A DNA stretch of 64,000 nt. It comes from Gammaproteobacteria bacterium. GTDB lineage: Bacteria > Pseudomonadota > Gammaproteobacteria > S012-40. The notes beneath the pieces were generated by a model. The model saw only the letters and a list, made by a program, of their open reading frames with translations, did not search any database and was not told the DNA's origin. Numbering within the stretch: the first letter of the stretch is position 1; each line of letters opens with the position of its first letter. The stretch lies in assembly GCA_029881255.1 (NCBI GenBank), contig JAOUMY010000013.1, forward strand, positions 1-64,000. The letters run 5' to 3'. The position numbers were made by a program, and so were the translations under genes. Positions 1 through 64,000 of the stretch are shown here, piece by piece.

Positions 1-113
<113 letters not shown>

Positions 114-157
114 CTAAAGAACCAAAGACAAATATCAATATATAAAGTAACCGAAAC

Positions 158-232
<75 letters not shown>

Positions 233-246
233 AAAAACCCCTAATA

Positions 247-320
<74 letters not shown>

Positions 321-417
321 ATGTCGGCCGATCAGCCCTTTCCAAATAAAACGCCCAACCTTGGCATCAGCCGATCAAGCGTTTCCAACTCACAGAAACC
401 GCTGCAAATCATGAATA

Positions 418-502
<85 letters not shown>

Positions 503-517
503 AAAAAATAGCGGCAA

Positions 518-546
518 ATTGTCCTTTATACCCCCTTCAATGTCAA
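518..546 (-). promoter_or_regulatory. Promoter of the tRNA-Tyr/Gly/Thr-tuf operon
   Basis: On the minus strand a perfect -35 TTGACA (541-546) is followed after 17 bases by a -10-like GACAAT (518-523). The 15 bases between it and the tRNA 5' end begin with a partly GC-rich stretch (TTGCCGC), as is common at stringently controlled stable-RNA promoters. The position fits transcription of the whole tRNA-tuf unit. This is inferred from sequence only. Confidence 0.7.
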
Positions 547-825
547 CCTATTAGCAGCAATTAATCGTCAACCCCCTGAACAAGACGTGCCGGGCGGCAC
601 AATGCACCAAACGGCATTATTCGCACCTGCCGGACGGTAATAGCGCCATAAAACAATTTTTGCACTCCTGCAAATCATTGAATAGTTATAGTCGAAACTA
701 AAATACAGGGGGACACTCAACAATATTATGGAGGAGGGAACATCGCATTAACTCCATCGCCTGGGAAGCCGCATCGAATAAAAAAAATATGCGCGACAAG
801 CTGACAACAAAAAAGGAGAGCAGTG
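547..825. other. Non-coding spacer between the tRNA-tuf promoter and the PA3496-family gene
   Basis: About 280 bases lie between divergently read units (the full gene-free stretch is 503-825 including the promoter). I find no credible open reading frame or structured RNA here. It presumably holds the promoter of the plus-strand gene at 826, but no convincing -35/-10 pair with normal spacing stands out. Confidence 0.5.
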
Positions 826-1017
826 ATGGCTATATCCGCATACGAGGAAGACGCGTACGAAGAGTACCAGAATGACGATAATATCGAGACCACAAAACGG
901 GGTCGGCCCGCCCGAAAACTTTATTGGCGATCTATTGAAGACTATTGGGAGAGACGACGATTACAGCGCGAACTGGAAGATGTATTTTTTCAATCCACCG
1001 ATAGCGAGGCGTTTTGA
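826..1017 (+). CDS. PA3496-family small protein
   Basis: A 63-residue, highly charged soluble protein. The acidic N-terminus (SAYEEDAYEEYQNDDN) is followed by a basic KRGRPARK segment and a charged helix with IEDYWERRRLQRELEDVF. This is the pattern of the PA3496-family putative envelope integrity protein of pseudomonads and relatives; the molecular role is not known. The ATG at 826 is chosen over the adjacent GTG at 823 because AGGAG at 814-818 is 7 bases upstream of the ATG. The GRP core flanked by basic residues resembles an AT-hook, but DNA binding is only a possibility. A strong terminator follows directly. Confidence 0.8.
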   Translation: MAISAYEEDAYEEYQNDDNIETTKRGRPARKLYWRSIEDYWERRRLQRELEDVFFQSTDSEAF

Positions 1018-1023
1018 AAAATA

Positions 1024-1053
1024 AAAAGGGCTTGCACATATGCAAGCCCTTTT
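1024..1053. terminator. Bidirectional intrinsic terminator between the PA3496-family gene and tRNA-Lys
   Basis: A 13-base-pair stem, AAAAGGGCTTGCA with its complement, closes a four-base loop (CATA). T-runs follow on both strands, so it can end the plus-strand small gene and the minus-strand tRNA-Lys transcript. Confidence 0.88.
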
Positions 1054-1060
1054 CGTTTTA

Positions 1061-1136
1061 TGGTGGGCCGTCTGCGACTCGAACGCAGGACCAACGGATT
1101 AAAAGTCCGGTGCTCTACCGACTGAGCTAACGGCCC
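1061..1136 (-). tRNA. tRNA-Lys (UUU)
   Basis: A 76-base minus-strand tRNA. The acceptor stem GGGCCGT pairs with ACGGCCC, the D arm is TAGCTCAGTCGGTAGAGC, the anticodon loop CTTTTAA carries TTT, and the T arm is GTTCGAGTC. CCA is encoded at 1061-1063. It is a single gene with its own promoter just upstream and a terminator just downstream. Confidence 0.96.
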
Positions 1137-1151
1137 TAAAAAGAGGGCGCT

Positions 1152-1179
1152 ATAATACCTTTTTATCAGAAAATGACAA
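1152..1179 (-). promoter_or_regulatory. Promoter of tRNA-Lys
   Basis: Minus-strand -35 TTGTCA (1174-1179), a 16-base spacer and -10 TATTAT (1152-1157) lie just upstream of the tRNA 5' end at 1136. The segment falls between the permease stop codon and the tRNA, so the tRNA need not depend on readthrough. Confidence 0.65.
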
Positions 1180-1194
1180 GCCCTTTTATGCAGA

Positions 1195-2460
1195 CTACAC
1201 CGCGTCCAGTTTGCGCATGCTAGCCGGCAACATTTTGAAATCAACAAATGCCGTAATCAATGATTTCATGAAAGTGGCCTCTTCTTCATACACCAGCTTG
1301 TAATACTGAACTTTCATCGTTAAGGCACAGCCGAGAACTATTGCACCAAAAGTAATAAAGGATCCAATTGCTAGCGTAGATGCACCAGTGACGGCCTGGC
1401 CAATCGTACACCCCATACCCAGCACGCCGCCAAAACCCATGAGCACCGCGCCAACCAAGTGGTTACGAAAGTCGGCAAAACTTGCAAATTTCTCTATACG
1501 AAAACCTTTGCTAATCACAGCCCAGAGGAATGAGCCCAGAATTACCCCGAACACCGACATAATACCAAAGGTTAGGAATTTAGATTGAAAGCCCGTCGCA
1601 GCATAACCGACTGTCTGCCCCATGGGATTTATAAACGTGTATGACTGCGGATTCAAACTACGTATTTCCGCAGGCTTCCCTTCAGAGGATTCCGCAAGAA
1701 AGTCCCAGTCCTGGGCAAATTTGGCCAGATTATAGACCTCACCGTCCAGGTTAACCGACACGGTGCTGCTAACATACCAGGCCGCGAGAACAGCCCCACC
1801 CACAACTAGACCACCGAGTATATTGTCAAAACTTTTACGAAATTCAGCTGACTTGAATACAAATACAAAAACCAGCAGCGCAATCGCCACACCAATAATT
1901 GTCCGTGCTATTGCCGCACTCTCGGCACCACCAAATAAAAAGCCTAAATCCTGCGAGGCCCCCATGTCGATGGCTGTTGGCCGCATCCAGCGATAAAACA
2001 GCAGCGACATCAAGGTTTCATCTGTACCCGGCAATGGATTCACCATGTAGTACGCGATCACGCCGATGATAGCTAACACCATAATTGACTTGATATTGCC
2101 GCCACCAATTCGAATAAGACATTTATTACCGCAGCCACTCGCCAGCGTCATCCCAATGCCAAACATCAAACCACCAAGCAGATTCTCCAACCATACCAAT
2201 TGACCACCACGATAGGGAGGAAAAGCATCACTAATGCGAAGGACTCCAGCTGCTTCAAGTATTGCCACACCAATCATCGCCACTGCCATGGCAAACAGCC
2301 ACGCGCGTAAACGACCGGTGTCGCCCATGTTAACCCAGTCAGAAACCGCGCCCATGGTGCAGAAATTTGTTTTATTCACAACTGCGCCCATCACTACTGC
2401 AATCGCAAACGCCGACCAAAGAAGAACAGATTGCGCTTCCGCAAAATTCTGAAATTCCAT
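1195..2460 (-). CDS. YeeE/YedE (TsuA-type) sulfur-compound permease
   Basis: A 421-residue integral membrane protein, predicted to import thiosulfate or a related sulfur species across the inner membrane. The internally duplicated YeeE/YedE architecture is visible: NFCTMGAVSD (Cys34), GIGMTLASGCGNKC (Cys110, Cys114) and GFGGVLGMGCTIGQAVTG (Cys351). Such membrane-embedded cysteines relay thiosulfate in the TsuA family. The start at 2460 is supported by GGAGG seven bases upstream. The gene stands alone; no sulfurtransferase or TusA-like gene is adjacent. The family is secure, but the exact substrate is inferred. Confidence 0.85.
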   Translation of the reverse strand: MEFQNFAEAQSVLLWSAFAIAVVMGAVVNKTNFCTMGAVSDWVNMGDTGRLRAWLFAMAVAMIGVAILEAAGVLRISDAFPPYRGGQLVWLENLLGGLMFGIGMTLASGCGNKCLIRIGGGNIKSIMVLAIIGVIAYYMVNPLPGTDETLMSLLFYRWMRPTAIDMGASQDLGFLFGGAESAAIARTIIGVAIALLVFVFVFKSAEFRKSFDNILGGLVVGGAVLAAWYVSSTVSVNLDGEVYNLAKFAQDWDFLAESSEGKPAEIRSLNPQSYTFINPMGQTVGYAATGFQSKFLTFGIMSVFGVILGSFLWAVISKGFRIEKFASFADFRNHLVGAVLMGFGGVLGMGCTIGQAVTGASTLAIGSFITFGAIVLGCALTMKVQYYKLVYEEEATFMKSLITAFVDFKMLPASMRKLDAV

Positions 2461-2672
2461 TGAATTACCTCCAAAATAAATTATGGGGGAAGCAAAATAC
2501 GCTCACCGCCATGAATCTGGTACAGCAGAACCCTAGTAAAACTTGCAAGCATTTTAGCCTAAGAGGCATGCTCAAACATGGAATATCGCAATATAATTAT
2601 TTAAGGGATAAATTAAATATACTTTCCCATGAACTATTTTTCGACCACCGCGCAACAAATTTTAATTTTCAA

Positions 2673-3359
2673 CTAGATATATGATGTAGGATCTTGTATC
2701 GCCGCCTTGCTAAAACCCTCTTTGCGCAAACGACAGGAGTCGCACACACCGCAAGCTTTACCGTCAGCATCAGCGGAATAACATGAGACTGTCAGACCAT
2801 AATCAACCCTAAGACTTGTGCCTAATTTGATGATTTGAGACTTGCTCAGATTGATCAAGGGAACGTGAATTTTTATTGGGCGCCCGTGAACTCCTGACTT
2901 GGTTGCCAAAGCTGCCATCTTTTGAAATGCCAGAATATATTCTGGTCGACAATCAGGATAGCCGGAGTAATCAACAGCATTAACCCCAATAAATATATGC
3001 TCCGCTTCTAATACCTCTGCCCACGCCAGCGCCAAAGACAAAAATATGGTGTTTCGTGCAGGTACATAGGTAACAGGGATACCCTCTGATGGCGACGTGG
3101 GCACAGCAATATTGCTATCGGTTAACGCTGAACCACCAAATTGCTGCATATCAAGCTTGATAACTTTGTGCTCTTTGATGCCAGCGGCCTTTGCAACATT
3201 GACTGCCGCTCTCAGTTCCGCTTCATGCCTCTGCCCATAGTCAAAACTGAGCGCGAAACACTCGTAGCCTTCCGACCTCGCGACCGCCAGTACCGTGGCA
3301 CTATCCAGACCACCCGACAGCAGAACAACGGCTTTTTTGTTTTTAGCGTCCAGGCTCAT
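2673..3359 (-). CDS. queC: 7-cyano-7-deazaguanine (preQ0) synthase QueC
   Basis: QueC converts 7-carboxy-7-deazaguanine to preQ0 with ATP and ammonia, in the queuosine pathway. The N-terminal PP-loop [13 protein letters not shown] binds ATP, and the C-terminal [14 protein letters not shown] with an upstream Cys forms the structural zinc site. At 228 residues it has normal family length. It overlaps queE by 17 bases, so the two are translationally coupled and catalyse consecutive steps. queD and queF are not in the window. Confidence 0.96.
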
Positions 3360-3999
3360 CTCCCCACAATATTTTGTGCAGTTGCAACTGAAATCTTATG
3401 TTCAAACGATCCTCAACAATCCAGTCAGCCAACTCCCTGGGCGCTAATGAACCCCATACCGGAGAAAACAATACCTCACACTTATTCGATAAATCGTGTT
3501 CTCTTACTTTTTCAATTGCCCATTCGTAATCAGCCCTATCAACAAGAACAAATTTAATTTGATCGTTCTTATTCAAGCACAGTAGATTTTCCCAGCGATT
3601 TCGCGACGCCTCACCTGAACCCGGCGTCTTAACATCTACGACGCGGGAAACACGGATATCAACCGCCGATATATCGATAGCGCCACTGGTCTCAAGCGAA
3701 ACGTTAAAACCCTGATCGCATAGCGACGTCAACAGGCGATGAACATTCTTTTGTGCCAGAGGCTCTCCACCGGTTACCGTGACGAATCGCGGCTTGTAGC
3801 TGGCAACTTGTTCAACTATTGCCTGAATTTGTTGCCATTCACCACCCTGAAAAGCATAAGCTGAATCGCAATAGGCACATCGTAGTGGACACCCGGTGAG
3901 TCGAATAAATACCGTTGGAAAGCCAATGCTACGCGATTCGCCTTGCAAGGAAAAAAAGATTTCCGTTATACGAAGACGATCTGAATTATCTTTGGACAT
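3343..3999 (-). CDS. queE: 7-carboxy-7-deazaguanine synthase QueE
   Basis: A radical SAM enzyme that contracts 6-carboxytetrahydropterin to 7-carboxy-7-deazaguanine. The cluster motif CPLRCAYC (CX3CX2C) lies near residue 37, after [11 protein letters not shown], the substrate-pocket signature of Que[10 protein letters not shown] is the SAM-binding GGE motif. At 218 residues it is the compact form of the family. It lies 42 bases downstream of cpoB and overlaps queC, which is the pal-cpoB-queE-queC order of Pseudomonas. Confidence 0.95.
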
Positions 4000-4041
4000 G
4001 TACAGTGACGCTTTAAAGAAGGCCTCGACAGAGGCATGAGA

Positions 4042-4830
4042 CTACCGGCCTTGCAACTTCATTTGGCGCAGTCGGCTTTGCGCCAAACGTGCCGAGGTGG
4101 TACCGGAAAAATCTTTGATGACTTTTTCGAGTGACTGGCGAGCTTTCTCGTTATCACCCAATTCATAGTGACTGAATCCAATTTTCAGATGCGCATCGGC
4201 AATCTTGCTACTAGATGGGTATTGGCTAATCACTTTGGAGAATTCAGATATCGCAACTTTGTAGTCTTTTAAAACGTAACTGGATTCGCCCAACCAATAC
4301 TGGGCATTATCGGAATAGTTGCCGCTAGGAAAGGTGTTCAACACTAATTTGAACTGCTCACTGGCCTCTTGAAACTTTCCATCTCTCAACAAATTCAAGG
4401 CCGCTTGATACATTTCCTGTTCAGAAGCAGGCTCGCCCGCTTTCACGCCAGTATCGCCACCGTTTGAACCGAAACCTAAATCGCCCAGTGATGCGCCGTT
4501 GCCGGCGTTACTCAGATTACTCGTTGCCATTTCGACCTGTTGAATTCGATTATCCAGATCCAGGTACAAATCCTTCTGACTCTGCTTCATGCCTTTTATA
4601 TCATGAGACAAGACTTCAAATTCCCCTCTGATACGCTCGACCTCTTGTTGCAGACTTTGCAACTTCATGAACATATCAACAAGGTTCTGGTTTTCCATCA
4701 TCCGTTCGATACGCAATAAACGCTGGTCTATCGTCATATTTCGGGTTTCGGCAGCGATCAATTCAGGTGAGGAAATCGAAATGACAGAGACAACAAAACC
4801 CGCCACGACATGGCGGGTTATTGTAGGCAT
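4042..4830 (-). CDS. cpoB: Cell division coordinator CpoB (YbgF)
   Basis: A periplasmic protein that links peptidoglycan synthesis with Tol-driven outer-membrane constriction. The ATG at 4830 gives a 262-residue protein with a clear signal peptide (MPTITRHVVAGFVVSVIS). An upstream in-frame start at 4920 would overlap pal and hide the signal. An N-terminal coiled coil (MTIDQRLLRIERMMENQN onward) mediates trimerisation in this family. A linker follows, then three TPR-like units beginning EMYQAALNLLRDGKFQEA. It is the last gene of the tol-pal cluster and ends just before queE. Confidence 0.92.
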   Translation of the reverse strand: MPTITRHVVAGFVVSVISISSPELIAAETRNMTIDQRLLRIERMMENQNLVDMFMKLQSLQQEVERIRGEFEVLSHDIKGMKQSQKDLYLDLDNRIQQVEMATSNLSNAGNGASLGDLGFGSNGGDTGVKAGEPASEQEMYQAALNLLRDGKFQEASEQFKLVLNTFPSGNYSDNAQYWLGESSYVLKDYKVAISEFSKVISQYPSSSKIADAHLKIGFSHYELGDNEKARQSLEKVIKDFSGTTSARLAQSRLRQMKLQGR

Positions 4831-4883
4831 AAAAGAATTAATCCAGGCGATCACTGGCAAGATTATCCTCGTACTCTCGGACA

Positions 4884-5402
4884 CTATTCGTTGTAAACGA
4901 AAACAGCGCGACGATTCCAACGCCAGGCAGACTCATCATGACCATCTACGTCGGGACGCTCTTCGCCAAAGCTCACTGTGTTAATCTGTCGCTTACTCAC
5001 ACCAAGCAAAGAAAGCATTTGCATGACGGAATGCGCGCGTCTTTCGCCCAACGCCATATTGTATTCACGCGTTCCACGCTCATCACAATGCCCTTCGATC
5101 GAAATCGATATGGAAGGATTCGCCATCAAATGTTTGGCGTGAGCTTCGATTATGGCCTGAAACTCATCCTTGATTTCGCTTTTATCAAAATCGAAGTAGA
5201 TTTTACGCTCAGAAAGCAGGTCTTTACCCTCTTCAACCGGGGCGGCCTTCTCTTCGACGACTTCTTCTGCTTTAACCTCTTCTTTCACTGGAGTAGTCAC
5301 TACCTCCTCAGCCGGCGCTTCTTCCTTGACCTCTTTACCGCCACAACCGACAAAGGCAATTGCAATTAGCGTCAACAATAGGACTTTGCCAACCTGCTTC
5401 AT
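4884..5402 (-). CDS. pal: Peptidoglycan-associated lipoprotein Pal
   Basis: An outer-membrane lipoprotein that binds peptidoglycan and TolB. The ATG at 5402 (172 residues) is preferred over 5420 because AAGGAG lies seven bases upstream. The signal peptide ends in a lipobox at FVGC, followed by a Glu/Val/Ala-rich linker. The OmpA-like domain contains YFDFDKSEIKDEF, ISIEGHCDERGTREYN (the diaminopimelate-binding region) and ALGERRAHSV. It lies 127 bases after tolB and 53 bases before cpoB. Confidence 0.95.
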   Translation of the reverse strand: MKQVGKVLLLTLIAIAFVGCGGKEVKEEAPAEEVVTTPVKEEVKAEEVVEEKAAPVEEGKDLLSERKIYFDFDKSEIKDEFQAIIEAHAKHLMANPSISISIEGHCDERGTREYNMALGERRAHSVMQMLSLLGVSKRQINTVSFGEERPDVDGHDESAWRWNRRAVFVYNE

Positions 5403-5529
5403 TTTGTCACTCCTTATCACTGTTAGCCTGTTAACCTACGCCCACCCCGACAACTGATGCCGGCGCAAAATTTCGCTTATTATACCTGCTAATATGCGGA
5501 GTTCTAGGACTGAATCCACATATTTATCA

Positions 5530-6870
5530 CTAAAAAGACGACCAGGCAGGTTCTCTTACCTCACCGCTGCCGGTTTTGTTTATATATCTCTGGTGAAATC
5601 CACCATCTACAGAAACAGCAGAGAGTGCGGTTTTCTTCGCCATCTTACCCTTGTGGTAGTTTGCCGCATATATAATCATGCTGCCATTTGGCGCAAAACT
5701 CGGCGACTCATGCTCAGATTCACCATCAGCCTTACGACTCACAATACGCATAATTCCGCCGTCCAATTCTAAGGTAGCGATATTGTAGTCCTTGTTATCC
5801 GAGAGATGTACAAAAGTAATCATACGTCCATCAGGCGAAAATGCAGCTCTCAGATTCTGAGCACCTTCGAAGGTTAAGCGTTTGATCTTCTTGCTCGAGA
5901 AGAAATACTGGTAAAGCTGCGGCGATCCACCGCGTTCCGAAGTAAATATCAGGCTCTGCCCATCAGGCGACCACGTCGGCTCGGTGTCGATAGACCAATG
6001 ATCCGTGATTCGTTCCAGATCATTGCTACCAAGGTCCATCACGAAAATATCCGCGCTACCATTTTCGTACTTAACCATCGCCATTTTCTTACCATCGGGC
6101 GACCAGGCAGGCGAGCTGAATTTCTCAAATGCAGGCGACAAGCGCTTTGCTTGCTTTTCTTCCAGTGGTATTTTTGGGTCACCAATCTTGTCGATATCCA
6201 GCATATAAATAGCCGGATTGGACTTACCCGTCTTTACAAACGCGAGTTTACGCCCCTTGGGCGACCACATCGGAGACAAAATCGCGGACGGAGAACGCAA
6301 AACGACCTGCTCAGCCTCCGTATCCGAATCTGCGATGAACAAGCCAAAACCACGGTTATCGTCCAGCTTTTTAATATACGCAATACTGGTATCGAAGGCA
6401 CCGCGCTCACCGGTGAGTTCTTCATAGATTGAATCTGCGATCTGATGAGCGGCTTTGCGCAATTGCTCGGTCGAGAGCTGCTGGTATCTGAGCCCCTTGA
6501 GCAGCTTGGCGCGATATACATCAAACAGGCGAAATTCGATGTCATACAGGGTGCCGCGTTGCTCAATAGTGCCAATGACTAAATTGGGTATTTCAAGAAT
6601 ACGCCAGTTTTGAAATCTGATCTCTGCACGCGAACAGGGCTTGTTCAACATATCAGTTCGCTTCAATGGATTAAACTTCCCGCTTCTGCGCAAATCACCG
6701 TCGATGATTTGTGCAATATCCTGAGGGGGCGTGCCCTGTCCTTTCCAGCAAAAAGGCACGTCAGCAATCGGCTGCGCACCTTCCACGCCTTCGGTGATTT
6801 CGATTGTCAACGCAGCAAATACCGGCGTTGAGAAGATCACAGAAAACAAGATAAGGTAAAAAAGTCGCAT
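5530..6870 (-). CDS. tolB: Tol-Pal system periplasmic protein TolB
   Basis: A periplasmic beta-propeller that shuttles between Pal and TolA. The signal peptide MRLFYLILFSVIFSTPVFA precedes the N-terminal domain with DLRRSGKF. The C-terminal half carries WD40-like beta-propeller (PD40) repeats with the signature SPxWSPDGxKxA (for example SPAWSPDGKKMAMV and EPTWSPDGQSLIF). At 446 residues it has normal length. It starts 11 bases after the tolA stop codon. Confidence 0.96.
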   Translation of the reverse strand: MRLFYLILFSVIFSTPVFAALTIEITEGVEGAQPIADVPFCWKGQGTPPQDIAQIIDGDLRRSGKFNPLKRTDMLNKPCSRAEIRFQNWRILEIPNLVIGTIEQRGTLYDIEFRLFDVYRAKLLKGLRYQQLSTEQLRKAAHQIADSIYEELTGERGAFDTSIAYIKKLDDNRGFGLFIADSDTEAEQVVLRSPSAILSPMWSPKGRKLAFVKTGKSNPAIYMLDIDKIGDPKIPLEEKQAKRLSPAFEKFSSPAWSPDGKKMAMVKYENGSADIFVMDLGSNDLERITDHWSIDTEPTWSPDGQSLIFTSERGGSPQLYQYFFSSKKIKRLTFEGAQNLRAAFSPDGRMITFVHLSDNKDYNIATLELDGGIMRIVSRKADGESEHESPSFAPNGSMIIYAANYHKGKMAKKTALSAVSVDGGFHQRYINKTGSGEVREPAWSSF

Positions 6871-6881
6871 TCTTTTCCTGT

Positions 6882-7784
6882 TTATTTCTTAGTCGGGTTA
6901 AACACAAATGTCAGATCGGATACTTCCCGCCGCAAAGCAGTGTCCTTAGGCATAGGAAACGGCGCTGCCTTACGCACTGCGGTCTCCACTGAGCGATCGA
7001 ATACTTTATCGCCGCTACTTTTGACGATACTAACATTTATTACGTCACCATTGGGAAGCAGACGCATTTTGACTACACACTGCATTCCTTCTTTGGCCGT
7101 GCCCGGCCTATTCCAGTTACGTTGCACCTGTTGCCTGAAGATTTCAGAAATCTTGGCAATCTCCGACTTCATACGCTCAGAATTGGCTGCAACCTCACGC
7201 GATTCCGCCGCAAGCTGATCGCGCAACATTCGCTCTTCCTCTTCCTTTGCCTTTGCTGCCAGTTCTGCAGCGGCTTCTTCGCGCATCTTTCGCGCAAGCT
7301 CTTCTGCTTCGCGTGCCTGTTTTTCAGCGGCCTGTCGCTCTTCTTCTAGCTTACGTTTCACAGCTTCTGCCTGTGCACGCTCTTGTTCTAGCGATTGGCG
7401 GTGTTTTTCTTCCGCCTGTTTACGCGCATCCTCGGCCTCTTGCTTACGCTGAGCTTCAATTTTGCGCTGCTCTGAAAGTTTTGCGATCCGCTCTTGTTCC
7501 TTGCGCCGTTTATCTTCCGCCTGTTGAGCTTTCGTCTCCAGCTTCTGCACCCTGGCTTCTTCTTTGGCTTTACGCTCCGCATCAATGCGACGAAGCTTGG
7601 CTAACTCTGCCTGCACCTGGGCCTCGTCAACAGCTGTTGCCTGAACCACGTCCACTTCCTGTGGCGTGTCCGGGATATAGGTAAATTCGAAGCTGACGGT
7701 GAATAACACGGCGATGATAATATGCCCGATAAGCGCGGCCACAAAGGCTTTAGGATGGCGTTTAATAATATTGAAGTTGAACAT
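6882..7784 (-). CDS. tolA: Tol-Pal system protein TolA
   Basis: The inner-membrane-anchored energy transducer of the Tol system. One N-terminal transmembrane helix (about residues 12-32, AFVAALIGHIIIAVLFTVSF) is followed by a long Glu/Lys/Ala/Arg-rich periplasmic helix. The C-terminal TolA/TonB-like domain includes VQRNWNRPGTAKEGMQCVVK and DRSVETAVRKAAPFPMP. At 300 residues the helical domain is shorter than in E. coli (421 residues), mainly in the coiled region. It begins one base after the tolR stop codon. Confidence 0.94.
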   Translation of the reverse strand: MFNFNIIKRHPKAFVAALIGHIIIAVLFTVSFEFTYIPDTPQEVDVVQATAVDEAQVQAELAKLRRIDAERKAKEEARVQKLETKAQQAEDKRRKEQERIAKLSEQRKIEAQRKQEAEDARKQAEEKHRQSLEQERAQAEAVKRKLEEERQAAEKQAREAEELARKMREEAAAELAAKAKEEEERMLRDQLAAESREVAANSERMKSEIAKISEIFRQQVQRNWNRPGTAKEGMQCVVKMRLLPNGDVINVSIVKSSGDKVFDRSVETAVRKAAPFPMPKDTALRREVSDLTFVFNPTKK

Positions 7785-7785
7785 G

Positions 7786-8235
7786 CTATTTTTTCTTAGG
7801 CCGGTCCGGCGTCTCGGTAATTAAACCCACACTGGGCGCCCCGGCTTTTTGCAACAAAGCCATCGCAACAACAACCGCGCCATAATTCACATCCCGATCG
7901 CCTCTAACCAACACTGGCGTATCCGGTTTAAATCGAATTACCGCCGCCACTTTATTCACCATATCGTCATGACCGATCGGCGTTTCTGGATCAGCACCGA
8001 TATTCAGATAATAAAGCCCGCCTTTGTCGACGGTAACAATCAGCGGCTCCTGATTATCCTTTGTTTCCATAGGTTCGGAAGCGGCTTTGGGCAATTCCAC
8101 TTTCACGCCCTGGGTCAACAGCGGCGCCGTAATAACAAAAATCACTAACAACACCAGCATCACGTCGATATAGGGCACGACGTTGATTTCCGACATTGTC
8201 CTGCGCCGCTCTCGACGCTGTCCGCCTGCGGCCAT
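7786..8235 (-). CDS. tolR: Tol-Pal system protein TolR
   Basis: An ExbD/TolR-family component of the proton-driven TolQR motor. The single membrane helix contains the essential Asp (EINVVPYIDVMLVLLVIFV). The periplasmic domain includes LPKAASEP and VLVRGDRDVNYG. It has 149 residues. Its ATG overlaps the tolQ stop codon by one base (TAATG), indicating coupled translation and fixed stoichiometry. Confidence 0.96.
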   Translation of the reverse strand: MAAGGQRRERRRTMSEINVVPYIDVMLVLLVIFVITAPLLTQGVKVELPKAASEPMETKDNQEPLIVTVDKGGLYYLNIGADPETPIGHDDMVNKVAAVIRFKPDTPVLVRGDRDVNYGAVVVAMALLQKAGAPSVGLITETPDRPKKK

Positions 8236-8915
8236 TATTTATGCGCCTGTCTCTGCAATAGATTGATGAATTCTTCGAAGAAGGCGTCGTAGCGATTCGT
8301 TAGGCGATCAAGTTCAGTGATATAGCGGTTATAAAAGATTACCGCCGGAATCGCGGCAAACAGACCAATCGCTGTTGCTATCAACGCCTCTGCAATACCT
8401 GGAGCAACCATTCCGAGCGTCGCCTGCTTGGCATTACCTAGTGCGCGAAAGGAATTCATAATACCCCATACCGTACCAAACAAGCCTACGTATGGACTAG
8501 TGGAACCGACGGTTGCCAGAAAGGGCAAATGTGTTTCGAGCGCATCGATTTCTCTATTAAGTGCAACACGCATCGAACGCTGCACACCTTCCATGACAAC
8601 TACGGCCCCTAGTTCGCCGTCTTTGCGGAGCCTGACATAGTCGCGAAATCCTGCCTCGAAAATTGCGGCCATACCATTTTCACCCGGCTTGCGATTTTCA
8701 TTTGAGTTTTGCTTGTAAAATTCGGAGAGATCGCTCGCAGACCAGAATTTTTGTTCAAACTTGGACGCTGCCGTGGACGCACATTTCATCAAACGCCACT
8801 TACCTATAATAATGGTCCACGAGACAACAGATGCCGCCGCAAGCAGGCCCATCACTAGTTGCACTACCAGTGATGCCCCGGAAATCAGGCTGACTATCGA
8901 CAATTCATCTGACAC
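8235..8915 (-). CDS. tolQ: Tol-Pal system protein TolQ
   Basis: An ExbB/TolQ-family pentameric proton-channel component. Three membrane spans are visible: VVQLVMGLLAAASVVSWTII at the N-terminus, FLATVGSTSPYVGLFGTVWG, and GIAEALIATAIGLFAAIPAV. The gene starts with GTG at 8915 with AAGGAG seven bases upstream. The usual first gene, ybgC, is absent; tolQ is preceded by a 311-base spacer and then ruvB. Confidence 0.96.
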   Translation of the reverse strand: MSDELSIVSLISGASLVVQLVMGLLAAASVVSWTIIIGKWRLMKCASTAASKFEQKFWSASDLSEFYKQNSNENRKPGENGMAAIFEAGFRDYVRLRKDGELGAVVVMEGVQRSMRVALNREIDALETHLPFLATVGSTSPYVGLFGTVWGIMNSFRALGNAKQATLGMVAPGIAEALIATAIGLFAAIPAVIFYNRYITELDRLTNRYDAFFEEFINLLQRQAHK

Positions 8916-9226
8916 TTACACTCTCCTTCCGAGTCGTTCACACACATCTACCGTCGCTCCTCGACGACAACAGACATTGTCATTGATTGCATGCTGGTCC
9001 AGACCAAACGCGAGTATTACCCTGATGTTAAAAACGAAATCATGATAATTGTTTGATAAAACGTTTTCGCGGCTGAAACCTAGATTGATCACTTCCAGTG
9101 CAATCTATATTTCGCGTGACGTTTTCATTAGCAAGAATTAAACCTTTCCCGGCATTTTGGACTATAGGCGGTACAAAACAACGAAAACCGCGCCATTATG
9201 TACTATTTTTCAAACACTTTCATGCT
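8916..9226. other. Spacer between ruvB and tolQ (ybgC position, no gene)
   Basis: In Pseudomonas and many relatives this position holds ybgC, a thioesterase gene. Here I see no open reading frame, no hotdog-fold signature and no obvious remnant. The stretch is AT-rich near 9040-9200 and probably contains the tolQ promoter, but no convincing -35/-10 pair could be fixed by eye. Confidence 0.5.
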
Positions 9227-10285
9227 TCAGACGTTAGTATCTTCGGTAAATAGATCACTATTTTGAAAAACGTCCGGGCCGGATGCATTTTCTGTTAATC
9301 CGAAATGACGATAAGCATTGGCGGTTGCCACACGGCCACGCGGCGTTCGAATCAGATAACCTTGCTGAATGAGATATGGCTCTAAAACATCCTCAATAGT
9401 TCCCCGCTCTTCACCGATTGCCGCTGCAAGATTTTCTACGCCGACCGGTCCGCCGTCGAATTTTTCGATAATTGCCCGAAGCAATTCTCTATCCATCATG
9501 TCAAAGCCGGCATTGTCTACATCGAGCATTCTCAAGGCGGCATCGGCAACAGATTCATTTACGATGCCATCGGCCCTGATCTCGGCGTAGTCTCTCACCC
9601 TACGCAGTAATCTATTGGCAATACGCGGCGTTCCACGAGAACGACGTGCGATTGTACGCGCACCATCCGCGTCGATAGACATGTTCAGGATACCTGCAGA
9701 GCGATACACAATCTTCACCAACTCTTCCACGGAGTAAAACTCCAGGCGTTGCACAATACCAAAACGATCACGGAGCGGTGATGTAAGCAGGCCGGCGCGC
9801 GTAGTTGCACCAACTAGCGTAAAAGGTGGTAGATCGAGCTTGATAGATCGTGCCGCAGGGCCTTCACCAATCATGATATCAATCTGGTAATCCTCCATGG
9901 CAGGATACAATACCTCTTCCACCACAGTGCCCAGACGATGTATTTCGTCGATGAATAAAACATCATGCGCTTCAAGATTGGTGAGCAATGCCGCGAGATC
10001 ACCGGGGCGCTCCAGCACTGGGCCGGAGGTGTGGCGAATATTTACACCGAGTTCGGTCGCGATAATATTGGAAAGCGTGGTCTTACCCAGGCCAGGAGGG
10101 CCATAAAGCAACACATGATCCAGGGCTTCAGACCTCGCCCGCGCCGCTTCGATAAAGATCTCCAGTTGCGCGCGCACCTTTGCCTGCCCTACATAGTCAT
10201 CCAGTGTCTTTGGTCGAATTGCGCGATCAATCGCATCTTCCGTACGCGCGGTTTGGGCGGAAATAATACGGTCAGATTCGATCAT
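9227..10285 (-). CDS. ruvB: Holliday junction branch migration helicase RuvB
   Basis: The AAA+ ATPase motor of RuvABC. Walker A is [11 protein letters not shown], Walker B is LFIDEIHRL, sensor 1 is VGATTRAG and the arginine finger region is [10 protein letters not shown] winged-helix domain at the C-terminus ends near [13 protein letters not shown]. At 352 residues it has normal length. It follows ruvA after three bases, in the order yebC-ruvC-ruvA-ruvB. Confidence 0.97.
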
Positions 10286-10288
10286 AGA

Positions 10289-10912
10289 TCACACCTTTGC
10301 AACGGCATTCTGGAGCGCCATCCGAATGATTTCTTCACTGGATTTATTCTGGCTTTCGATACTTCTGACCATACGACTCGCTTCCTGAGCTTTATACCCC
10401 AGCGCAACCAATGCGCTTACGGCATCCTCAATCGGATCTGGCTGATCTGCAGGCAACACACTGGCCGTCATTTTTGCCACGGCATCCGGAAGCGTCGGCG
10501 CAGGTGCAAGCTCTTTGAGCTTACCTCTCAATTCAATAATTAAGCGTTCGGCGGTTTTTTTCCCAACACCCGGTAGCTTTACCAAGGGTGCGGGATCATC
10601 GCGTTCGACACAACGCGATAACTCCTTAACTGACATGCCAGAGAGAATAGTTAGCGCCAACTTTGCGCCTACACCGTTTATTTTAATCAGACTACGAAAT
10701 AGAGTCCGATCAGAAGCCTGTATAAAACCAAACAGCAGGTGCGCATCTTCACGAACCACCAGATGCGTATGCAGTGTCACCGTCTCCCCGAGCGGAGGCA
10801 GGTTATAAAACGTCGTCATCGGCGCTTCCAGCTCATACCCTACACCGTTGACGTCGAGCAATAAGGTCGGCGCCTGCTTACTAATCAACACCCCGTGAAG
10901 TCTACCGATCAT
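10289..10912 (-). CDS. ruvA: Holliday junction-binding protein RuvA
   Basis: The tetrameric junction-recognition subunit that loads RuvB. The N-terminal OB fold begins MIGRLHGVLI. Two helix-hairpin-helix motifs are visible (LIKINGVGAKLALTILSG and LVKLPGVGKKTAERLIIEL). The C-terminal domain III (EDAVSALVALGYKAQEASRM) contacts RuvB. It has 207 residues. It lies between ruvC and ruvB in the operon. Confidence 0.97.
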   Translation of the reverse strand: MIGRLHGVLISKQAPTLLLDVNGVGYELEAPMTTFYNLPPLGETVTLHTHLVVREDAHLLFGFIQASDRTLFRSLIKINGVGAKLALTILSGMSVKELSRCVERDDPAPLVKLPGVGKKTAERLIIELRGKLKELAPAPTLPDAVAKMTASVLPADQPDPIEDAVSALVALGYKAQEASRMVRSIESQNKSSEEIIRMALQNAVAKV

Positions 10913-10958
10913 GTAACACCCTGAAGTTATCTACCACTATTACCCGTTCTACTGCGAT

Positions 10959-11450
10959 TCAGGCCGACAAGCCCAAACGCCTGATACTCATCTGTTGCAC
11001 ATGACAAAGCGCGATCGCCAAGGCATCGGCCGCGTCACTTGGCGGAGTTTCGGACAAACGCAACAAACGCATAACCATGTGTTGCACCTGCTCCTTACTC
11101 GCCCGCCCCACACCAACGACAGTTCGCTTAATCTGCGTTGGCGAATACTCGCTTACTTCAAGCCCCTCGAGCACGCACGGACATAAGGCCGCGCCACGTG
11201 CCTGCCCCAATTTTAACGCCGATTCTACATTCTTTTTGACAAACACTTTTTCGATTGCCACGGTTTGCGGCTTATATGTCTTGACGATGTGTTGCACGCC
11301 TTCATAGATTTCACCAAGCCTGGCAATGAAGTTGTCATTTTGCGTACGAATACAGCCGCTATTCACATAGTACAGCTGCTGCCCTTCCTGTCGGATGATG
11401 CCGAATCCGGTCACTCTAGAGCCAGGATCTATGCCTAATATGTGTGTCAC
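10959..11450 (-). CDS. ruvC: Crossover junction endodeoxyribonuclease RuvC
   Basis: The Holliday junction resolvase, with an RNase H fold. The acidic active-site residues are in [14 protein letters not shown] (first Asp), VAIEKVFV (Glu) and [13 protein letters not shown] (Asp pair). At 163 residues it is slightly shorter than E. coli RuvC. Its ATG overlaps the yebC stop codon by four bases. Confidence 0.96.
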
Positions 11451-12193
11451 CCAAGCTTTGCCATTATGTCGTCGGAGATTTCCGCATTTGAGTAGACCTT
11501 CTGAACATCATCCAGGTCTTCCAGCATATCAAGCATCTTAAGCATGGTTTCGGCTTTCTCCAAATCGAGTTCTACATTCGTCGATGCCTGCATGGTTACC
11601 TCGGCGTTTACCGCCGACAAACCGGTCGCATCGAGCGCATCTTTAACCACGCCAAAATTTTCAGGGGAAGTCATCACATCGATACTGCCATCCGGATGAC
11701 TTAATACATCTTCTGCGCCGGCCTCCAGGGCCGCCTCCATGACTGCATCTTCACTGACACCGGCGTCATAGCTGATGATCCCAATTTTTGAAAAAAGATA
11801 GGCGACAGAGCCATCAGTTCCCAGGTTACCACCGTGTTTGGTAAAGGCATGTCTCACCTCACCCGCAGTACGATTACGGTTATCCGTCATGCACTCAACC
11901 ATCACTGCCACACCCCCAGGCCCATAACCCTCATAAACTAATTCGTCAAGATTAGCCGTGTCGTCGCCACCGACGCCGCGTTTAATCGCCCGCTCGATGG
12001 TATCTTTGGGCATGTTATTACCAAGACCATTATCTATCGCTGCCCTCAGACGTGGATTGGAAGCGGGATCCCCTCCACCCATTTTGGCCGCCACAGAGAT
12101 CTCACGGATAATCTTGGTGAATACTTTCCCTCTTCTGGCATCCTGCGCCCCTTTGCGGTGGCGAATATTTGCCCACTTGCTGTGGCCAGCCAT
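11447..12193 (-). CDS. yebC: YebC/PmpR-family protein
   Basis: A conserved cytosolic protein of the TACO1/YebC family, described as a transcriptional regulator and, in recent work, as a factor relieving ribosome stalling. [18 protein letters not shown] at the N-terminus is diagnostic, and [15 protein letters not shown] is also conserved. The ATG at 12193 (248 residues) has AGAGG upstream; a start at 12214 would add a non-conserved leader. It is the first gene of the yebC-ruvCAB operon. Confidence 0.95.
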
Positions 12194-12344
12194 AACAACC
12201 TCTTTGGAACTCAAAAACAGGCCAAGTTTAGCATTTTTAGCAACGAAAATTTAAGATCCCGAGGGGGAATGTGGGTTATTGGCAATATCTAAGATGGCCT
12301 TCCTTTGGTAGCATGTGACATATTTTTCTTAGATGTTTCGTCAT

Positions 12345-12794
12345 ATGAAGATATGGGTAGACGCGGATGCGTGTCCGGTCGCAATAAAAGAGATACTGTT
12401 CAAGGCTGCACGGCGAACCGGCATTCGCACCACATTGGTGGCAAACCACTATATGCGAGTCCCCGCCTGCCCGAACCTTTTTTTCAAACGTGTAGAAGAT
12501 GGGTTTGACGTGGCAGATAAACTCATTACTGAAAGTACAGAGCCTGGTGATCTTGTCGTCACCGGCGACATCCCGCTTGCCGCCGATGTAATTGAAAAAG
12601 GCGCGCTTGCACTTAGCCCGCGAGGTGAGCTTTTTACACCAGAGAATATCCGCCAGCGTCTAAATATGCGCGACTTTCTCGACACTATGCGATCCAGCGG
12701 CATTGAATCCGGTGGCCCACCCGCGCTTAATAACAACGACAAGAAGGCATTTGCCGATAACCTGGATCGATTGATTTCTCATGCTGGCAAATAA
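12345..12794 (+). CDS. YaiI/YqxD-family (DUF188) protein
   Basis: A 149-residue cytosolic protein of the YaiI/YqxD family, related to PIN-like NYN domains; its biochemical role is unproven. The conserved WVDADACP motif at the N-terminus, [13 protein letters not shown] in the middle and [12 protein letters not shown] later match the E. coli YaiI pattern. I start at the ATG at 12345 because family members begin at this point; an ATG four codons upstream (12333) is equally possible and neither has a clear ribosome-binding site. It precedes the CDF gene by 11 bases. Confidence 0.9.
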
Positions 12795-12805
12795 AGGTCA
12801 TCACT

Positions 12806-13429
12806 ATGAGCGGTTGTGATTGTCAGATTGAAGTAAAAAACCGTGAAGAAACTCGCGTCTTAATCTGGCTTATTGCGATTAACACCGCGATGTTCGTCCT
12901 GGAATTAGTCATCGGTTTTCTGAGCGAGTCAACAGCGCTAATCGCCGACTCCCTCGATATGTTGGCCGATGCCACTGTTTACGCCATCAGCTTATATGCC
13001 GTAGGAAAGGCGGTCATAGTAAAAGCTAAGGCTGCCCATATCAGTGGTATTTTCCAGCTTATACTCGGACTCTTTGTCGCAATAGATGTAATACGGCGAT
13101 TTTTTGTGGGCAGCGAACCCGAACACATTTTTATGATTAGCATTGGCTTCGTCGCACTCATTGCCAATTCCATCTGCATCTTACTCATTGCAAAACATCG
13201 CCATGGCGAAGTGCACATGCGCGCCAGTTGGATTTTTACTAAAAACGATGCCATTGCCAATATCGGCATAATCGTCGCAGGATTTCTGGTTTACTATCTT
13301 TCCTCGCCTTATCCGGATTTAATTATTGGTTTGGCGATCGCTTTGGTGGTTGTGCGGGGAGGAATTCAGATTATTCGCGATGCCAAAGACGAAAGAGACA
13401 AGTTTTCCGCATCTATGACAGGTAACTAA
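12806..13429 (+). CDS. Short cation diffusion facilitator transporter
   Basis: A 207-residue inner-membrane protein with about six spans and the CDF fold, which exports divalent metals such as zinc or iron by proton antiport. The signature ADSLDMLADATVYAISLYAV matches the metal-binding second helix, and FTKNDAIANIGIIVAGF matches the fifth helix. It lacks the usual cytosolic C-terminal regulatory domain of about 90 residues. The N-terminus has a Cys-x-Cys pair (SGCDCQ). AAAGG precedes the ATG. It is followed directly by map (one base between stop and start). Confidence 0.82.
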   Translation: MSGCDCQIEVKNREETRVLIWLIAINTAMFVLELVIGFLSESTALIADSLDMLADATVYAISLYAVGKAVIVKAKAAHISGIFQLILGLFVAIDVIRRFFVGSEPEHIFMISIGFVALIANSICILLIAKHRHGEVHMRASWIFTKNDAIANIGIIVAGFLVYYLSSPYPDLIIGLAIALVVVRGGIQIIRDAKDERDKFSASMTGN

Positions 13430-13430
13430 G

Positions 13431-14177
13431 ATGACAATTGAAACGGACAATGACTTACAGCAACTCAGAGTGGTTGGCAAAATTGTGGCAATTGTTTTGA
13501 AAACCATGATGCAACGCTGCGAACCTGGCATGACGACATTGGAGCTTGATGAGATTGGCAGGGTATTGCTCGAACAACACGGCGCTCGTTCGGCACCCAA
13601 ATTGAGCTACAACTTTCCAGGCCACACCTGCATAAGCATTAATGAAGAAGCCGCGCATGGAATTCCGGGAGACCGCATCATCGCCGCTGGCGACGTGGTA
13701 AACATTGATGTCTCAGCGGAGAAAAACGGCTATTTTGCTGATACCGGCGGCACATTTATCGTTCCGCCCAGCTCAGCGCTCAAAGAGCGCTTGTGTCAGG
13801 CAACACGCCTTGCACTTGCAGAAGCTACATCACGGGCACGCGCAGGGCAGCCACTTAATGGCATAGGCAAAGCGATACAAAAAGTCGCGCGTCAAAGAGG
13901 TTTCAAGATAATAAAAAATCTGTGCAGTCACGGCGTCGGTCGCAGCCTGCACGAGGAACCTAAGGAGATTCCCGGCTATTACGTGCCGCAGGATACACGC
14001 ATGTTAAAAAATGGTCAGGTAATCACTATTGAGCCTTTTCTGTCCACCAAGAGTTCGCTAGTCAGCGAAGCCGACGATGGCTGGACCCTGGTCGCCGCGG
14101 AAAACAATATTTCTGCTCAATATGAGCACACCATGGTAATCACTCGAGGAAAACCTATTCTATTAACGGTGGCCTGA
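13431..14177 (+). CDS. map: Type I methionine aminopeptidase (divergent copy)
   Basis: Removes the initiator methionine from nascent proteins using two divalent metals. The metal ligands and catalytic residues are visible: NEEAAHGIPG (His), NIDVSAEKNGYFADTGG (two Asp), CSHGVGRSLHEEP (His), ITIEPFLS (Glu) and YEHTMVIT (Glu). At 248 residues it is slightly shorter than E. coli Map (264 residues) and sits away from rpsB/tsf, so it may be a second copy. It starts one base after the CDF stop codon and is likely cotranscribed with it. Confidence 0.92.
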   Translation: MTIETDNDLQQLRVVGKIVAIVLKTMMQRCEPGMTTLELDEIGRVLLEQHGARSAPKLSYNFPGHTCISINEEAAHGIPGDRIIAAGDVVNIDVSAEKNGYFADTGGTFIVPPSSALKERLCQATRLALAEATSRARAGQPLNGIGKAIQKVARQRGFKIIKNLCSHGVGRSLHEEPKEIPGYYVPQDTRMLKNGQVITIEPFLSTKSSLVSEADDGWTLVAAENNISAQYEHTMVITRGKPILLTVA

Positions 14178-14239
14178 TAGTCCATAAAACATCGGTCTTG
14201 CACGGTAGAATAGCGCAACAATTTTTTTCAGGAATCTAT

Positions 14240-15046
14240 ATGATATTGTCACGTCGCACATTTGGTTTTCTATTTTTTTTGGCGTCACTTTTGGTGACAT
14301 CTATCGCTTTTGGGCATGGCATGTCTGAAGAGGAAAAGCAGTCCATCATAGAGGGAGGCAATTTAAGCTATTTATGGTTAGGTGCTACTCATATGCTCAC
14401 AGGCTATGATCATCTCGCTTTTGTCTTCGGCATCATATTTTTTCTGACTACGTTCAAAGAAATCGTCAAGTACATTACCGCTTTCACGCTGGGCCACAGC
14501 GTAACACTGATCTTTGCTACGTTTAATGGCATCCAGATGAATTACTTCGTCATCGACGCGATTATTGGGTTGAGTGTTGCGTATATCGCCTTTGCCAATA
14601 TGGATGGATTTCGAAAGCATTTAAAAATTCCTCCACCGAATCTGTTGATCATGATCGTGGTTCTTGGACTGATTCACGGCCTGGGCCTATCGACGCGTTT
14701 ACAACAACTCCCATTGAGTGAAGATGCTTTATTGATGAATATTATTTCATTCAATGTCGGCATCGAGTTTGGGCAAATTACAGCCTTGACGGTGATGTTG
14801 CTGGTATTGACCGGTTGGCGCAAAGCAAAATCTTTTGAAAACTTCAGTCGTGTTTCCAACTACGCGTTAATCTTTTGCGGTGTCTACTTATTTCTAATGC
14901 AAATGCATGGCTATGCACACGTCAGCGCGCCAGACGAATTTGGTTTTGCTGCGGACAATCACGCCCATGAGCATATGCAAATGCCGATGCCGGAAATTGA
15001 TCTCAATTCTCCTCAGTCTTCCCATCACGATAGCTTGATTAATTGA
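14240..15046 (+). CDS. HupE/UreJ-family membrane protein
   Basis: A 268-residue inner-membrane protein with a signal-like first helix and about six further spans. The core GYDHLAFVFGIIFFL and YITAFTLGHSVTLIF is the HupE/UreJ_2 signature. Such proteins are often nickel or cobalt permeases, although the substrate of this subfamily is not settled. The ATG at 14240 has an AGGA-type site and exposes the signal helix; the upstream in-frame ATG at 14198 adds an unlikely leader. The C-terminus is rich in His and Met (HAHEHMQMPMP), consistent with metal handling. Confidence 0.8.
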   Translation: MILSRRTFGFLFFLASLLVTSIAFGHGMSEEEKQSIIEGGNLSYLWLGATHMLTGYDHLAFVFGIIFFLTTFKEIVKYITAFTLGHSVTLIFATFNGIQMNYFVIDAIIGLSVAYIAFANMDGFRKHLKIPPPNLLIMIVVLGLIHGLGLSTRLQQLPLSEDALLMNIISFNVGIEFGQITALTVMLLVLTGWRKAKSFENFSRVSNYALIFCGVYLFLMQMHGYAHVSAPDEFGFAADNHAHEHMQMPMPEIDLNSPQSSHHDSLIN

Positions 15047-15202
15047 CGGGTGGTTTGTGCCGGAGTGTCGTGTTGCGAGCGTTCCCGGGCCAACGATTTT
15101 TCGTTTGTGCTGGCGTCGGTCATTAATAGCAGGCTCGCTCACAAAAAATCAAACCGCTAGCCCCTGACAAACGACATAGCGACAACCATGCCCCGAAACA
15201 AA

Positions 15203-15229
15203 AAAAGCCGGGGATAAACCCCGGCTTTT
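15203..15229. terminator. Bidirectional intrinsic terminator between hupE-like gene and fusA2
   Basis: The 11-bp stem AAAAGCCGGGG/CCCCGGCTTTT closes an ATAAA loop. On the minus strand the stem is followed by a T-run (then GTTT), making it the terminator of fusA2. It can also stop the convergent plus-strand transcript. Confidence 0.88.
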
Positions 15230-15253
15230 CGATTCAATAGAAACAGAAGTCGC

Positions 15254-17338
15254 TTACTTCTTAGCAGCGCGCTCTTTCGCTTCCTTGATAACCACTTCCG
15301 CAACATTGTTCGGACATGGCGCATAATGCGCGAATTCCATGGAGAACTGACCACGACCAGAAGTCATGGTACGCAGATCGCCGATGTAACCGAACATTTC
15401 GCTCAGTGGACATTCCGCCTTAACGCGAACACCTGTTACGCCAGACTCCTGACCCTGGATCATGCCGCGACGACGGTTCAAGTCACCGATAACGTCACCA
15501 ACGTGATCGTCCGGTGTAAACACGTCTACCTTCATGATCGGCTCAAGCAACTGAGGACCGGCCTTTGGTAATGATTGACGGTAAGCCGCTCTAGCAGCGA
15601 TTTCGTATGCAATCGCAGAAGAGTCAACCGCGTGGAAGCCACCATCGGTAAGATTAACGTGAACATCAAGACACGGGTATCCGGCAAGCACACCTTTACC
15701 CATACTGTCTCTGAAGCCTTTTTCAACTGCAGGCCAGAATTCACGAGGAACGTTACCACCGGTAACAGAAGACTTAAAGGTATAACCTGAACCAGGTTCA
15801 CCAGGCTCAACAATGTAGTCAATTTTCGCAAACTGACCGGAACCACCTGTCTGCTTCTTGTGCGTATAGCTATCTTCAACACGCTTGGTGATTGTTTCGC
15901 GATAGGCAACCTGAGGCTTACCAACGGTAACTTCAACGCCGTGAGTACGCTTCAAGATATCAACCTTAATATCAAGATGTAATTCACCCATACCCTTGAT
16001 GATAGTTTCACCTGATTCTTCATCCGTCTCAACACGGAAAGATGGATCTTCAGCAACCATCTTGCCGATCGCGATACCCATCTTCTCGGAAGCACCCTTG
16101 TCTTTTGGTGCGATAGCGATAGAAATAACCGGCTCAGGGAATACCATTGGTTCCAGAGTCGCGGGCACCTTTGGATCACACAACGTGTGACCAGTCTGAA
16201 CATTCTTCATACCGATTACCGCGACAATGTCACCTGCTTGTGCGCCATCCAGTTCGATACGTTCATCGGCATGCATCTCTACGATACGGCCGATACGCTC
16301 AGTCTTACCGGTATAGGTATTCAGAACTGTCGTTCCTTTTTCCAATTTACCCGAGTAAACACGGATAAAAGTCAATGCACCAAAGCGGTCGTCCATGATT
16401 TTGAACGCCAACGCGCGCAAAGGCTTGGCAGCATCAACAATGGCAAATGTACCTGTTTCATTACCTTCAAGGTCAACTTCAGGCTGAGGCTTAACTTCAG
16501 TTGGGTTAGGCAGATAATCAACAACGCCATCAAGCACCAATTGAATACCTTTGTTCTTAAACGATGAACCGCAGAAGGTTGGGAAGAAATCCAGGTTGAT
16601 AGTACCTTTGCGTATACAACGCTTGAGGTCTTCAACAGACGGCTCATTACCTTCAAGATAGGCTTCCATCAACTCATCGTCTTGCTCAACAGCAGTTTCG
16701 ACCAATTCCGCGCGGTACTCAGCGGCCTTGTCTTGATACTCGGCAGGGATATCGACGATTTCATAGTTTTCCGGCAGACCAGAATCATCCCACATCCATG
16801 CTTTCATGTTTATCAGGTCAATGACGCCTGAGAAATCATCTTCGATACCAATAGGCAGTGTCATTACCAGCGGACGTGCACCAAGTACATTCTTGACCTG
16901 GCCTACAACGCGGTAAAAATCCGCTCCCATGCGATCGAGTTTGTTAACGTAAATAATACGTGCGACTTCAGAGTCATTCGCATAACGCCAGTTAGTTTCT
17001 GACTGAGGTTCAACACCACCGGAACCACAGAAAACACCAATACCGCCATCGAGAACTTTTAGTGAACGATAAACTTCGATAGTGAAGTCAACGTGTCCCG
17101 GTGTGTCGATGATGTTAAAACGATGATCCTTCCAGAAACAGGTCGTTGCAGCGGACTGAATAGTGATGCCGCGCTCGCGCTCCTGGTCCATGAAGTCAGT
17201 GGTCGCTGCACCATCGTGCACCTCACCCAGCTTGTGGATCTTCCCGGTGAGCTTGAGAATACGCTCAGTAGTGGTGGTCTTACCCGCGTCTACGTGGGCA
17301 AAGATACCTATGTTTCTGTATTTGCTTAGGTCGGTCAT
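15254..17338 (-). CDS. fusA2: Elongation factor G, second type (FusA2)
   Basis: A translational GTPase that promotes ribosome translocation and/or recycling. The G-domain motifs are [24 protein letters not shown] and [10 protein letters not shown]; domains II to V follow over 694 residues. The sequence style ([16 protein letters not shown] start, [12 protein letters not shown]) is that of the second EF-G found outside the str operon in Vibrio, Pseudomonas and relatives. It stands alone with its own terminator. Whether it replaces or complements the main EF-G cannot be decided here. Confidence 0.92.
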
Positions 17339-17668
17339 CGTTCTACTCTAATATAAAGTGGTTGTTGAAAATTGTATTCTGGCAACCCAGCACGCTTCGG
17401 GTTCGGGTGAGGCGTCTTGACTCGGACATTGCGAAACACTTCCGGTGCCTACACCTTAAGCTGGGGAGAACTGCGGATGCCAGGATCTAGGTCCTGCTCA
17501 GATAAATCAAGTTCGAGAGACTAGCAAAATCAAAACCGATTTTGCCCGCCATTCCAGCCAGATAAAAAAGGCCGCTATTTTACCTTGAATTCTTTATAAA
17601 AACAGTAGAATGGGCGGTTTTTAGCAAATTATTTTACCCAACCGAAAACTCTATGCAACCTGTTGTTT
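17339..17668. other. Spacer upstream of fusA2
   Basis: 330 bases between the fusA2 start and the stop codon of the DUF2279 gene. It presumably carries the fusA2 promoter. A 42-codon plus-strand frame starts at 17653 but overlaps the DUF2279 gene antisense and has no ribosome-binding site. I see nothing else defined. Confidence 0.45.
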
Positions 17669-18541
17669 TCATTGATAATGAAGCAATTGCGGCGCTCGAC
17701 TTGCCCCATTTAGATCCACTGTTGCCGGCAAATACGCAAAGGGAACCTGAAAATAGCGTAAAAACCAGTCCATTCTTTTAACGCCCTGCCGCCGAAACAT
17801 ACGCCCGACGTTTAGCGCAACAGCTACATAAACATGTCGTTGTTTTGCTTCCTTAACTTTTTCGTATCCCCGAACAAAATAACCTGTATGCAACTCAAGG
17901 TAGCGCAATACAGGTGAACGGATCCAGGGAAACGCCTCCAATTTGAGCGCCGCGAGATATTTCAAGCCCTGGTAGTCGGTAAAAACATCGTAAGTTGTCC
18001 CGCTCGGAATATATTCCACGCGTAAATCCAGGTATCGATTACGCTGCGGGTGTTGATACAAATAATAAGCGAGGTACGCGCCCAGTACGTTCATGCTGAA
18101 GTCCTGATAGGAAAACCCAAACCAGCTAAACGAGTCGCCAAATTCCATAAAGGAATGCATACCAAGACTAGTCAGGGCGCCATAGGCCGCCGCTTCTTTT
18201 TGAGTATATCCCCAGCGCTCAAAGTACCAGGCAAACATATGCCCCAAACCAAAAGTCGCGTAGGTGTGGCCAATTTTATCTGCTCCGCCGTGCAGTGTAT
18301 TCGCTTGAAACCAGGATTCGTTGGTGAAATGCATGTCGCGGACCCCATAGTCCCACACACTCAACCCCCAGACGCCTATAAAGGTATTCGCCACGATATT
18401 CGTGGTAATGAGCTTTTGCTGCTTCGACCACTTGTAGTTAAATTCCGGTTCTGCTTCCGATTGCGCTAGCGAAAGTTTTGGATAGGAAAAACCTAAAATG
18501 ACGAATAACAGGAATACAGACGAGACACCCCGGCGGACCAT
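17669..18541 (-). CDS. DUF2279-family predicted lipid-associated/periplasmic protein
   Basis: A 290-residue protein with a signal peptide (RRGVSSVFLLFVILGFSYP, cut near SLAQ). The central part contains GGADKIGHTYATFGLGHMF and YGALTSLGMHSFMEFGDSFS, which I recognise as the DUF2279 (YfiM-like) pattern; conserved His, Glu and Asp in predicted helices suggest a membrane-associated fold. No function is established for the family. No neighbour helps: fusA2 lies downstream and a small membrane protein gene upstream. Confidence 0.7.
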   Translation of the reverse strand: MVRRGVSSVFLLFVILGFSYPKLSLAQSEAEPEFNYKWSKQQKLITTNIVANTFIGVWGLSVWDYGVRDMHFTNESWFQANTLHGGADKIGHTYATFGLGHMFAWYFERWGYTQKEAAAYGALTSLGMHSFMEFGDSFSWFGFSYQDFSMNVLGAYLAYYLYQHPQRNRYLDLRVEYIPSGTTYDVFTDYQGLKYLAALKLEAFPWIRSPVLRYLELHTGYFVRGYEKVKEAKQRHVYVAVALNVGRMFRRQGVKRMDWFLRYFQVPFAYLPATVDLNGASRAPQLLHYQ

Positions 18542-18617
18542 TTGTGGACACTCTAATTATTTTGCCGCGGGGATTATAACCTTAAAAACACACAAACCCA
18601 ACAGGGTTAATCGACTT

Positions 18618-18842
18618 TTAGCGCTGTCTCATCACTAAAAACGAAATCAGTGCAACCACAGCCAGCTCACCAACGAGCCAAACATAGTTGATGTGCTCGT
18701 AAACAGGCACTCCCTTACCAAAAGCACCTACGATATTACTCAGAATGAAACCCCATTCAACATGTCCGAGCATATTGTATGGTGGAAACAGAATAACCAG
18801 GGCAAACCCGGCAATCCCTAATAATTTTCCAATTTTTTTCAT
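18618..18842 (-). CDS. Small two-span membrane protein, unknown
   Basis: A 74-residue protein that starts MKKIGKLLGIAGFALVIL and has a second hydrophobic segment near the C-terminus (YVWLVGELAVVALISFLVM). A ribosome-binding site (GGAG) precedes the ATG. I do not recognise a family. It is divergent from lrgA with 141 bases between them, and it is 76 bases upstream of the DUF2279 gene on the same strand. Confidence 0.6.
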   Translation of the reverse strand: MKKIGKLLGIAGFALVILFPPYNMLGHVEWGFILSNIVGAFGKGVPVYEHINYVWLVGELAVVALISFLVMRQR

Positions 18843-18983
18843 AAATCTACTCCGTACATAAATTCAAATACGCTATCGGGTGAGCTAAGAGGCAGCTTAA
18901 GATCAAAACGAAAACATTCGGAAAAACGTTTTTTCCAGACTACTCATATAGAATAATACGGCTTGTGAAATAGGATATTTATA

Positions 18984-19349
18984 ATGGGATTTCTTAGCGG
19001 TCTTGCAATTTTACTAGTCTTCCAGCTTCTCGGTGAAATCGTGGTTATCCTTGCGGCGCTTCCTGTACCTGGACCCGTAATAGGCATGATTTTACTCTTT
19101 GTCTTTTTGACACAAAGCCGACAGTCAAAAAGCTATTTAAATGAAACCTCCTCTCACCTTTTGACTCACCTATCACTATTATTCATACCTGCAGGCGTGG
19201 GTGTAATGGTCCACATGGACAAGCTGGGAACCGAATGGATAGCCATAGGCACTACGCTGTTGCTCAGCACCATCATCACCATGCTAGTAACCGCCATTTC
19301 TTTGATATTTTTCCTACGCGTTTTCGGAGCAGAAAAAAAACATGATTGA
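18984..19349 (+). CDS. lrgA: CidA/LrgA family holin-like protein
   Basis: A 121-residue membrane protein with four predicted spans, of the CidA/LrgA family, which influences murein hydrolase activity and pyruvate-linked metabolism in other bacteria. Diagnostic features are FQLLGEIVVILAALPVPGPVIGM and LLFIPAGVGVMVH. It overlaps the following lrgB by eight bases, the standard two-gene arrangement. Confidence 0.92.
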   Translation: MGFLSGLAILLVFQLLGEIVVILAALPVPGPVIGMILLFVFLTQSRQSKSYLNETSSHLLTHLSLLFIPAGVGVMVHMDKLGTEWIAIGTTLLLSTIITMLVTAISLIFFLRVFGAEKKHD

Positions 19350-20067
19350 CAATTATGCGCAAGTCATCTGGGTTTATTTATCTGCTTCACCGCTATTTGG
19401 CCTCGCGTTAACGATAGTCGCCTATTTGATCGGGGTACAACTCTACATGCGGTATAAATTTCATCCGCTACTAAACCCTGTTTTGATAGCCATCATATTC
19501 ATCATCGGCGCGCTATGGCTGACCAAAATCGACTATACGCTTTATTTTGAAGGCGCGCAGTTTGTTCATTTTCTTCTCGGGCCAGCAACTGTTGCACTAG
19601 CCGTCCCACTGTATCAGCAGTTTCAAAAACTAAAAAAGACCTGGATTCCACTTCTATGTGCCATAGCGTTTGGATCGTTGACAGGTTTGTTGTCTACCAT
19701 CGGCATCGCTTGGGCATTGGGTTTGAATAACGCCATAATTCTTTCTCTGGCCCCCAAATCCGTAACGGCACCCGTTGCCATGGGCATAGCTGAAAAAACT
19801 GGCGGACTACCCACGCTCACCGCAGTTGCAGTCGTCCTTACCGGCATTACTGGCGCAATGATAGGCACTCTTATATATCGCCTGTTGCGAATTCGGGACG
19901 ACAGAATCAAAGGGATCGCTATGGGCGTGAGCGCTCATGGCATCGGTACAGCCAGAGCATTTCACATTAGCCAGGAAATGGGGGCGTATTCTGGTCTTGC
20001 GATGGCCGCGTCTGCGTTGATCACACCACTCGCTGCCCCCTGGATAATCGCACTAATTCAGTCTTAG
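19342..20067 (+). CDS. lrgB: LrgB/CidB family membrane protein
   Basis: A 241-residue inner-membrane protein with multiple spans and the LrgB core LALAPKSVTAPVAMGI-type motif (here SLAPKSVTAPVAMGIAEK) and GVSAHGIGTARAF. LrgA and LrgB act together, as an antiholin-like pair or a pyruvate transporter in studied species. The ATG lies within the end of lrgA. A histidine kinase gene follows after 125 bases on the same strand. Confidence 0.93.
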   Translation: MIDNYAQVIWVYLSASPLFGLALTIVAYLIGVQLYMRYKFHPLLNPVLIAIIFIIGALWLTKIDYTLYFEGAQFVHFLLGPATVALAVPLYQQFQKLKKTWIPLLCAIAFGSLTGLLSTIGIAWALGLNNAIILSLAPKSVTAPVAMGIAEKTGGLPTLTAVAVVLTGITGAMIGTLIYRLLRIRDDRIKGIAMGVSAHGIGTARAFHISQEMGAYSGLAMAASALITPLAAPWIIALIQS

Positions 20068-20192
20068 TTCTGAAACAATGTGACGTATTCGCGCATTTGC
20101 TCCTTAGACTACTCCTTTAAGGTTATTAAGACGGTTACACGGGCTTCCGATACAAATAGTTAACAAAGAACTTCTTCCAAAAAAAAGACCGA

Positions 20193-22529
20193 ATGTTAGC
20201 TGACGTCGTAAACGCAAATTATTCCCTAACCCTATACGCCGCATGCAGCGGAATCACGGCAATACTCATTCTTATATTAAGTCTGATTACACTGATTCGT
20301 GAAAAATGGTCGCGAATAGGTTGGGTATACGTTGCGTTTACTCTACCCATATTTATCTGGATGTCTGGGGCAGCGGCTGTTGCGGCGTCTACCGACGAAC
20401 ACACCGCGATCATTTGGGCAAGTTTTGCAGAATCGGGCGTCGCCTTCATCCCGGCAGGCTTTACCCTGCTCTCTTATTTTATTCTGGAAATGCTGACACG
20501 ATTTCGTATGTTTGTTGCCAGCGCATTCATCATGTCCAGCATATTCGCCTATCTCGCGATCACACATCCGGCTTATGTATCAGGCGTAACACATTACGAT
20601 TGGGGTTACTATGTACATCTTGGCCCATACGCCTATTTTTACATGTTGTACTTCTCAATCTACATGAGCACATGTTTTTATTTGTATTTTGATGCGATAC
20701 GCGAATCACAACCTAACTCGGCAAGAAAGCGAAGAGCAAATGAGTTGTCCAAGGCATTTTCTGTCGGCATTTTAGGAGCTATAGACTTTCTTCCTGCTTA
20801 TGGCTTTGGTGTATTCCCGGTCGGTTTTGCGTTTGTTTGCTTCTTATTAGTTTATACCGCTTTCATCGTATACAAACATCGCTTAAGCAGCTTGTCCTTA
20901 ACAGATATTGCACAGACGATATTGACTATCATGCATGAGCCGATATTGATCATCAACGATTCAGGAAAACTACTGTTAGCCAATCATGCCAGTGAACAAC
21001 TATTCTTCAAATCTTCAACCATTGTTCCAGGAAAAGACTTTTGCCACATGATACTGGATGAAAATTTCACCCAAGAATTATCATCGATTCTAAACAATAC
21101 TGAACAATCAGAGAGTGAAGCTAAATTTTACGATGGAATGTCTACCCGTCATTTACAAATATCCAAATCCAACCTCACAGATAGTTATGGATACACCTTG
21201 GCGCACATATGCGTATTCCATGACGTTACTGAAAGAAAACTGGCAGAGGAAATTCTTCAAACATCTCAGGCCCAGCTTGAACTAAGCGTTAGAGAGCGTA
21301 CGCAACAACTGCAAGACATCATTGAGCGATACAAAGAGACTGAACAGGCACTACTATTGGCTAAATACTCCGCAGAGACAGCAAATCAAGCCAAGTCTGA
21401 ATTTGTATCCACCATAAGCCATGAAATCAGAACGCCACTAAACAGCGTGATTGGCATGACGGAACTGTTGCTCGACTCCGAACTAAATTCTGAGCAGCAG
21501 AATTTAGCCCAGTCTGCACAAACCTCTGGCAAGCAACTCCTGGCATTAATCAACGACATTCTCGACTTATCCAAGATTGAAGCGAAAAAGATGGAATTAC
21601 ATACTCGAGAACTAAATCTTCATAGATTACTTCGCGAAATGTTTGAGATGTTCGAGGTATTAGCGAAGCCAAAAAATATCACACTATCCCTGTTCATCAA
21701 CCCCGACATACCTCAAATCATCGTTGGCGATGAGAATCGATTGAAACAGATTTTTGCCAACCTGCTTGGAAACGCCGTCAAGTTCACCAGTAATGGAAAA
21801 ATTAGCATCGAAGCCGAGGTCGATAGCGCCAGGAACTTGCTTCGTTTTGCAATTGAGGATAACGGCATTGGAATCGCTCCCGAAAATCAGGTCAAAATCT
21901 TCGACCTGTTTTCTCAGGTTGACAGTTCCAGAACTCGCCACTATGAAGGAACCGGTCTCGGTCTGGCCATCACCCAAAAACTTGTGCATCTCATGCAGGG
22001 TGAAATAGGTGTGGAAAGCAATATTGCGCACGGAACACGATTCTGGTTTTCGCTCCCACTTTCGCTACCCGCCTCAAGTGAGGCGCCCAAAAGCATTCCC
22101 ACGGCTCCACAAACGACTTTGTGGAGTCAATATCGGAACGCCTTTTCGGGCAAAGTCCTATTGGTTGAGGATAATCCAGTTAATCAACAGGTTGCCACTA
22201 CCTTTTTACACAAACTGGGATTGCAGACTGAGATCGCCAATGATGGCAGGGAGGGGGTGGAGTTAGCACAAACCAGATACTTTGATCTCATATTCATGGA
22301 CTTGCAAATGCCCCATATGGACGGCATAAAGGCGACCCAACTCATTCGAGAACACGAAAACAAAACCAAGTCCTCTGCCACTCCGATCATTGCTCTCACT
22401 GCCAATACCAGCCAGGATGACAAAAATACCTGTCTGGAAATTGGCATGAATGCGTATCTGGTCAAGCCACTCACACTCGAAAATTTGATAAAAATTCTGG
22501 AAAAATGGCTATATCGTAAGGTTTCTTGA
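20193..22529 (+). CDS. Hybrid sensor histidine kinase with 7TM sensor and receiver domain
   Basis: A 778-residue inner-membrane kinase. Residues about 10-230 form seven hydrophobic spans resembling the 7TM histidine-kinase sensor (HisKA_7TM). A PAS domain (about 245-355) and a coiled coil follow. The phospho-acceptor is His410 in [17 protein letters not shown]. The ATPase domain has the N box LLGNAVKFT and the G boxes DNGIGIAP and [11 protein letters not shown]-terminal receiver has Asp703 in [15 protein letters not shown] and Lys in YLVKPLT. No HPt domain or separate response regulator is nearby, so its output partner is elsewhere. The signal is unknown. Confidence 0.9.
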
Positions 22530-22584
22530 AGGCTTTCTCGCTATAACGTAAACTGGCTACACAATAAGAATCAGGGTATATCCA

Positions 22585-23709
22585 ATGATCCGAGCCGCCA
22601 GTATCTTGGTCCTATCTAGTCTGTCTTTCATTGCATGTTCGCCCCCGAAGGAAACATCTTTCGATCGAATCGGCAATAGTATCGCCTATCCAGAAGTTTC
22701 TGTCGGTGAACCCATGAGCGTACAGGAATATTCCAATCGTCGAATTATAGGCGGTCGCTTTACGAATTCAGACGGCAGCAGCTTGCTAACCCGAGAGGTT
22801 TCCTACCTGAATGGTGAAATAGACAGCTATTACAACATCGAATATAACGGAAACCAAAAACTACGCAGCACCCGTTTTAGCGCACCCGGCGCAGATGCAA
22901 ACTGGTTAACGCCCGACGATGTCGTCCTGCTATACACCGATTACGCACCAACAGACAATACTATTGCGTACATTATTTATGACGGCAGAGGCGCCGATGG
23001 CACCTGGTTCACCGCTGACGATAAAGTTCGCTATTATGAACGCCAGCAAACGGATGCCAGTAACGGCGAGATGCTCCATATTGCCGTGTCACTTGCCGGA
23101 GACGATGGCACATGGTTTACCAACGATGACCAGATCGGCTGGATCACACGATACGGCGCGATAGTTCAGGATCAACAACAGGTCGCAACTTATCTTACTC
23201 CCGGCGCAGATAACGATTGGTTCACGTTCGAAGACAATTCTGTTTATCAGCACTGGTTGAATATTTACGACGCTGCCGGAAATCTTGTCCGTTATATTCT
23301 ATATGCCGATACCGGTATTGACGGCATACCATTTACTACTGATGACACGATAGTCTATTACCATGACCTGAGTTACGACGCTACAGGACGAATTGAAACC
23401 GTTATCATGCATCATGGCGGTCCAGGCCCTGATGCCACGTGGTTTACCCCAGACGATAATATCCATTCCTGCAAACAACTCACGCGTGATGCAAACGACT
23501 TACCGATACGTACCACGACCTATCGTACCGGCCCCGATTTGAGCTGTTTTACTCCCGACGATATAGTCTGGGGCTATCACGACGATGTCTTCGACGCCAA
23601 CAATCTGCTTGTCAGAAGCAACGCATATTACGGCACGGGCCCCGATTTATTATGGTTCACGCAGGACGACTTGATCGTCAGTCAGCGCGAGTATATTCCA
23701 CAACAATGA
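22585..23709 (+). CDS. Repeat lipoprotein with WFTxDD motifs and YD-like repeats
   Basis: A 374-residue predicted lipoprotein (signal MIRAASILVLSSLSFIAC, Cys18). The mature part is made of about eight units, each with GxDxxWFTxDD (GADGTWFTADD, GDDGTWFTNDD, GPDATWFTPDD, GPDLLWFTQDD and so on) spaced by about 35-45 residues. Between them lie YD-like beta-strand pairs such as IYDAAGNLVRYILYADTG. The Asp/Gly clusters could bind calcium, but this is not shown. It follows the histidine kinase by 55 bases and probably shares its transcript. Function unknown. Confidence 0.75.
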   Translation: MIRAASILVLSSLSFIACSPPKETSFDRIGNSIAYPEVSVGEPMSVQEYSNRRIIGGRFTNSDGSSLLTREVSYLNGEIDSYYNIEYNGNQKLRSTRFSAPGADANWLTPDDVVLLYTDYAPTDNTIAYIIYDGRGADGTWFTADDKVRYYERQQTDASNGEMLHIAVSLAGDDGTWFTNDDQIGWITRYGAIVQDQQQVATYLTPGADNDWFTFEDNSVYQHWLNIYDAAGNLVRYILYADTGIDGIPFTTDDTIVYYHDLSYDATGRIETVIMHHGGPGPDATWFTPDDNIHSCKQLTRDANDLPIRTTTYRTGPDLSCFTPDDIVWGYHDDVFDANNLLVRSNAYYGTGPDLLWFTQDDLIVSQREYIPQQ

Positions 23710-23912
23710 AAAATATGACCCGCTCAATTTGCGTTAAATTTTTTTTCTTGCAATACGGACTTCAAATTAGTTCGCTTGTGAGGTGCGCCAAAATGCAAAC
23801 AGACGCGCTATTTAAACTGAGTAATTGAGCCTTTTTTGCAGTGCCTTCCCAGTCGATTTAGCAGTTGAATGCCTGGGTATCAAGCTGGCCAAATCGTGGT
23901 ATACAATAGCCC

Positions 23913-26900
23913 TTACATATTTCCCTGTATAAACCCGCGCTGAAGAATCGCCCCTGCAGGTACAGGTAGCGGATTACTTGCCTGGAACCAGGTCGTCGTT
24001 GAATGGCATTGGTCACAGCCTGTTGTCACGCCAACAGCGGAGTGGTTTGCCGGTGTAGTGTGACAACTCTCACACGGACCGATAACATCATTATGATCGA
24101 CACCGAACGGAACCCAGGAAGTGGTGAGATGACATGCACCACAATTTCCAGTTGATGAAATATGCGTGGGGTGTTTTCCGATAGCCACGTTTCCATTATG
24201 GCACGCGTCACAATTACCGATAACCTGATTGTGATCCACAACAATCAACGGAACCCATCGCGTTGTGTAGTGACAAGCATCGCAGGCATCCGTAGTAGTG
24301 ATATGACCTGGATCCTTCCCAGGCGCGGTAACGCCGTTATGACAGTTACCACACGACCCAATTACATGAGCGTGGTCAACGCGTATAGCCGGCGTCCAAG
24401 CATTTGTCGAGTGGCATGCATCGCAGGCCTCACTACTACTGATGTGTCTTGATGATTTGCCTTTAGCCGTTGTGCCATTGTGGCAATCGAAACACTGACC
24501 AATAACTGAAACGTGATCAACAGTTATTACTGGGGTCCAGTATGACGTCGTATGACAATCATCACACGCGTCTGAACTCAAAATGTGGTCAGGGGTTTTA
24601 CCAGGTACCAGTTGATTATTGTGACACTCAATGCACTGACCAATAACGAACGCATGATCGACAATAATATAGGGCTTCCATGCCGTGGTTGAGTGGCAGG
24701 CCCCGCAGTCATTACTGCTGTTGATGTGTCCCTGATTTTTACCAGGAGCAGCAATACCGTTGTGGCAAGTGTCACATGTGCCGACAACTTCATTGTGATC
24801 TACCGTACTCGCTGGAACCCATATTGATGTCGAGTGACAAGCCGAGCATACATCAGTCGTCGGAATATGCGCATCATGCTTTCCAATTGCAACAATTCCA
24901 TTGTGACAGGCAATACAATCACCAATGACTTGCGAATGATCAACAACTATATATGGCACCCATTGTTCGGTCGAATGACACGCATCACAGACGTCGCTAC
25001 TGGTAATATGCGTATCATTCTTCGGTGTGGCAAAGGTGCCGTCATGGCAGTTCGCGCATGCCCCTAATACATCCGCATGATCCACTTTTGTTACCGGCGT
25101 CCACACATTCGGCACATGGCATGAACCACAATTGTTCGTTGTAGGAACATGTTTCGCTGATTTACCTGGCGCTAATACCGAATTGTGACAGCTAGCGCAT
25201 TCACCGAGCACAAAGTCATGGTCCACAGTAACGACAGGCATCCAACGCGTGGTGTTATGGCAGGCACCACAGTCATCCGTCGTATTAATATGCTGCGGTG
25301 ATTTATCAGGCGCCAGAATGCCATTATGACAATCGCTACAAACGCCTAACACTTCGGCGTGATCAACAAGCGCCACTGGCGACCAGACCTGCGTCGTGTG
25401 ACAAGCGCCACACAACTCAGTGGTATTGATATGTCCGTCCGACTTACCTTTCGCCTTGGTCCCGTTGTGACAATTTGCACCACAGTTTTCTTTACCGATG
25501 ACTTCATTGTGATCAACCGATATATAGGGAACCCAGGCAATAGTCGAATGACAGGCGCCACAGGCATCGCTGGAATTAATATGTTCCGCGTGCTTGTCTG
25601 GCGCTGCGGTTCCATTATGGCAACTTTCACAAATCCCCAGGACTTCGTTGTGGTCTACACGAATCGCAGGTTTGAAAGTTGCTGTCGAGTGACAGGTGTC
25701 GCAGGCGTCTGTTGTAGAGATATGTCCAGCGTTCTTTCCTGGCGCAGGCCCGCCATTGTGGCAGGATACGCAAACACCTTTGACTTGGGTGTGATCCACC
25801 GTTATAGCAGGCTTCCATTGCAGCGTGGAATGACAAAGGTCACATGCTTCAGACGAGTCAATATGTGCCTGGTTTTTATACGGCGCAGTAGTCCCGTCAT
25901 GGCAAGAGGTACAAATGCCAATAACTTCTTTGTGATCAACAATAGTGGTCGGACTCCAACCCGCTGGCGTATGACATGCCTCACAGACTTCTGTCGTATT
26001 TATGTGTCCGTTCGACTTAGGCGTAGCACTGATACCGTTGTGGCATCCGAAACACGGTCCTCTGACAAAATCGTGATTGACGACAACGATATCGGCCCAG
26101 GTAAATGGGGCGGTATTGTGGCACTCCTTACAATCATTAGTCGTAGGAATATGCAGGCCACTCTTTCCTACCGTTGTCGTGCCATTGTGGCAGTCGCTAC
26201 ACGCACCAACGACTTCCGCATGATCAACTGCCGACGCGGGCTTCCAGCTTGTGGTGAAATGGCAGACCTCACACAGATTGGTTACCGGTATATGGTAACT
26301 GGGCTTTCCCGCCACCAGACCATTGTCATGACAACTAACGCAGGCGGCAGTGATTTGTGTGTGATCTACGGCGGCAACAGATGTCCAGGCGGTAGTCACA
26401 TGACACGCATCGCAGGCCTCACTCGATGTAATGTGTGCAGCATTTTTTCCAGTCGCGATGGTTCCGTTATGACAGTCCTGGCAAATACCTAGCACTTCAT
26501 TGTGATCAACTTTTCTGACTGCATTCCAACGTAGCGTCGTGTGACAAGTACCGCACATGTCTGTGGTATTTATGTGGCCATTATTCTTACCCATCGAGAT
26601 CGTGCCGTCATGACAGGAAAAACAATCTCCAATAACCTGAGTGTGATCGACACGTTTTGCCGGTTTCCATGATGCGACTGAGTGGCACATGTCGCATCCA
26701 TCACTACTGGCAATATGGCTTTCATTCTTTCCTGTTGCCGTTACGCCATCATGGCACGCGATACACAAACCTGCGACCTGGGTATGATCCACTTTCAGAG
26801 CAGGCTTCCATCTCGATGTTGTATGACAAGCCTGACAAACATCTGAGGACTGAATATGCCCCGTATTCTTGCCGAGCGCACCGGTATGACATCCAACGCA

Positions 26901-28835
26901 TTCGCCCAGCACGTGTTGATGATCCACGCTCTTGGCTGGCACCCACATCGCTGTGGTATGACAAACCTCGCAGACATCCGTCGTTGGAATATGAGTTAGC
27001 GATTTACCGGTTGCCTCTCTACCGTTGTGACAGGAGAAACAGTTATCCGATATTCCGGTATGTATTTGACCTATTGTGACACCTTGCCAGCGTCGGGTGT
27101 TATGGCAAACATCACATTCGGCAAGTGTTGGAATATGCGTCCCCGGCTTACCACTGGCGATACGATTGTTATGACAACTGCTGCAAACACCAAATACTTC
27201 CTGGTGGTCAACAGTAATTGCCGGTTGCCATACCGTTGTCGTATGACAGGCTTCGCAAGAATCTGAGGAAAATATATGCGTCCGAGATTTTCCTGTTGCT
27301 ACGACACCTTGATGACATCCACTACAAGCGCCTTGAACTTCATTATGATCGACAGATTCGACTAAACGCCAGATCGTCGTATTGTGACAGGCACCACATA
27401 CATCGCTGGTGGGAATATGGGTTGCGTGTTTGCCTGTTGCCAACACCCCGTCATGACAGGATTCGCACGTACCTCTAACTTGCAGATGATCCACTTTCAC
27501 GCCTGCACGCCATGAATTGGTGGAGTGACAAGCAGAACAACTATCGGTACTTGTTATATGAGTGAGATTTTTTCCGCTTGCAAGCACACCATCGTGACAA
27601 TTCACGCAGCGACCATTTACCTGCAGGTGATCCACTTGCAATACTGGCTTAAAGGTCAATTCGGAGTGACACGCTTTGCAATTATCCGAGGTGGGAATAT
27701 GCGTCGTGGGCTTTCCAAGACTGACCTGATTGTTATGACAGTCAACGCAAACTCCCAGCACCTGAGTATGATCGACGCGTATAACAGGACGCCAGGTCGC
27801 CTGCGAGTGACAGGCATAGCAATTTTCAGTCGTCGGTATATGCGCAGTAGGCTGTCCAACTGCAGCAATCATATTGTGACAGGAATTACACGCACCACTC
27901 ACTTCATTGTGATCAAAAAACAGAATTGGCTTCCAGGTAATGACACTGTGACATGCCTCGCAGCGATTCGAGCTTTGAACATGAGTCAAAGGCTTACCTT
28001 GAGCATCGACGCCGTGACAATTTCCGCATCCGTCAACAAAGGTATTATGGTCGACCGGCAAATGGTTAAGGCGTCCGCTAAGTCGCGGCTTGGCAAGATG
28101 CCCTGGTTTCACATCGAACCATGTACCTGTGTTATGACAGCTATCACACGCTTCACTGGTGCGAAAGTGATCTGCAGTCTGACCCACCGCCACAATTGAG
28201 TTATGACAGTCTTCACAACGCCCAAATACTTCCTGGTGATCCACGCGCATGGCCGGCACCCATGCACTCACAGCATGGCAGCTATCGCAATTATTGCTCG
28301 ATAAAAGATGCGTTTTTGGTTTAAACGAGCCTGCCGGACCTGTATGACATGAAAGGCAATCACCTATCGTCTGCGCATGATCAAAACGGACAATTTCAGT
28401 CCAGTTGCGACTCACATGACACGATTCACAATCGTCACTAACAGCGAGATGTCCTGTCGATTTACCCGTGGCGATCTGGCTGTTATGACAATCCACACAT
28501 GCGCCTTTCAGCTGCCCGTGCTCAAGAAACGCAGGTAGCCAATTCGTGCTCATATGACAAGTCTGGCACTCCCCGCTACTGGCGATGTGCGTTTTCGAGC
28601 GCTCACCTACATATTTTTCGGAGTGACATAATTGGCAAGGAATGCGATTGCGGACAACCTCATGAGACATGGATACAGCTGCGCCATCGAATCCATCAAT
28701 ATGACAGGCGTTGCATTTAGCACCAGCGATTGGCACATGGTTGAGGGGAATATCGATAGCTTTCGCTTGCGCGATACTGAAGAAACAAAAGACAAGAAAA
28801 ATAAGAACAAGGAAAAGCCCGTCGTTGTTTTTCAT
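23913..28835 (-). CDS. Giant multiheme c-type cytochrome (67 heme-binding motifs)
   Basis: A 1640-residue secreted protein. The signal peptide is MKNNDGLFLVLIFLVFCFFS, cut near AQAKA; the ATG at 28835 is chosen because it starts the signal, while in-frame starts up to 28910 would add a charged leader. By manual count there are 66 CXXCH motifs and one CX3CH (CGANCH, residue 1118). Most of the protein is a tandem repeat of about 47 residues with two motifs and two further His (VDH and HI). This pattern predicts bis-His ligated c-hemes in a long chain, acting in electron transfer at or beyond the outer membrane. No porin, CymA or other electron partner is adjacent. Confidence 0.93.
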   Translation of the reverse strand: MKNNDGLFLVLIFLVFCFFSIAQAKAIDIPLNHVPIAGAKCNACHIDGFDGAAVSMSHEVVRNRIPCQLCHSEKYVGERSKTHIASSGECQTCHMSTNWLPAFLEHGQLKGACVDCHNSQIATGKSTGHLAVSDDCESCHVSRNWTEIVRFDHAQTIGDCLSCHTGPAGSFKPKTHLLSSNNCDSCHAVSAWVPAMRVDHQEVFGRCEDCHNSIVAVGQTADHFRTSEACDSCHNTGTWFDVKPGHLAKPRLSGRLNHLPVDHNTFVDGCGNCHGVDAQGKPLTHVQSSNRCEACHSVITWKPILFFDHNEVSGACNSCHNMIAAVGQPTAHIPTTENCYACHSQATWRPVIRVDHTQVLGVCVDCHNNQVSLGKPTTHIPTSDNCKACHSELTFKPVLQVDHLQVNGRCVNCHDGVLASGKNLTHITSTDSCSACHSTNSWRAGVKVDHLQVRGTCESCHDGVLATGKHATHIPTSDVCGACHNTTIWRLVESVDHNEVQGACSGCHQGVVATGKSRTHIFSSDSCEACHTTTVWQPAITVDHQEVFGVCSSCHNNRIASGKPGTHIPTLAECDVCHNTRRWQGVTIGQIHTGISDNCFSCHNGREATGKSLTHIPTTDVCEVCHTTAMWVPAKSVDHQHVLGECVGCHTGALGKNTGHIQSSDVCQACHTTSRWKPALKVDHTQVAGLCIACHDGVTATGKNESHIASSDGCDMCHSVASWKPAKRVDHTQVIGDCFSCHDGTISMGKNNGHINTTDMCGTCHTTLRWNAVRKVDHNEVLGICQDCHNGTIATGKNAAHITSSEACDACHVTTAWTSVAAVDHTQITAACVSCHDNGLVAGKPSYHIPVTNLCEVCHFTTSWKPASAVDHAEVVGACSDCHNGTTTVGKSGLHIPTTNDCKECHNTAPFTWADIVVVNHDFVRGPCFGCHNGISATPKSNGHINTTEVCEACHTPAGWSPTTIVDHKEVIGICTSCHDGTTAPYKNQAHIDSSEACDLCHSTLQWKPAITVDHTQVKGVCVSCHNGGPAPGKNAGHISTTDACDTCHSTATFKPAIRVDHNEVLGICESCHNGTAAPDKHAEHINSSDACGACHSTIAWVPYISVDHNEVIGKENCGANCHNGTKAKGKSDGHINTTELCGACHTTQVWSPVALVDHAEVLGVCSDCHNGILAPDKSPQHINTTDDCGACHNTTRWMPVVTVDHDFVLGECASCHNSVLAPGKSAKHVPTTNNCGSCHVPNVWTPVTKVDHADVLGACANCHDGTFATPKNDTHITSSDVCDACHSTEQWVPYIVVDHSQVIGDCIACHNGIVAIGKHDAHIPTTDVCSACHSTSIWVPASTVDHNEVVGTCDTCHNGIAAPGKNQGHINSSNDCGACHSTTAWKPYIIVDHAFVIGQCIECHNNQLVPGKTPDHILSSDACDDCHTTSYWTPVITVDHVSVIGQCFDCHNGTTAKGKSSRHISSSEACDACHSTNAWTPAIRVDHAHVIGSCGNCHNGVTAPGKDPGHITTTDACDACHYTTRWVPLIVVDHNQVIGNCDACHNGNVAIGKHPTHISSTGNCGACHLTTSWVPFGVDHNDVIGPCESCHTTPANHSAVGVTTGCDQCHSTTTWFQASNPLPVPAGAILQRGFIQGNM
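24003..28715 (-). repeat. About 33 tandem copies of a 141-bp (47-residue) two-heme unit
   Basis: From the first to the last heme motif the protein repeats CxxCH-NGxxAxGKxxxHIxTxxx (23 residues) and CxxCH-xTxxWxPxxxVDHxxVxGx (24 residues). Copies diverge at the DNA level, so this is an old internal amplification. Irregular units occur near the N-terminus (an insert before the tenth motif), around motifs 23-24 (VDH replaced by QIH), at motif 26 (short), at motif 46 (CX3CH) and at the C-terminal end. Confidence 0.9.
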
Positions 28836-29338
28836 CAACGAGCGATTTGAATCAAGCAGTCCATTATTTGTAGTTCTTTCGCGCCCCATGCCCCACACCA
28901 CGGTAAACAATACTGTTACCGATTTATTCGGAGAACCAGGATAAACCTGATCAACACGCAGACATGAGAGGTCTTACTAGAACCACAACAATATGAAATT
29001 CTCTAAGTAATCATTGTTTTCAGTTATTGTTGGTGATCACTCAAATACCTAGACGACAAGAACCAATCTCCAATTTGGGCAAACCTCTCCCACGTGCACC
29101 CGATACATTGCTGCTTTTCCAGTGGTTTAGCACCATCTGGAAATATTCTTATTATTCGAAAGCTTATTTTCAGTTTATTGTATGATTTATTACTGAAAGT
29201 ATAGGTGAGGGAAAGAAAAACTTAGTGAAATAGTCGAACAAAAAAGATTCCGTTGCCTTGAATTTCAAGGAATCGGAATGTCGCGTCAAATAATTGACCA
29301 AATAAAGATGAAATACGGTATTTATGCGCTTCAGAACA
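28836..29338. other. Non-coding region upstream of the giant cytochrome
   Basis: About 500 AT-rich bases between sohB (ends 29339) and the cytochrome start. It should contain the cytochrome promoter on the minus strand. I looked for FNR/CRP-type palindromes and found only half-sites (for example TTGATCAGG near 28947 on the minus strand), which I do not call. No small gene with a ribosome-binding site is evident. Confidence 0.5.
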
Positions 29339-30364
29339 CTACAACAACTCTCTTTCGCGGTGTCGAGTCGACCAGGACAACAGTAATTTGTCGGCCACCC
29401 CTTGGGCAAATCCGGCAATCCGGGATGATAAAGGCTTCTTACTCTTGTGCGTGATCTGATACAGGTCGTGATCCTGGTATTTCGAGAGCAGATAATCATC
29501 GCTGGTCTGAATCTCATCCACCAGTTTCAAATCCAGCGCGCGTCGCCCAAACCAGTGCTCACCTGTTGCGACTTGCGCGATATCGACAACCTCACGATGT
29601 TCTTTTACAAATGTTTTGAACAACTCGTGGGTATCATCAATATCTTCCTTGAACTTAGCTCGCGCTTTATCCGTATTTTCCCCAAATACCGTAAGTGTAC
29701 GCTTGTATTCCCCACCGGTGATTAACTCGAAATCCACGTCGTGCTTTTTCAAAAGTCGATGAAAATTGGGAAGCTGAGCCACCACACCGATAGAACCAAC
29801 TATAGCGAATGGTGCGGCAATGATGCGATCAGCAATACAAGCCATCATATAGCCACCGCTTGCGGCAACCTTATCTACAGATACCGTCAGGAATATCTTG
29901 GCATGACGTAATCGTTGCAACTGAGACGCGGCCAGACCATAGCCATGTACCATGCCACCCGCGCTTTCGAGTTTGACAAACACTTCATCGCCATCTTCCG
30001 CGATCATCAAAACGGCGCTAACTTCCTCGCGTAAGTGAGACACCGCACTCGCCTTTACATCTCCATGGAAATCGAGCACGAATACTCGCGGTCGTTTTTC
30101 CCGGTTTCCCTTTTTCTCCTTTTTGTCCTTTTGCTTCTGTTCTTTTTGCAGCTGCTTAGCTTGCTGCTTATTTGCCATGAATTGCTTGAGGACACTTTTC
30201 GTATCTTCATACGCTTCGTTTAAACGACGAATTTCAATATGAGCATCCCGCTCATCGCGGTTTCGACTCGCCATGGATATAACCAGTATCAATCCTATGA
30301 CTAGTGACAGGACGATAGTCAACGTTTTGGCGGTAAAAAGGCCGTATTCATATAAAAATTCCAC
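29339..30364 (-). CDS. sohB: Inner-membrane S49 protease SohB
   Basis: A 341-residue signal-peptide-peptidase A family protease. An N-terminal membrane anchor (TLTIVLSLVIGLILVISM) is followed by a Lys/Gln-rich linker and the S49 domain. The nucleophile Ser is in KVAASGGYMMAC, and the Lys general base is in TGGEYKRTLTVFG. IVGSIGVVAQLPNFHRLL is also conserved. It is longer at the linker than many homologues, otherwise normal. It is monocistronic, with the cytochrome start about 500 bases downstream on the same strand. Confidence 0.93.
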   Translation of the reverse strand: MEFLYEYGLFTAKTLTIVLSLVIGLILVISMASRNRDERDAHIEIRRLNEAYEDTKSVLKQFMANKQQAKQLQKEQKQKDKKEKKGNREKRPRVFVLDFHGDVKASAVSHLREEVSAVLMIAEDGDEVFVKLESAGGMVHGYGLAASQLQRLRHAKIFLTVSVDKVAASGGYMMACIADRIIAAPFAIVGSIGVVAQLPNFHRLLKKHDVDFELITGGEYKRTLTVFGENTDKARAKFKEDIDDTHELFKTFVKEHREVVDIAQVATGEHWFGRRALDLKLVDEIQTSDDYLLSKYQDHDLYQITHKSKKPLSSRIAGFAQGVADKLLLSWSTRHRERELL

Positions 30365-30535
30365 TTACCATCTCCATGTGCGCGCAGTGCCGAAAGGCCA
30401 GAAATCTACCATAAAACCAACTACTCTGCCGCATATCTAAAGCCACGACAGATAAACCTAGTACTAATGGGGGACTGGCTTTAGTAAATCACCTCTGCTA
30501 AAAATGCCTGACATGATTTCAACGGACACAAATCA

Positions 30536-30889
30536 ATGAATACCGCGATCGCGGATCTTAATATCACACGACCCAAGGAAGGGATCATTGTACTCAAGGG
30601 CGAAATCAAGCGAGACAACATCCTTGATCTAGTGGAGACACTAGCGGATAACCCGATTCCTTACAACAGCGAGTTACTGATTGACGTTAGTCAGCTTGAT
30701 ATCGAAAGTGGTATTACACTGCTAACCCTGGTCAATACCTTGCGCGCCTTATCCAGACGAGTCTCAGCGCTCACGGTCAGCGGAGCACCGAAACAGCTTT
30801 ATAACAGTCTTTACAGCACAGGATTACTCGGTGGACCCAGCGCCATCAGGCTGGAGAATCGTCGCGACGAGATGCTCGTACCCGCTTGA
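30536..30889 (+). CDS. STAS-domain protein, unknown role
   Basis: A 117-residue soluble protein with a beta-alpha pattern like STAS/anti-sigma antagonist domains: GIIVLKGEIKRDNILDLVE, then ELLIDVSQLDIESGITLLTLVN and a final ALTVSGAPKQLYNSLYSTGL. The usual phosphorylatable Ser/Thr after the Asp is represented by Ser in IESGIT, so partner-switching is possible but unproven. No kinase or phosphatase gene is adjacent. The gene is divergent from sohB. Confidence 0.6.
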   Translation: MNTAIADLNITRPKEGIIVLKGEIKRDNILDLVETLADNPIPYNSELLIDVSQLDIESGITLLTLVNTLRALSRRVSALTVSGAPKQLYNSLYSTGLLGGPSAIRLENRRDEMLVPA

Positions 30890-30952
30890 CCAGTCGGCAG
30901 TAATATTGCTTCTCAGTTAGTCCTTTATATCTGCCGTTTGGCTTATTACACA

Positions 30953-31819
30953 ATGCATCTATCCCGGTTATTCGTTTTTGCTCTCCTGCTGTGCCACATA
31001 TTTCCCGCCTGGTCACAATCAGACAAGATATTTCAGCCAGAGAAAACCATACAAGAAAAACTTGACGCCTGTGCAGATCTGCTCGAACAGATCCGAAACT
31101 CAGATTGCGGAAACCACATTTTGAATTTTCTGGAAGGTGGCTATATTGCCGGCGGGCTTACAGGGTATCTGCTAACGACTTCCCCCGGTATAGACGGCGC
31201 ATCCGCGCGATTCAACGGCGATCTACACCTTATGCCCAAGGTCATGCTTAAGACGCGATTGAATTTCATCGACGAAACAGATTTTGGATACGACTATGCT
31301 TTTGGTTTCGAGCAGGCTCACGCCTTGAGCCAGACGATAAAGCGCCCCAATGGCAGTACCACTCGGGATTTACGAACCTATACCATTGCCAATACATTTT
31401 CGACCCAGGCCAGTCTGTTTTATTCCTATGGCGCGAAAGACTTCACACCCCGTCGATATGTACTCGTAGGGCTAGGCTTCGGCTTGGGATACGCGGATAT
31501 TGTCGGCCACGGATATTTAACCGAAGGCGTAGAATCCAGTTCACCAACCTGCTATCAGGCTGGGATTGATTTGATCAACGAAGCCACTGGAGCACTAACC
31601 GCTCTTGAGCAATCCTGTGAATTAAAATCCTATCGCCGTATCGGTGTCGGATATAGCGGAAGATTTTATATAGATATTCGATACGACGATTTCTATTTTT
31701 CTATCGATACACGGGCGATCCAGCTTTCCTCCGGCAAGTCTCTTTCCCTTGGTACAAGCGGTTTGCAGGTTAATCCAGCCATTAGCGCCATCACCGTGTC
31801 ATACATCTATAACCTGTAA
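30953..31819 (+). CDS. Predicted outer-membrane beta-barrel protein, unknown
   Basis: A 288-residue protein with signal peptide MHLSRLFVFALLLCHIFPAW (cut near SQSD). The mature part alternates Gly and aromatic residues typical of beta-barrels (VLVGLGFGLGYADIVGHGY, IDIRYDDFYFSIDTRA) and ends in Tyr-Asn-Leu. Four Cys in the mature protein could form disulfides. I start at ATG 30953; a TTG at 30938 is also in frame. I do not recognise a family. It lies 63 bases after the STAS gene. Confidence 0.6.
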   Translation: MHLSRLFVFALLLCHIFPAWSQSDKIFQPEKTIQEKLDACADLLEQIRNSDCGNHILNFLEGGYIAGGLTGYLLTTSPGIDGASARFNGDLHLMPKVMLKTRLNFIDETDFGYDYAFGFEQAHALSQTIKRPNGSTTRDLRTYTIANTFSTQASLFYSYGAKDFTPRRYVLVGLGFGLGYADIVGHGYLTEGVESSSPTCYQAGIDLINEATGALTALEQSCELKSYRRIGVGYSGRFYIDIRYDDFYFSIDTRAIQLSSGKSLSLGTSGLQVNPAISAITVSYIYNL

Positions 31820-31881
31820 GCTCATGATCACATTAGAATGACCTAATATGATTAAATGCCTTATTGATCCATAAAAATAAC

Positions 31882-31910
31882 TTGTAAGCAAAATTCCCGA
31901 CACATATACT
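31882..31910 (+). promoter_or_regulatory. Promoter of the 34-residue microprotein gene
   Basis: -35 TTGTAA (31882-31887), a 17-base spacer and -10 TATACT (31905-31910) lie 45 bases upstream of the microprotein ATG. Together with the strong ribosome-binding site and terminator this makes a self-contained transcription unit. Confidence 0.65.
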
Positions 31911-31955
31911 TTCCCATTAATCGATTTTCATCTCATCATGAAGGAGGAGATAAAG

Positions 31956-32060
31956 ATGAAGCAGGACAAAGCAGAAACCACGCGCGTCACCATTATCTTT
32001 ATCGTGTGCTTACTCGTATACGCATCACTCGCGAGCTTCGTACTCACTAACGCCGCTTAA
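31956..32060 (+). CDS. 34-residue single-span membrane microprotein
   Basis: A very short gene. It begins MKQDKAETTRVT and continues into one hydrophobic helix (IIFIVCLLVYASLASFVL) before ending TNAA. A near-perfect Shine-Dalgarno, AAGGAGGAG at 31940-31948, is seven bases upstream of the ATG. A consensus-like promoter lies at 31882-31910 and a strong terminator four bases after the stop codon. The positive-then-hydrophobic layout predicts an inner-membrane protein with the N-terminus inside. I know no family for it. Its tidy signals argue that it is real. Confidence 0.72.
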   Translation: MKQDKAETTRVTIIFIVCLLVYASLASFVLTNAA

Positions 32061-32063
32061 TCG

Positions 32064-32088
32064 AAAAAGGCCGTTACCGGCCTTTTTT
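32064..32088 (+). terminator. Intrinsic terminator after the microprotein gene
   Basis: AAAAAGGCCG pairs with CGGCCTTTTT around a TTAC loop, with the T-run extending to 32088. It separates the microprotein from the alpha/beta hydrolase gene, which starts 16 bases later. Confidence 0.88.
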
Positions 32089-32103
32089 CTTGGAATAAAA
32101 CTC

Positions 32104-32778
32104 ATGCCCCTCCCATCCGTCCTGTTTATACACGAAGCCGGGGGCGGAAGTTGGGAATGGTGCGTGTGGGAAAACATCTTCCGCCAAAATCAATTTCAAA
32201 CATACGCCATCAATCTTGAGGCCGCAGATAAAGGTCTCGAACACACCACCAGTGCAGACTATCTAAATCAAACGAAACGTTTTGCCGAAAGACACCAATT
32301 GATTACACCTGTTATGGTTGGTGTCGGCATGGGAGGCATGCTCGCACTTCGCTTTGCACAGGAGTCCCAGCCCAAAGCCATCGTGCTGATAAATCCCCTA
32401 GGCCCACAGGCCTGGATCGGTGAAGAATTGACGATTCCCCCTGTGGTTATTCCTTGGCGTAATGAAGACAGGGAATGGCTAGACGATATGCCATCATCAC
32501 ACCCTCGCGACGAAATCCAGGAAAGGAGAGAATCGGGGGCAGTGCTCAAGGATCTCTATTTGAAGCAAACCACGCCCTCAGTTACTTGCCCTTGCATGGT
32601 CCTGATTGGGGAACAACATAATGTTGCTCCACCCGAAACAGGTAACGAACTTGCCGACGCCCTCAATGCCCAGGTGATCGCTTACAAAGGTACCGATGCT
32701 ATTGCTGCGCTACTCGGTTTTGAGGCCAAGGCTATCGCTCGACAAGTTTGCGCCGAGCTTAAATTATTAGAAGCCTGA
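32104..32778 (+). CDS. Alpha/beta-hydrolase-fold protein with a degenerate catalytic triad
   Basis: A 224-residue soluble protein. The N-terminus (VLFIHEAGGGSWEWCVWENI) has the oxyanion-hole style of alpha/beta hydrolases. The nucleophile elbow reads GVGMGGMLALRFA where active members have GHSMGG, so the Ser is Gly. The acid position reads GEQHNVAPPE (Asp replaced by His) and the late His position reads KGTDAIAALLG (no His). The fold therefore looks intact but the triad is missing, and hydrolase activity is doubtful. The gene end overlaps the convergent DUF445 gene by 12 bases. Confidence 0.75.
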   Translation: MPLPSVLFIHEAGGGSWEWCVWENIFRQNQFQTYAINLEAADKGLEHTTSADYLNQTKRFAERHQLITPVMVGVGMGGMLALRFAQESQPKAIVLINPLGPQAWIGEELTIPPVVIPWRNEDREWLDDMPSSHPRDEIQERRESGAVLKDLYLKQTTPSVTCPCMVLIGEQHNVAPPETGNELADALNAQVIAYKGTDAIAALLGFEAKAIARQVCAELKLLEA

Positions 32779-33483
32779 CAAGCTCACCAACAGGCCAATC
32801 AAACCTCCGAAAACGCCGCCCCACACCACAAGCCAGCCCAGATGCTGTCTAATCATCTCCTGAACAATCTGTTTAACCATTTGCGGTGTCAATTCATCCA
32901 GGCGCTGATCGACAATCGATTCGATGCGCTGCGACATATCGGCGCTCAAGCTGTCCGCATCGATACTCCGGGCAAGCGCTTGCTTAAACACCGGACCACT
33001 CACCATCTCATTCAATGCCGTTTTGATCTTTTCAATAAACGGCTCTTTCAACCGATCCAGGGCGGCTTCTCCACCAAACATACCGAGCATGCCGCCAAAG
33101 GACGACTCCATAATCGCATCGACCAGTTTCTTGAATATGCGCTCGTAGTCCAGCGCATCAATGATCTGCCCAGGCTTCAACCACTGGCTGATAGTGTCTT
33201 CTTCTTCGGCAATAAATCGTTTTAGATTCGCCTCGGTAAAAAATTGAGTCATGATCAATTGCTTGATCGCATGTTTAAATTCGGCGAATCGATTGGGTAT
33301 CACCCCTGATCCATATAAAAGCGGGACGCGTTCAAATAACATGTGTATTGCCAGCCAATTAGTCAATGCGCCAGACAGCGCAAAAATACCGACTGAGAAG
33401 ATCTGATCACCAAACTGCGGCGAAACCAGACCACCGACCACTAATAGCGCCGCCAGGGCGTTGGTAGCTAAACTTTTGTTCAC
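32767..33483 (-). CDS. DUF445-family membrane protein
   Basis: A 238-residue protein with an N-terminal hydrophobic pair of segments (LAALLVVGGLVSPQFG, FALSGALTNWLAIHMLF), a helical central region and a C-terminal membrane segment (LVVWGGVFGGLIGLLVSL). The pattern TNWLAIHMLFERVP and GVIPNRFAEFKHAI is typical of DUF445, a family of unknown function. It is convergent with the alpha/beta hydrolase gene. Confidence 0.85.
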   Translation of the reverse strand: MNKSLATNALAALLVVGGLVSPQFGDQIFSVGIFALSGALTNWLAIHMLFERVPLLYGSGVIPNRFAEFKHAIKQLIMTQFFTEANLKRFIAEEEDTISQWLKPGQIIDALDYERIFKKLVDAIMESSFGGMLGMFGGEAALDRLKEPFIEKIKTALNEMVSGPVFKQALARSIDADSLSADMSQRIESIVDQRLDELTPQMVKQIVQEMIRQHLGWLVVWGGVFGGLIGLLVSLSGF

Positions 33484-33660
33484 TTAATCACTCCATAGCC
33501 CGATTCTATTTTCATATCATTCAGGCAGTTATCCACTTCTTCAGCTCGCCTTAAGGAAACATTAATGGCGACTGGAGTATAAAACTCGGCCAGGCTATAT
33601 ATCTGAATCTGTATAAAAAGGAAACCCACCTCGGGTTCATCCAAAAGGATAATAATAAAG

Positions 33661-36429
33661 ATGAAAAAAACAATAATCACGGGGCTGTTTTGTCTTCTAT
33701 TTGTAGGTTGCGGTGGCGGAATACAGCTAGCGAATCAACCAAACAACAAGCCTGTCGCACAAGACGACGTATACGAGATAAACGAAGACGAACCGCTCGA
33801 GTTGAACGCACTGTTCAATAATGACACCGATCTGGACAGCGACAAACTCACCCTCGCTGCCTATACTTCACCAGAATTTGGAACACTTAGCCGCAGTGAA
33901 ACCGGAATCCTGGTTTTTCAACCGCATACTGACTTTACCGGCAGCGACAGTTTTACTTACACAGTGTCCGACGGGCATGGTGGTACCGACAGCGCTAACG
34001 TTAAAATCGTCGTAAATAATATCAATGACGCCCCGGTGTTTACTGACAAGCCGATCGCTATATTCACCGATCAGGTCAACACACCACTTATGCTGCTTGA
34101 TAGCGGCGCAATTGTCGATGTCGACAGCCCCGTCCTGGCGTTTGAGCTAATCAGTAAAACCAGTAAAGGCAGCATATCGCTGAACGATGCAGGAGAACTT
34201 CGATACACGCCTACCCCAGGCTACACGGGTAGAGACAGCTTTATCGTCAAGGTCAGCGACGGTGAACTCAGCTCCGAAGGCACCGTCGTGCTCAATGTTG
34301 GCGACATCAATTACGCGCCCGTAGCCAGTAACGATGAGATCACTGCAGCAAGAACTAACTCCATTACCTTCAACGTTTTCGATAATGATACTGACCCCAA
34401 TCAGGACAAACTCATTATGCTAGATTGGACGCCTCCTTCAAAAGGCAACGTACTTTATATCGGTGAAGGTGTTTTTTCCTATACGCCCCATATTGACAGC
34501 GACTCTGGCACTGATGAATTCAGCTATACCGTTGGCGACAACAGGGGCGGAAAAGCCAAAGGGACTGTTTCCATCGAGATTGCGCAAGACTGGGGAAATA
34601 GAAGTACTCACTCCGAAAATAGCGATTTCTCCAATCAAATTATCGATGACGCCGGCAACATCACATTGGTTTGGACTAGCGCCAATAAGCACAAACTCTT
34701 TCACCTGTGGACTCGTCGATATGATGCAGACGAAGCAAAATGGCTAGAAGCTAAGCGCATGGATCAAAAAGACGAAGGCCGTCAATTCAAACAAATTGAT
34801 TTGCGTAGCGATGCCTCAGGCAATGTCACGCTAAGCTGGCTATTCGATGAGAATGGACGCGGTGTTATCCATGCCAATCGATATGAACTGGCGACAGGAT
34901 GGAGTCAATCACCAACTGTTGTGTCGAACATAACCAATAACAGTAGCTTTGGTGTTATTCCTGCCTTTGATGTCGCCAGTGACAAACTCGGAAACGTATC
35001 TTTTCTGTGGTATCAAAAAGTCTCCTCAACTTATGATCTTTTACATGCTCATTACAACGCTGCTAATGACAGTTGGCTTTCTGCGCAGAGAATACCGTTA
35101 AATATTGAGCAAACAAACAGCGCCGCACAGATTAGCGTAAGTAACGGCATTATCGCATTAACCTGGCTAGAAAATCAGACGCTGAAGGCACAATACTCCG
35201 TCAACAATCTCGGAGTTTGGAGCAATAACGCAGGAGAAGCGGTTTCTCTTCCGGGTGCCAATGTAAGCGCGATAGAGAATGTCCAACTTATGCAAGACAG
35301 CGCAGGGAATATTCAGGTCTTGTGGTCACAAATAGTTACCCCAACAGGCGGCTCCGCAACAGGTGACGGATTGTGGATAAAGTCAGTTAACATCGTCGAC
35401 AAGGCGTGGTCAGACGCATATAGAATCAGCGCCCCCCTAAATGTATCAAGAGTAGACACCCTTGCCCTTGCCCAATCAGCGGAGCAAATAAGCAGCGATT
35501 TAATTGTTGTGTGGCAACAGGACACCCAACTCTACGCAAATGCAAGCCGATTTGGCAACAGTTGGGATGCAAGCCTGGCCAAGCTGGTATCCGATGGAAC
35601 ACAAACTGGAGCAATAGGAGAGATTGTGCTGCTGCAATCTGGCGAAGGTGCAATAGCCATTTGGGAACAAAGAAACGCCAGCGACAGCTTTTCGAATTAT
35701 TGGTCAAATAGTTTTGGCTTTGACGAAAAAGACGAACTGAAGATTGGGCTTGGTTCTATATCCAGTGCCGCCGCTGTTATTGTTGACAACAACAGCGGTC
35801 CGATTGCCGAGTTTCAAGCCCTTGTTGATCAATCAGGAAAAGTTCACGCGCTTTGGATTCAGGACGAAACCAACAATGGCAATACCATCACCAGCGTATA
35901 CGCCAATCAATTTACAACGAGCAGTAACTGGAAGCTTAAACCTTCTTTGATTTCAGTCGACAATATCGGCGCGGCCGAGACCTTGGGGACACCAAAAAGT
36001 CTCCATGCTGAAGCAACAGATGAATCGGAAGTCATCGCGATTTGGGAGTACAAATTCACAGAAATTGATGTCAATATTACACATCAAATTTGGACTAATA
36101 CTTTCGACACTCTGAACTGGTCAGAGTCATTCAAGTTGTCGGACGATTCCAATATTGATCATCAATTGAAGTATTTCGGTATCAGTGACAACGGAAATGC
36201 CTTTAGCATCTGGTCATCCTATGACGGAGAACACGAAACTCTTTTCGTACGCGAACGAAAAACGGGAGGAGAAGCGTGGCAAGCAGGCCGTGAGTTGAAC
36301 GTAAGTTCACAATACACGATTTCGGTTAGTGACGTACTTTACAATCCACTCGGACTTCCTAGTGTTTTTGGTTTCAGTGATATTACTGATGTGTCTTCGG
36401 GCCAGTTATGGTCTGTTGATTTTAGGTAA
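33661..36429 (+). CDS. Large surface lipoprotein with cadherin-like (VCBS-type) repeats
   Basis: A 922-residue predicted lipoprotein (MKKTIITGLFCLLFVGC, Cys17). Residues about 28-310 hold three tandem Ig/cadherin-like repeats with motifs LFNNDTDLDSDKLTL, GSDSFTYTVSDGHGGTDSA and NNINDAPV, as in VCBS/RapA2-like adhesins. The rest has repeated DxxGNxxxxW strands (DDAGNITLVW, DASGNVTLSW, DSAGNIQVLW), suggesting a beta-propeller. Adhesion or sensing at the surface is plausible but not shown. The ATG is preceded by AGGATAATAATAAAG. A small beta-barrel gene follows. Confidence 0.75.
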   Translation: MKKTIITGLFCLLFVGCGGGIQLANQPNNKPVAQDDVYEINEDEPLELNALFNNDTDLDSDKLTLAAYTSPEFGTLSRSETGILVFQPHTDFTGSDSFTYTVSDGHGGTDSANVKIVVNNINDAPVFTDKPIAIFTDQVNTPLMLLDSGAIVDVDSPVLAFELISKTSKGSISLNDAGELRYTPTPGYTGRDSFIVKVSDGELSSEGTVVLNVGDINYAPVASNDEITAARTNSITFNVFDNDTDPNQDKLIMLDWTPPSKGNVLYIGEGVFSYTPHIDSDSGTDEFSYTVGDNRGGKAKGTVSIEIAQDWGNRSTHSENSDFSNQIIDDAGNITLVWTSANKHKLFHLWTRRYDADEAKWLEAKRMDQKDEGRQFKQIDLRSDASGNVTLSWLFDENGRGVIHANRYELATGWSQSPTVVSNITNNSSFGVIPAFDVASDKLGNVSFLWYQKVSSTYDLLHAHYNAANDSWLSAQRIPLNIEQTNSAAQISVSNGIIALTWLENQTLKAQYSVNNLGVWSNNAGEAVSLPGANVSAIENVQLMQDSAGNIQVLWSQIVTPTGGSATGDGLWIKSVNIVDKAWSDAYRISAPLNVSRVDTLALAQSAEQISSDLIVVWQQDTQLYANASRFGNSWDASLAKLVSDGTQTGAIGEIVLLQSGEGAIAIWEQRNASDSFSNYWSNSFGFDEKDELKIGLGSISSAAAVIVDNNSGPIAEFQALVDQSGKVHALWIQDETNNGNTITSVYANQFTTSSNWKLKPSLISVDNIGAAETLGTPKSLHAEATDESEVIAIWEYKFTEIDVNITHQIWTNTFDTLNWSESFKLSDDSNIDHQLKYFGISDNGNAFSIWSSYDGEHETLFVRERKTGGEAWQAGRELNVSSQYTISVSDVLYNPLGLPSVFGFSDITDVSSGQLWSVDFR

Positions 36430-36581
36430 TGTTGCGAATGGGAGCCTTCGAAAATGTTCTCAACAGAACAAAACTCTATTCTCGTTGACATGCATCGCAA
36501 CAACTAAAATTCTGTTCCCAACCACTTGCTATACGATTTGGCTGGAAGAACTCTGACAAGATTACAAAAGAGATAAAGAAT

Positions 36582-37091
36582 ATGTACAAAAAAATAATAT
36601 TTGGAACACTACTAACATTTGTCTGCTTGGGTAATTCACATGCCAATAGTGAGTATCTTGTTGCCAGGGTAGGTGCCATGTTAATCAATACCGCAAACAC
36701 TAAACCACTATTGGCCTCTGGTTTGTATTACGGTTATGGCCTGGATGAACGTACCGCTATCGAGGCAGAGGCAAACATCGGCCTCGCAGGCGGAAAATAC
36801 AATCAAGGTGATGGCAATTTTGGCAGCTTCGATGTGTGGACAATCGCAGCCTATGGCGTGTATCGTTACCCATTTACCCATAATTTCTATGCCAAAACGA
36901 AACTCGGTTTGTTATACGAAAACGTAACGAATAACACACGAGAAAAGAAGCTTCCACAACGTGACTACGGCGTATCCGGTGGCATCGGTCTAGGTCTACG
37001 CTTCAAGCAAGCCCTTACACTGGAAGCCGAGTTTACTCTACTGGAGCAGAATATTTTTTATTCAGGCATGGGCATCCATTACCAGTACTAA
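36582..37091 (+). CDS. Small outer-membrane beta-barrel protein
   Basis: A 169-residue protein with signal peptide MYKKIIFGTLLTFVCLGNSH (cut near ANSE). The mature sequence alternates Gly/aromatic strands (ASGLYYGYGLDERTAIEAEA, VSGGIGLGLRFKQALTLEAE) and ends MGIHYQY, with a C-terminal aromatic residue as in eight-stranded OmpA/OmpX-like barrels. Family unassigned. It lies 152 bases after the large lipoprotein and may be cotranscribed. Confidence 0.7.
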   Translation: MYKKIIFGTLLTFVCLGNSHANSEYLVARVGAMLINTANTKPLLASGLYYGYGLDERTAIEAEANIGLAGGKYNQGDGNFGSFDVWTIAAYGVYRYPFTHNFYAKTKLGLLYENVTNNTREKKLPQRDYGVSGGIGLGLRFKQALTLEAEFTLLEQNIFYSGMGIHYQY

Positions 37092-37096
37092 ATCAG

Positions 37097-37591
37097 CTAT
37101 TCTTCGTTGAGCTGCTTATCAAAGGTAAACATCAAATTTGCGCAGGCCTTTTGACGTGACTTTAATTCTTCAAAGCTAATATTGGCAATGTCGAGTTTAC
37201 CATCAAGATGATACTTGCAAACCAGTCCAGGTTGACTTGAGTCTTCGCGTAGTATCAGCGCCTTACCTGGCTGTAGCTGAGCTTCCAATTCTGCGCCGAC
37301 ATAGAATGAATACTGGTTACGTTCCCGCGAATACTGGGTAAATGGATTTACCTCCATACGCTGTATAATGCCTATAAAACCATCAGCAGGTTCTGATTCG
37401 GGCTTTGGGGTACTGGCCGAAGCAACCGCCATAGAAATTTCACCGTCAAACATACCTGGCGGCCCCGCTGGAATGTCTTCGATCTTCGCAACATCAGGCG
37501 CGGTAGTTTTTTCAGACTGTGGAATCTGCGAAGCACATGCGGATAACATTATAAAAACGCCAACGGCCACGCTAAAAAATATCGTTCTCAT
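37097..37591 (-). CDS. Predicted lipoprotein, unknown
   Basis: A 164-residue protein with a lipoprotein signal (TIFFSVAVGVFIMLSAC, Cys19). The mature part begins with a Pro/Ser/Glu-rich linker and contains FIGIIQRMEVNPFTQYSRER and a small domain with two Cys (LVCKYHLDGKL, RQKACANLMF). Purine-rich GGGAGGAAGG precedes the ATG. I do not recognise the family. It ends five bases from the convergent beta-barrel gene. Confidence 0.6.
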   Translation of the reverse strand: MRTIFFSVAVGVFIMLSACASQIPQSEKTTAPDVAKIEDIPAGPPGMFDGEISMAVASASTPKPESEPADGFIGIIQRMEVNPFTQYSRERNQYSFYVGAELEAQLQPGKALILREDSSQPGLVCKYHLDGKLDIANISFEELKSRQKACANLMFTFDKQLNEE

Positions 37592-37677
37592 TTCCTTCCT
37601 CCCAGAATGTCCAACTCATACCTTTACTTTAAAGATATAAACTACGTCAAAGTGTTTCAAGGCAATCTCAGTCTTTT

Positions 37678-38409
37678 TTACAAACCCTGATTTTTTGTAA
37701 ACTGAATTACCTTTTTCAATGGTGATAAATTGATTTCGTCAAAGACTGTTCCGGCTCGTGTGCGCAAAATCATCATTACTGCCTGCGCGACATCATCTGG
37801 TTCAATGAAGTTATCCGAATCTTCTCCAGGTGAAAAAGCCAATTGATCAAAAAAAGGTGTCTTGACCATACCCGGGTTGATAATACTGACGCGTACGCCT
37901 GCCTTGGCGCTTTCATCCCTCAATGCCTGAGCAAAGCCACGTAGCGCAGCCTTACTTGCGCTATATATCGCACCTCGTCTACCACCACTAATACCGGCCT
38001 CTGAGCCCATTAAAACGATATCGGATTTATCAAATCGCTTCAATCCAGGTAGAAATTGCCTGATAACATATATCTGTCCGACGAGATTCAGGTCCAAAAG
38101 AGAACGTATTTGATCGAAAGAGAACTCTTCCAGCGAGCCAAAACGCCCCATACCGGCGCAACAGATAAGCGCATTCACATCGCTATGTTGTTTATACAGC
38201 GCATTCAATTTCGTCGGCAGTTGATCTAGATCAGCCAAATCCATGGAATGAAATGACAATTTCTCGTGCGAGAGAGGCATTTTTGCCGGGTCTCGTGCCA
38301 CCCCTAAGACCCTCGCACCTGCCTCAAGTAATTGGCGACAAATCGCCAGGCCGATACCACTGGAGGCACCGGTTACCAATACTTTTAAGTCATGTATATC
38401 GTCAGTCAT
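37678..38409 (-). CDS. Short-chain dehydrogenase/reductase
   Basis: A 243-residue Rossmann-fold oxidoreductase. The cofactor motif is VTGASSGIGLAICRQL, CCAGMG is the NAG-equivalent, and the catalytic Ser/Tyr/Lys are in MGSEAG and YSASKAALRGFAQ. The C-terminal part has NPGMVKTPFF. I use the ATG at 38409, which overlaps the upstream radical SAM gene by eight bases; an in-frame TTG at 38439 is less likely. It is the last gene of a four-gene minus-strand run. Substrate unknown. Confidence 0.88.
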   Translation of the reverse strand: MTDDIHDLKVLVTGASSGIGLAICRQLLEAGARVLGVARDPAKMPLSHEKLSFHSMDLADLDQLPTKLNALYKQHSDVNALICCAGMGRFGSLEEFSFDQIRSLLDLNLVGQIYVIRQFLPGLKRFDKSDIVLMGSEAGISGGRRGAIYSASKAALRGFAQALRDESAKAGVRVSIINPGMVKTPFFDQLAFSPGEDSDNFIEPDDVAQAVMMILRTRAGTVFDEINLSPLKKVIQFTKNQGL

Positions 38410-39394
38410 ATAGGCAAGGAAAAAAGGCGTTGTTGTCAATATATCGCATTATCTGCTGCTTACAATAGTCCATTATCTCCTGTTCCACATCATCACGATA
38501 GGCCATCATTCCTTTGCGGTCCTGCATCGGACCCGCGAAGAGTTTTTCTTCGGGATAGAGTTTTTGCACCTTACGGAAAAAGCCTGTAGGCAAGCGGAAC
38601 ACCCCTAGACTCACGGAGTGAATCGACTCAGGTTTGATTGCCGAAAAAACCTGGCTAAACAATTCATCGTAGTGTTGTTTGAAGTTTGCATGGTAGATAA
38701 TTGGATCGAAACGTAGCCCTAACTTCCACCCTGCATTGGCCAATTTATTCATGGCATCCAAACGCCTTTGCAACGGAGGCGTTTTATGCTCAAGACTCTC
38801 AGCGATATTTTCCGGCGACAGACTAAACGCCACAACCACATTATCCATTGCCTCACGTCCGAGCAAGCCGCGAATCTGTGTACTTTTGGTGCGCAACTCA
38901 AGAAGCTTTCCTGGCTGTTGCTGAAAAAAGTCCAGACAGGCCTCTGCGAAGCCAGTAACAGGCTCAAGCGCGAGACTGTCGCAGTCATACCCAGAGAAGA
39001 AATGCGATGTCTCGTGCCGCGAAGGAAGCACTTGTATCGCACTAAAAAAATCTTCGTAGTTGACAAACAGTACATAGTTCGCCGACTGGTACATGCCTTG
39101 TAAAAAACAGTAGCGACAGTCGTACACACAGTTCAACATGTGGGAAAAATAGTAATTCTCTGAGGCGCCGATACCATAGCCTTCTGGTGCTTCTAACACA
39201 TGATTTTTGTACTTTCTCGCCAGAATCAGGGACGGGTTTTGCTTCTGCAATCTAAAACTTTGTGCTGAACGATTAAATACCTCACCATAGTTTTCACAGT
39301 ACACGATTTTCGCCTCAGGGAAACGCCCGGTGATTTCCAGTACACGTGGGTGACTCGCTACTTCTTCTTCAATGTAAAGCGTTTGAAAAAGCAT
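38402..39394 (-). CDS. Spore photoproduct lyase-like radical SAM protein
   Basis: A 330-residue protein related to spore photoproduct lyase, which repairs a thymine dimer of UV-irradiated spore DNA. The radical SAM cluster motif is NCVYDCRYCFLQG (CX3CX2C), followed by LFVNYEDFFSAI and a Cys in FFSGYDCDSLALEPVTG near where SplB has its hydrogen-donor Cys, although the alignment is offset by about two residues. Gammaproteobacteria do not sporulate, so the substrate is probably different. It sits between a nucleosidase-like gene (two bases upstream) and an SDR gene. Confidence 0.8.
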   Translation of the reverse strand: MLFQTLYIEEEVASHPRVLEITGRFPEAKIVYCENYGEVFNRSAQSFRLQKQNPSLILARKYKNHVLEAPEGYGIGASENYYFSHMLNCVYDCRYCFLQGMYQSANYVLFVNYEDFFSAIQVLPSRHETSHFFSGYDCDSLALEPVTGFAEACLDFFQQQPGKLLELRTKSTQIRGLLGREAMDNVVVAFSLSPENIAESLEHKTPPLQRRLDAMNKLANAGWKLGLRFDPIIYHANFKQHYDELFSQVFSAIKPESIHSVSLGVFRLPTGFFRKVQKLYPEEKLFAGPMQDRKGMMAYRDDVEQEIMDYCKQQIMRYIDNNAFFPCLYD

Positions 39395-39396
39395 AG

Positions 39397-40209
39397 TTAG
39401 AATTCCGGCACAATATTTTCCACACGTTGAGTAAGTTGGGACAAAACTTCTGCACTGGATTTTATCTTTGCCATTTCGTCCAGGTTAATCTCAGGCCCCT
39501 GCAGGACAAACATGCGGTTTAGCAGCGGCAACAACTGCCGCTGTTGCGTCGCACTAAAGTGAAAGCGTTTACATAGCTCATGATAAATTGGCAATACAAG
39601 CTCATCGGAAGGCAGGGACTCGGCCAATTCCAGTAGATGGGCTTTCATAGATTGCAACGGCTGCAGCAAGGCGTCAACACACTTGATTACATAGGCCTTA
39701 TCGACGTGACCAATTCCGCTATTATCGGTATCGGAAACCGTCTTAATACTTTGAACCAGTTCTGCAGTAGAAAATCGATTGGCGGTAAAATAAAATGCAG
39801 ATGCCTCCATGTCATACAATCCGGGATGATTATATGCCAACTCAGGCGTGTCGACGCAATACAAGATTTCAGATTCAAGATTGCTTAATGGAGGCAACGG
39901 CGGATAAAATGTCTTACTCGTCGCAACATCAATTAGCTTATTCACTAACAGGGTTTTCCCAGTTTCATACCCCTTCGCACCACAAACACCGACATTAATC
40001 CACACATCATTCGGGTGGGCATACTTTCCATAGACATAAGCGATCGCCGCCGCACACGCCAGCTTTCCAATGCCTGACACCACCAGGAAGTCGTTTTCCC
40101 GCTGATAAACTGCGAACGGTTTGCTTTCGATCTGCTTCAATCTATGGGCATCAATTAACGGTCGTGCTTCTGCAGACAAAGCGCAGTGAATAAAAGCCTG
40201 TCTCATCAT
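39397..40209 (-). CDS. Nucleoside phosphorylase/nucleosidase-family protein
   Basis: A 270-residue protein of the PNP/MTA-SAH nucleosidase superfamily. Visible family residues are Glu in ALSAEARPLI, ME in YDMEASAFYF and the Asp in VSDTDNSG; VNVGVCGAKG-type glycine motif (INVGVCGAKGYE) marks the phosphate/substrate loop. It carries about 70 extra C-terminal residues, largely helical, beyond the usual domain. It starts in a four-base ATGA overlap with the glycosyltransferase gene and is followed by the radical SAM gene. Substrate unknown; 5'-deoxyadenosine or methylthioadenosine are candidates. Confidence 0.75.
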   Translation of the reverse strand: MMRQAFIHCALSAEARPLIDAHRLKQIESKPFAVYQRENDFLVVSGIGKLACAAAIAYVYGKYAHPNDVWINVGVCGAKGYETGKTLLVNKLIDVATSKTFYPPLPPLSNLESEILYCVDTPELAYNHPGLYDMEASAFYFTANRFSTAELVQSIKTVSDTDNSGIGHVDKAYVIKCVDALLQPLQSMKAHLLELAESLPSDELVLPIYHELCKRFHFSATQQRQLLPLLNRMFVLQGPEINLDEMAKIKSSAEVLSQLTQRVENIVPEF

Positions 40210-41036
40210 AACTCCCGAATCAGTCGTTTATACCGATGCACTTCTTCGAGCTTTCCCCGTTTTTGTGCCCCCTTAACATAAACGGAAATCTTCTTAACTA
40301 ACATTTCACGCGTTGCATCGTGCAAATTTGGGTCTAGCTCACCATGCTTCAAAATAGACGCCAGCGATTGAATACGAAACCTATCCATACCCCAATAGCG
40401 CCTGGACAGCTGATCCTCATGTCCCCCATATTTTTTTATTAGAGGCTGGTCTAGATACAATACGGGATATTTCGAACACATTCTCAGCCACAAGTCATAG
40501 TCTTCACACGCCGGCAGGTTTTCATCAAACACGCCGATTTCGTGAAAAACACTTTTATGGATTAATACCGATGAAGGTGAAATTGCGCAAAGTGGCAGGC
40601 AGCGCTGATATATCCATCCTCCGTATTTGCGGTGTTTTCGCATCTGATTGACGCGAACACCGTTGCGTATCCAGATTTCTTCCGTATGACAAATCAAATA
40701 TTCTGGCTTCGCGCGTAACGCCGCTTCCTGCTGCGCAAGCTTTTCAGGCATCCATTTATCATCGGAATCCAAAAGGGCAATCCACTCCCCGGCGGCCAAT
40801 GCTATACCCGAATTACGGGCAGAGCTCACTCCACAATTATCTTGCTTTATGTAAATCACCTGAGGAAAACTTTGCGCAAGCATTTCTTCGGTGCCGTCTG
40901 TCGAGCCATCGTCAATAACAATGACTTCGTCTGGCAAACGCGTCTGGGAAAACACAGATTCGAGCGATGTTTGCAGACGCGAACATCTATTGAAAGTGGG
41001 AATAACGACAGATATGGAAAAATGTTTTGCGTCCAC
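40206..41036 (-). CDS. Family 2 glycosyltransferase
   Basis: A 276-residue cytosolic glycosyltransferase with a GT-A fold. SVVIPTFNRCSRLQTSLESV and VIVIDDGSTDGTEEML bind the nucleotide sugar; LLDSDDKWMPEKL holds the DxD-like acidic cluster, and CEDYDLWLRM contains the catalytic ED. It probably transfers a sugar to a surface glycan, acceptor unknown. The start is GTG at 41036, 11 bases after the MBL gene stop codon; it is the first of the GT-nucleosidase-SPL-SDR set. Confidence 0.88.
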   Translation of the reverse strand: MDAKHFSISVVIPTFNRCSRLQTSLESVFSQTRLPDEVIVIDDGSTDGTEEMLAQSFPQVIYIKQDNCGVSSARNSGIALAAGEWIALLDSDDKWMPEKLAQQEAALRAKPEYLICHTEEIWIRNGVRVNQMRKHRKYGGWIYQRCLPLCAISPSSVLIHKSVFHEIGVFDENLPACEDYDLWLRMCSKYPVLYLDQPLIKKYGGHEDQLSRRYWGMDRFRIQSLASILKHGELDPNLHDATREMLVKKISVYVKGAQKRGKLEEVHRYKRLIREL

Positions 41037-41047
41037 TCGCTGTGCAA

Positions 41048-41746
41048 CTACGATTTGCGCGGCACTGGCAGATAGGGTGCGTTTCGAATCTTGTCGTGTT
41101 TCACCATACGATATTCGACAAAGTCTTTCTCGTCGTCGAAGTGCATAAAAGGATTGCCGTCCAGTTCGTCCTGCATACGACTCGTTTCACGATCGGAATA
41201 GTTGTGGCCGGGATGAATGCAGGTATGAGCAGGCATACTGCCACCGAGCTTTTTCAAGGTCTGGTACATCACATGAGGGTCGCCACCTTCGAGATCGCAA
41301 CGGCCACAACCAAAAACAAACAGTGTGTCGCCGGTAATTAAATCATCTCCTAATCGGTAGCATGCTGAACCTGGTGTATGACCAGGCGTGTGTAAAACAG
41401 ATATCTCAGTTTTACCGAGTTGTATCATGTCGCCGCCATGATGTGTTGTTGGCGTATCCTGGTATTCGCCCCAAAATTTTGCTTCTTCCTTCAAAAGATG
41501 CACTTGCGCATCAAATTCCTTGTGTACATCGCCAATGCCATTGATATGATCGAAATGGCTATGCGTCAGCAAAATATCGGTTATCTTCAAGCCAAGTGAT
41601 TTTGCTTTGGCGTTGACTTTGCTCACTTCCCAGGCGGGATCGACGACTGCAGCGGTCCTGGTCACAATATCTTCGATCAGATAAACAAAATTTTCCATCG
41701 GACCGAGTTCCATCGTATGAATGCGATAGGGCTTATCATTACTCAT
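41048..41746 (-). CDS. MBL-fold metal-dependent hydrolase (glyoxalase II-like)
   Basis: A 232-residue metallo-beta-lactamase-fold hydrolase. Metal ligands are in THSHFDHINGIGD (HxHxDH), LHTPGHTPGSACYRL, ITGDTLFVFGCGRCD and CIHPGHNYSD. The TLFVFGCGRCDLEGGDP region resembles glyoxalase II and persulfide-dioxygenase-like proteins, so the substrate could be a glutathione thioester or a related thiol. I use ATG 41746; a GTG at 41761 would overlap the upstream gene's stop. Confidence 0.85.
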   Translation of the reverse strand: MSNDKPYRIHTMELGPMENFVYLIEDIVTRTAAVVDPAWEVSKVNAKAKSLGLKITDILLTHSHFDHINGIGDVHKEFDAQVHLLKEEAKFWGEYQDTPTTHHGGDMIQLGKTEISVLHTPGHTPGSACYRLGDDLITGDTLFVFGCGRCDLEGGDPHVMYQTLKKLGGSMPAHTCIHPGHNYSDRETSRMQDELDGNPFMHFDDEKDFVEYRMVKHDKIRNAPYLPVPRKS

Positions 41747-41757
41747 CGTCGCACCGC

Positions 41758-42522
41758 TCACTGTTTGCCTTGAATATCACGCAGTTTGTTTGCCGCGATC
41801 CCCGCTTCTCCAGCCTGAGCTACAGCTCGCGCTAAACGTGCAGGCGCCGAGCGTCCCATGCACATATGTTTTGGATCACCGTTAATCGCTTCAACGAAAC
41901 CTTCTAACAGGTTTTCTCTATCATATTGTGTGTCGGTAAGCCATTCTTGAATGTCGATTACATCGCTGGCGACTTCTCGTGCAAGTTGTTGTTGCTCTTT
42001 CCACAAGGTTTCGACATCTCCACCAACCACTAGACCCGAAACATTAGTGGTAACGATATAAACATTTTTCAGCACCAACTCCCGCTGCATCTCAATTTCT
42101 GTCTCTACTTTCTTAACTGGAATTTGTAGCGATGTCAGCGCTTCCATCAATATAGAGGCGGCGGGTCCAAATACCGGGCTCGGTATCAAGACCTTCACAT
42201 CCTGTCCTTTCTTTTTTTCGAACCAGACGGAGATCACAGTAGGTTGATCATATCCATACTGCTTCCAGTCGCGAGGCAATAATTCGTTTTGCAACAAACC
42301 CAGTTTCCCGCGCCATTTTTCTGGAATAGTTTCCATAGATGCTTGTAGATCAGCCTCACCAACTGCCAAAAGCACCAACACAGGGTCCGGGATTAGCTCC
42401 GCCTCGGCTTGCATATCCATATCTCTGGTTACGGGATAGACCGGATAGCCCGCTCGCAGCAATCCGCGCGCAAACACGCCACCCATCTCCCCCTGACCGA
42501 TAACAACAACTGTTTGTTTCAT
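41758..42522 (-). CDS. NAD(P)-binding, ketopantoate reductase-like protein
   Basis: A 254-residue protein with an N-terminal Rossmann motif (VVVIGQGEMGGVFARGLLRA) and NELLPRDWKQY further on, where ketopantoate reductases have their asparagine-rich pocket. It is shorter than PanE (about 300 residues) and the C-terminal dimer domain is weakly similar. It might be a specialised reductase. It lies immediately upstream of the MBL hydrolase gene, so the two probably act in one pathway, which I cannot name. Confidence 0.6.
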   Translation of the reverse strand: MKQTVVVIGQGEMGGVFARGLLRAGYPVYPVTRDMDMQAEAELIPDPVLVLLAVGEADLQASMETIPEKWRGKLGLLQNELLPRDWKQYGYDQPTVISVWFEKKKGQDVKVLIPSPVFGPAASILMEALTSLQIPVKKVETEIEMQRELVLKNVYIVTTNVSGLVVGGDVETLWKEQQQLAREVASDVIDIQEWLTDTQYDRENLLEGFVEAINGDPKHMCMGRSAPARLARAVAQAGEAGIAANKLRDIQGKQ

Positions 42523-42863
42523 AAGCTATTCCAGGACATTTTCTAAAAATTAAACGCTTGGCAGGCCGAAAGAGGATGGCCAACGTGGGCCTATCCTAAC
42601 ATTAGAGAGCATCAAATTCGAACCGAATCGGGGTCATGGAAAGTTCCCCAGCCTTCACATAGGCTGTCGACGATCCGTCGCTACCAAGGCAAATGTTTCT
42701 GTTGGAAAAAAGAATCGCGGCTATCTTCTTTAACGTATTCTCAGACCGCATTTGATTCTACAAACGTTACTATTTCACTTCGCCTAAGTCGCCCGCGAAT
42801 AATTTTGTACCGCCAAAAAAAAGTGGCCACAAGGGCCACTAAAGACACAACGCAGCAGCAAAA
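42523..42863. other. Spacer between the NAD-binding gene and the first PKD gene
   Basis: 341 bases without a credible gene. It holds the terminator at 42815-42840 for the PKD gene and, presumably, the promoter of the NAD-binding protein gene near 42523-42700. No RNA structure or repeat is evident. Confidence 0.5.
42815..42840 (-). terminator. Intrinsic terminator of the first PKD lipoprotein gene
   Basis: On the minus strand a seven-base-pair stem AGTGGCC/GGCCACT with a five-base loop is followed by eight T residues. It lies 24 bases beyond the stop codon of the gene at 42864. Confidence 0.85.
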
Positions 42864-45800
42864 CTAGTAAGTAACTGTCACCGTCCTCGTCGCGGGACTT
42901 GAATCAACAGCCCCTCTGGAATCGGTCACCGTTAGCGTTATCGTGTAGACACCGGGAACATCAAACCGACCCCAACCCGGCGTCGCCCATGTGTTATTGA
43001 TTGATGTACTCACACCACCTTGAAAATCCCATTGATAAGTCAACGCATCTTGATCAGCGTCGTAGCCGCTACCATCAAAATACAACCAACTTCCCGCGCG
43101 TATTGTTGCATCAGCAGTAGGCGAGATTATCGTACCGTTAGGTGGGGTATTCGTGGTTGATCCAATAACCGTGATAACACGCTCGGCGTAGGTTTGAGAA
43201 ATCAAACCAAGCGCATCGACGGCCCAAACGCGGATATTGAATGTCCCCGCTTGATTGAATTGCACATTACCCGGAGTGGCACCCATCGCATTCGGCGCAA
43301 CTCCAGCCATGCTCCAGTGGTATGTGAGTGGATAATGTCCGTCGATATCTGCACCCGTAGCGCTGAAGTAGACGTAATCACCCACGTTAATTGTCCGATT
43401 TGTTAACGGTTGACTAATCGACACTGTTGGCGCCTGATTTGTTGTTGCACTGCCCACAACTGTAATCAAGCGTTCTGCAGGAACAGGATCAGAAATACCA
43501 GTCGCATCGGTAACTACCAGACGCACCCGATACGTACCTACTTGATTAAAACTGATCTGACCTGGATTTTGCGCGAGTATATCTGGAACAGCACCATCGA
43601 AACTCCAACGATAGCTCAATGGATAATTGCCATCGGGATCAACACCGGATGCCGTGAAGTTAACGCGATCACCAACAGTAATCGTCAAATCTCCAGTGGG
43701 CGTATTGATAATACCATTCGGTGGCACGGATACAGGCACATTCGCCACTACGGTTATCGTGCGTGTTGCTGGCGTCGGATCGCTCGCCCCAAGATTGTCG
43801 GTTACACTCAACTGTATGTTGTATGTACCCGCTGTTGTAAACAAGACCTCACCTGGGTTTTGCAATGCACTGCCAGCGCGTGCACCATTGAAATTCCACG
43901 AGTAAACATATGGCGTATTACCTTCGGGGTCTGTCGCGTACGAGGCAAAATACACGCGATCACCCTCGTATATCGTCATATCGCTGGCCGGTGAAAGAAT
44001 GACTGCGTTAGGTGGACTATTCGCAGGTTGAAAATCGCGAACCGTAATCACTCTTGTTGCGGGAGAAGCATCACTCAGACCTAGTGCATCGCTCACGGTA
44101 AATGTTACATGAAACACACCTGGTGTCGTAAATTGCACCACACCTGGATTCTGCTGTACCGAAGACGACGCCCCTCCATCAAACGTCCAGAGATAAGTCA
44201 GTGGCGTATTGTTGTCCGGATCAAATCCGTATCCGGAAAAATTCAACCAATCACCAGCATTAATTGTTACATCGCCTATCGGTGTCGATATCACACTGTT
44301 AGGTGGAACATTAATAACCGCAGGATAGTTGACGGTAACAACAACTTGTTCCGGTGTCGCATCGGACAGTCCATGCACATCAGTCGTTATCAAGCGAATG
44401 GTGAAAACCCCCGGACTCTGGAAGCTGATATTTCCTGGTACACGGGTAGTCGTGTTTGGTGCAACCCCGTTCATATCCCAGAAATATGTGACTGCATCTC
44501 CATCAGGGTCTGTAGCGCTGCCACTAAAGTACACAGTGTCGCCAACATCTATCGTAATGTTTCCTGTTGGCTGGTCAATCGACCCGACAGGCGGACGATT
44601 CACCGGCACACCCTCGACAGTTACCAATCGCGTCGCCGGTTGCGGATCGGCGAGTCCTAACGAATCTGTTACAACCAGATTCACTTCGTACACGCCTGCG
44701 CTTGGAAAAGTGATCAAGCCAGGGTTTTGCACATGTGCATTCGGCGCGCCTCCACCGAAATTCCAGTGATAGGCAAGCGGTGTATTGCCGTCGGGATCAA
44801 TACCAAGCGCACTAAAGTTTACACTTTGTCCTTCGGTGATAACGACATCGGATACGGGTGAAGTAATCGTTCCATTTGGTGGAAGATTTTGCGCAATTCC
44901 CAGGACCGACACCGTAATCATGGCCGGTGTTGGATCGCTTGCACCACGAGCATCGGTAGCGGTCATGGTGATGTTATACGTACCTGCCTGTGAAAATGTT
45001 GCACTATGGCTTCGCGTCGTTCTGTTCGGAACTGAACCATCCATATTCCAGTAATAGGTGACCGCATCACCCTCAGCATCTGTAGCACTCGCACTAAACG
45101 ATAAAGTATCGCCGACATATATCGCCATATTACCTGTCGGTTGCGTGATACGCCCGTTGGGTGGAGTGTTAACTGGTACGCTTTCGACAGTAACCATTCT
45201 TAGCGCCGGTGTTGGGTCGGCCAGACCTCGTGCATCAGTTACCAACAGACTAATGTGATAAACGCCCGGCGTATTGAATACTACGTCACCCGGATTCTGA
45301 ATATTGAAATTCGGCCGACTACCATCCATGTTCCAAAGGTAACTGATGGCGTCACCATCTGGGTCAACACCAGAAGCCGTTAATCGAACAATGCCGCCTG
45401 CGGAGATAACCACATCTTGCGCAGGTGATAGGATAATTCCATTGGGTGGAGTGTTCGTAGCAACCGGGTTTACCGTAATTGTTCTACTCGCTGGTGTTGG
45501 ATCGACATTGCCGTAAATGTCACGAACGCTTAGCGTTACTGTGTATGTACCTGCTTGATTGAATCGAATATTTCCAGGTGTTTGCGAATTGTTTACTGCG
45601 GCAACATTTGAGAAATCCCATTGGTATGTGACGGGATCATTTTCAGGGTCACTTGCAGTTCCAGAAAAGAAAACTGTTTCACCTGCGTTAATAGCAAGAT
45701 TGGTCGATGGTTGCAAAATCGTCCCATTGGGTGGGCTATTACTCACAACAACAGCTCCACTACAATTAGCAGGAGCGCCTGCAACAACCAGGGAGAATTC

Positions 45801-46193
45801 CAGTGATCGACTTTTCGCGCGAACTTTACATGGAACGTCAGTGTTTTGATTGATTGTTTTCGACAAACGCCACTGCATGCGTGAATCGACTACCGCTGTT
45901 CCGACATACAGGCCGGAATCTGCATTTAGGACGTCTACGCTTGCATCACCAGCGTTTGCATTTCCACTAACAATGAGACGACTTCTGTCTGCTCGCCATT
46001 GCGCACGTGTAACAAAATTGGTCGTCAATACAGCGGCTCGAACGACATCTACCTGTTCTTCACCAGATTCGCCAGATAGAAGCTCACCGTCATTTCCTGG
46101 CGGCTTCGCGCAGGCTGACAAAAGTAATAGTAGAAAAATAGAGAACGTAAGAAATATATTGCGTTGGTAATTCTGAGAGTAAGTAGTTTTCAT
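42864..46193 (-). CDS. Giant PKD-repeat lipoprotein 1
   Basis: A 1109-residue predicted lipoprotein (signal NIFLTFSIFLLLLLSAC, Cys28). Residues about 57-146 form a module with two Cys (VPCKV, ANCSGA) that is also found twice in the next gene. About ten PKD-type Ig-like repeats follow, each starting PPNGxIxxP and containing ASDPExD-, YxWxFxG- and GTYxIxLxVTDxxGxxDPTPAxR-type motifs. GGAGG precedes the ATG. The PKD repeats suggest an extended surface stalk or adhesin; function unproven. A paralogue lies directly upstream. Confidence 0.85.
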   Translation of the reverse strand: MKTTYSQNYQRNIFLTFSIFLLLLLSACAKPPGNDGELLSGESGEEQVDVVRAAVLTTNFVTRAQWRADRSRLIVSGNANAGDASVDVLNADSGLYVGTAVVDSRMQWRLSKTINQNTDVPCKVRAKSRSLEFSLVVAGAPANCSGAVVVSNSPPNGTILQPSTNLAINAGETVFFSGTASDPENDPVTYQWDFSNVAAVNNSQTPGNIRFNQAGTYTVTLSVRDIYGNVDPTPASRTITVNPVATNTPPNGIILSPAQDVVISAGGIVRLTASGVDPDGDAISYLWNMDGSRPNFNIQNPGDVVFNTPGVYHISLLVTDARGLADPTPALRMVTVESVPVNTPPNGRITQPTGNMAIYVGDTLSFSASATDAEGDAVTYYWNMDGSVPNRTTRSHSATFSQAGTYNITMTATDARGASDPTPAMITVSVLGIAQNLPPNGTITSPVSDVVITEGQSVNFSALGIDPDGNTPLAYHWNFGGGAPNAHVQNPGLITFPSAGVYEVNLVVTDSLGLADPQPATRLVTVEGVPVNRPPVGSIDQPTGNITIDVGDTVYFSGSATDPDGDAVTYFWDMNGVAPNTTTRVPGNISFQSPGVFTIRLITTDVHGLSDATPEQVVVTVNYPAVINVPPNSVISTPIGDVTINAGDWLNFSGYGFDPDNNTPLTYLWTFDGGASSSVQQNPGVVQFTTPGVFHVTFTVSDALGLSDASPATRVITVRDFQPANSPPNAVILSPASDMTIYEGDRVYFASYATDPEGNTPYVYSWNFNGARAGSALQNPGEVLFTTAGTYNIQLSVTDNLGASDPTPATRTITVVANVPVSVPPNGIINTPTGDLTITVGDRVNFTASGVDPDGNYPLSYRWSFDGAVPDILAQNPGQISFNQVGTYRVRLVVTDATGISDPVPAERLITVVGSATTNQAPTVSISQPLTNRTINVGDYVYFSATGADIDGHYPLTYHWSMAGVAPNAMGATPGNVQFNQAGTFNIRVWAVDALGLISQTYAERVITVIGSTTNTPPNGTIISPTADATIRAGSWLYFDGSGYDADQDALTYQWDFQGGVSTSINNTWATPGWGRFDVPGVYTITLTVTDSRGAVDSSPATRTVTVTY

Positions 46194-46502
46194 TTATAAC
46201 CTCCATTTGCGCGTGCGAACTACACCACATCCCTGTAGCAAGGATGACCGCATAGATAAAATTGCCGGAAGTTATTGTTCGAAACTAATTTTTATTTTTA
46301 CGCATTTGAAGGGGATGTTGATTCCAACACCAAAGCAAAAACCCAGACCCTTCCCACGAAGAAATATTATTTTTATATTGCAAAAGATAGAACGCGAAGC
46401 GAGATAATTCAAGGCAAAAAATAAAAAAAACAGAAAAGAAAAAGCGACGAAAACTAATAAGTTAACGTCGCTTTTTCAGTTGTGATTAAGTAACTGTGAG
46501 CG
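46194..46502. other. Spacer between the two PKD genes
   Basis: 309 bases, very A-rich in the middle. It contains the terminator of the upstream PKD gene (46439-46476) and the presumed promoter of the downstream one. No gene or RNA is evident. Confidence 0.5.
46439..46476. terminator. Intrinsic terminator of the second PKD lipoprotein gene
   Basis: An 11-base-pair stem (AAAAAGCGACG/CGTCGCTTTTT) with a 16-base loop lies just after the stop codon of the gene at 46503 on the minus strand and ends in a T-rich run. Confidence 0.82.
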
Positions 46503-49500
46503 TTATGGCAACACGGTTATCACACGAATCGAAGGCGTAGGATCAGACACGCCAGATGCATTGCGTACTGTAAGCTTAACGACATATACACCGGATTGTG
46601 TGAATGTCATATTGCCTGCGTTTTGTGAATTTGGTTGAACACCTGTTGCAGGTAGACTTCCAAAATCCCAGGTATAAAGCAGTCCCGCAGCGGATGCACC
46701 TGAAGGATCGTATCCTTCCGCAGTGAAGTTAACACTTTCATTGCGACGAATCGTCATATCACTCAATGGCGAGGTGATATTGCCATTCGGTGCTAAACCA
46801 AAACCGCTACCTGCTCCTGCACCACCAGTACCAGGCGTGCCAACACCACCACCTATCGGCTGTCCGGTACAGGCACTGCTATTGATCACAGTAAAGGTAC
46901 GACGATCAGGCGTGGCGTTACCCGCTCCTGTAGTCGGATCGTTTGCACTCAATGTCACTTCGTAACTACCCGCCTGATAGAAAATCATCGAGGTTGTTAT
47001 TCCAGAGCGGAAGGCAAGCGCCTGGCCATTCTGGTAGAAGGTCCACTGATAGTTAATCGCGGTACTGATGTTAGAGGCCTCAAAGTTCACATTCGCACCA
47101 CAAGCAAACGTGCTGTTGTTTTGTGGTGACTGAATCACTGCATTGAGGAAACCACCAACAGAGCCGCCCGCACCAGGAAAACCCGGTATACCTGTGCCAA
47201 ATGGCGTACCACCATTTGCAACAACTGAGATAGTGCGAGTAGCAGACTGACTAACTGCACCAGTTGTTACGTCAACATATCTCAGTGTTACGTTGTAGTT
47301 GCCCACTCGGTTAAACGTTACACGACCTGGACCTTGCGCCTGAACAACACTGCCGAACTGATTAGAGAAGGTTAGTGATGCAACCGCTCCATCAAAATTC
47401 CAGCGTTGAGCATAGCCACCACCAACATTCGATGCAGCGAAATCAATACTGCTGCCAACATTGATAGTCATATTGTTCTGCGCAGGCAGAGTTATGACCG
47501 GCGTTACACTCAGAGGAATACTACCGCCACAGCTAAAACCTGCACTACAAACATTAACCGTTTGCGTCGCCTTACCAAAGCGACCTTGCGCATCGGTGTA
47601 ATATAGGGCCACGTTGTAACTTCCTGCGCGCTTAAACGTTACGCTTGGAGAAGCTACTGTCGTATCAGGTGCGCCACCATCAAAGCTCCAGTAGTAGTCT
47701 GTGATCACACCGCCAGTTGTATTGAGCACCTGGAAGTTCACAGGAACTTCGACCATAGCAGAACCAGAAATGACTGAGATGGTTGCGCCTAACGCTGGTG
47801 TTGGATCAATAACTTTTACAATACGAGTCACTGTATCGCTAGAGATACCATCACTCACCGTCAAGCGAACAGGGAATTCCCCAACTGTTGAGAAATAGAC
47901 CAAGCCCGCATACGCAGTATTGTAATTCACTTGCGTAGAACCCGTCAGGAATCCGAAATCCCAGTTGTAAGACATTGCTGCCGGAGCAGAATCAGGGTCA
48001 TAGACAGAGCCCATGAAGTTGATACTGTCACCGCGACGAATCACTACGTCGGTTGCAGGAGAAACAATCGATGCAATTGGTGGTTGAGTCAGATTGTTAC
48101 CGACTACCGTTACCACACGTACATCTGGGGTCATGTCTCTTGCGCCAGCGTTATCAACTGCCGTCAAGCGTATACGGAAGGTTCCGGTACGGTTGAAGGT
48201 GATTGGCGGAGTAACCTGACCGGTGGTATTTTCTTCAACCCCATCGAAGTTCCAGTTAAACGTTACCTGACCACCTTCTGGATCAGATCCCAGTGCAGAG
48301 AAACTCAGGCTCTGACCGACACTGATAGTCATGTTGACGTTTGGATCAATGATCGAACCATTTGGCGGCTGATTAAATCCAGTAGTCACACCTTGTACAG
48401 TTACCTTAACAACTTCTGGCGTTGGATCGCTCGCGCCTTGCGAATCGGTCGCAGTGAAACGTATGCGATAAGTACCAGGTTGGTTGAAGATGATATCACC
48501 AGGATTTTGCGCGCGAATATCCGGCATCGCGCCATCCATTTCCCAACGATACAACAACTGTGTATCACCATCTGGATCTGTTGCTGTACCCGCAAAACTG
48601 ACTGACTGCCCAAGAGCGATCTGAATTTCGTTAGACGCAGGAGCAACTATTCTGCTCACTGGCGGACGATTATTCACACCGATCGAAGTATTCGCACCAA
48701 CAGTGATGATACGACGCTCAGGCGTCAGATCAGACTGGCCTAGTGCATTAGTTACCGTCATGGTGACGATGTAAACACCAGGAGTATTGAACGTCAGCGC
48801 GCCTGGGTTTTGTACTGTCGTAGCCGGACGTGCACCACCGAAGTCCCAACGATAGCTCAATGGGTTGCTATTGTTTGGATCATAGCCAGATGCTGCGAAT
48901 GTTACTGAAGCACCTGTTGGAATCGACACATCCGAAGCTGGTTGACTGATAAACCCAGACGGACCTTGTCCTCCTTGTCCAGGGAAGTTATTACCTGAAC
49001 CCAGAACAGTAACTGTACGATACGCTGGAGTTGGATCTGTCAAACCGCGCGAGTCAGCAACCACCATACTCACGAGATAAGTACCAGGAATCGCAAAGAT
49101 TACTGGACCAGGAGCCGGACCAGTCATGTTCGGTGCCGCACCGCCAAAATCCCAGTAGAAAGTCAGCGGCAAATTGCCATCAGCGTCAAATCCTTCGGCA
49201 AAGAAAGAAATCGACTGACCTGCATTTACGGTCAGATTCTGCTGTTGTGCAGGCTGTACGATGTATCCTTCTGGAGGATTAAAGCCGCCACCGTTTGGCA
49301 GACCAGGAACTGGAAAACCACTGGTGTCTTGCACAATAACCAAACGCGTTGCAGGTGTTGGATCCGACAAGCCGTTAGCGTCGGTTGCAGTCAGGGTGAC
49401 ATAGTAAATCCCTGGATTGCTAAACAACACATTGACCGATGCACCGCTACGATCTTGCATGAATGCGGTACCGGTAAATGACCAACGATAACTCAATTGA

Positions 49501-50453
49501 CCTACACCATCTGGATCAAAACCGCTACCGACAAAGTTAATTGTTGTACCAACAGGAATTGTCAGGTCCGCAAGCGGTGCCTGAATTACACTTTCCGGAG
49601 CCAGACCAAAAAACTGTGGTGGCGCATTAGGAGTCGTCGGTGGAACACCTCCAGGAAAACTTCCAATTGGAGAGAATGGAATTCCACCAATTGTGCCGGA
49701 GCAAGTAGACGGCGAATTTGAAACCACCGCTTGAGCGATTAAACCGTTAGACGAAACACTGACAGCACATGGAATTGGAAACACATTGCGAACGCGCACT
49801 CTCCAGGAACCAACGGAATTGGCCTGATCACTACCGAGATATTGACCGGACACGGAGTCGAATACGTTTACGACTTGGTTTGGAATCGCGCCGCTACCCT
49901 TTACAGTTAGGCGAGCAGAAGAATTCTTCCACTCTGCTTCTGAGACAACAATGCTGCCAAGAGGCGCTACCGAAGCACCCGCACAACTCAGTGGCGCATT
50001 TTGTACCGGAATATTCTGCACGCCGCGTCGTGTCGTAACACTGATGGAACAAGGAACGGCGGCCAAATTATTGAGACGCAATACCCAGTTATCATCGTCA
50101 TCACTATTTAGTGCGCGATTGAGATTGATGTTTTGATTATTGGGAATCAGGATCTGGCGGGTAAATGCGTTCAATACGGTGATTTGATTGTCATCATCGT
50201 CCAGTTCACCAAACCCACTGACAACCAATACTCCGTTGTTTTGATCCCAGAATGCGGAACGCACGATATCGTTCTGAAAGTTACGCCGAGACTCGCGGCG
50301 AATTTCGCCGGCTAGCGCGATATCCATATTTTCTGCACCGTCCAGCCCACCTTCCGGTAACTGACCGATACACCCCGTCATGAATAACAATACCGTTAGT
50401 GATAATGCATTCAATCCCAGGCTTTTACGCGCGGTTTGAATTATGCGTTTCAT
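46503..50453 (-). CDS. Giant PKD-repeat lipoprotein 2
   Basis: A 1316-residue predicted lipoprotein. The ATG at 50453 gives a lipoprotein signal (Cys28, TVLLFMTGC) and has AGGGGG upstream; an in-frame start at 50588 would bury the signal. Residues about 66-158 and 173-252 are two copies of the module seen once in the neighbouring gene, each ending PC...CSG or CAG. About ten PKD-like repeats follow, with Gly/Pro-rich linkers (such as GQGGQGPSG). It is clearly a paralogue of the adjacent gene, with its own terminator. Function unproven. Confidence 0.85.
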   Translation of the reverse strand: MKRIIQTARKSLGLNALSLTVLLFMTGCIGQLPEGGLDGAENMDIALAGEIRRESRRNFQNDIVRSAFWDQNNGVLVVSGFGELDDDDNQITVLNAFTRQILIPNNQNINLNRALNSDDDDNWVLRLNNLAAVPCSISVTTRRGVQNIPVQNAPLSCAGASVAPLGSIVVSEAEWKNSSARLTVKGSGAIPNQVVNVFDSVSGQYLGSDQANSVGSWRVRVRNVFPIPCAVSVSSNGLIAQAVVSNSPSTCSGTIGGIPFSPIGSFPGGVPPTTPNAPPQFFGLAPESVIQAPLADLTIPVGTTINFVGSGFDPDGVGQLSYRWSFTGTAFMQDRSGASVNVLFSNPGIYYVTLTATDANGLSDPTPATRLVIVQDTSGFPVPGLPNGGGFNPPEGYIVQPAQQQNLTVNAGQSISFFAEGFDADGNLPLTFYWDFGGAAPNMTGPAPGPVIFAIPGTYLVSMVVADSRGLTDPTPAYRTVTVLGSGNNFPGQGGQGPSGFISQPASDVSIPTGASVTFAASGYDPNNSNPLSYRWDFGGARPATTVQNPGALTFNTPGVYIVTMTVTNALGQSDLTPERRIITVGANTSIGVNNRPPVSRIVAPASNEIQIALGQSVSFAGTATDPDGDTQLLYRWEMDGAMPDIRAQNPGDIIFNQPGTYRIRFTATDSQGASDPTPEVVKVTVQGVTTGFNQPPNGSIIDPNVNMTISVGQSLSFSALGSDPEGGQVTFNWNFDGVEENTTGQVTPPITFNRTGTFRIRLTAVDNAGARDMTPDVRVVTVVGNNLTQPPIASIVSPATDVVIRRGDSINFMGSVYDPDSAPAAMSYNWDFGFLTGSTQVNYNTAYAGLVYFSTVGEFPVRLTVSDGISSDTVTRIVKVIDPTPALGATISVISGSAMVEVPVNFQVLNTTGGVITDYYWSFDGGAPDTTVASPSVTFKRAGSYNVALYYTDAQGRFGKATQTVNVCSAGFSCGGSIPLSVTPVITLPAQNNMTINVGSSIDFAASNVGGGYAQRWNFDGAVASLTFSNQFGSVVQAQGPGRVTFNRVGNYNVTLRYVDVTTGAVSQSATRTISVVANGGTPFGTGIPGFPGAGGSVGGFLNAVIQSPQNNSTFACGANVNFEASNISTAINYQWTFYQNGQALAFRSGITTSMIFYQAGSYEVTLSANDPTTGAGNATPDRRTFTVINSSACTGQPIGGGVGTPGTGGAGAGSGFGLAPNGNITSPLSDMTIRRNESVNFTAEGYDPSGASAAGLLYTWDFGSLPATGVQPNSQNAGNMTFTQSGVYVVKLTVRNASGVSDPTPSIRVITVLP

Positions 50454-50840
50454 TTGACCCCCTTTTACCGGCTCCCTCATATGAGACGATTGCGCCGAAA
50501 CTACACTGATTAAAAACAATTGCGGCAAAACGAGGGGGGAGAAAGCCTGTCTATCCCTTGAGGCTGGCGGAACATTACCAACTCGCAATAAGAAAGCTGG
50601 CTGTTCAGCTAGAAGTTTGGTGATACACCCGGTTTCAAAAACTGAAACCGCCCTTCCCCCAAATATTTTGCGTAAATTATTGTCGTCGTTCGATTTGTAA
50701 ATATTGCCGTACGACGTTTATCCGCTTATTGCAAAATTCCCCATATCGAACTCATGGTTAGCGTCTCACAATAAGGGGGGTAGCTTAAGGCATACTGAAA
50801 AACTGACTATACTTCCGGGATATAGACGTGATGAGGCGAG

Positions 50841-52229
50841 TTACCGCCGCTTGATGTGCTTCATCATTCGCTTACGTTTATTTAACTGACGCGCGGTTAA
50901 TGTATTTTTACGGCCTTCAAAAGGATTGGAACCGCTCTTGAATTGTATCCGTATCGGAGTACCTTCAATCTTTAGCACTTTACGAAACGTGTTCTCAAGA
51001 TAGCGTCGATAGGCATCGGGCACATTATCAACCTGGTTTCCATGAATAACGATAACCGGCGGGTTTTGCCCCCCTTGGTGAGCGTAACGCATCTTTATGC
51101 GCCGACCATGGACTAGCGGAGGTTGATGGGTCATCACCGCATCTTCCAAAATCCGCGTCAATTGCGGCGTGGGATATTGCATACGTGAGGCGGCATAGGC
51201 CTTTTTCACAACTCCCATTAAATTCCCAACACCGCTTCCATGTAGTGCGGATATAAAATGAAGCGATGCGAAACTGACAAACTGGAGTTTCCTGTCTACC
51301 TCTTTTTTTAGATAATCTTTTTGTTCCTTCGGCAATCCATCCCATTTGTTTACCGCGACGAGCAAGGCCTTGCCCGCATCCAGCACATAACCCAACAAAT
51401 GGGTATCCTGGCTACTGATATTTTCATGCGCGTCAATGACCAAAATGACTACGTTGGCCTCATCTATGGCTTGCAGGGATTTTATAACGCTGAATTTTTC
51501 GATTTTCTCATCAATTTTTGAACGACGTCGGACCCCGGCAGTATCGATAAGAACATAAGAATCGCCTTCATATTCGAAAGGCACATGTATGCTATCGCGC
51601 GTGGTCCCTGGCATGTCATAGGCCAAGACCCGTTCCTCGCCCAGCAGGCGATTCACTAGCGTCGATTTCCCCACATTAGGTCGACCGACTATTGCCACTT
51701 TAGCCGTCGAAGAGTCCTCTTCCTCCTCTTCATAGGAGTCAGGAAAACGATCAGCCAACAAATCAAGAAGATCATCAATACCGCTACCATGAGCAGCTGA
51801 AATAGGGACCAATTCATCAAAACCGAGTTGGTAGAATTCGCCGACCACCTGCTCCCGTTCCATGCGCTCGGTTTTGTTTAAAACAAGAACAATAGACTTG
51901 CCGGTAGATCTTAATTTTTGGGCGATCCGTTGATCGTCGGCGCTCAGAATTTCCCTGCCATCGACCAGAAAGAAAACCAGGTCTGCTTCGCCAACGGCCA
52001 GTAAGGCCTGGTCTTTAATCAAATTATCGATGTCGTTTTCATCATTGGACAAGCCGCCCGTGTCGATCAACATGTATGACTGACCAGCGTTTTTTACGGT
52101 GCCGTAGCGACGATCACGAGTCAAACCAGGTTCGTCTGCGACCAGCGCATCACGCGTCCGAGTAAGACGATTAAAGAGGGTGGACTTTCCCACATTTGGG
52201 CGCCCTACCAGGGCAATGACTCGTTTCAT
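50841..52229 (-). CDS. der: Ribosome assembly GTPase Der (EngA)
   Basis: A double-GTPase required for 50S subunit maturation. Two G domains are visible: VALVGRPNVGKSTLFNRL with DTGGLS and NKTE, then VAIVGRPNVGKSTLVNRL with DTAGVRRRSKI and NKWDG. A KH-like domain and a basic tail (KRKRMMKHIKRR) follow. It has 462 residues, a normal size. It is the last gene of the hisS-yfgM-bamB-der run. Confidence 0.97.
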   Translation of the reverse strand: MKRVIALVGRPNVGKSTLFNRLTRTRDALVADEPGLTRDRRYGTVKNAGQSYMLIDTGGLSNDENDIDNLIKDQALLAVGEADLVFFLVDGREILSADDQRIAQKLRSTGKSIVLVLNKTERMEREQVVGEFYQLGFDELVPISAAHGSGIDDLLDLLADRFPDSYEEEEEDSSTAKVAIVGRPNVGKSTLVNRLLGEERVLAYDMPGTTRDSIHVPFEYEGDSYVLIDTAGVRRRSKIDEKIEKFSVIKSLQAIDEANVVILVIDAHENISSQDTHLLGYVLDAGKALLVAVNKWDGLPKEQKDYLKKEVDRKLQFVSFASLHFISALHGSGVGNLMGVVKKAYAASRMQYPTPQLTRILEDAVMTHQPPLVHGRRIKMRYAHQGGQNPPVIVIHGNQVDNVPDAYRRYLENTFRKVLKIEGTPIRIQFKSGSNPFEGRKNTLTARQLNKRKRMMKHIKRR

Positions 52230-52244
52230 GGATTTCCGGAAGGA

Positions 52245-53471
52245 CTACATAGTCGATTTGAGAGAGATATTTGCCATAACGCCACTACGATAGGTAACCA
52301 ACAGACCATTCGCTGTCGCTACCGGAGCACTGGCAACGCCAATATCGTTATAACCCTGAGAACGTTTGAAACCGTCGCGCGCGTCATCGGGTTCCGCTGG
52401 ATTAAGCAATCCCGTTCTGGTCGCAAACTCTAAATAGGGGTAGCGTGCGACCAACCGTCCATCGGTGGCAGTCATCCAGTAAAGCCCACCGTCTACATCC
52501 CCAATTACAAGGTGATCGCCAACAACTGTCACAACAGTATTCGCGCCAGCAAGCTTATCCTGCATCCATACCGTCGCGCCGCTGTCTTTATCCAGTGCCC
52601 ATACCTTACCTTCAACGTCTGTTACATAAAGATGCCGCCCATCAATAGTCACGCCTAAGTAGGAAGACATTTCTCGCGTCCATAACACCCTACCGCTTTC
52701 GATAGTTAGCGCGGCAACCTGTCCCTGATAGCTGGTGACATATAGCGTGCCATCTGCATGCTGGATCCTCCCGTCGATATCCACGATGCGCTCAAGCTCG
52801 GAACGCCCCCTCGGCAAAGCTACAGGGCTTTCCCACAACATCTTGCCATCCGCAGCTGCCAGGGCGACCAGTTTTCCCGTAGGCAAACCGATAATCACGG
52901 TGTCGTCCACAACTAGCGGTGATCCCGTACCCCGCAAGGTCAACACAGGAACTTGACGACTAAATGTCCAGATAGTCTGGCCATTTTCGGCACTTATACC
53001 CTGAACTTTGCCATCAGCGGTATGGACAATCACCATATCCTCAGCCAGTCTCGGGGCAGATAGCACCTCACTGCTTACCCGTACCTGCCATAGCTCTTGA
53101 CCAGACTCAGCTGAAAGCGCCACGACTTCTGCGTTTCGTGTCCCCAGAAGGATTTTGTTTTTTCCAAACTCTGGGCCGGCAGTAAACTGAACCGACATGG
53201 ATTTGCGCCACTGCTCAGCCCCGTCACTCAATACGTAGCCAGACACGTCCCCGCGCTTATCGGCAAGAACTACAAGATCTTCGCCCAACGCCGGCCGGAG
53301 CTCCGAAAACCTGTCTACGCCATATTCAGCAAACTGCCGAAACCAACTGACTTCCACCGGTGCAAGTGGCAAAGTTTCGAGAAAGGGCTTTTCCCCATTG
53401 ACTTTGCTCTGCAACTCAGCGCAAGACCAGAGTCCAAGGCTCAGAGAGACAATTAGGACTAATTTCTTCAA
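52245..53471 (-). CDS. bamB: Outer-membrane assembly lipoprotein BamB
   Basis: A BAM-complex lipoprotein that assists insertion of beta-barrel proteins. Signal KLVLIVSLSLGLWSC (Cys17). The mature part is an eight-bladed propeller with repeated PQQ-like motifs such as SGQELWQVRV, NGQTIWTFSR, DGKMLWESPV and SGRVLWTREM. At 408 residues it is normal. Its ATG overlaps the yfgM stop codon by four bases, and der follows after 15 bases. Confidence 0.95.
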   Translation of the reverse strand: MKKLVLIVSLSLGLWSCAELQSKVNGEKPFLETLPLAPVEVSWFRQFAEYGVDRFSELRPALGEDLVVLADKRGDVSGYVLSDGAEQWRKSMSVQFTAGPEFGKNKILLGTRNAEVVALSAESGQELWQVRVSSEVLSAPRLAEDMVIVHTADGKVQGISAENGQTIWTFSRQVPVLTLRGTGSPLVVDDTVIIGLPTGKLVALAAADGKMLWESPVALPRGRSELERIVDIDGRIQHADGTLYVTSYQGQVAALTIESGRVLWTREMSSYLGVTIDGRHLYVTDVEGKVWALDKDSGATVWMQDKLAGANTVVTVVGDHLVIGDVDGGLYWMTATDGRLVARYPYLEFATRTGLLNPAEPDDARDGFKRSQGYNDIGVASAPVATANGLLVTYRSGVMANISLKSTM

Positions 53472-54109
53472 GAACTTGCCCCGCCACCGAGATCATCAAG
53501 CTTCAACCTCAATTCGGATGTCGTTTGGGGAGACAATCCCTCGCCACTCAAAGCCGCCTGATAGGCGCCGCGGGCGAGATCAGATTGCCCCTTGGCAACA
53601 TAGATATCACCCTTTAAGACGTCGTACTCAGGCTTGAATTTACCGGCTTCCGCAATATTGGCCAAAGCGAGGGCCTCATCCAGCTTACTCTCTTCTACCA
53701 TTACCCGAATCAGACGTAATCGAGCGACATGTTGCACATTAGTCTCAGTCACATTATCCAGCACCCACTTCAAGCGCGACCCGGCTGCGGAATAGTCCCC
53801 TTTTTCCACTTCCAGCTTGGCCACGGCTAATGCCGCTAAGGCGGCATAAGTGCTGTCCTTGTGTTGTTCCATCAGCGTGGCGCCGCGTTGCATGGCCGCC
53901 TCTGCCTTGCCAGTCTGCATTTCCTGCATCATAAGATCATATTCCGTGGACGCTTTGCTCGCGGTTGAATGTTTATAATCCATCCATACATTTCCACCGA
54001 CAGTACCCGCAACAAAGAGGATGCCGAATAGAATGACGACTTTGCCATTGGTTTCCCACCAGCGCTTTAACGCTTCTACCTGTTCTTCATCGGTACGATA
54101 GTTTTCCAC
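53468..54109 (-). CDS. yfgM: YfgM-family (ancillary SecYEG translocon) protein
   Basis: A 213-residue inner-membrane protein with a TPR-like periplasmic domain, proposed to work with SecYEG and PpiD. The start is GTG at 54109 with AAGGAG six bases upstream; family members begin just before the conserved DEEQVEALKRWWETNG. An ATG at 54154 would overlap hisS. The membrane helix is VVILFGILFVAGTVGGNVWM. It lies between hisS and bamB as in E. coli. Confidence 0.9.
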   Translation of the reverse strand: MENYRTDEEQVEALKRWWETNGKVVILFGILFVAGTVGGNVWMDYKHSTASKASTEYDLMMQEMQTGKAEAAMQRGATLMEQHKDSTYAALAALAVAKLEVEKGDYSAAGSRLKWVLDNVTETNVQHVARLRLIRVMVEESKLDEALALANIAEAGKFKPEYDVLKGDIYVAKGQSDLARGAYQAALSGEGLSPQTTSELRLKLDDLGGGASS

Positions 54110-54128
54110 TATGTTCTCCTTCGTATGT

Positions 54129-55412
54129 TCAAGCTGATACTTTTGCAGATTCAAAATAGGCGGCCAAATCAGTCAGCTTCACGCTAGACTGTTCGCCTTC
54201 TCCACGCAACGGCTTTACACTGGCAACGCCCTGGTTCAACTCCTCTTCGCCAATGATGATCGCCCAGCGCGCACCGATGCGATCGGCTTTTTTCATTTGC
54301 GATTTCAGGCTGCCGCCTCCGTGATTTTGCACCACTCGCAGCTCAGTGACGCTACTGCGCAATTCCTCGGCAATGCGTACGCCAGCATTCTGAGCAAGGT
54401 CGCCAAGTAAAATCAAAATACAATCCGGCTGCTCGCCAACAGCAACGGTATTAAAGTCCTGCATGAGCGCTATTAAACGCTCAACCCCCATGGCCAGGCC
54501 GACCGCTGGAGTTGCGCGACCGCCAAGCATTTCTACCAGACTGTCAAATCGACCACCAGCGCACACAGTCCCCTGGGCACCTAATTTATCAGTCACCCAT
54601 TCGAACACCGTGCGCGAATAGTAATCCAGCCCTCGAACCAGACGGGGGTTGACTGTATACGAAATTCCCACGCTGTCGAGCATCAATTTGAGTGATTCAA
54701 AATGCTGTGTAGACTCTTCACCAATAAAATCCAGCAAACTCGGCGCGTCTCTTAATGCCGCTTGTGTTGACTCACTCTTGGAATCAAGCACTCTCAGCGG
54801 ATTGCTGTGCAATCGGCGTTTGCTGTCCTCATCCAGCATTTCTTCCTTTGTCAGGAGAAAATCCACCAATGCTGCGCGATATTCATGCCGTTCGTCCTGC
54901 GTACCCAGGGTGTTGATTTCCAGACCGACATAGGGAAAAAGTCCGAGCTTTTCCCATAAACGTCGGGTCAACACAATCAGTTCCGCGTCTATGTCCGGTC
55001 CAGCGAGGCCAAACACCTCGACGCCAATTTGGTGAAACTGTCTATATCGGCCTTTTTGCGGACGCTCGTGGCGAAACATTGGTCCGCTATACCATAATTT
55101 CTGTACCTGGTTATGTATGAGCCCATGCTCAATAACGGCGCGTACGCATCCCGCAGTACCTTCAGGCCGAAGACTCAGGCTATCGCCGTTTCGATCCTCA
55201 AACATGTACATCTCTTTTTCGACGATGTCGGTGACATCACCAATTGTGCGCTTAAACAGCTCGGTCTTCTCTAACACCGGCATACGAATCTGATCGAAGG
55301 CATAAGCCGACATGAGATCGGAGACGCATCGTTCCAGATGCTGCCAGTAAAGAGAATCCGTCGGCAACACATCATGCATTCCCCGAATGGCCTGGATGCC
55401 TTTTGCCACCAC
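54129..55412 (-). CDS. hisS: Histidyl-tRNA synthetase
   Basis: A class II aminoacyl-tRNA synthetase. Motif 2 is [17 protein letters not shown], the histidine A motif is [15 protein letters not shown], and motif 3 is [13 protein letters not shown]. The C-terminal anticodon-binding domain includes [20 protein letters not shown]. At 427 residues it is normal. Upstream, where ispG is usually found, there is only an 85-base gap with a terminator. Confidence 0.97.
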
Positions 55413-55450
55413 TTATACCTCATCACCCAAAAATGGCGCCTATTATATGA

Positions 55451-55476
55451 AAAAACGCCGCATATGCGGCGTTTTT
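55451..55476. terminator. Bidirectional terminator between rodZ and hisS
   Basis: A perfect palindrome AAAAACGCCGCAT/ATGCGGCGTTTTT with flanking A/T tracts lies between rodZ (ends 55498) and hisS (starts 55412). It separates the rodZ transcript from hisS, so hisS needs its own promoter in the short remaining space. Confidence 0.85.
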
Positions 55477-55497
55477 ATCATCAATTTGATCACCAAT

Positions 55498-56088
55498 TTA
55501 TTCCACAGGCGGCGTTATCGGCTCCAAATCGGCTGTTTCGGGTGCTTGACTGGGTATTGCCAAGACCTCACTGGACTCGGTACTGCCATGGTTTATTGCG
55601 ACACCCTTCACCCAGTCATCCAGACCCGCCATCTTCGCCAGCCACAGTGAAACGATTAGAATGACCGCGCCAATACCGTATATGAGAGATTTAGTAGATA
55701 CCCCTCGGTAATGAATTCGCTGATTCTGGGACACGCGTGCAATTGACGGCTCACGACTACTTTCGCAGCGCTCATACGAGGCAAGCAAATCACTCATCGG
55801 CACGGAGAAAACCTCAGAAAACCGTCGCAGGTAGCTACGCACGTAAATTGGCGCGGGAAGTTGCGCAAAATCGTCCGCCTCCAAGGCTCGGAGCTGATGC
55901 AAACTAATCGTCATACGCGACGCAGCCTCCATTTCCGACATTCCAGACAGATCTCGAAACTGTTTTATGAATCGCCCAGGCCCTTCACCAGTAGACGCAT
56001 TCATTGCGCGCAAGATGTCTTCCTTGGTTGGAGCAGACTGCTCTTCCTTTTTTGCCCACTCTTCCTGCTTTACCGCTGGACTACTCAT
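55498..56088 (-). CDS. rodZ: RodZ-like cytoskeletal membrane protein (short form)
   Basis: A 196-residue protein with an N-terminal HTH_25 domain (FIKQFRDLSGMSEMEAASRM and YVRSYLRRFSEVF, which match RodZ), one membrane span (SLIYGIGAVILIVSLWLAKM) and a short Pro/Glu-rich tail. It contacts MreB in E. coli. The C-terminal DUF4115 domain of typical RodZ (about 330 residues) is missing. It lies after pilF as in Pseudomonas. Confidence 0.85.
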   Translation of the reverse strand: MSSPAVKQEEWAKKEEQSAPTKEDILRAMNASTGEGPGRFIKQFRDLSGMSEMEAASRMTISLHQLRALEADDFAQLPAPIYVRSYLRRFSEVFSVPMSDLLASYERCESSREPSIARVSQNQRIHYRGVSTKSLIYGIGAVILIVSLWLAKMAGLDDWVKGVAINHGSTESSEVLAIPSQAPETADLEPITPPVE

Positions 56089-56134
56089 AGTGCCCCCAAA
56101 AGTATGCTTATCAACTAAACTAATCCTAGCTAAC

Positions 56135-56902
56135 TCAATACAACTCAGCCAGCTGTTTTACTTCTTCCGAAGTGGGATACTGCTGTCGCAAAGTCTGCCC
56201 GAATTTTCGAGCACTGACGTCATCTCCCATAGCCCTTTCTATACGTACTGCCAATAGCAAATCCGCGGCACCCGGCCTGGTCTGGATCGCCAAAAAACGC
56301 TGCATGAATGCTCTGGCAGCTAAAAAATGTTCTCCCTTAAGCGAAATTTCCGCCATCGAAACAAGTGAACGAGGCAAGTTCCCATTTCGCTTCAAAGCCT
56401 CACGAAAGTATCCTTCCGCACTTTCCAGGTCGTCATGGCGAATAAAGCATAACCCACCATTTTCCAATGCCAGCTCGGGTGTCGCATATAAGGAATGCTC
56501 GAAAGCTATACGAAAATGACTGGCCGCGTCAGACACTTTCCCTCGGCTACACAAGAAAGCAGCGTAATTATTATGAATAGACCCAAAATCACGACTATCC
56601 GTATCCACCAGATCTATTGCGCGCCGAAAGTATTCGCCAGCCTCATCGTAACGCCCCAGCTGTTCATAAACCAGCGCCAGCAAAGCATTGGCAGGGTACG
56701 ACTTTTTATCGTATTGAACCGCTTTCTTCAGATACTGCAACGCGGGTTCAAGTCGACCATGCTGGAAATACTCCGCACCAAGAGAGACATAGTCCGAGGC
56801 TTTCTCTTTGTCGCTACGCTTGTCACTCGACACCGTCACACATGAAACAAGCAAATGCAAAAAAATGACCAACAATATCCTTATAATGTTTAACCTTAGC
56901 AT
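56135..56902 (-). CDS. pilF: Type IV pilus assembly lipoprotein PilF (PilW)
   Basis: An outer-membrane pilotin for PilQ secretin assembly. The lipoprotein signal ends LLVSC. TPR repeats follow (YVSLGAEYFQHGRLEPALQY, LALVYEQLGRYDEAGEYF, LENGGLCFIRHDDLESAEGY). At 255 residues it has normal length. AAGGA precedes the ATG. It lies between rlmN and rodZ, the position seen in Pseudomonas. Its presence implies type IV pili encoded elsewhere. Confidence 0.9.
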   Translation of the reverse strand: MLRLNIIRILLVIFLHLLVSCVTVSSDKRSDKEKASDYVSLGAEYFQHGRLEPALQYLKKAVQYDKKSYPANALLALVYEQLGRYDEAGEYFRRAIDLVDTDSRDFGSIHNNYAAFLCSRGKVSDAASHFRIAFEHSLYATPELALENGGLCFIRHDDLESAEGYFREALKRNGNLPRSLVSMAEISLKGEHFLAARAFMQRFLAIQTRPGAADLLLAVRIERAMGDDVSARKFGQTLRQQYPTSEEVKQLAELY

Positions 56903-56909
56903 TTGTTCC

Positions 56910-58007
56910 TTAGTCGCCTACGGCTCTCATCATTTTGACGCTTCGTCGCGTCCTATCCTGGACCTTTCCAGCGAGCTGGCCACACGCCGCATCAATATCA
57001 TCGCCGCGTGTCTTGCGCGTAATACTTACCAGTCCTGCTTCCTGGAGTATCGTTGAGAAACGATCAATAGTGTCGGGAGAAGAGCACAGATAGCCCGAAT
57101 TAGGAAATGGGTTAAACGGAATCAAATTCACCTTCGATGGTATGCCTCGAAGCAATTTAATCAGCGCGCGCGCATGCTCGGGCGCGTCATTCACACCTTG
57201 CAACATTACATATTCGAAAGTAATTTTCCGACTGGAGTCTTCGATATAGCGGCGACACGCCGCCATCAACTCTTTAATTGGGTATTTCTTGTTGATAGGA
57301 ACCAACTCATCACGCAGATCGTCGTTAACTGCATGCAGGGATATTGCCAGGGCGACATTACATTCCTTACCTAATCGATCCAGCGCAGGTACAACGCCAG
57401 AGGTGCTCAGCGTTACACGACGACGGGATAACCCGAAAGCGTTGTCATCCAACATGATCTGCATGGCAGCGACCACGGCGTCGAAGTTCAAAAGCGGTTC
57501 ACCCATGCCCATTAACACGACATTTGTAACCGAACGTTCGCTTTGCTGACGCTCAAATTGCCCCAAGGTCTTGGCCGCATGCCAAACCTGGCCAATGATT
57601 TCGCCTACGGTGAGATTACGATTAAATCCCTGACGCGCCGTAGAGCAAAACGAGCAATTGAGGGCACACCCGACTTGCGAGGAAACACACAGCGTTCCCC
57701 GGTTTTGCTCAGGAATATATACCGTCTCGATACAGTTACCATCATCTAGCCTTAGCAGCCATTTCTGGGTGCCATCGTTCGACTGCTGAGTTAAAGCCAG
57801 TTCAGGAGGACAAACCTCGGCCTCGGCACCCAACCGGGCGCGCAAGGCCTTTGAAAGATCTGTCATTTGTTCAAAATCAGTCACGCCACGCTGATAAATC
57901 CATTTCATAATTTGGGTAGCACGAAAACGTTTTTCGCCTATTCCTTCGAAATAGTCGCCTAAACCTTCGATTCCCAGATTGAACAGATTAATCTTTAGCG
58001 CAGACAC
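56910..58007 (-). CDS. rlmN: Dual-specificity 23S rRNA/tRNA methyltransferase RlmN
   Basis: A radical SAM enzyme that methylates A2503 of 23S rRNA and A37 of some tRNAs. The cluster motif is [18 protein letters not shown] (CX3CX2C), with GMGEPLLN for SAM binding. The second catalytic Cys is in [11 protein letters not shown]. It has 365 residues. It lies 20 bases after ndk and seven bases before pilF. Confidence 0.96.
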
Positions 58008-58027
58008 AACTTAGTACTCCAGTAAAA

Positions 58028-58459
58028 TTAGCGAATTCGCGGACAAAGCTCGCTTTCTTTGAAGAAGAAGGCAATTTCCGCAGCCGCTGTCTTAGGGGCA
58101 TCGGATCCATGTACAGCGTTTTCGTCTATGCTAGACGCGAAGTCCGCACGGATAGTTCCAGGAGCTGCGTCTTTAGGGTTGGTTGCCCCCATGACTTCAC
58201 GGTTCTTGGCGATAGCGTCCTCACCTTCCAGGACTTGCACCATAACCGGACCAGAAGTCATAAAGCTGACCAGGTCATTGTAAAAAGGGCGTTCCTTATG
58301 TACCGCGTAGAACTCGCCTGCCATTTCTTTGCTGAGCTGGATCATACGTGCTGCCACAATGCGCAGGCCTGCTTTCTCGAAACGGTTATATATTTCACCA
58401 ATAACGTTTTTTGCCACTGCGTCGGGCTTGATAATGGAAATTGTACGTTCGACCGCCAT
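58028..58459 (-). CDS. ndk: Nucleoside diphosphate kinase
   Basis: Balances nucleoside triphosphates by phosphate transfer through an active-site His. [18 protein letters not shown] is the N-terminal signature, and the catalytic His is in [10 protein letters not shown]. The ATG at 58459 with GGAGAG upstream gives the normal 143 residues; the longer frame to 58525 has no conserved leader. It heads the ndk-rlmN-pilF-rodZ run. Confidence 0.97.
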
Positions 58460-58825
58460 GTTCTCTCCGATGTTGATAGTTGGGATTAATACTATAGATA
58501 AACGCGCGATTCTAACGAAATACATCCCGCACTGGCAAACATAGAAATCAGGCCTTTGGCCCTCTACATCTGGTTTGTGCTTGAAATTTATATCGTTTTA
58601 AGGGTAAGGTCAGCGGGTTTATTTGGGTGTTAGCAGGGCGACTTTTTTCGCCTTACCAAAACCTCCAGCACTATACACGATATCCACGTTAAGATATTGT
58701 AAATGCGGAAATATTAAGGTGTTCATAAAAACAAACCTCTGAGGCTGATAATGGCTATTTCCTTGTTGTCATTAGGTATATTTGATACAATCGCTCGGTT
58801 TTCTGAAGCAAAAGCGCGGTACAAC
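58460..58825. other. Spacer between ndk and the beta-helix lipoprotein gene
   Basis: 366 bases of divergent intergenic region. It should carry promoters in both directions. An in-frame extension of the plus-strand gene to 58751 exists but lacks the lipoprotein signal at its start. I see no RNA gene or strong palindrome. Confidence 0.5.
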
Positions 58826-61327
58826 ATGAAAATAAATTCTCGACTATTTGCTACCCTTGGCCTGATCGCGGTTCTTAACGCCTGCGGGATTGTCCAGCCA
58901 GGCGAAGAAATAGATGAAGACAACACGCCACCGAGTATCGTCAAGGTTGAGCCTGCTAGCCTCACAAGCAAGACAATTGATCCCAATACCAAGCAGATCA
59001 AACTCTATTTTAGTGAAACGCTGGATTCCAATAGCATTTCTGCCAGCACCATCACTATCACACCGGAAATAAGCTTCACAGCAACTACGGCGAGCTCCAA
59101 TTCAGGAGTTGAAAATGATGTTGTGGTTCTCACGCTGGATGAACCACTGATGGTCGACACCACTTATCATCTGAAAATCAATAGCGGCATTAGAGACAAA
59201 GCTGGCAACCTACAGGAAGTGGTTACGCTCTATGACTTCAGCACGCCGCGTTCGTTCTTTGTGAACGGAGCAATCACGGGGCTAAAAGGCTCTATTCAAC
59301 TGTCACTGACTGCTGACGGCCAAGAAGGCGACGAAATACTTACTGTCAACAGCGCGGGTGAATCAACCCCTTATCAGTTTAACTACCGAATCATCGACGG
59401 TCACAAATATAGATTTGAAATTTTGCACCTGGATGGTGAAGAAGGTTTCTGTTCAGCAATTAATACCCGTGGCAGCATAAATAATCAAAATGTCAGCATC
59501 GCTGTAGAATGTGATGGCGTCAGCCCGGTTTACCCTGAGTATTCAAAGTGGACCGCTCACGGCAGCCCGACGGAAAGCAATCTCAAGCAACATTGGGGCA
59601 TTATGCGCTATCTACCCCTGCCCGCTTCAACTGAAAGCTGCGCCGGCATTACCGCCACAGACAAACTCGGTGTATTTAGCTGGCAATGTGCAGAAAAAGA
59701 CGGAAAGATTATTGTTCACAATGGCAGCGGTGAGTTCAATCCGGGTAAAGGCCTTACCTCTCTAATCGATTTCAGTAAGAAGCAATGGAAACGTAACAAG
59801 TTAATCGTCAAGCTTAACGGTACTGAGTTAACCAATATCGATTCAAAAGATGCACGCTGGTGGAACAACGCAATCTATGACATACAAATCGGCCTGAATC
59901 AGCTGTCTGAACGAGGCGCTATTTACCTTGCGCGAGCCGAAACGTTTGGTAACACCTATGGTGCAAATCTCGAATTCAAGGAAAGCCATATCATTTTACT
60001 TACGGCTCCAGGATTTGTCCTTTCGACGCACCCCACCGGAACTGGCAGCAATATGATTGCATTGAATAACAGTCACTATAGCTGGATAGAAGGCGAATAC
60101 ACGAGCAGCTCTGAAAACATATTAGAAGTGTTTAACAGTAGAAATTTGCGCATTCACAATGCCCGTTTCTTCGGATCTAAAAAAGGCAGCAATCTCTCCA
60201 AACTTTTGCAGTGTCGCCTAAGCAATGTTGTGTTCGAAAAAAGCGGGGGAAATGGCCTCACTTTGATTGGTGACGGAGAGACCTACGGTCTCATTACGCT
60301 GGAAAATATCACCTCATCAAACAACGCCGGAACTGGAATTGAAATCGACTCCGCAGATCGCGTGACATTAGTCAACAGTATGGCTGCGAAAAATGGACTA
60401 CATGGCATTCGAGTTGAGGGGTCAGGCAACGTACTCAACAAGGTTATCACTCACTCCAATAACGGTGATGGTTTGTTACTCGAAGGCTCGCGCAATTCCT
60501 TTTTTGCTGATATTACCAGCAGCGCCAATACCGGTAACGGTCTTCAGATCGCCAATACCGAAGGCAATGTAAAGTTAAGCGAGTACAACCATATCGTAAA
60601 TGCCACTTTGACCGACAATGCCGGACAGGGCTTTAGCTATGTAAATGGCGCAGCCAACAACAATAATCATGCTAGCAACATACTTGATGCCTTCAATTCT
60701 GTCTCTGACTGCAGCACCAGTGGCGCATGTGAAAATGTCGACGTTTTTAGCGTCAGCAATTTTAGCGATAATTTTGTGGGCGAAGGCACCATCGCAGAGG
60801 ATATTTCAAACGTCGACTTTTCCACTTCAACTGGCAACCACTACAGTAGCTGGAATTTAGATGGTAAAGACCTTGATAGCGGACAAACAGCCAATGGCGC
60901 ATGCGCTGCTGGTGGCTGCCGAATCATTGATTGGTCGCTCAAATCCACAGCGCAAACTGAAATTCTTGGCGCGAAGGAAAGTTCGACCTCCACACAACAT
61001 CACACGCTGTTCAATTATAAAACAGGCAACGCTTTACCCGTAGGCAGCAAAGAATTACTCGGTGACAATAACGGCAATAATGATCAGGACGCGAATTGCG
61101 AAATCGGAGAAAACTGCCTTCGCCCCATTACTTATCTCGTCAATAGCGTCGAGATCATTAATGACGGGATTGGAAATGACAATAATTTGTGCGAAGCAGG
61201 TGAAACCTGTATTCGAGCACCGAATATTGGCGCGTATCAGGGACATGGCGAGCTAATCGATGCGGAACCACAGCCAACTACACCTGAAGGTGTGATACTC
61301 AAGCAATGGAGCCAAAACGGAATTTAG
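58826..61327 (+). CDS. Right-handed beta-helix lipoprotein with Ig-like (Big_5) domain
   Basis: An 833-residue predicted lipoprotein (signal SRLFATLGLIAVLNAC). Residues about 35-150 look like a Big_5-type Ig-like domain (PPSIVKVEPAS, LYFSETLDSNSISAST). A long middle region carries parallel beta-helix repeats (GIEIDSADRVTLVNS, GIRVEGSGNVLNKV, GLLLEGSRNSFFAD). The C-terminus has paired Cys loops (GNDNNLCEAGETCIR, APNIGAYQGHG) like choice-of-anchor Q proteins. Binding or cleavage of a polysaccharide is possible but unproven. The gene is inserted between iscX and ndk, which are normally adjacent, and faces the opposite way. Confidence 0.8.
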   Translation: MKINSRLFATLGLIAVLNACGIVQPGEEIDEDNTPPSIVKVEPASLTSKTIDPNTKQIKLYFSETLDSNSISASTITITPEISFTATTASSNSGVENDVVVLTLDEPLMVDTTYHLKINSGIRDKAGNLQEVVTLYDFSTPRSFFVNGAITGLKGSIQLSLTADGQEGDEILTVNSAGESTPYQFNYRIIDGHKYRFEILHLDGEEGFCSAINTRGSINNQNVSIAVECDGVSPVYPEYSKWTAHGSPTESNLKQHWGIMRYLPLPASTESCAGITATDKLGVFSWQCAEKDGKIIVHNGSGEFNPGKGLTSLIDFSKKQWKRNKLIVKLNGTELTNIDSKDARWWNNAIYDIQIGLNQLSERGAIYLARAETFGNTYGANLEFKESHIILLTAPGFVLSTHPTGTGSNMIALNNSHYSWIEGEYTSSSENILEVFNSRNLRIHNARFFGSKKGSNLSKLLQCRLSNVVFEKSGGNGLTLIGDGETYGLITLENITSSNNAGTGIEIDSADRVTLVNSMAAKNGLHGIRVEGSGNVLNKVITHSNNGDGLLLEGSRNSFFADITSSANTGNGLQIANTEGNVKLSEYNHIVNATLTDNAGQGFSYVNGAANNNNHASNILDAFNSVSDCSTSGACENVDVFSVSNFSDNFVGEGTIAEDISNVDFSTSTGNHYSSWNLDGKDLDSGQTANGACAAGGCRIIDWSLKSTAQTEILGAKESSTSTQHHTLFNYKTGNALPVGSKELLGDNNGNNDQDANCEIGENCLRPITYLVNSVEIINDGIGNDNNLCEAGETCIRAPNIGAYQGHGELIDAEPQPTTPEGVILKQWSQNGI

Positions 61328-61343
61328 CACAACAAGTCTTATA

Positions 61344-61376
61344 AAAAAGCCCGATAAATTTATCGGGCTTTTTTTT
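61344..61376. terminator. Bidirectional intrinsic terminator between the beta-helix gene and iscX
   Basis: A long stem (AAAAAGCCCGATAAA/TTTATCGGGCTTTTT) with T-runs on both strands. It ends the plus-strand beta-helix gene and the minus-strand isc operon. Confidence 0.9.
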
Positions 61377-61384
61377 GTATTCAC

Positions 61385-61585
61385 TTAACTTCGTTCGTCT
61401 ATCCACGCCATTTGAATGGCTTCCAGAATTTTCTCTCCGGAACGATCTGGAATATCATCAAACTCGTCAAGCTCACAGACCCACTGATGCAAATCGGTAA
61501 ATCGAATATATTGCGGATCAACTTCCGGGTGCTTATCGTCCAATGCTATCGCAATTTCCAGACTATCCGTCCATTTGAGGCTCAT
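61385..61585 (-). CDS. iscX: Fe-S cluster assembly protein IscX
   Basis: A 66-residue acidic protein that binds IscS and modulates iron loading. [20 protein letters not shown] at the start and [14 protein letters not shown] at the end are diagnostic. It is the last gene of the isc operon, 13 bases after fdx. Confidence 0.96.
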
Positions 61586-61598
61586 TTATTATCTCCCG

Positions 61599-61937
61599 TC
61601 AGTGACTTTCCGAAACCATGTTAATCGTGTATTTCGGAATTTCAATTACCAGATCGCTTTCGTCAACAACCGTCTGACAACTCAGCCGGGAATCTGGTTC
61701 CAGCCCCCAGGCTTTGTCCAACATATCTTCCTCTGTTTCCTCTGCCTCGATCAAAGACTCACCACCTTCACGAATATAGACATGACAAGTGGTACAGGCG
61801 CAGGACTTCTCGCACGCATGTTCAATATGAATATGATTTTTTAGCAATGCGTCACAAATTGTCACGCCTTTTTCAGCTTCCAGAACTGCACCTTCAGGGC
61901 ATAATTCTACATGCGGTAATACGATAATTTGTGGCAT
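61599..61937 (-). CDS. fdx: ISC-type [2Fe-2S] ferredoxin
   Basis: The electron donor for Fe-S cluster assembly. Cluster ligands are in HACEKSCACTTCHVYI and SRLSCQTVV. At 112 residues it is normal. It starts 11 bases after hscA. Confidence 0.96.
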   Translation of the reverse strand: MPQIIVLPHVELCPEGAVLEAEKGVTICDALLKNHIHIEHACEKSCACTTCHVYIREGGESLIEAEETEEDMLDKAWGLEPDSRLSCQTVVDESDLVIEIPKYTINMVSESH

Positions 61938-61948
61938 TAATTCACCCC

Positions 61949-63820
61949 TCAGATATCAACATCATCTACTTTTTGTCCGGAAAGCGCGCGCTTGATATTG
62001 CTATTCATGCGACGTGAAACATAGCCAACACAAACCGCTTCCAAATTTTCGATAGCGTCCTTAATCGCATCTGCATCGACACCGCTTCGGGTTTGCACCA
62101 GCCTATCAAGCGCCTTATCTATCTGCGTACGCTCTTCCGCAGATAACAACTCATCTCCATCATCATTGAGTGCTGCTTTTAACGCTTCGATTTCACGATC
62201 AGCCTCAACTTGCTGCTCTCGCAGTTTCCTCATTTCCATATCCTGCGCCGCATGATCAAAAGAGGAGCGCAGCATGGTTTCTATTTCATTCTCGCTCAAA
62301 CCATAAGATGGTTTTACTTCAATATGACTCTCAACACCACTAGTCTGCTCACGGGCAGACACACTCAGAAGCCCATCAGCATCTACCTGGTAGGTAACCC
62401 GAATTCTCGCAGATCCTGCTACCATTGGGGGTATGCCGCGCAACTCAAATCGAGCAAGCGAACGACAGTCTTCCGTCAGGTCACGCTCGCCCTGCAAAAC
62501 ATGAACAGCCAGCGCTGTCTGTCCATCTTTAAAGGTCGTGAATTCCTGTGCGCGGGCAACTGGAATCGTCGTATTGCGGGGAATAATATGCTCGACCAGA
62601 CCACCCATCGTTTCGATCCCAAGAGAAAGTGGAATTACATCAAGCAAGAGCATTTCATTGTCGGGTTTATTACCCGCCAACACATCCGCCTGGATGGACG
62701 CTCCGATTGCGACCACCTTATCAGGATCTATATCCACTAATGGATCACATTCGAAAAACTCGCCTACCAGAGTTCGGACAAGCGGAACACGGGTCGAGCC
62801 ACCAACCATAACGACTTCATCGACTTCACGCTTTTCTATTCCTGCATCTCGAATAGTTCGGCGGCATGCAGCAATTGTTTTCCGTACCAACGGCGCAAGC
62901 AGCTCGTTCAACAAATCCCGCGTCAACACGCCTGCCCATTTAATCTCATCTTGCTCGATAGAAATTTCTGACTGAGCGTTTTCGGTCAAGGCCTCTTTTA
63001 CGCGTCGCGATTCTTCCATCAAACGACGCATCATGGAACGGCTGGCATCTTCTTTAATTCCAGCTTCACCCATAATCCACTGAGCAATAACACGATCAAA
63101 ATCGTCGCCCCCAAGTGCGCTATCACCACCTGTGGCTAAAACTTCGAACACGCCTTTGTTCAGGCGTAAAATCGAAATATCAAATGTACCGCCACCGAAA
63201 TCATAGATCGCAATAGTGCCGTCATTGCGTTTATCGAGGCCATATGCAACCGCAGCGGCGGTTGGCTCATTTAGCAATCGAAAAAGATTCAAGCCAGCAA
63301 TTCGTGCAGCATCTTTCGTCGCCTGACGTTGCGCATCGTCGAAATAGGCGGGGACGGTTATAACGACTCCACTCAGTTCGCCACCTAAGGTTTCCTCTGC
63401 ACGTAATTTTAATACTTTGAGAATTTCCGCAGACACTTCGATCGGACTGACATCACCTCGGCGCGTCTTAATACGAGGTACGCCTGCACTCTCATCCACA
63501 AACTCATAAGGCAGTTGGCTTCCCAGACTATTTAAATCGTTGGCGCTGCGTCCCATCAGGCGCTTAATGGAGCTAAGTGTATTAAGCGGATCTTTGACGG
63601 CGTGCTTAAGGCCAATTTCTCCAACAATGACGCCTTCAGAAGCATAGTGCACAACCGATGGCAGAATGTGCTTGCCCTCGCTATCCGCCAAAGTCTCCGC
63701 TACTCCGCTGCGCACACTTGCAACCAACGAATTGGTTGTACCGAGATCAATCCCCGCAGCTAATTTGTGTTGATGTGGAGCAGCCGATTGGCCAGGTTCA
63801 GAAATTTGTAATAATGCCAT
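61949..63820 (-). CDS. hscA: Fe-S protein assembly chaperone HscA
   Basis: A specialised Hsp70 that releases clusters from IscU. The ATPase domain has [32 protein letters not shown] and [11 protein letters not shown]. The substrate domain follows with [11 protein letters not shown]. At 623 residues it is typical of HscA and shorter than DnaK. It overlaps none of its neighbours; hscB ends six bases upstream. Confidence 0.97.
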
Positions 63821-63826
63821 TAGTAA

Positions 63827-64000
63827 TCAATCGTCCAGTTTTGATTCCACCAGTTCTGCTTCGTGCCGCAGCTTCTCAAAAAATTGCAGTTTTCTTATCG
63901 CATCCAGCATCTCTTCCACAGGCGCACCGGGAATCAACACTTCAAATTCACGCTGCAAAAAACCGTACAAACCTCGCATGTGCTTTTCGATTTCTTCAAT
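63827..64000 (-). CDS. hscB: Co-chaperone HscB, C-terminal fragment (runs off the window)
   Basis: A J-domain protein that delivers IscU to HscA. Only the last 57 residues are visible, from the C-terminal helical domain: FEVLIPGAPVEEMLDAIRKL and QFFEKLRHEAELVESKLDD, which matches the IscU-binding three-helix domain. The stop codon TGA is at 63827-63829. The operon order hscB-hscA-fdx-iscX is standard. Confidence 0.92.
   Translation of the reverse strand: MEEIEKHMRGLYGFLQREFEVLIPGAPVEEMLDAIRKLQFFEKLRHEAELVESKLDD

Follow-up and report, generated by a model that had tools for sequence, protein, structure and literature searches.

Among the systems described so far, the closest to the protein reported here is the PCC3 gene cluster (He et al. 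2017, PMC5566968), in which the large extracellular cytochrome has a median of 34 hemes and the other cytochrome 21, with 22-39 residues per heme (median 26). Genome listings of bacterial PCC3-type giants go back to 2017; the heme number is 63 in Amphritea and reaches 85 in the alphaproteobacterium Agromonas (PMC5566968). For PCC3 cytochromes, published AlphaFold models are described as long and mostly linear, and the cluster is discussed for iron oxidation (PMC10734462); its function is still called unverified or untested (PMC12442390). Other giants are an 86-heme cytochrome of Desulfuromonas acetexigens, which is described as not in a complex and is expressed under EET conditions (PMC12133095), and the 69- and 113-heme cytochromes of Methanoperedenaceae, which were assigned to extracellular electron transfer (PMC7082337, PMC7327174). 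A long extracellular heme chain is also formed by the OmcS nanowires of Geobacter, with a rise of 48 Å per six-heme subunit (PMC6584659).

The locus compared with these systems lies in a stretch of 64,000 nucleotides (the window; contig JAOUMY010000013.1, positions 1 to 64,000) from a Gammaproteobacteria bacterium. The features referred to below are as follows.

23913..28835, minus strand: coding sequence of a 67-heme giant c-type cytochrome, 1640 aa (open frame, motif count and PF14522).
24003..28715, minus strand: array of 67 heme motifs (residues 41-1611), mostly in 47-aa di-heme repeats (motif spacing, His positions and repeat consensus).
25467..25484, minus strand: motif 46, CGANCH (CX3CH), at the same position in the orthologue of genome G006 (motif listing).
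28029..28133, minus strand: irregular spacer between motifs 9 and 10, 40 residues against the usual 23/24 (spacings).
28764..28835, minus strand: putative Sec signal peptide, residues 1-24, MKNNDGLFLVLIFLVFCFFSIAQA (judged by eye on the translation).
23916..24002, minus strand: C-terminal tail beyond the last heme, STTTWFQASNPLPVPAGAILQRGFIQGNM (sequence comparison).
29339..30364, minus strand: sohB-like S49 peptidase, a conserved neighbour and the synteny anchor with G006 (PF08496/PF01343; tblastn).

An exact recount of the translation agrees with the first-pass annotation, which had counted 66 CXXCH motifs and one CX3CH, 67 heme-attachment motifs in total, in 1640 residues. The coordinates given there also hold; on the minus strand, the frame starts with an ATG at 28835 and runs without interruption until its stop codon at 23913. 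Upstream, it extends to a TTG at 28910, and the hydrophobic N-terminus begins at the ATG. Each of the remaining five frames of this segment holds 0 or 1 heme motif, and a chance origin of the 67 motifs is therefore excluded. Nearly all Cys residues of the cytochrome (134 of 135) are located inside motifs, and the remaining one, C17, falls in the putative signal peptide. Judged by eye, the N-terminus, for which a signal peptide had been claimed, is Sec-like, with a putative cleavage site between MKNNDGLFLVLIFLVFCFFSIAQA and KA; the expected holo mass of the protein cleaved at A24 is near 213 kDa. The cytochrome has neither a surface anchor nor a PKD domain or lipobox, and promoter and terminator scans remained at chance level. 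Convergent with the cytochrome gene, at 22585-23709 on the plus strand of the window, is a putative lipoprotein gene with GADGTWFTxDDxI-like repeats and no Pfam match.

The spacing of the heme motifs, 23/24 residues, is almost strict and gives a 47-aa di-heme repeat with the consensus CdACHsTxxWkPaixVDHxqViGxCxsCHNGxxApGKnxtHIpsSDa, so that the heme density is 24.5 aa per heme. Each repeat carries two His residues that are candidates for distal ligands, one in xHI and one in VDH. In fact, all 67 motifs have a His at -7 to -9 from the first Cys, mostly at -7, and consequently all hemes could be bis-His, each having a candidate distal ligand besides the proximal one. The spacer between motifs 9 and 10 is also long in both orthologues described below (46 and 37 residues), and the PLP-type C-terminal tail is common to both orthologues and to the giants on contigs C2, C1 and C10 of the same genome. 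Among the giants, two types of C-terminus were observed, one being a PLP or Pro/Gly-rich tail that often ends in HM, GM or GH, and the other a heme ending of the form DCAGCHA...DCSG.CH (loci compared: L066, L069, L078, L105, L111, L112 and L113 versus L070, L079 and L080); these two types may reflect different docking or export.

The search for homologues with similar repeat numbers, which had been proposed as a check, returned 67 motifs in two other genomes. The G006 orthologue, from another genus of the same family, is syntenic and 51% identical and has 66 CXXCH motifs and one CX3CH, the latter with the same motif number (46) as in the window. G003, from a third genus, encodes a homologue with 67 CXXCH, whose neighbours are not shared. 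In the three-way alignment of these proteins, 66 of the 67 motifs are equal in rank, the first motif alone differing, and the ligand positions are 98.7% identical compared to 38.4% for the other positions. This implies that the motif number has been held while most other residues changed. Similarly, a register test gave zero offset as the best only for the G006 and G003 orthologues, and the other giants showed no clear preferred register. Based on these translated sequences, the predicted heme number of 67 is conserved across three genera.

The synteny with G006 was established by tblastn of the L075 neighbours. In G006, a block with rlmN, pilF, rodZ, hisS, yfgM, bamB and der (names assigned by similarity and gene order) is followed by sohB, and the cytochrome gene sits downstream of sohB. 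The same genes occur in the same order in the window, where approximately 20 kb of extra genes separate der from sohB. Part of these 20 kb, which are missing from the syntenic G006 locus, are two adjacent genes for large PKD-repeat-like lipoproteins at 42864-46193 and 46503-50588 (minus strand), between der and the cytochrome.

An assembly error or frameshift that inflated the repeat number had been named as one finding that would overturn the claim. The longest exact direct DNA repeat within the cytochrome gene is 17 nt, and since there are no long exact repeats, the array offers an assembler no target for collapse or expansion. The 47-aa repeats are at most 66% identical in nucleotide sequence for every pair, and adjacent repeats are barely more similar than distant ones (50% and 47% protein identity); the array is without trace of recent duplication. 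Together with the equal count in two independent genomes, these results led to the rejection of an assembly, frameshift or slippage artefact, whose probability is negligible.

Concerning the family of the protein, Pfam assigned PF14522 (Cytochrome_C7) in 34 stretches with an E value of 2.8e-80, as well as Cytochrom_c3_2 and Paired_CXXCH_1. When the family profile was compared with solved structures, MtrC (E 1e-8) and chain 6r2q_A (3.6e-6) were matched; the latter, named otherwise in the table of matches, is presumably MtrA of the MtrCAB complex. The DmsE model of NCBIfam (TIGR03508, cut-off 192.2 bits) gave 223.8 bits for the whole protein, a score summed over the repeats, and no single stretch of the cytochrome reaches the cut-off; membership in the DmsE/MtrA decahemes was rejected on this ground and on that of 67 hemes instead of 10. 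The similarity to these decahemes, for which a wire-like function is likewise proposed, arises via repeated c7-like units; whereas their 10 hemes lie inside an MtrB barrel, no MtrB/PioB was found in the genome of the window. The OmcA/MtrC family (TIGR03507) was rejected at 14.9 bits against a cut-off of 209.3, and the yardstick of about 10 hemes used in the first-pass annotation, which stems from MtrC and OmcA, is thus misplaced for a cytochrome that belongs elsewhere. On viral contigs, the peptide patterns used revealed no relative.

By tblastn, nearly full-length homology was found to giants at L050-L054 and other loci, encoded directly behind a 21-heme ORF. The named homologues come from metagenome-assembled Gammaproteobacteria, several called Woeseiaceae, in which giants of 7 to 43 hemes directly follow the 21-heme ORF. 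Near the homologues, the same genes recur, namely one for an inner-membrane protein in which HX13H occurs twice and SGXXG is present, that of the 21-heme cytochrome, those of one or two giants, and one for a TPR protein resembling an outer-membrane barrel. This conserved set is the PCC3 cluster described by He et al. (2017). A protein of 430-450 aa with 4Fe-4S and FAD/pyridine-nucleotide oxidoreductase domains (domains scanned in L070) also recurs near PCC3 clusters (L050:2277-3623, L070:13351-14667, L106:1259-2569, L108:4497-5810, L109:2704-3990 and L110:13907-15214), usually divergent from the inner-membrane gene, and may be an electron entry point.

The 67-motif protein shares with the PCC3 extracellular cytochromes (PMC5566968; Gallionellaceae, PMC10734462) the c7-type repeats as low-complexity units, the approximately 25 aa per heme, close to the published median and within the published range, the dozens of hemes and a full-length similarity to large cytochromes whose genes directly neighbour that of a 21-heme cytochrome. 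On the other hand, it differs from them in three respects. No porin, 21-heme periplasmic cytochrome or inner-membrane partner was found in the window by tblastn with the PCC3 partners of its own genome, whose matches lay solely in the cytochrome repeats, and a PCC3 cluster at this locus was rejected. The N-terminus is AIDIPLNHVPIAGAKCNACH, and the start FDHxxTxFxLxGxH, carried by most PCC3 large cytochromes read here (our own observation among cluster members and no published criterion), including those of both PCC3 clusters of the same genome, is absent. The heme number is fixed at 67 here and ranges from 7 to 70 among the cluster giants seen. Since homology to the PCC3 giants coexists with the lack of partner genes in the window, the protein is classified as an orphan, a predicted PCC3-type large cytochrome standing alone.

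The two PCC3 clusters of this genome are on contig C8 (L070; 21 + 64 hemes) and contig C10 (L069; 21 + 47 hemes); both include a porin-like TPR protein, and the inner-membrane protein of each bears two HX13H and SGXXG. In the loci read, the genome encodes 16 multiheme proteins with about 424 motifs. Among them are giants that belong to neither cluster (42, 27 and 26 hemes), a 32-heme protein whose N-terminal part resembles a lipoprotein, and several proteins of 10-14 hemes. A Ccm-type lyase component (CcmF/NrfE family, 768.7 bits) is present, which, alongside the 67 motifs and the putative signal peptide, is consistent with a c-type cytochrome. The genome also encodes the type II secretion secretin GspD (573.9 bits). 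Multiheme proteins of 10-32 motifs with long non-heme parts were seen at L067:9941-11716, L069:15386-17224, L071:6973-9813, L072, L073 and L074; in the L069 protein, which was scanned, PKD domains precede the heme part.

The view that multiheme cytochromes of this size are rare in Gammaproteobacteria is put too strongly, as strong matches (E<=1e-100) occur in 18 of the 369 sampled genomes of this class and at least six further giants are encoded in the genome from which the window comes. With 67 hemes, the protein lies within the published range (63, 69, 85, 86 and 113) and is no record. A larger ORF was observed in the related genome G112 (contig C131, L105:5984-15808, plus strand), where 3274 aa contain 129 CXXCH, all with an upstream His; the ORF has no Ns, its longest exact repeat is 33 nt, and it ends in a Pro/Gly-rich tail. 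The 113-heme protein was called the largest in 2020 (PMC7082337/PMC7327174), and a 2024 survey reported gene neighbourhoods with over a hundred motifs (PMC11475568); the G112 protein is likely, but not certainly, a single-protein record.

The 67 motifs, their regular spacing, the His residue for each heme and the full-length homology to PCC3 giants support an exported PCC3-like wire, and the cytochrome is probably a heme chain on one exported polypeptide and, as such, a paralogue of the PCC3 large extracellular cytochrome that stands by itself. Such a protein would be exported by Sec and have all 67 hemes loaded covalently by Ccm, and the hemes would be bis-His and low-spin throughout, making it a carrier and not an enzyme. 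By homology, it would be located outside the outer membrane, where electrons would be passed or stored between PCC3 conduits and extracellular minerals, partners or the biofilm matrix; the most likely role predicted is that of a wire or charge store outside the cell, to which PCC3 conduits would deliver electrons. If packed like OmcS, it would form an extended wire of approximately 50 nm; from the rise of 48 Å per six-heme subunit, 67 hemes would reach approximately 54 nm, a value by analogy and not a measurement. AlphaFold2 models of two segments, one of 18 hemes (19 alignment rows) and one of 10 hemes (22 rows), came out at pLDDT 59.3 and 56.2 (pTM 0.31), too low to be of use, and Foldseek of the 18-heme model gave no match. 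As for the electron conduit proposed in the first-pass annotation, a wire is compatible with the sequence, but a trans-envelope conduit finds no support at this locus, as no porin, 21-heme or inner-membrane partner is encoded nearby.

Several other readings should be weighed. The protein may be a spare extracellular PCC3 subunit that docks in trans on one of the two porins; by taking the place of the 64- or 47-heme subunit, it would change how far the conduit reaches. The two PCC3 clusters in the same genome and a C-terminal tail of the type seen in the 47-heme subunit of cluster C10 speak for this possibility, which is nevertheless doubtful, because the FDHxxTxFxLxGxH start, found in both clusters and perhaps the docking part, is absent. 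Another reading concerns the heme number, which, and hence the length of about 50 nm, could be kept constant by selection so that the chain bridges a defined distance, as a genetically measured nanowire, unlike polymeric nanowires, which have no set length, and unlike PCC3 giants, in which the heme number drifts; this is a rather unlikely, tentative idea.

An electron capacitor, periplasmic or on the surface, would instead mainly store charge, 67 electrons per chain, allowing respiration to go on once acceptors run out, with conduction over distance secondary. The high heme density and the lack of partner genes at the locus agree with storage, which has been suggested for PCC3 cytochromes (PMC10734462), but the same work predicts a linear array for them, and it is not obvious why storage would require heme number and order to stay the same across genera; this reading is unlikely. 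It is far less probable still that the protein is a heme or iron reserve, or has few hemes attached, and carries no electrons. Nothing among the window ORFs ties the cytochrome to respiration, yet the 98.7% conserved ligand positions include a distal His for every heme, a feature for which a simple reserve would have no use.

The solitary PCC3-like wire remains the favoured reading, and the type of protein is already known; it is not a new kind of system. Compared to the 86-heme protein of Desulfuromonas acetexigens, also a giant, it belongs to another phylum and has fewer hemes, and compared to the Methanoperedenaceae giants, of comparable or larger heme number, it is not archaeal; both likenesses are set by description. 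The likeness to OmcS is one of function by analogy, since OmcS is a polymer of six-heme subunits whereas here one polypeptide has its length set by the gene. An orphan giant with a conserved heme number was not found in the literature searched. In a genome of some 424 motifs in 16 multiheme proteins, such an orphan is a clean target, as its gene could be deleted without touching a porin complex. If fully loaded, it would rank with the longer heme arrays that bacteria are known to build on a single chain, and its conserved count raises the question of whether the length of such a wire is set by the cell.
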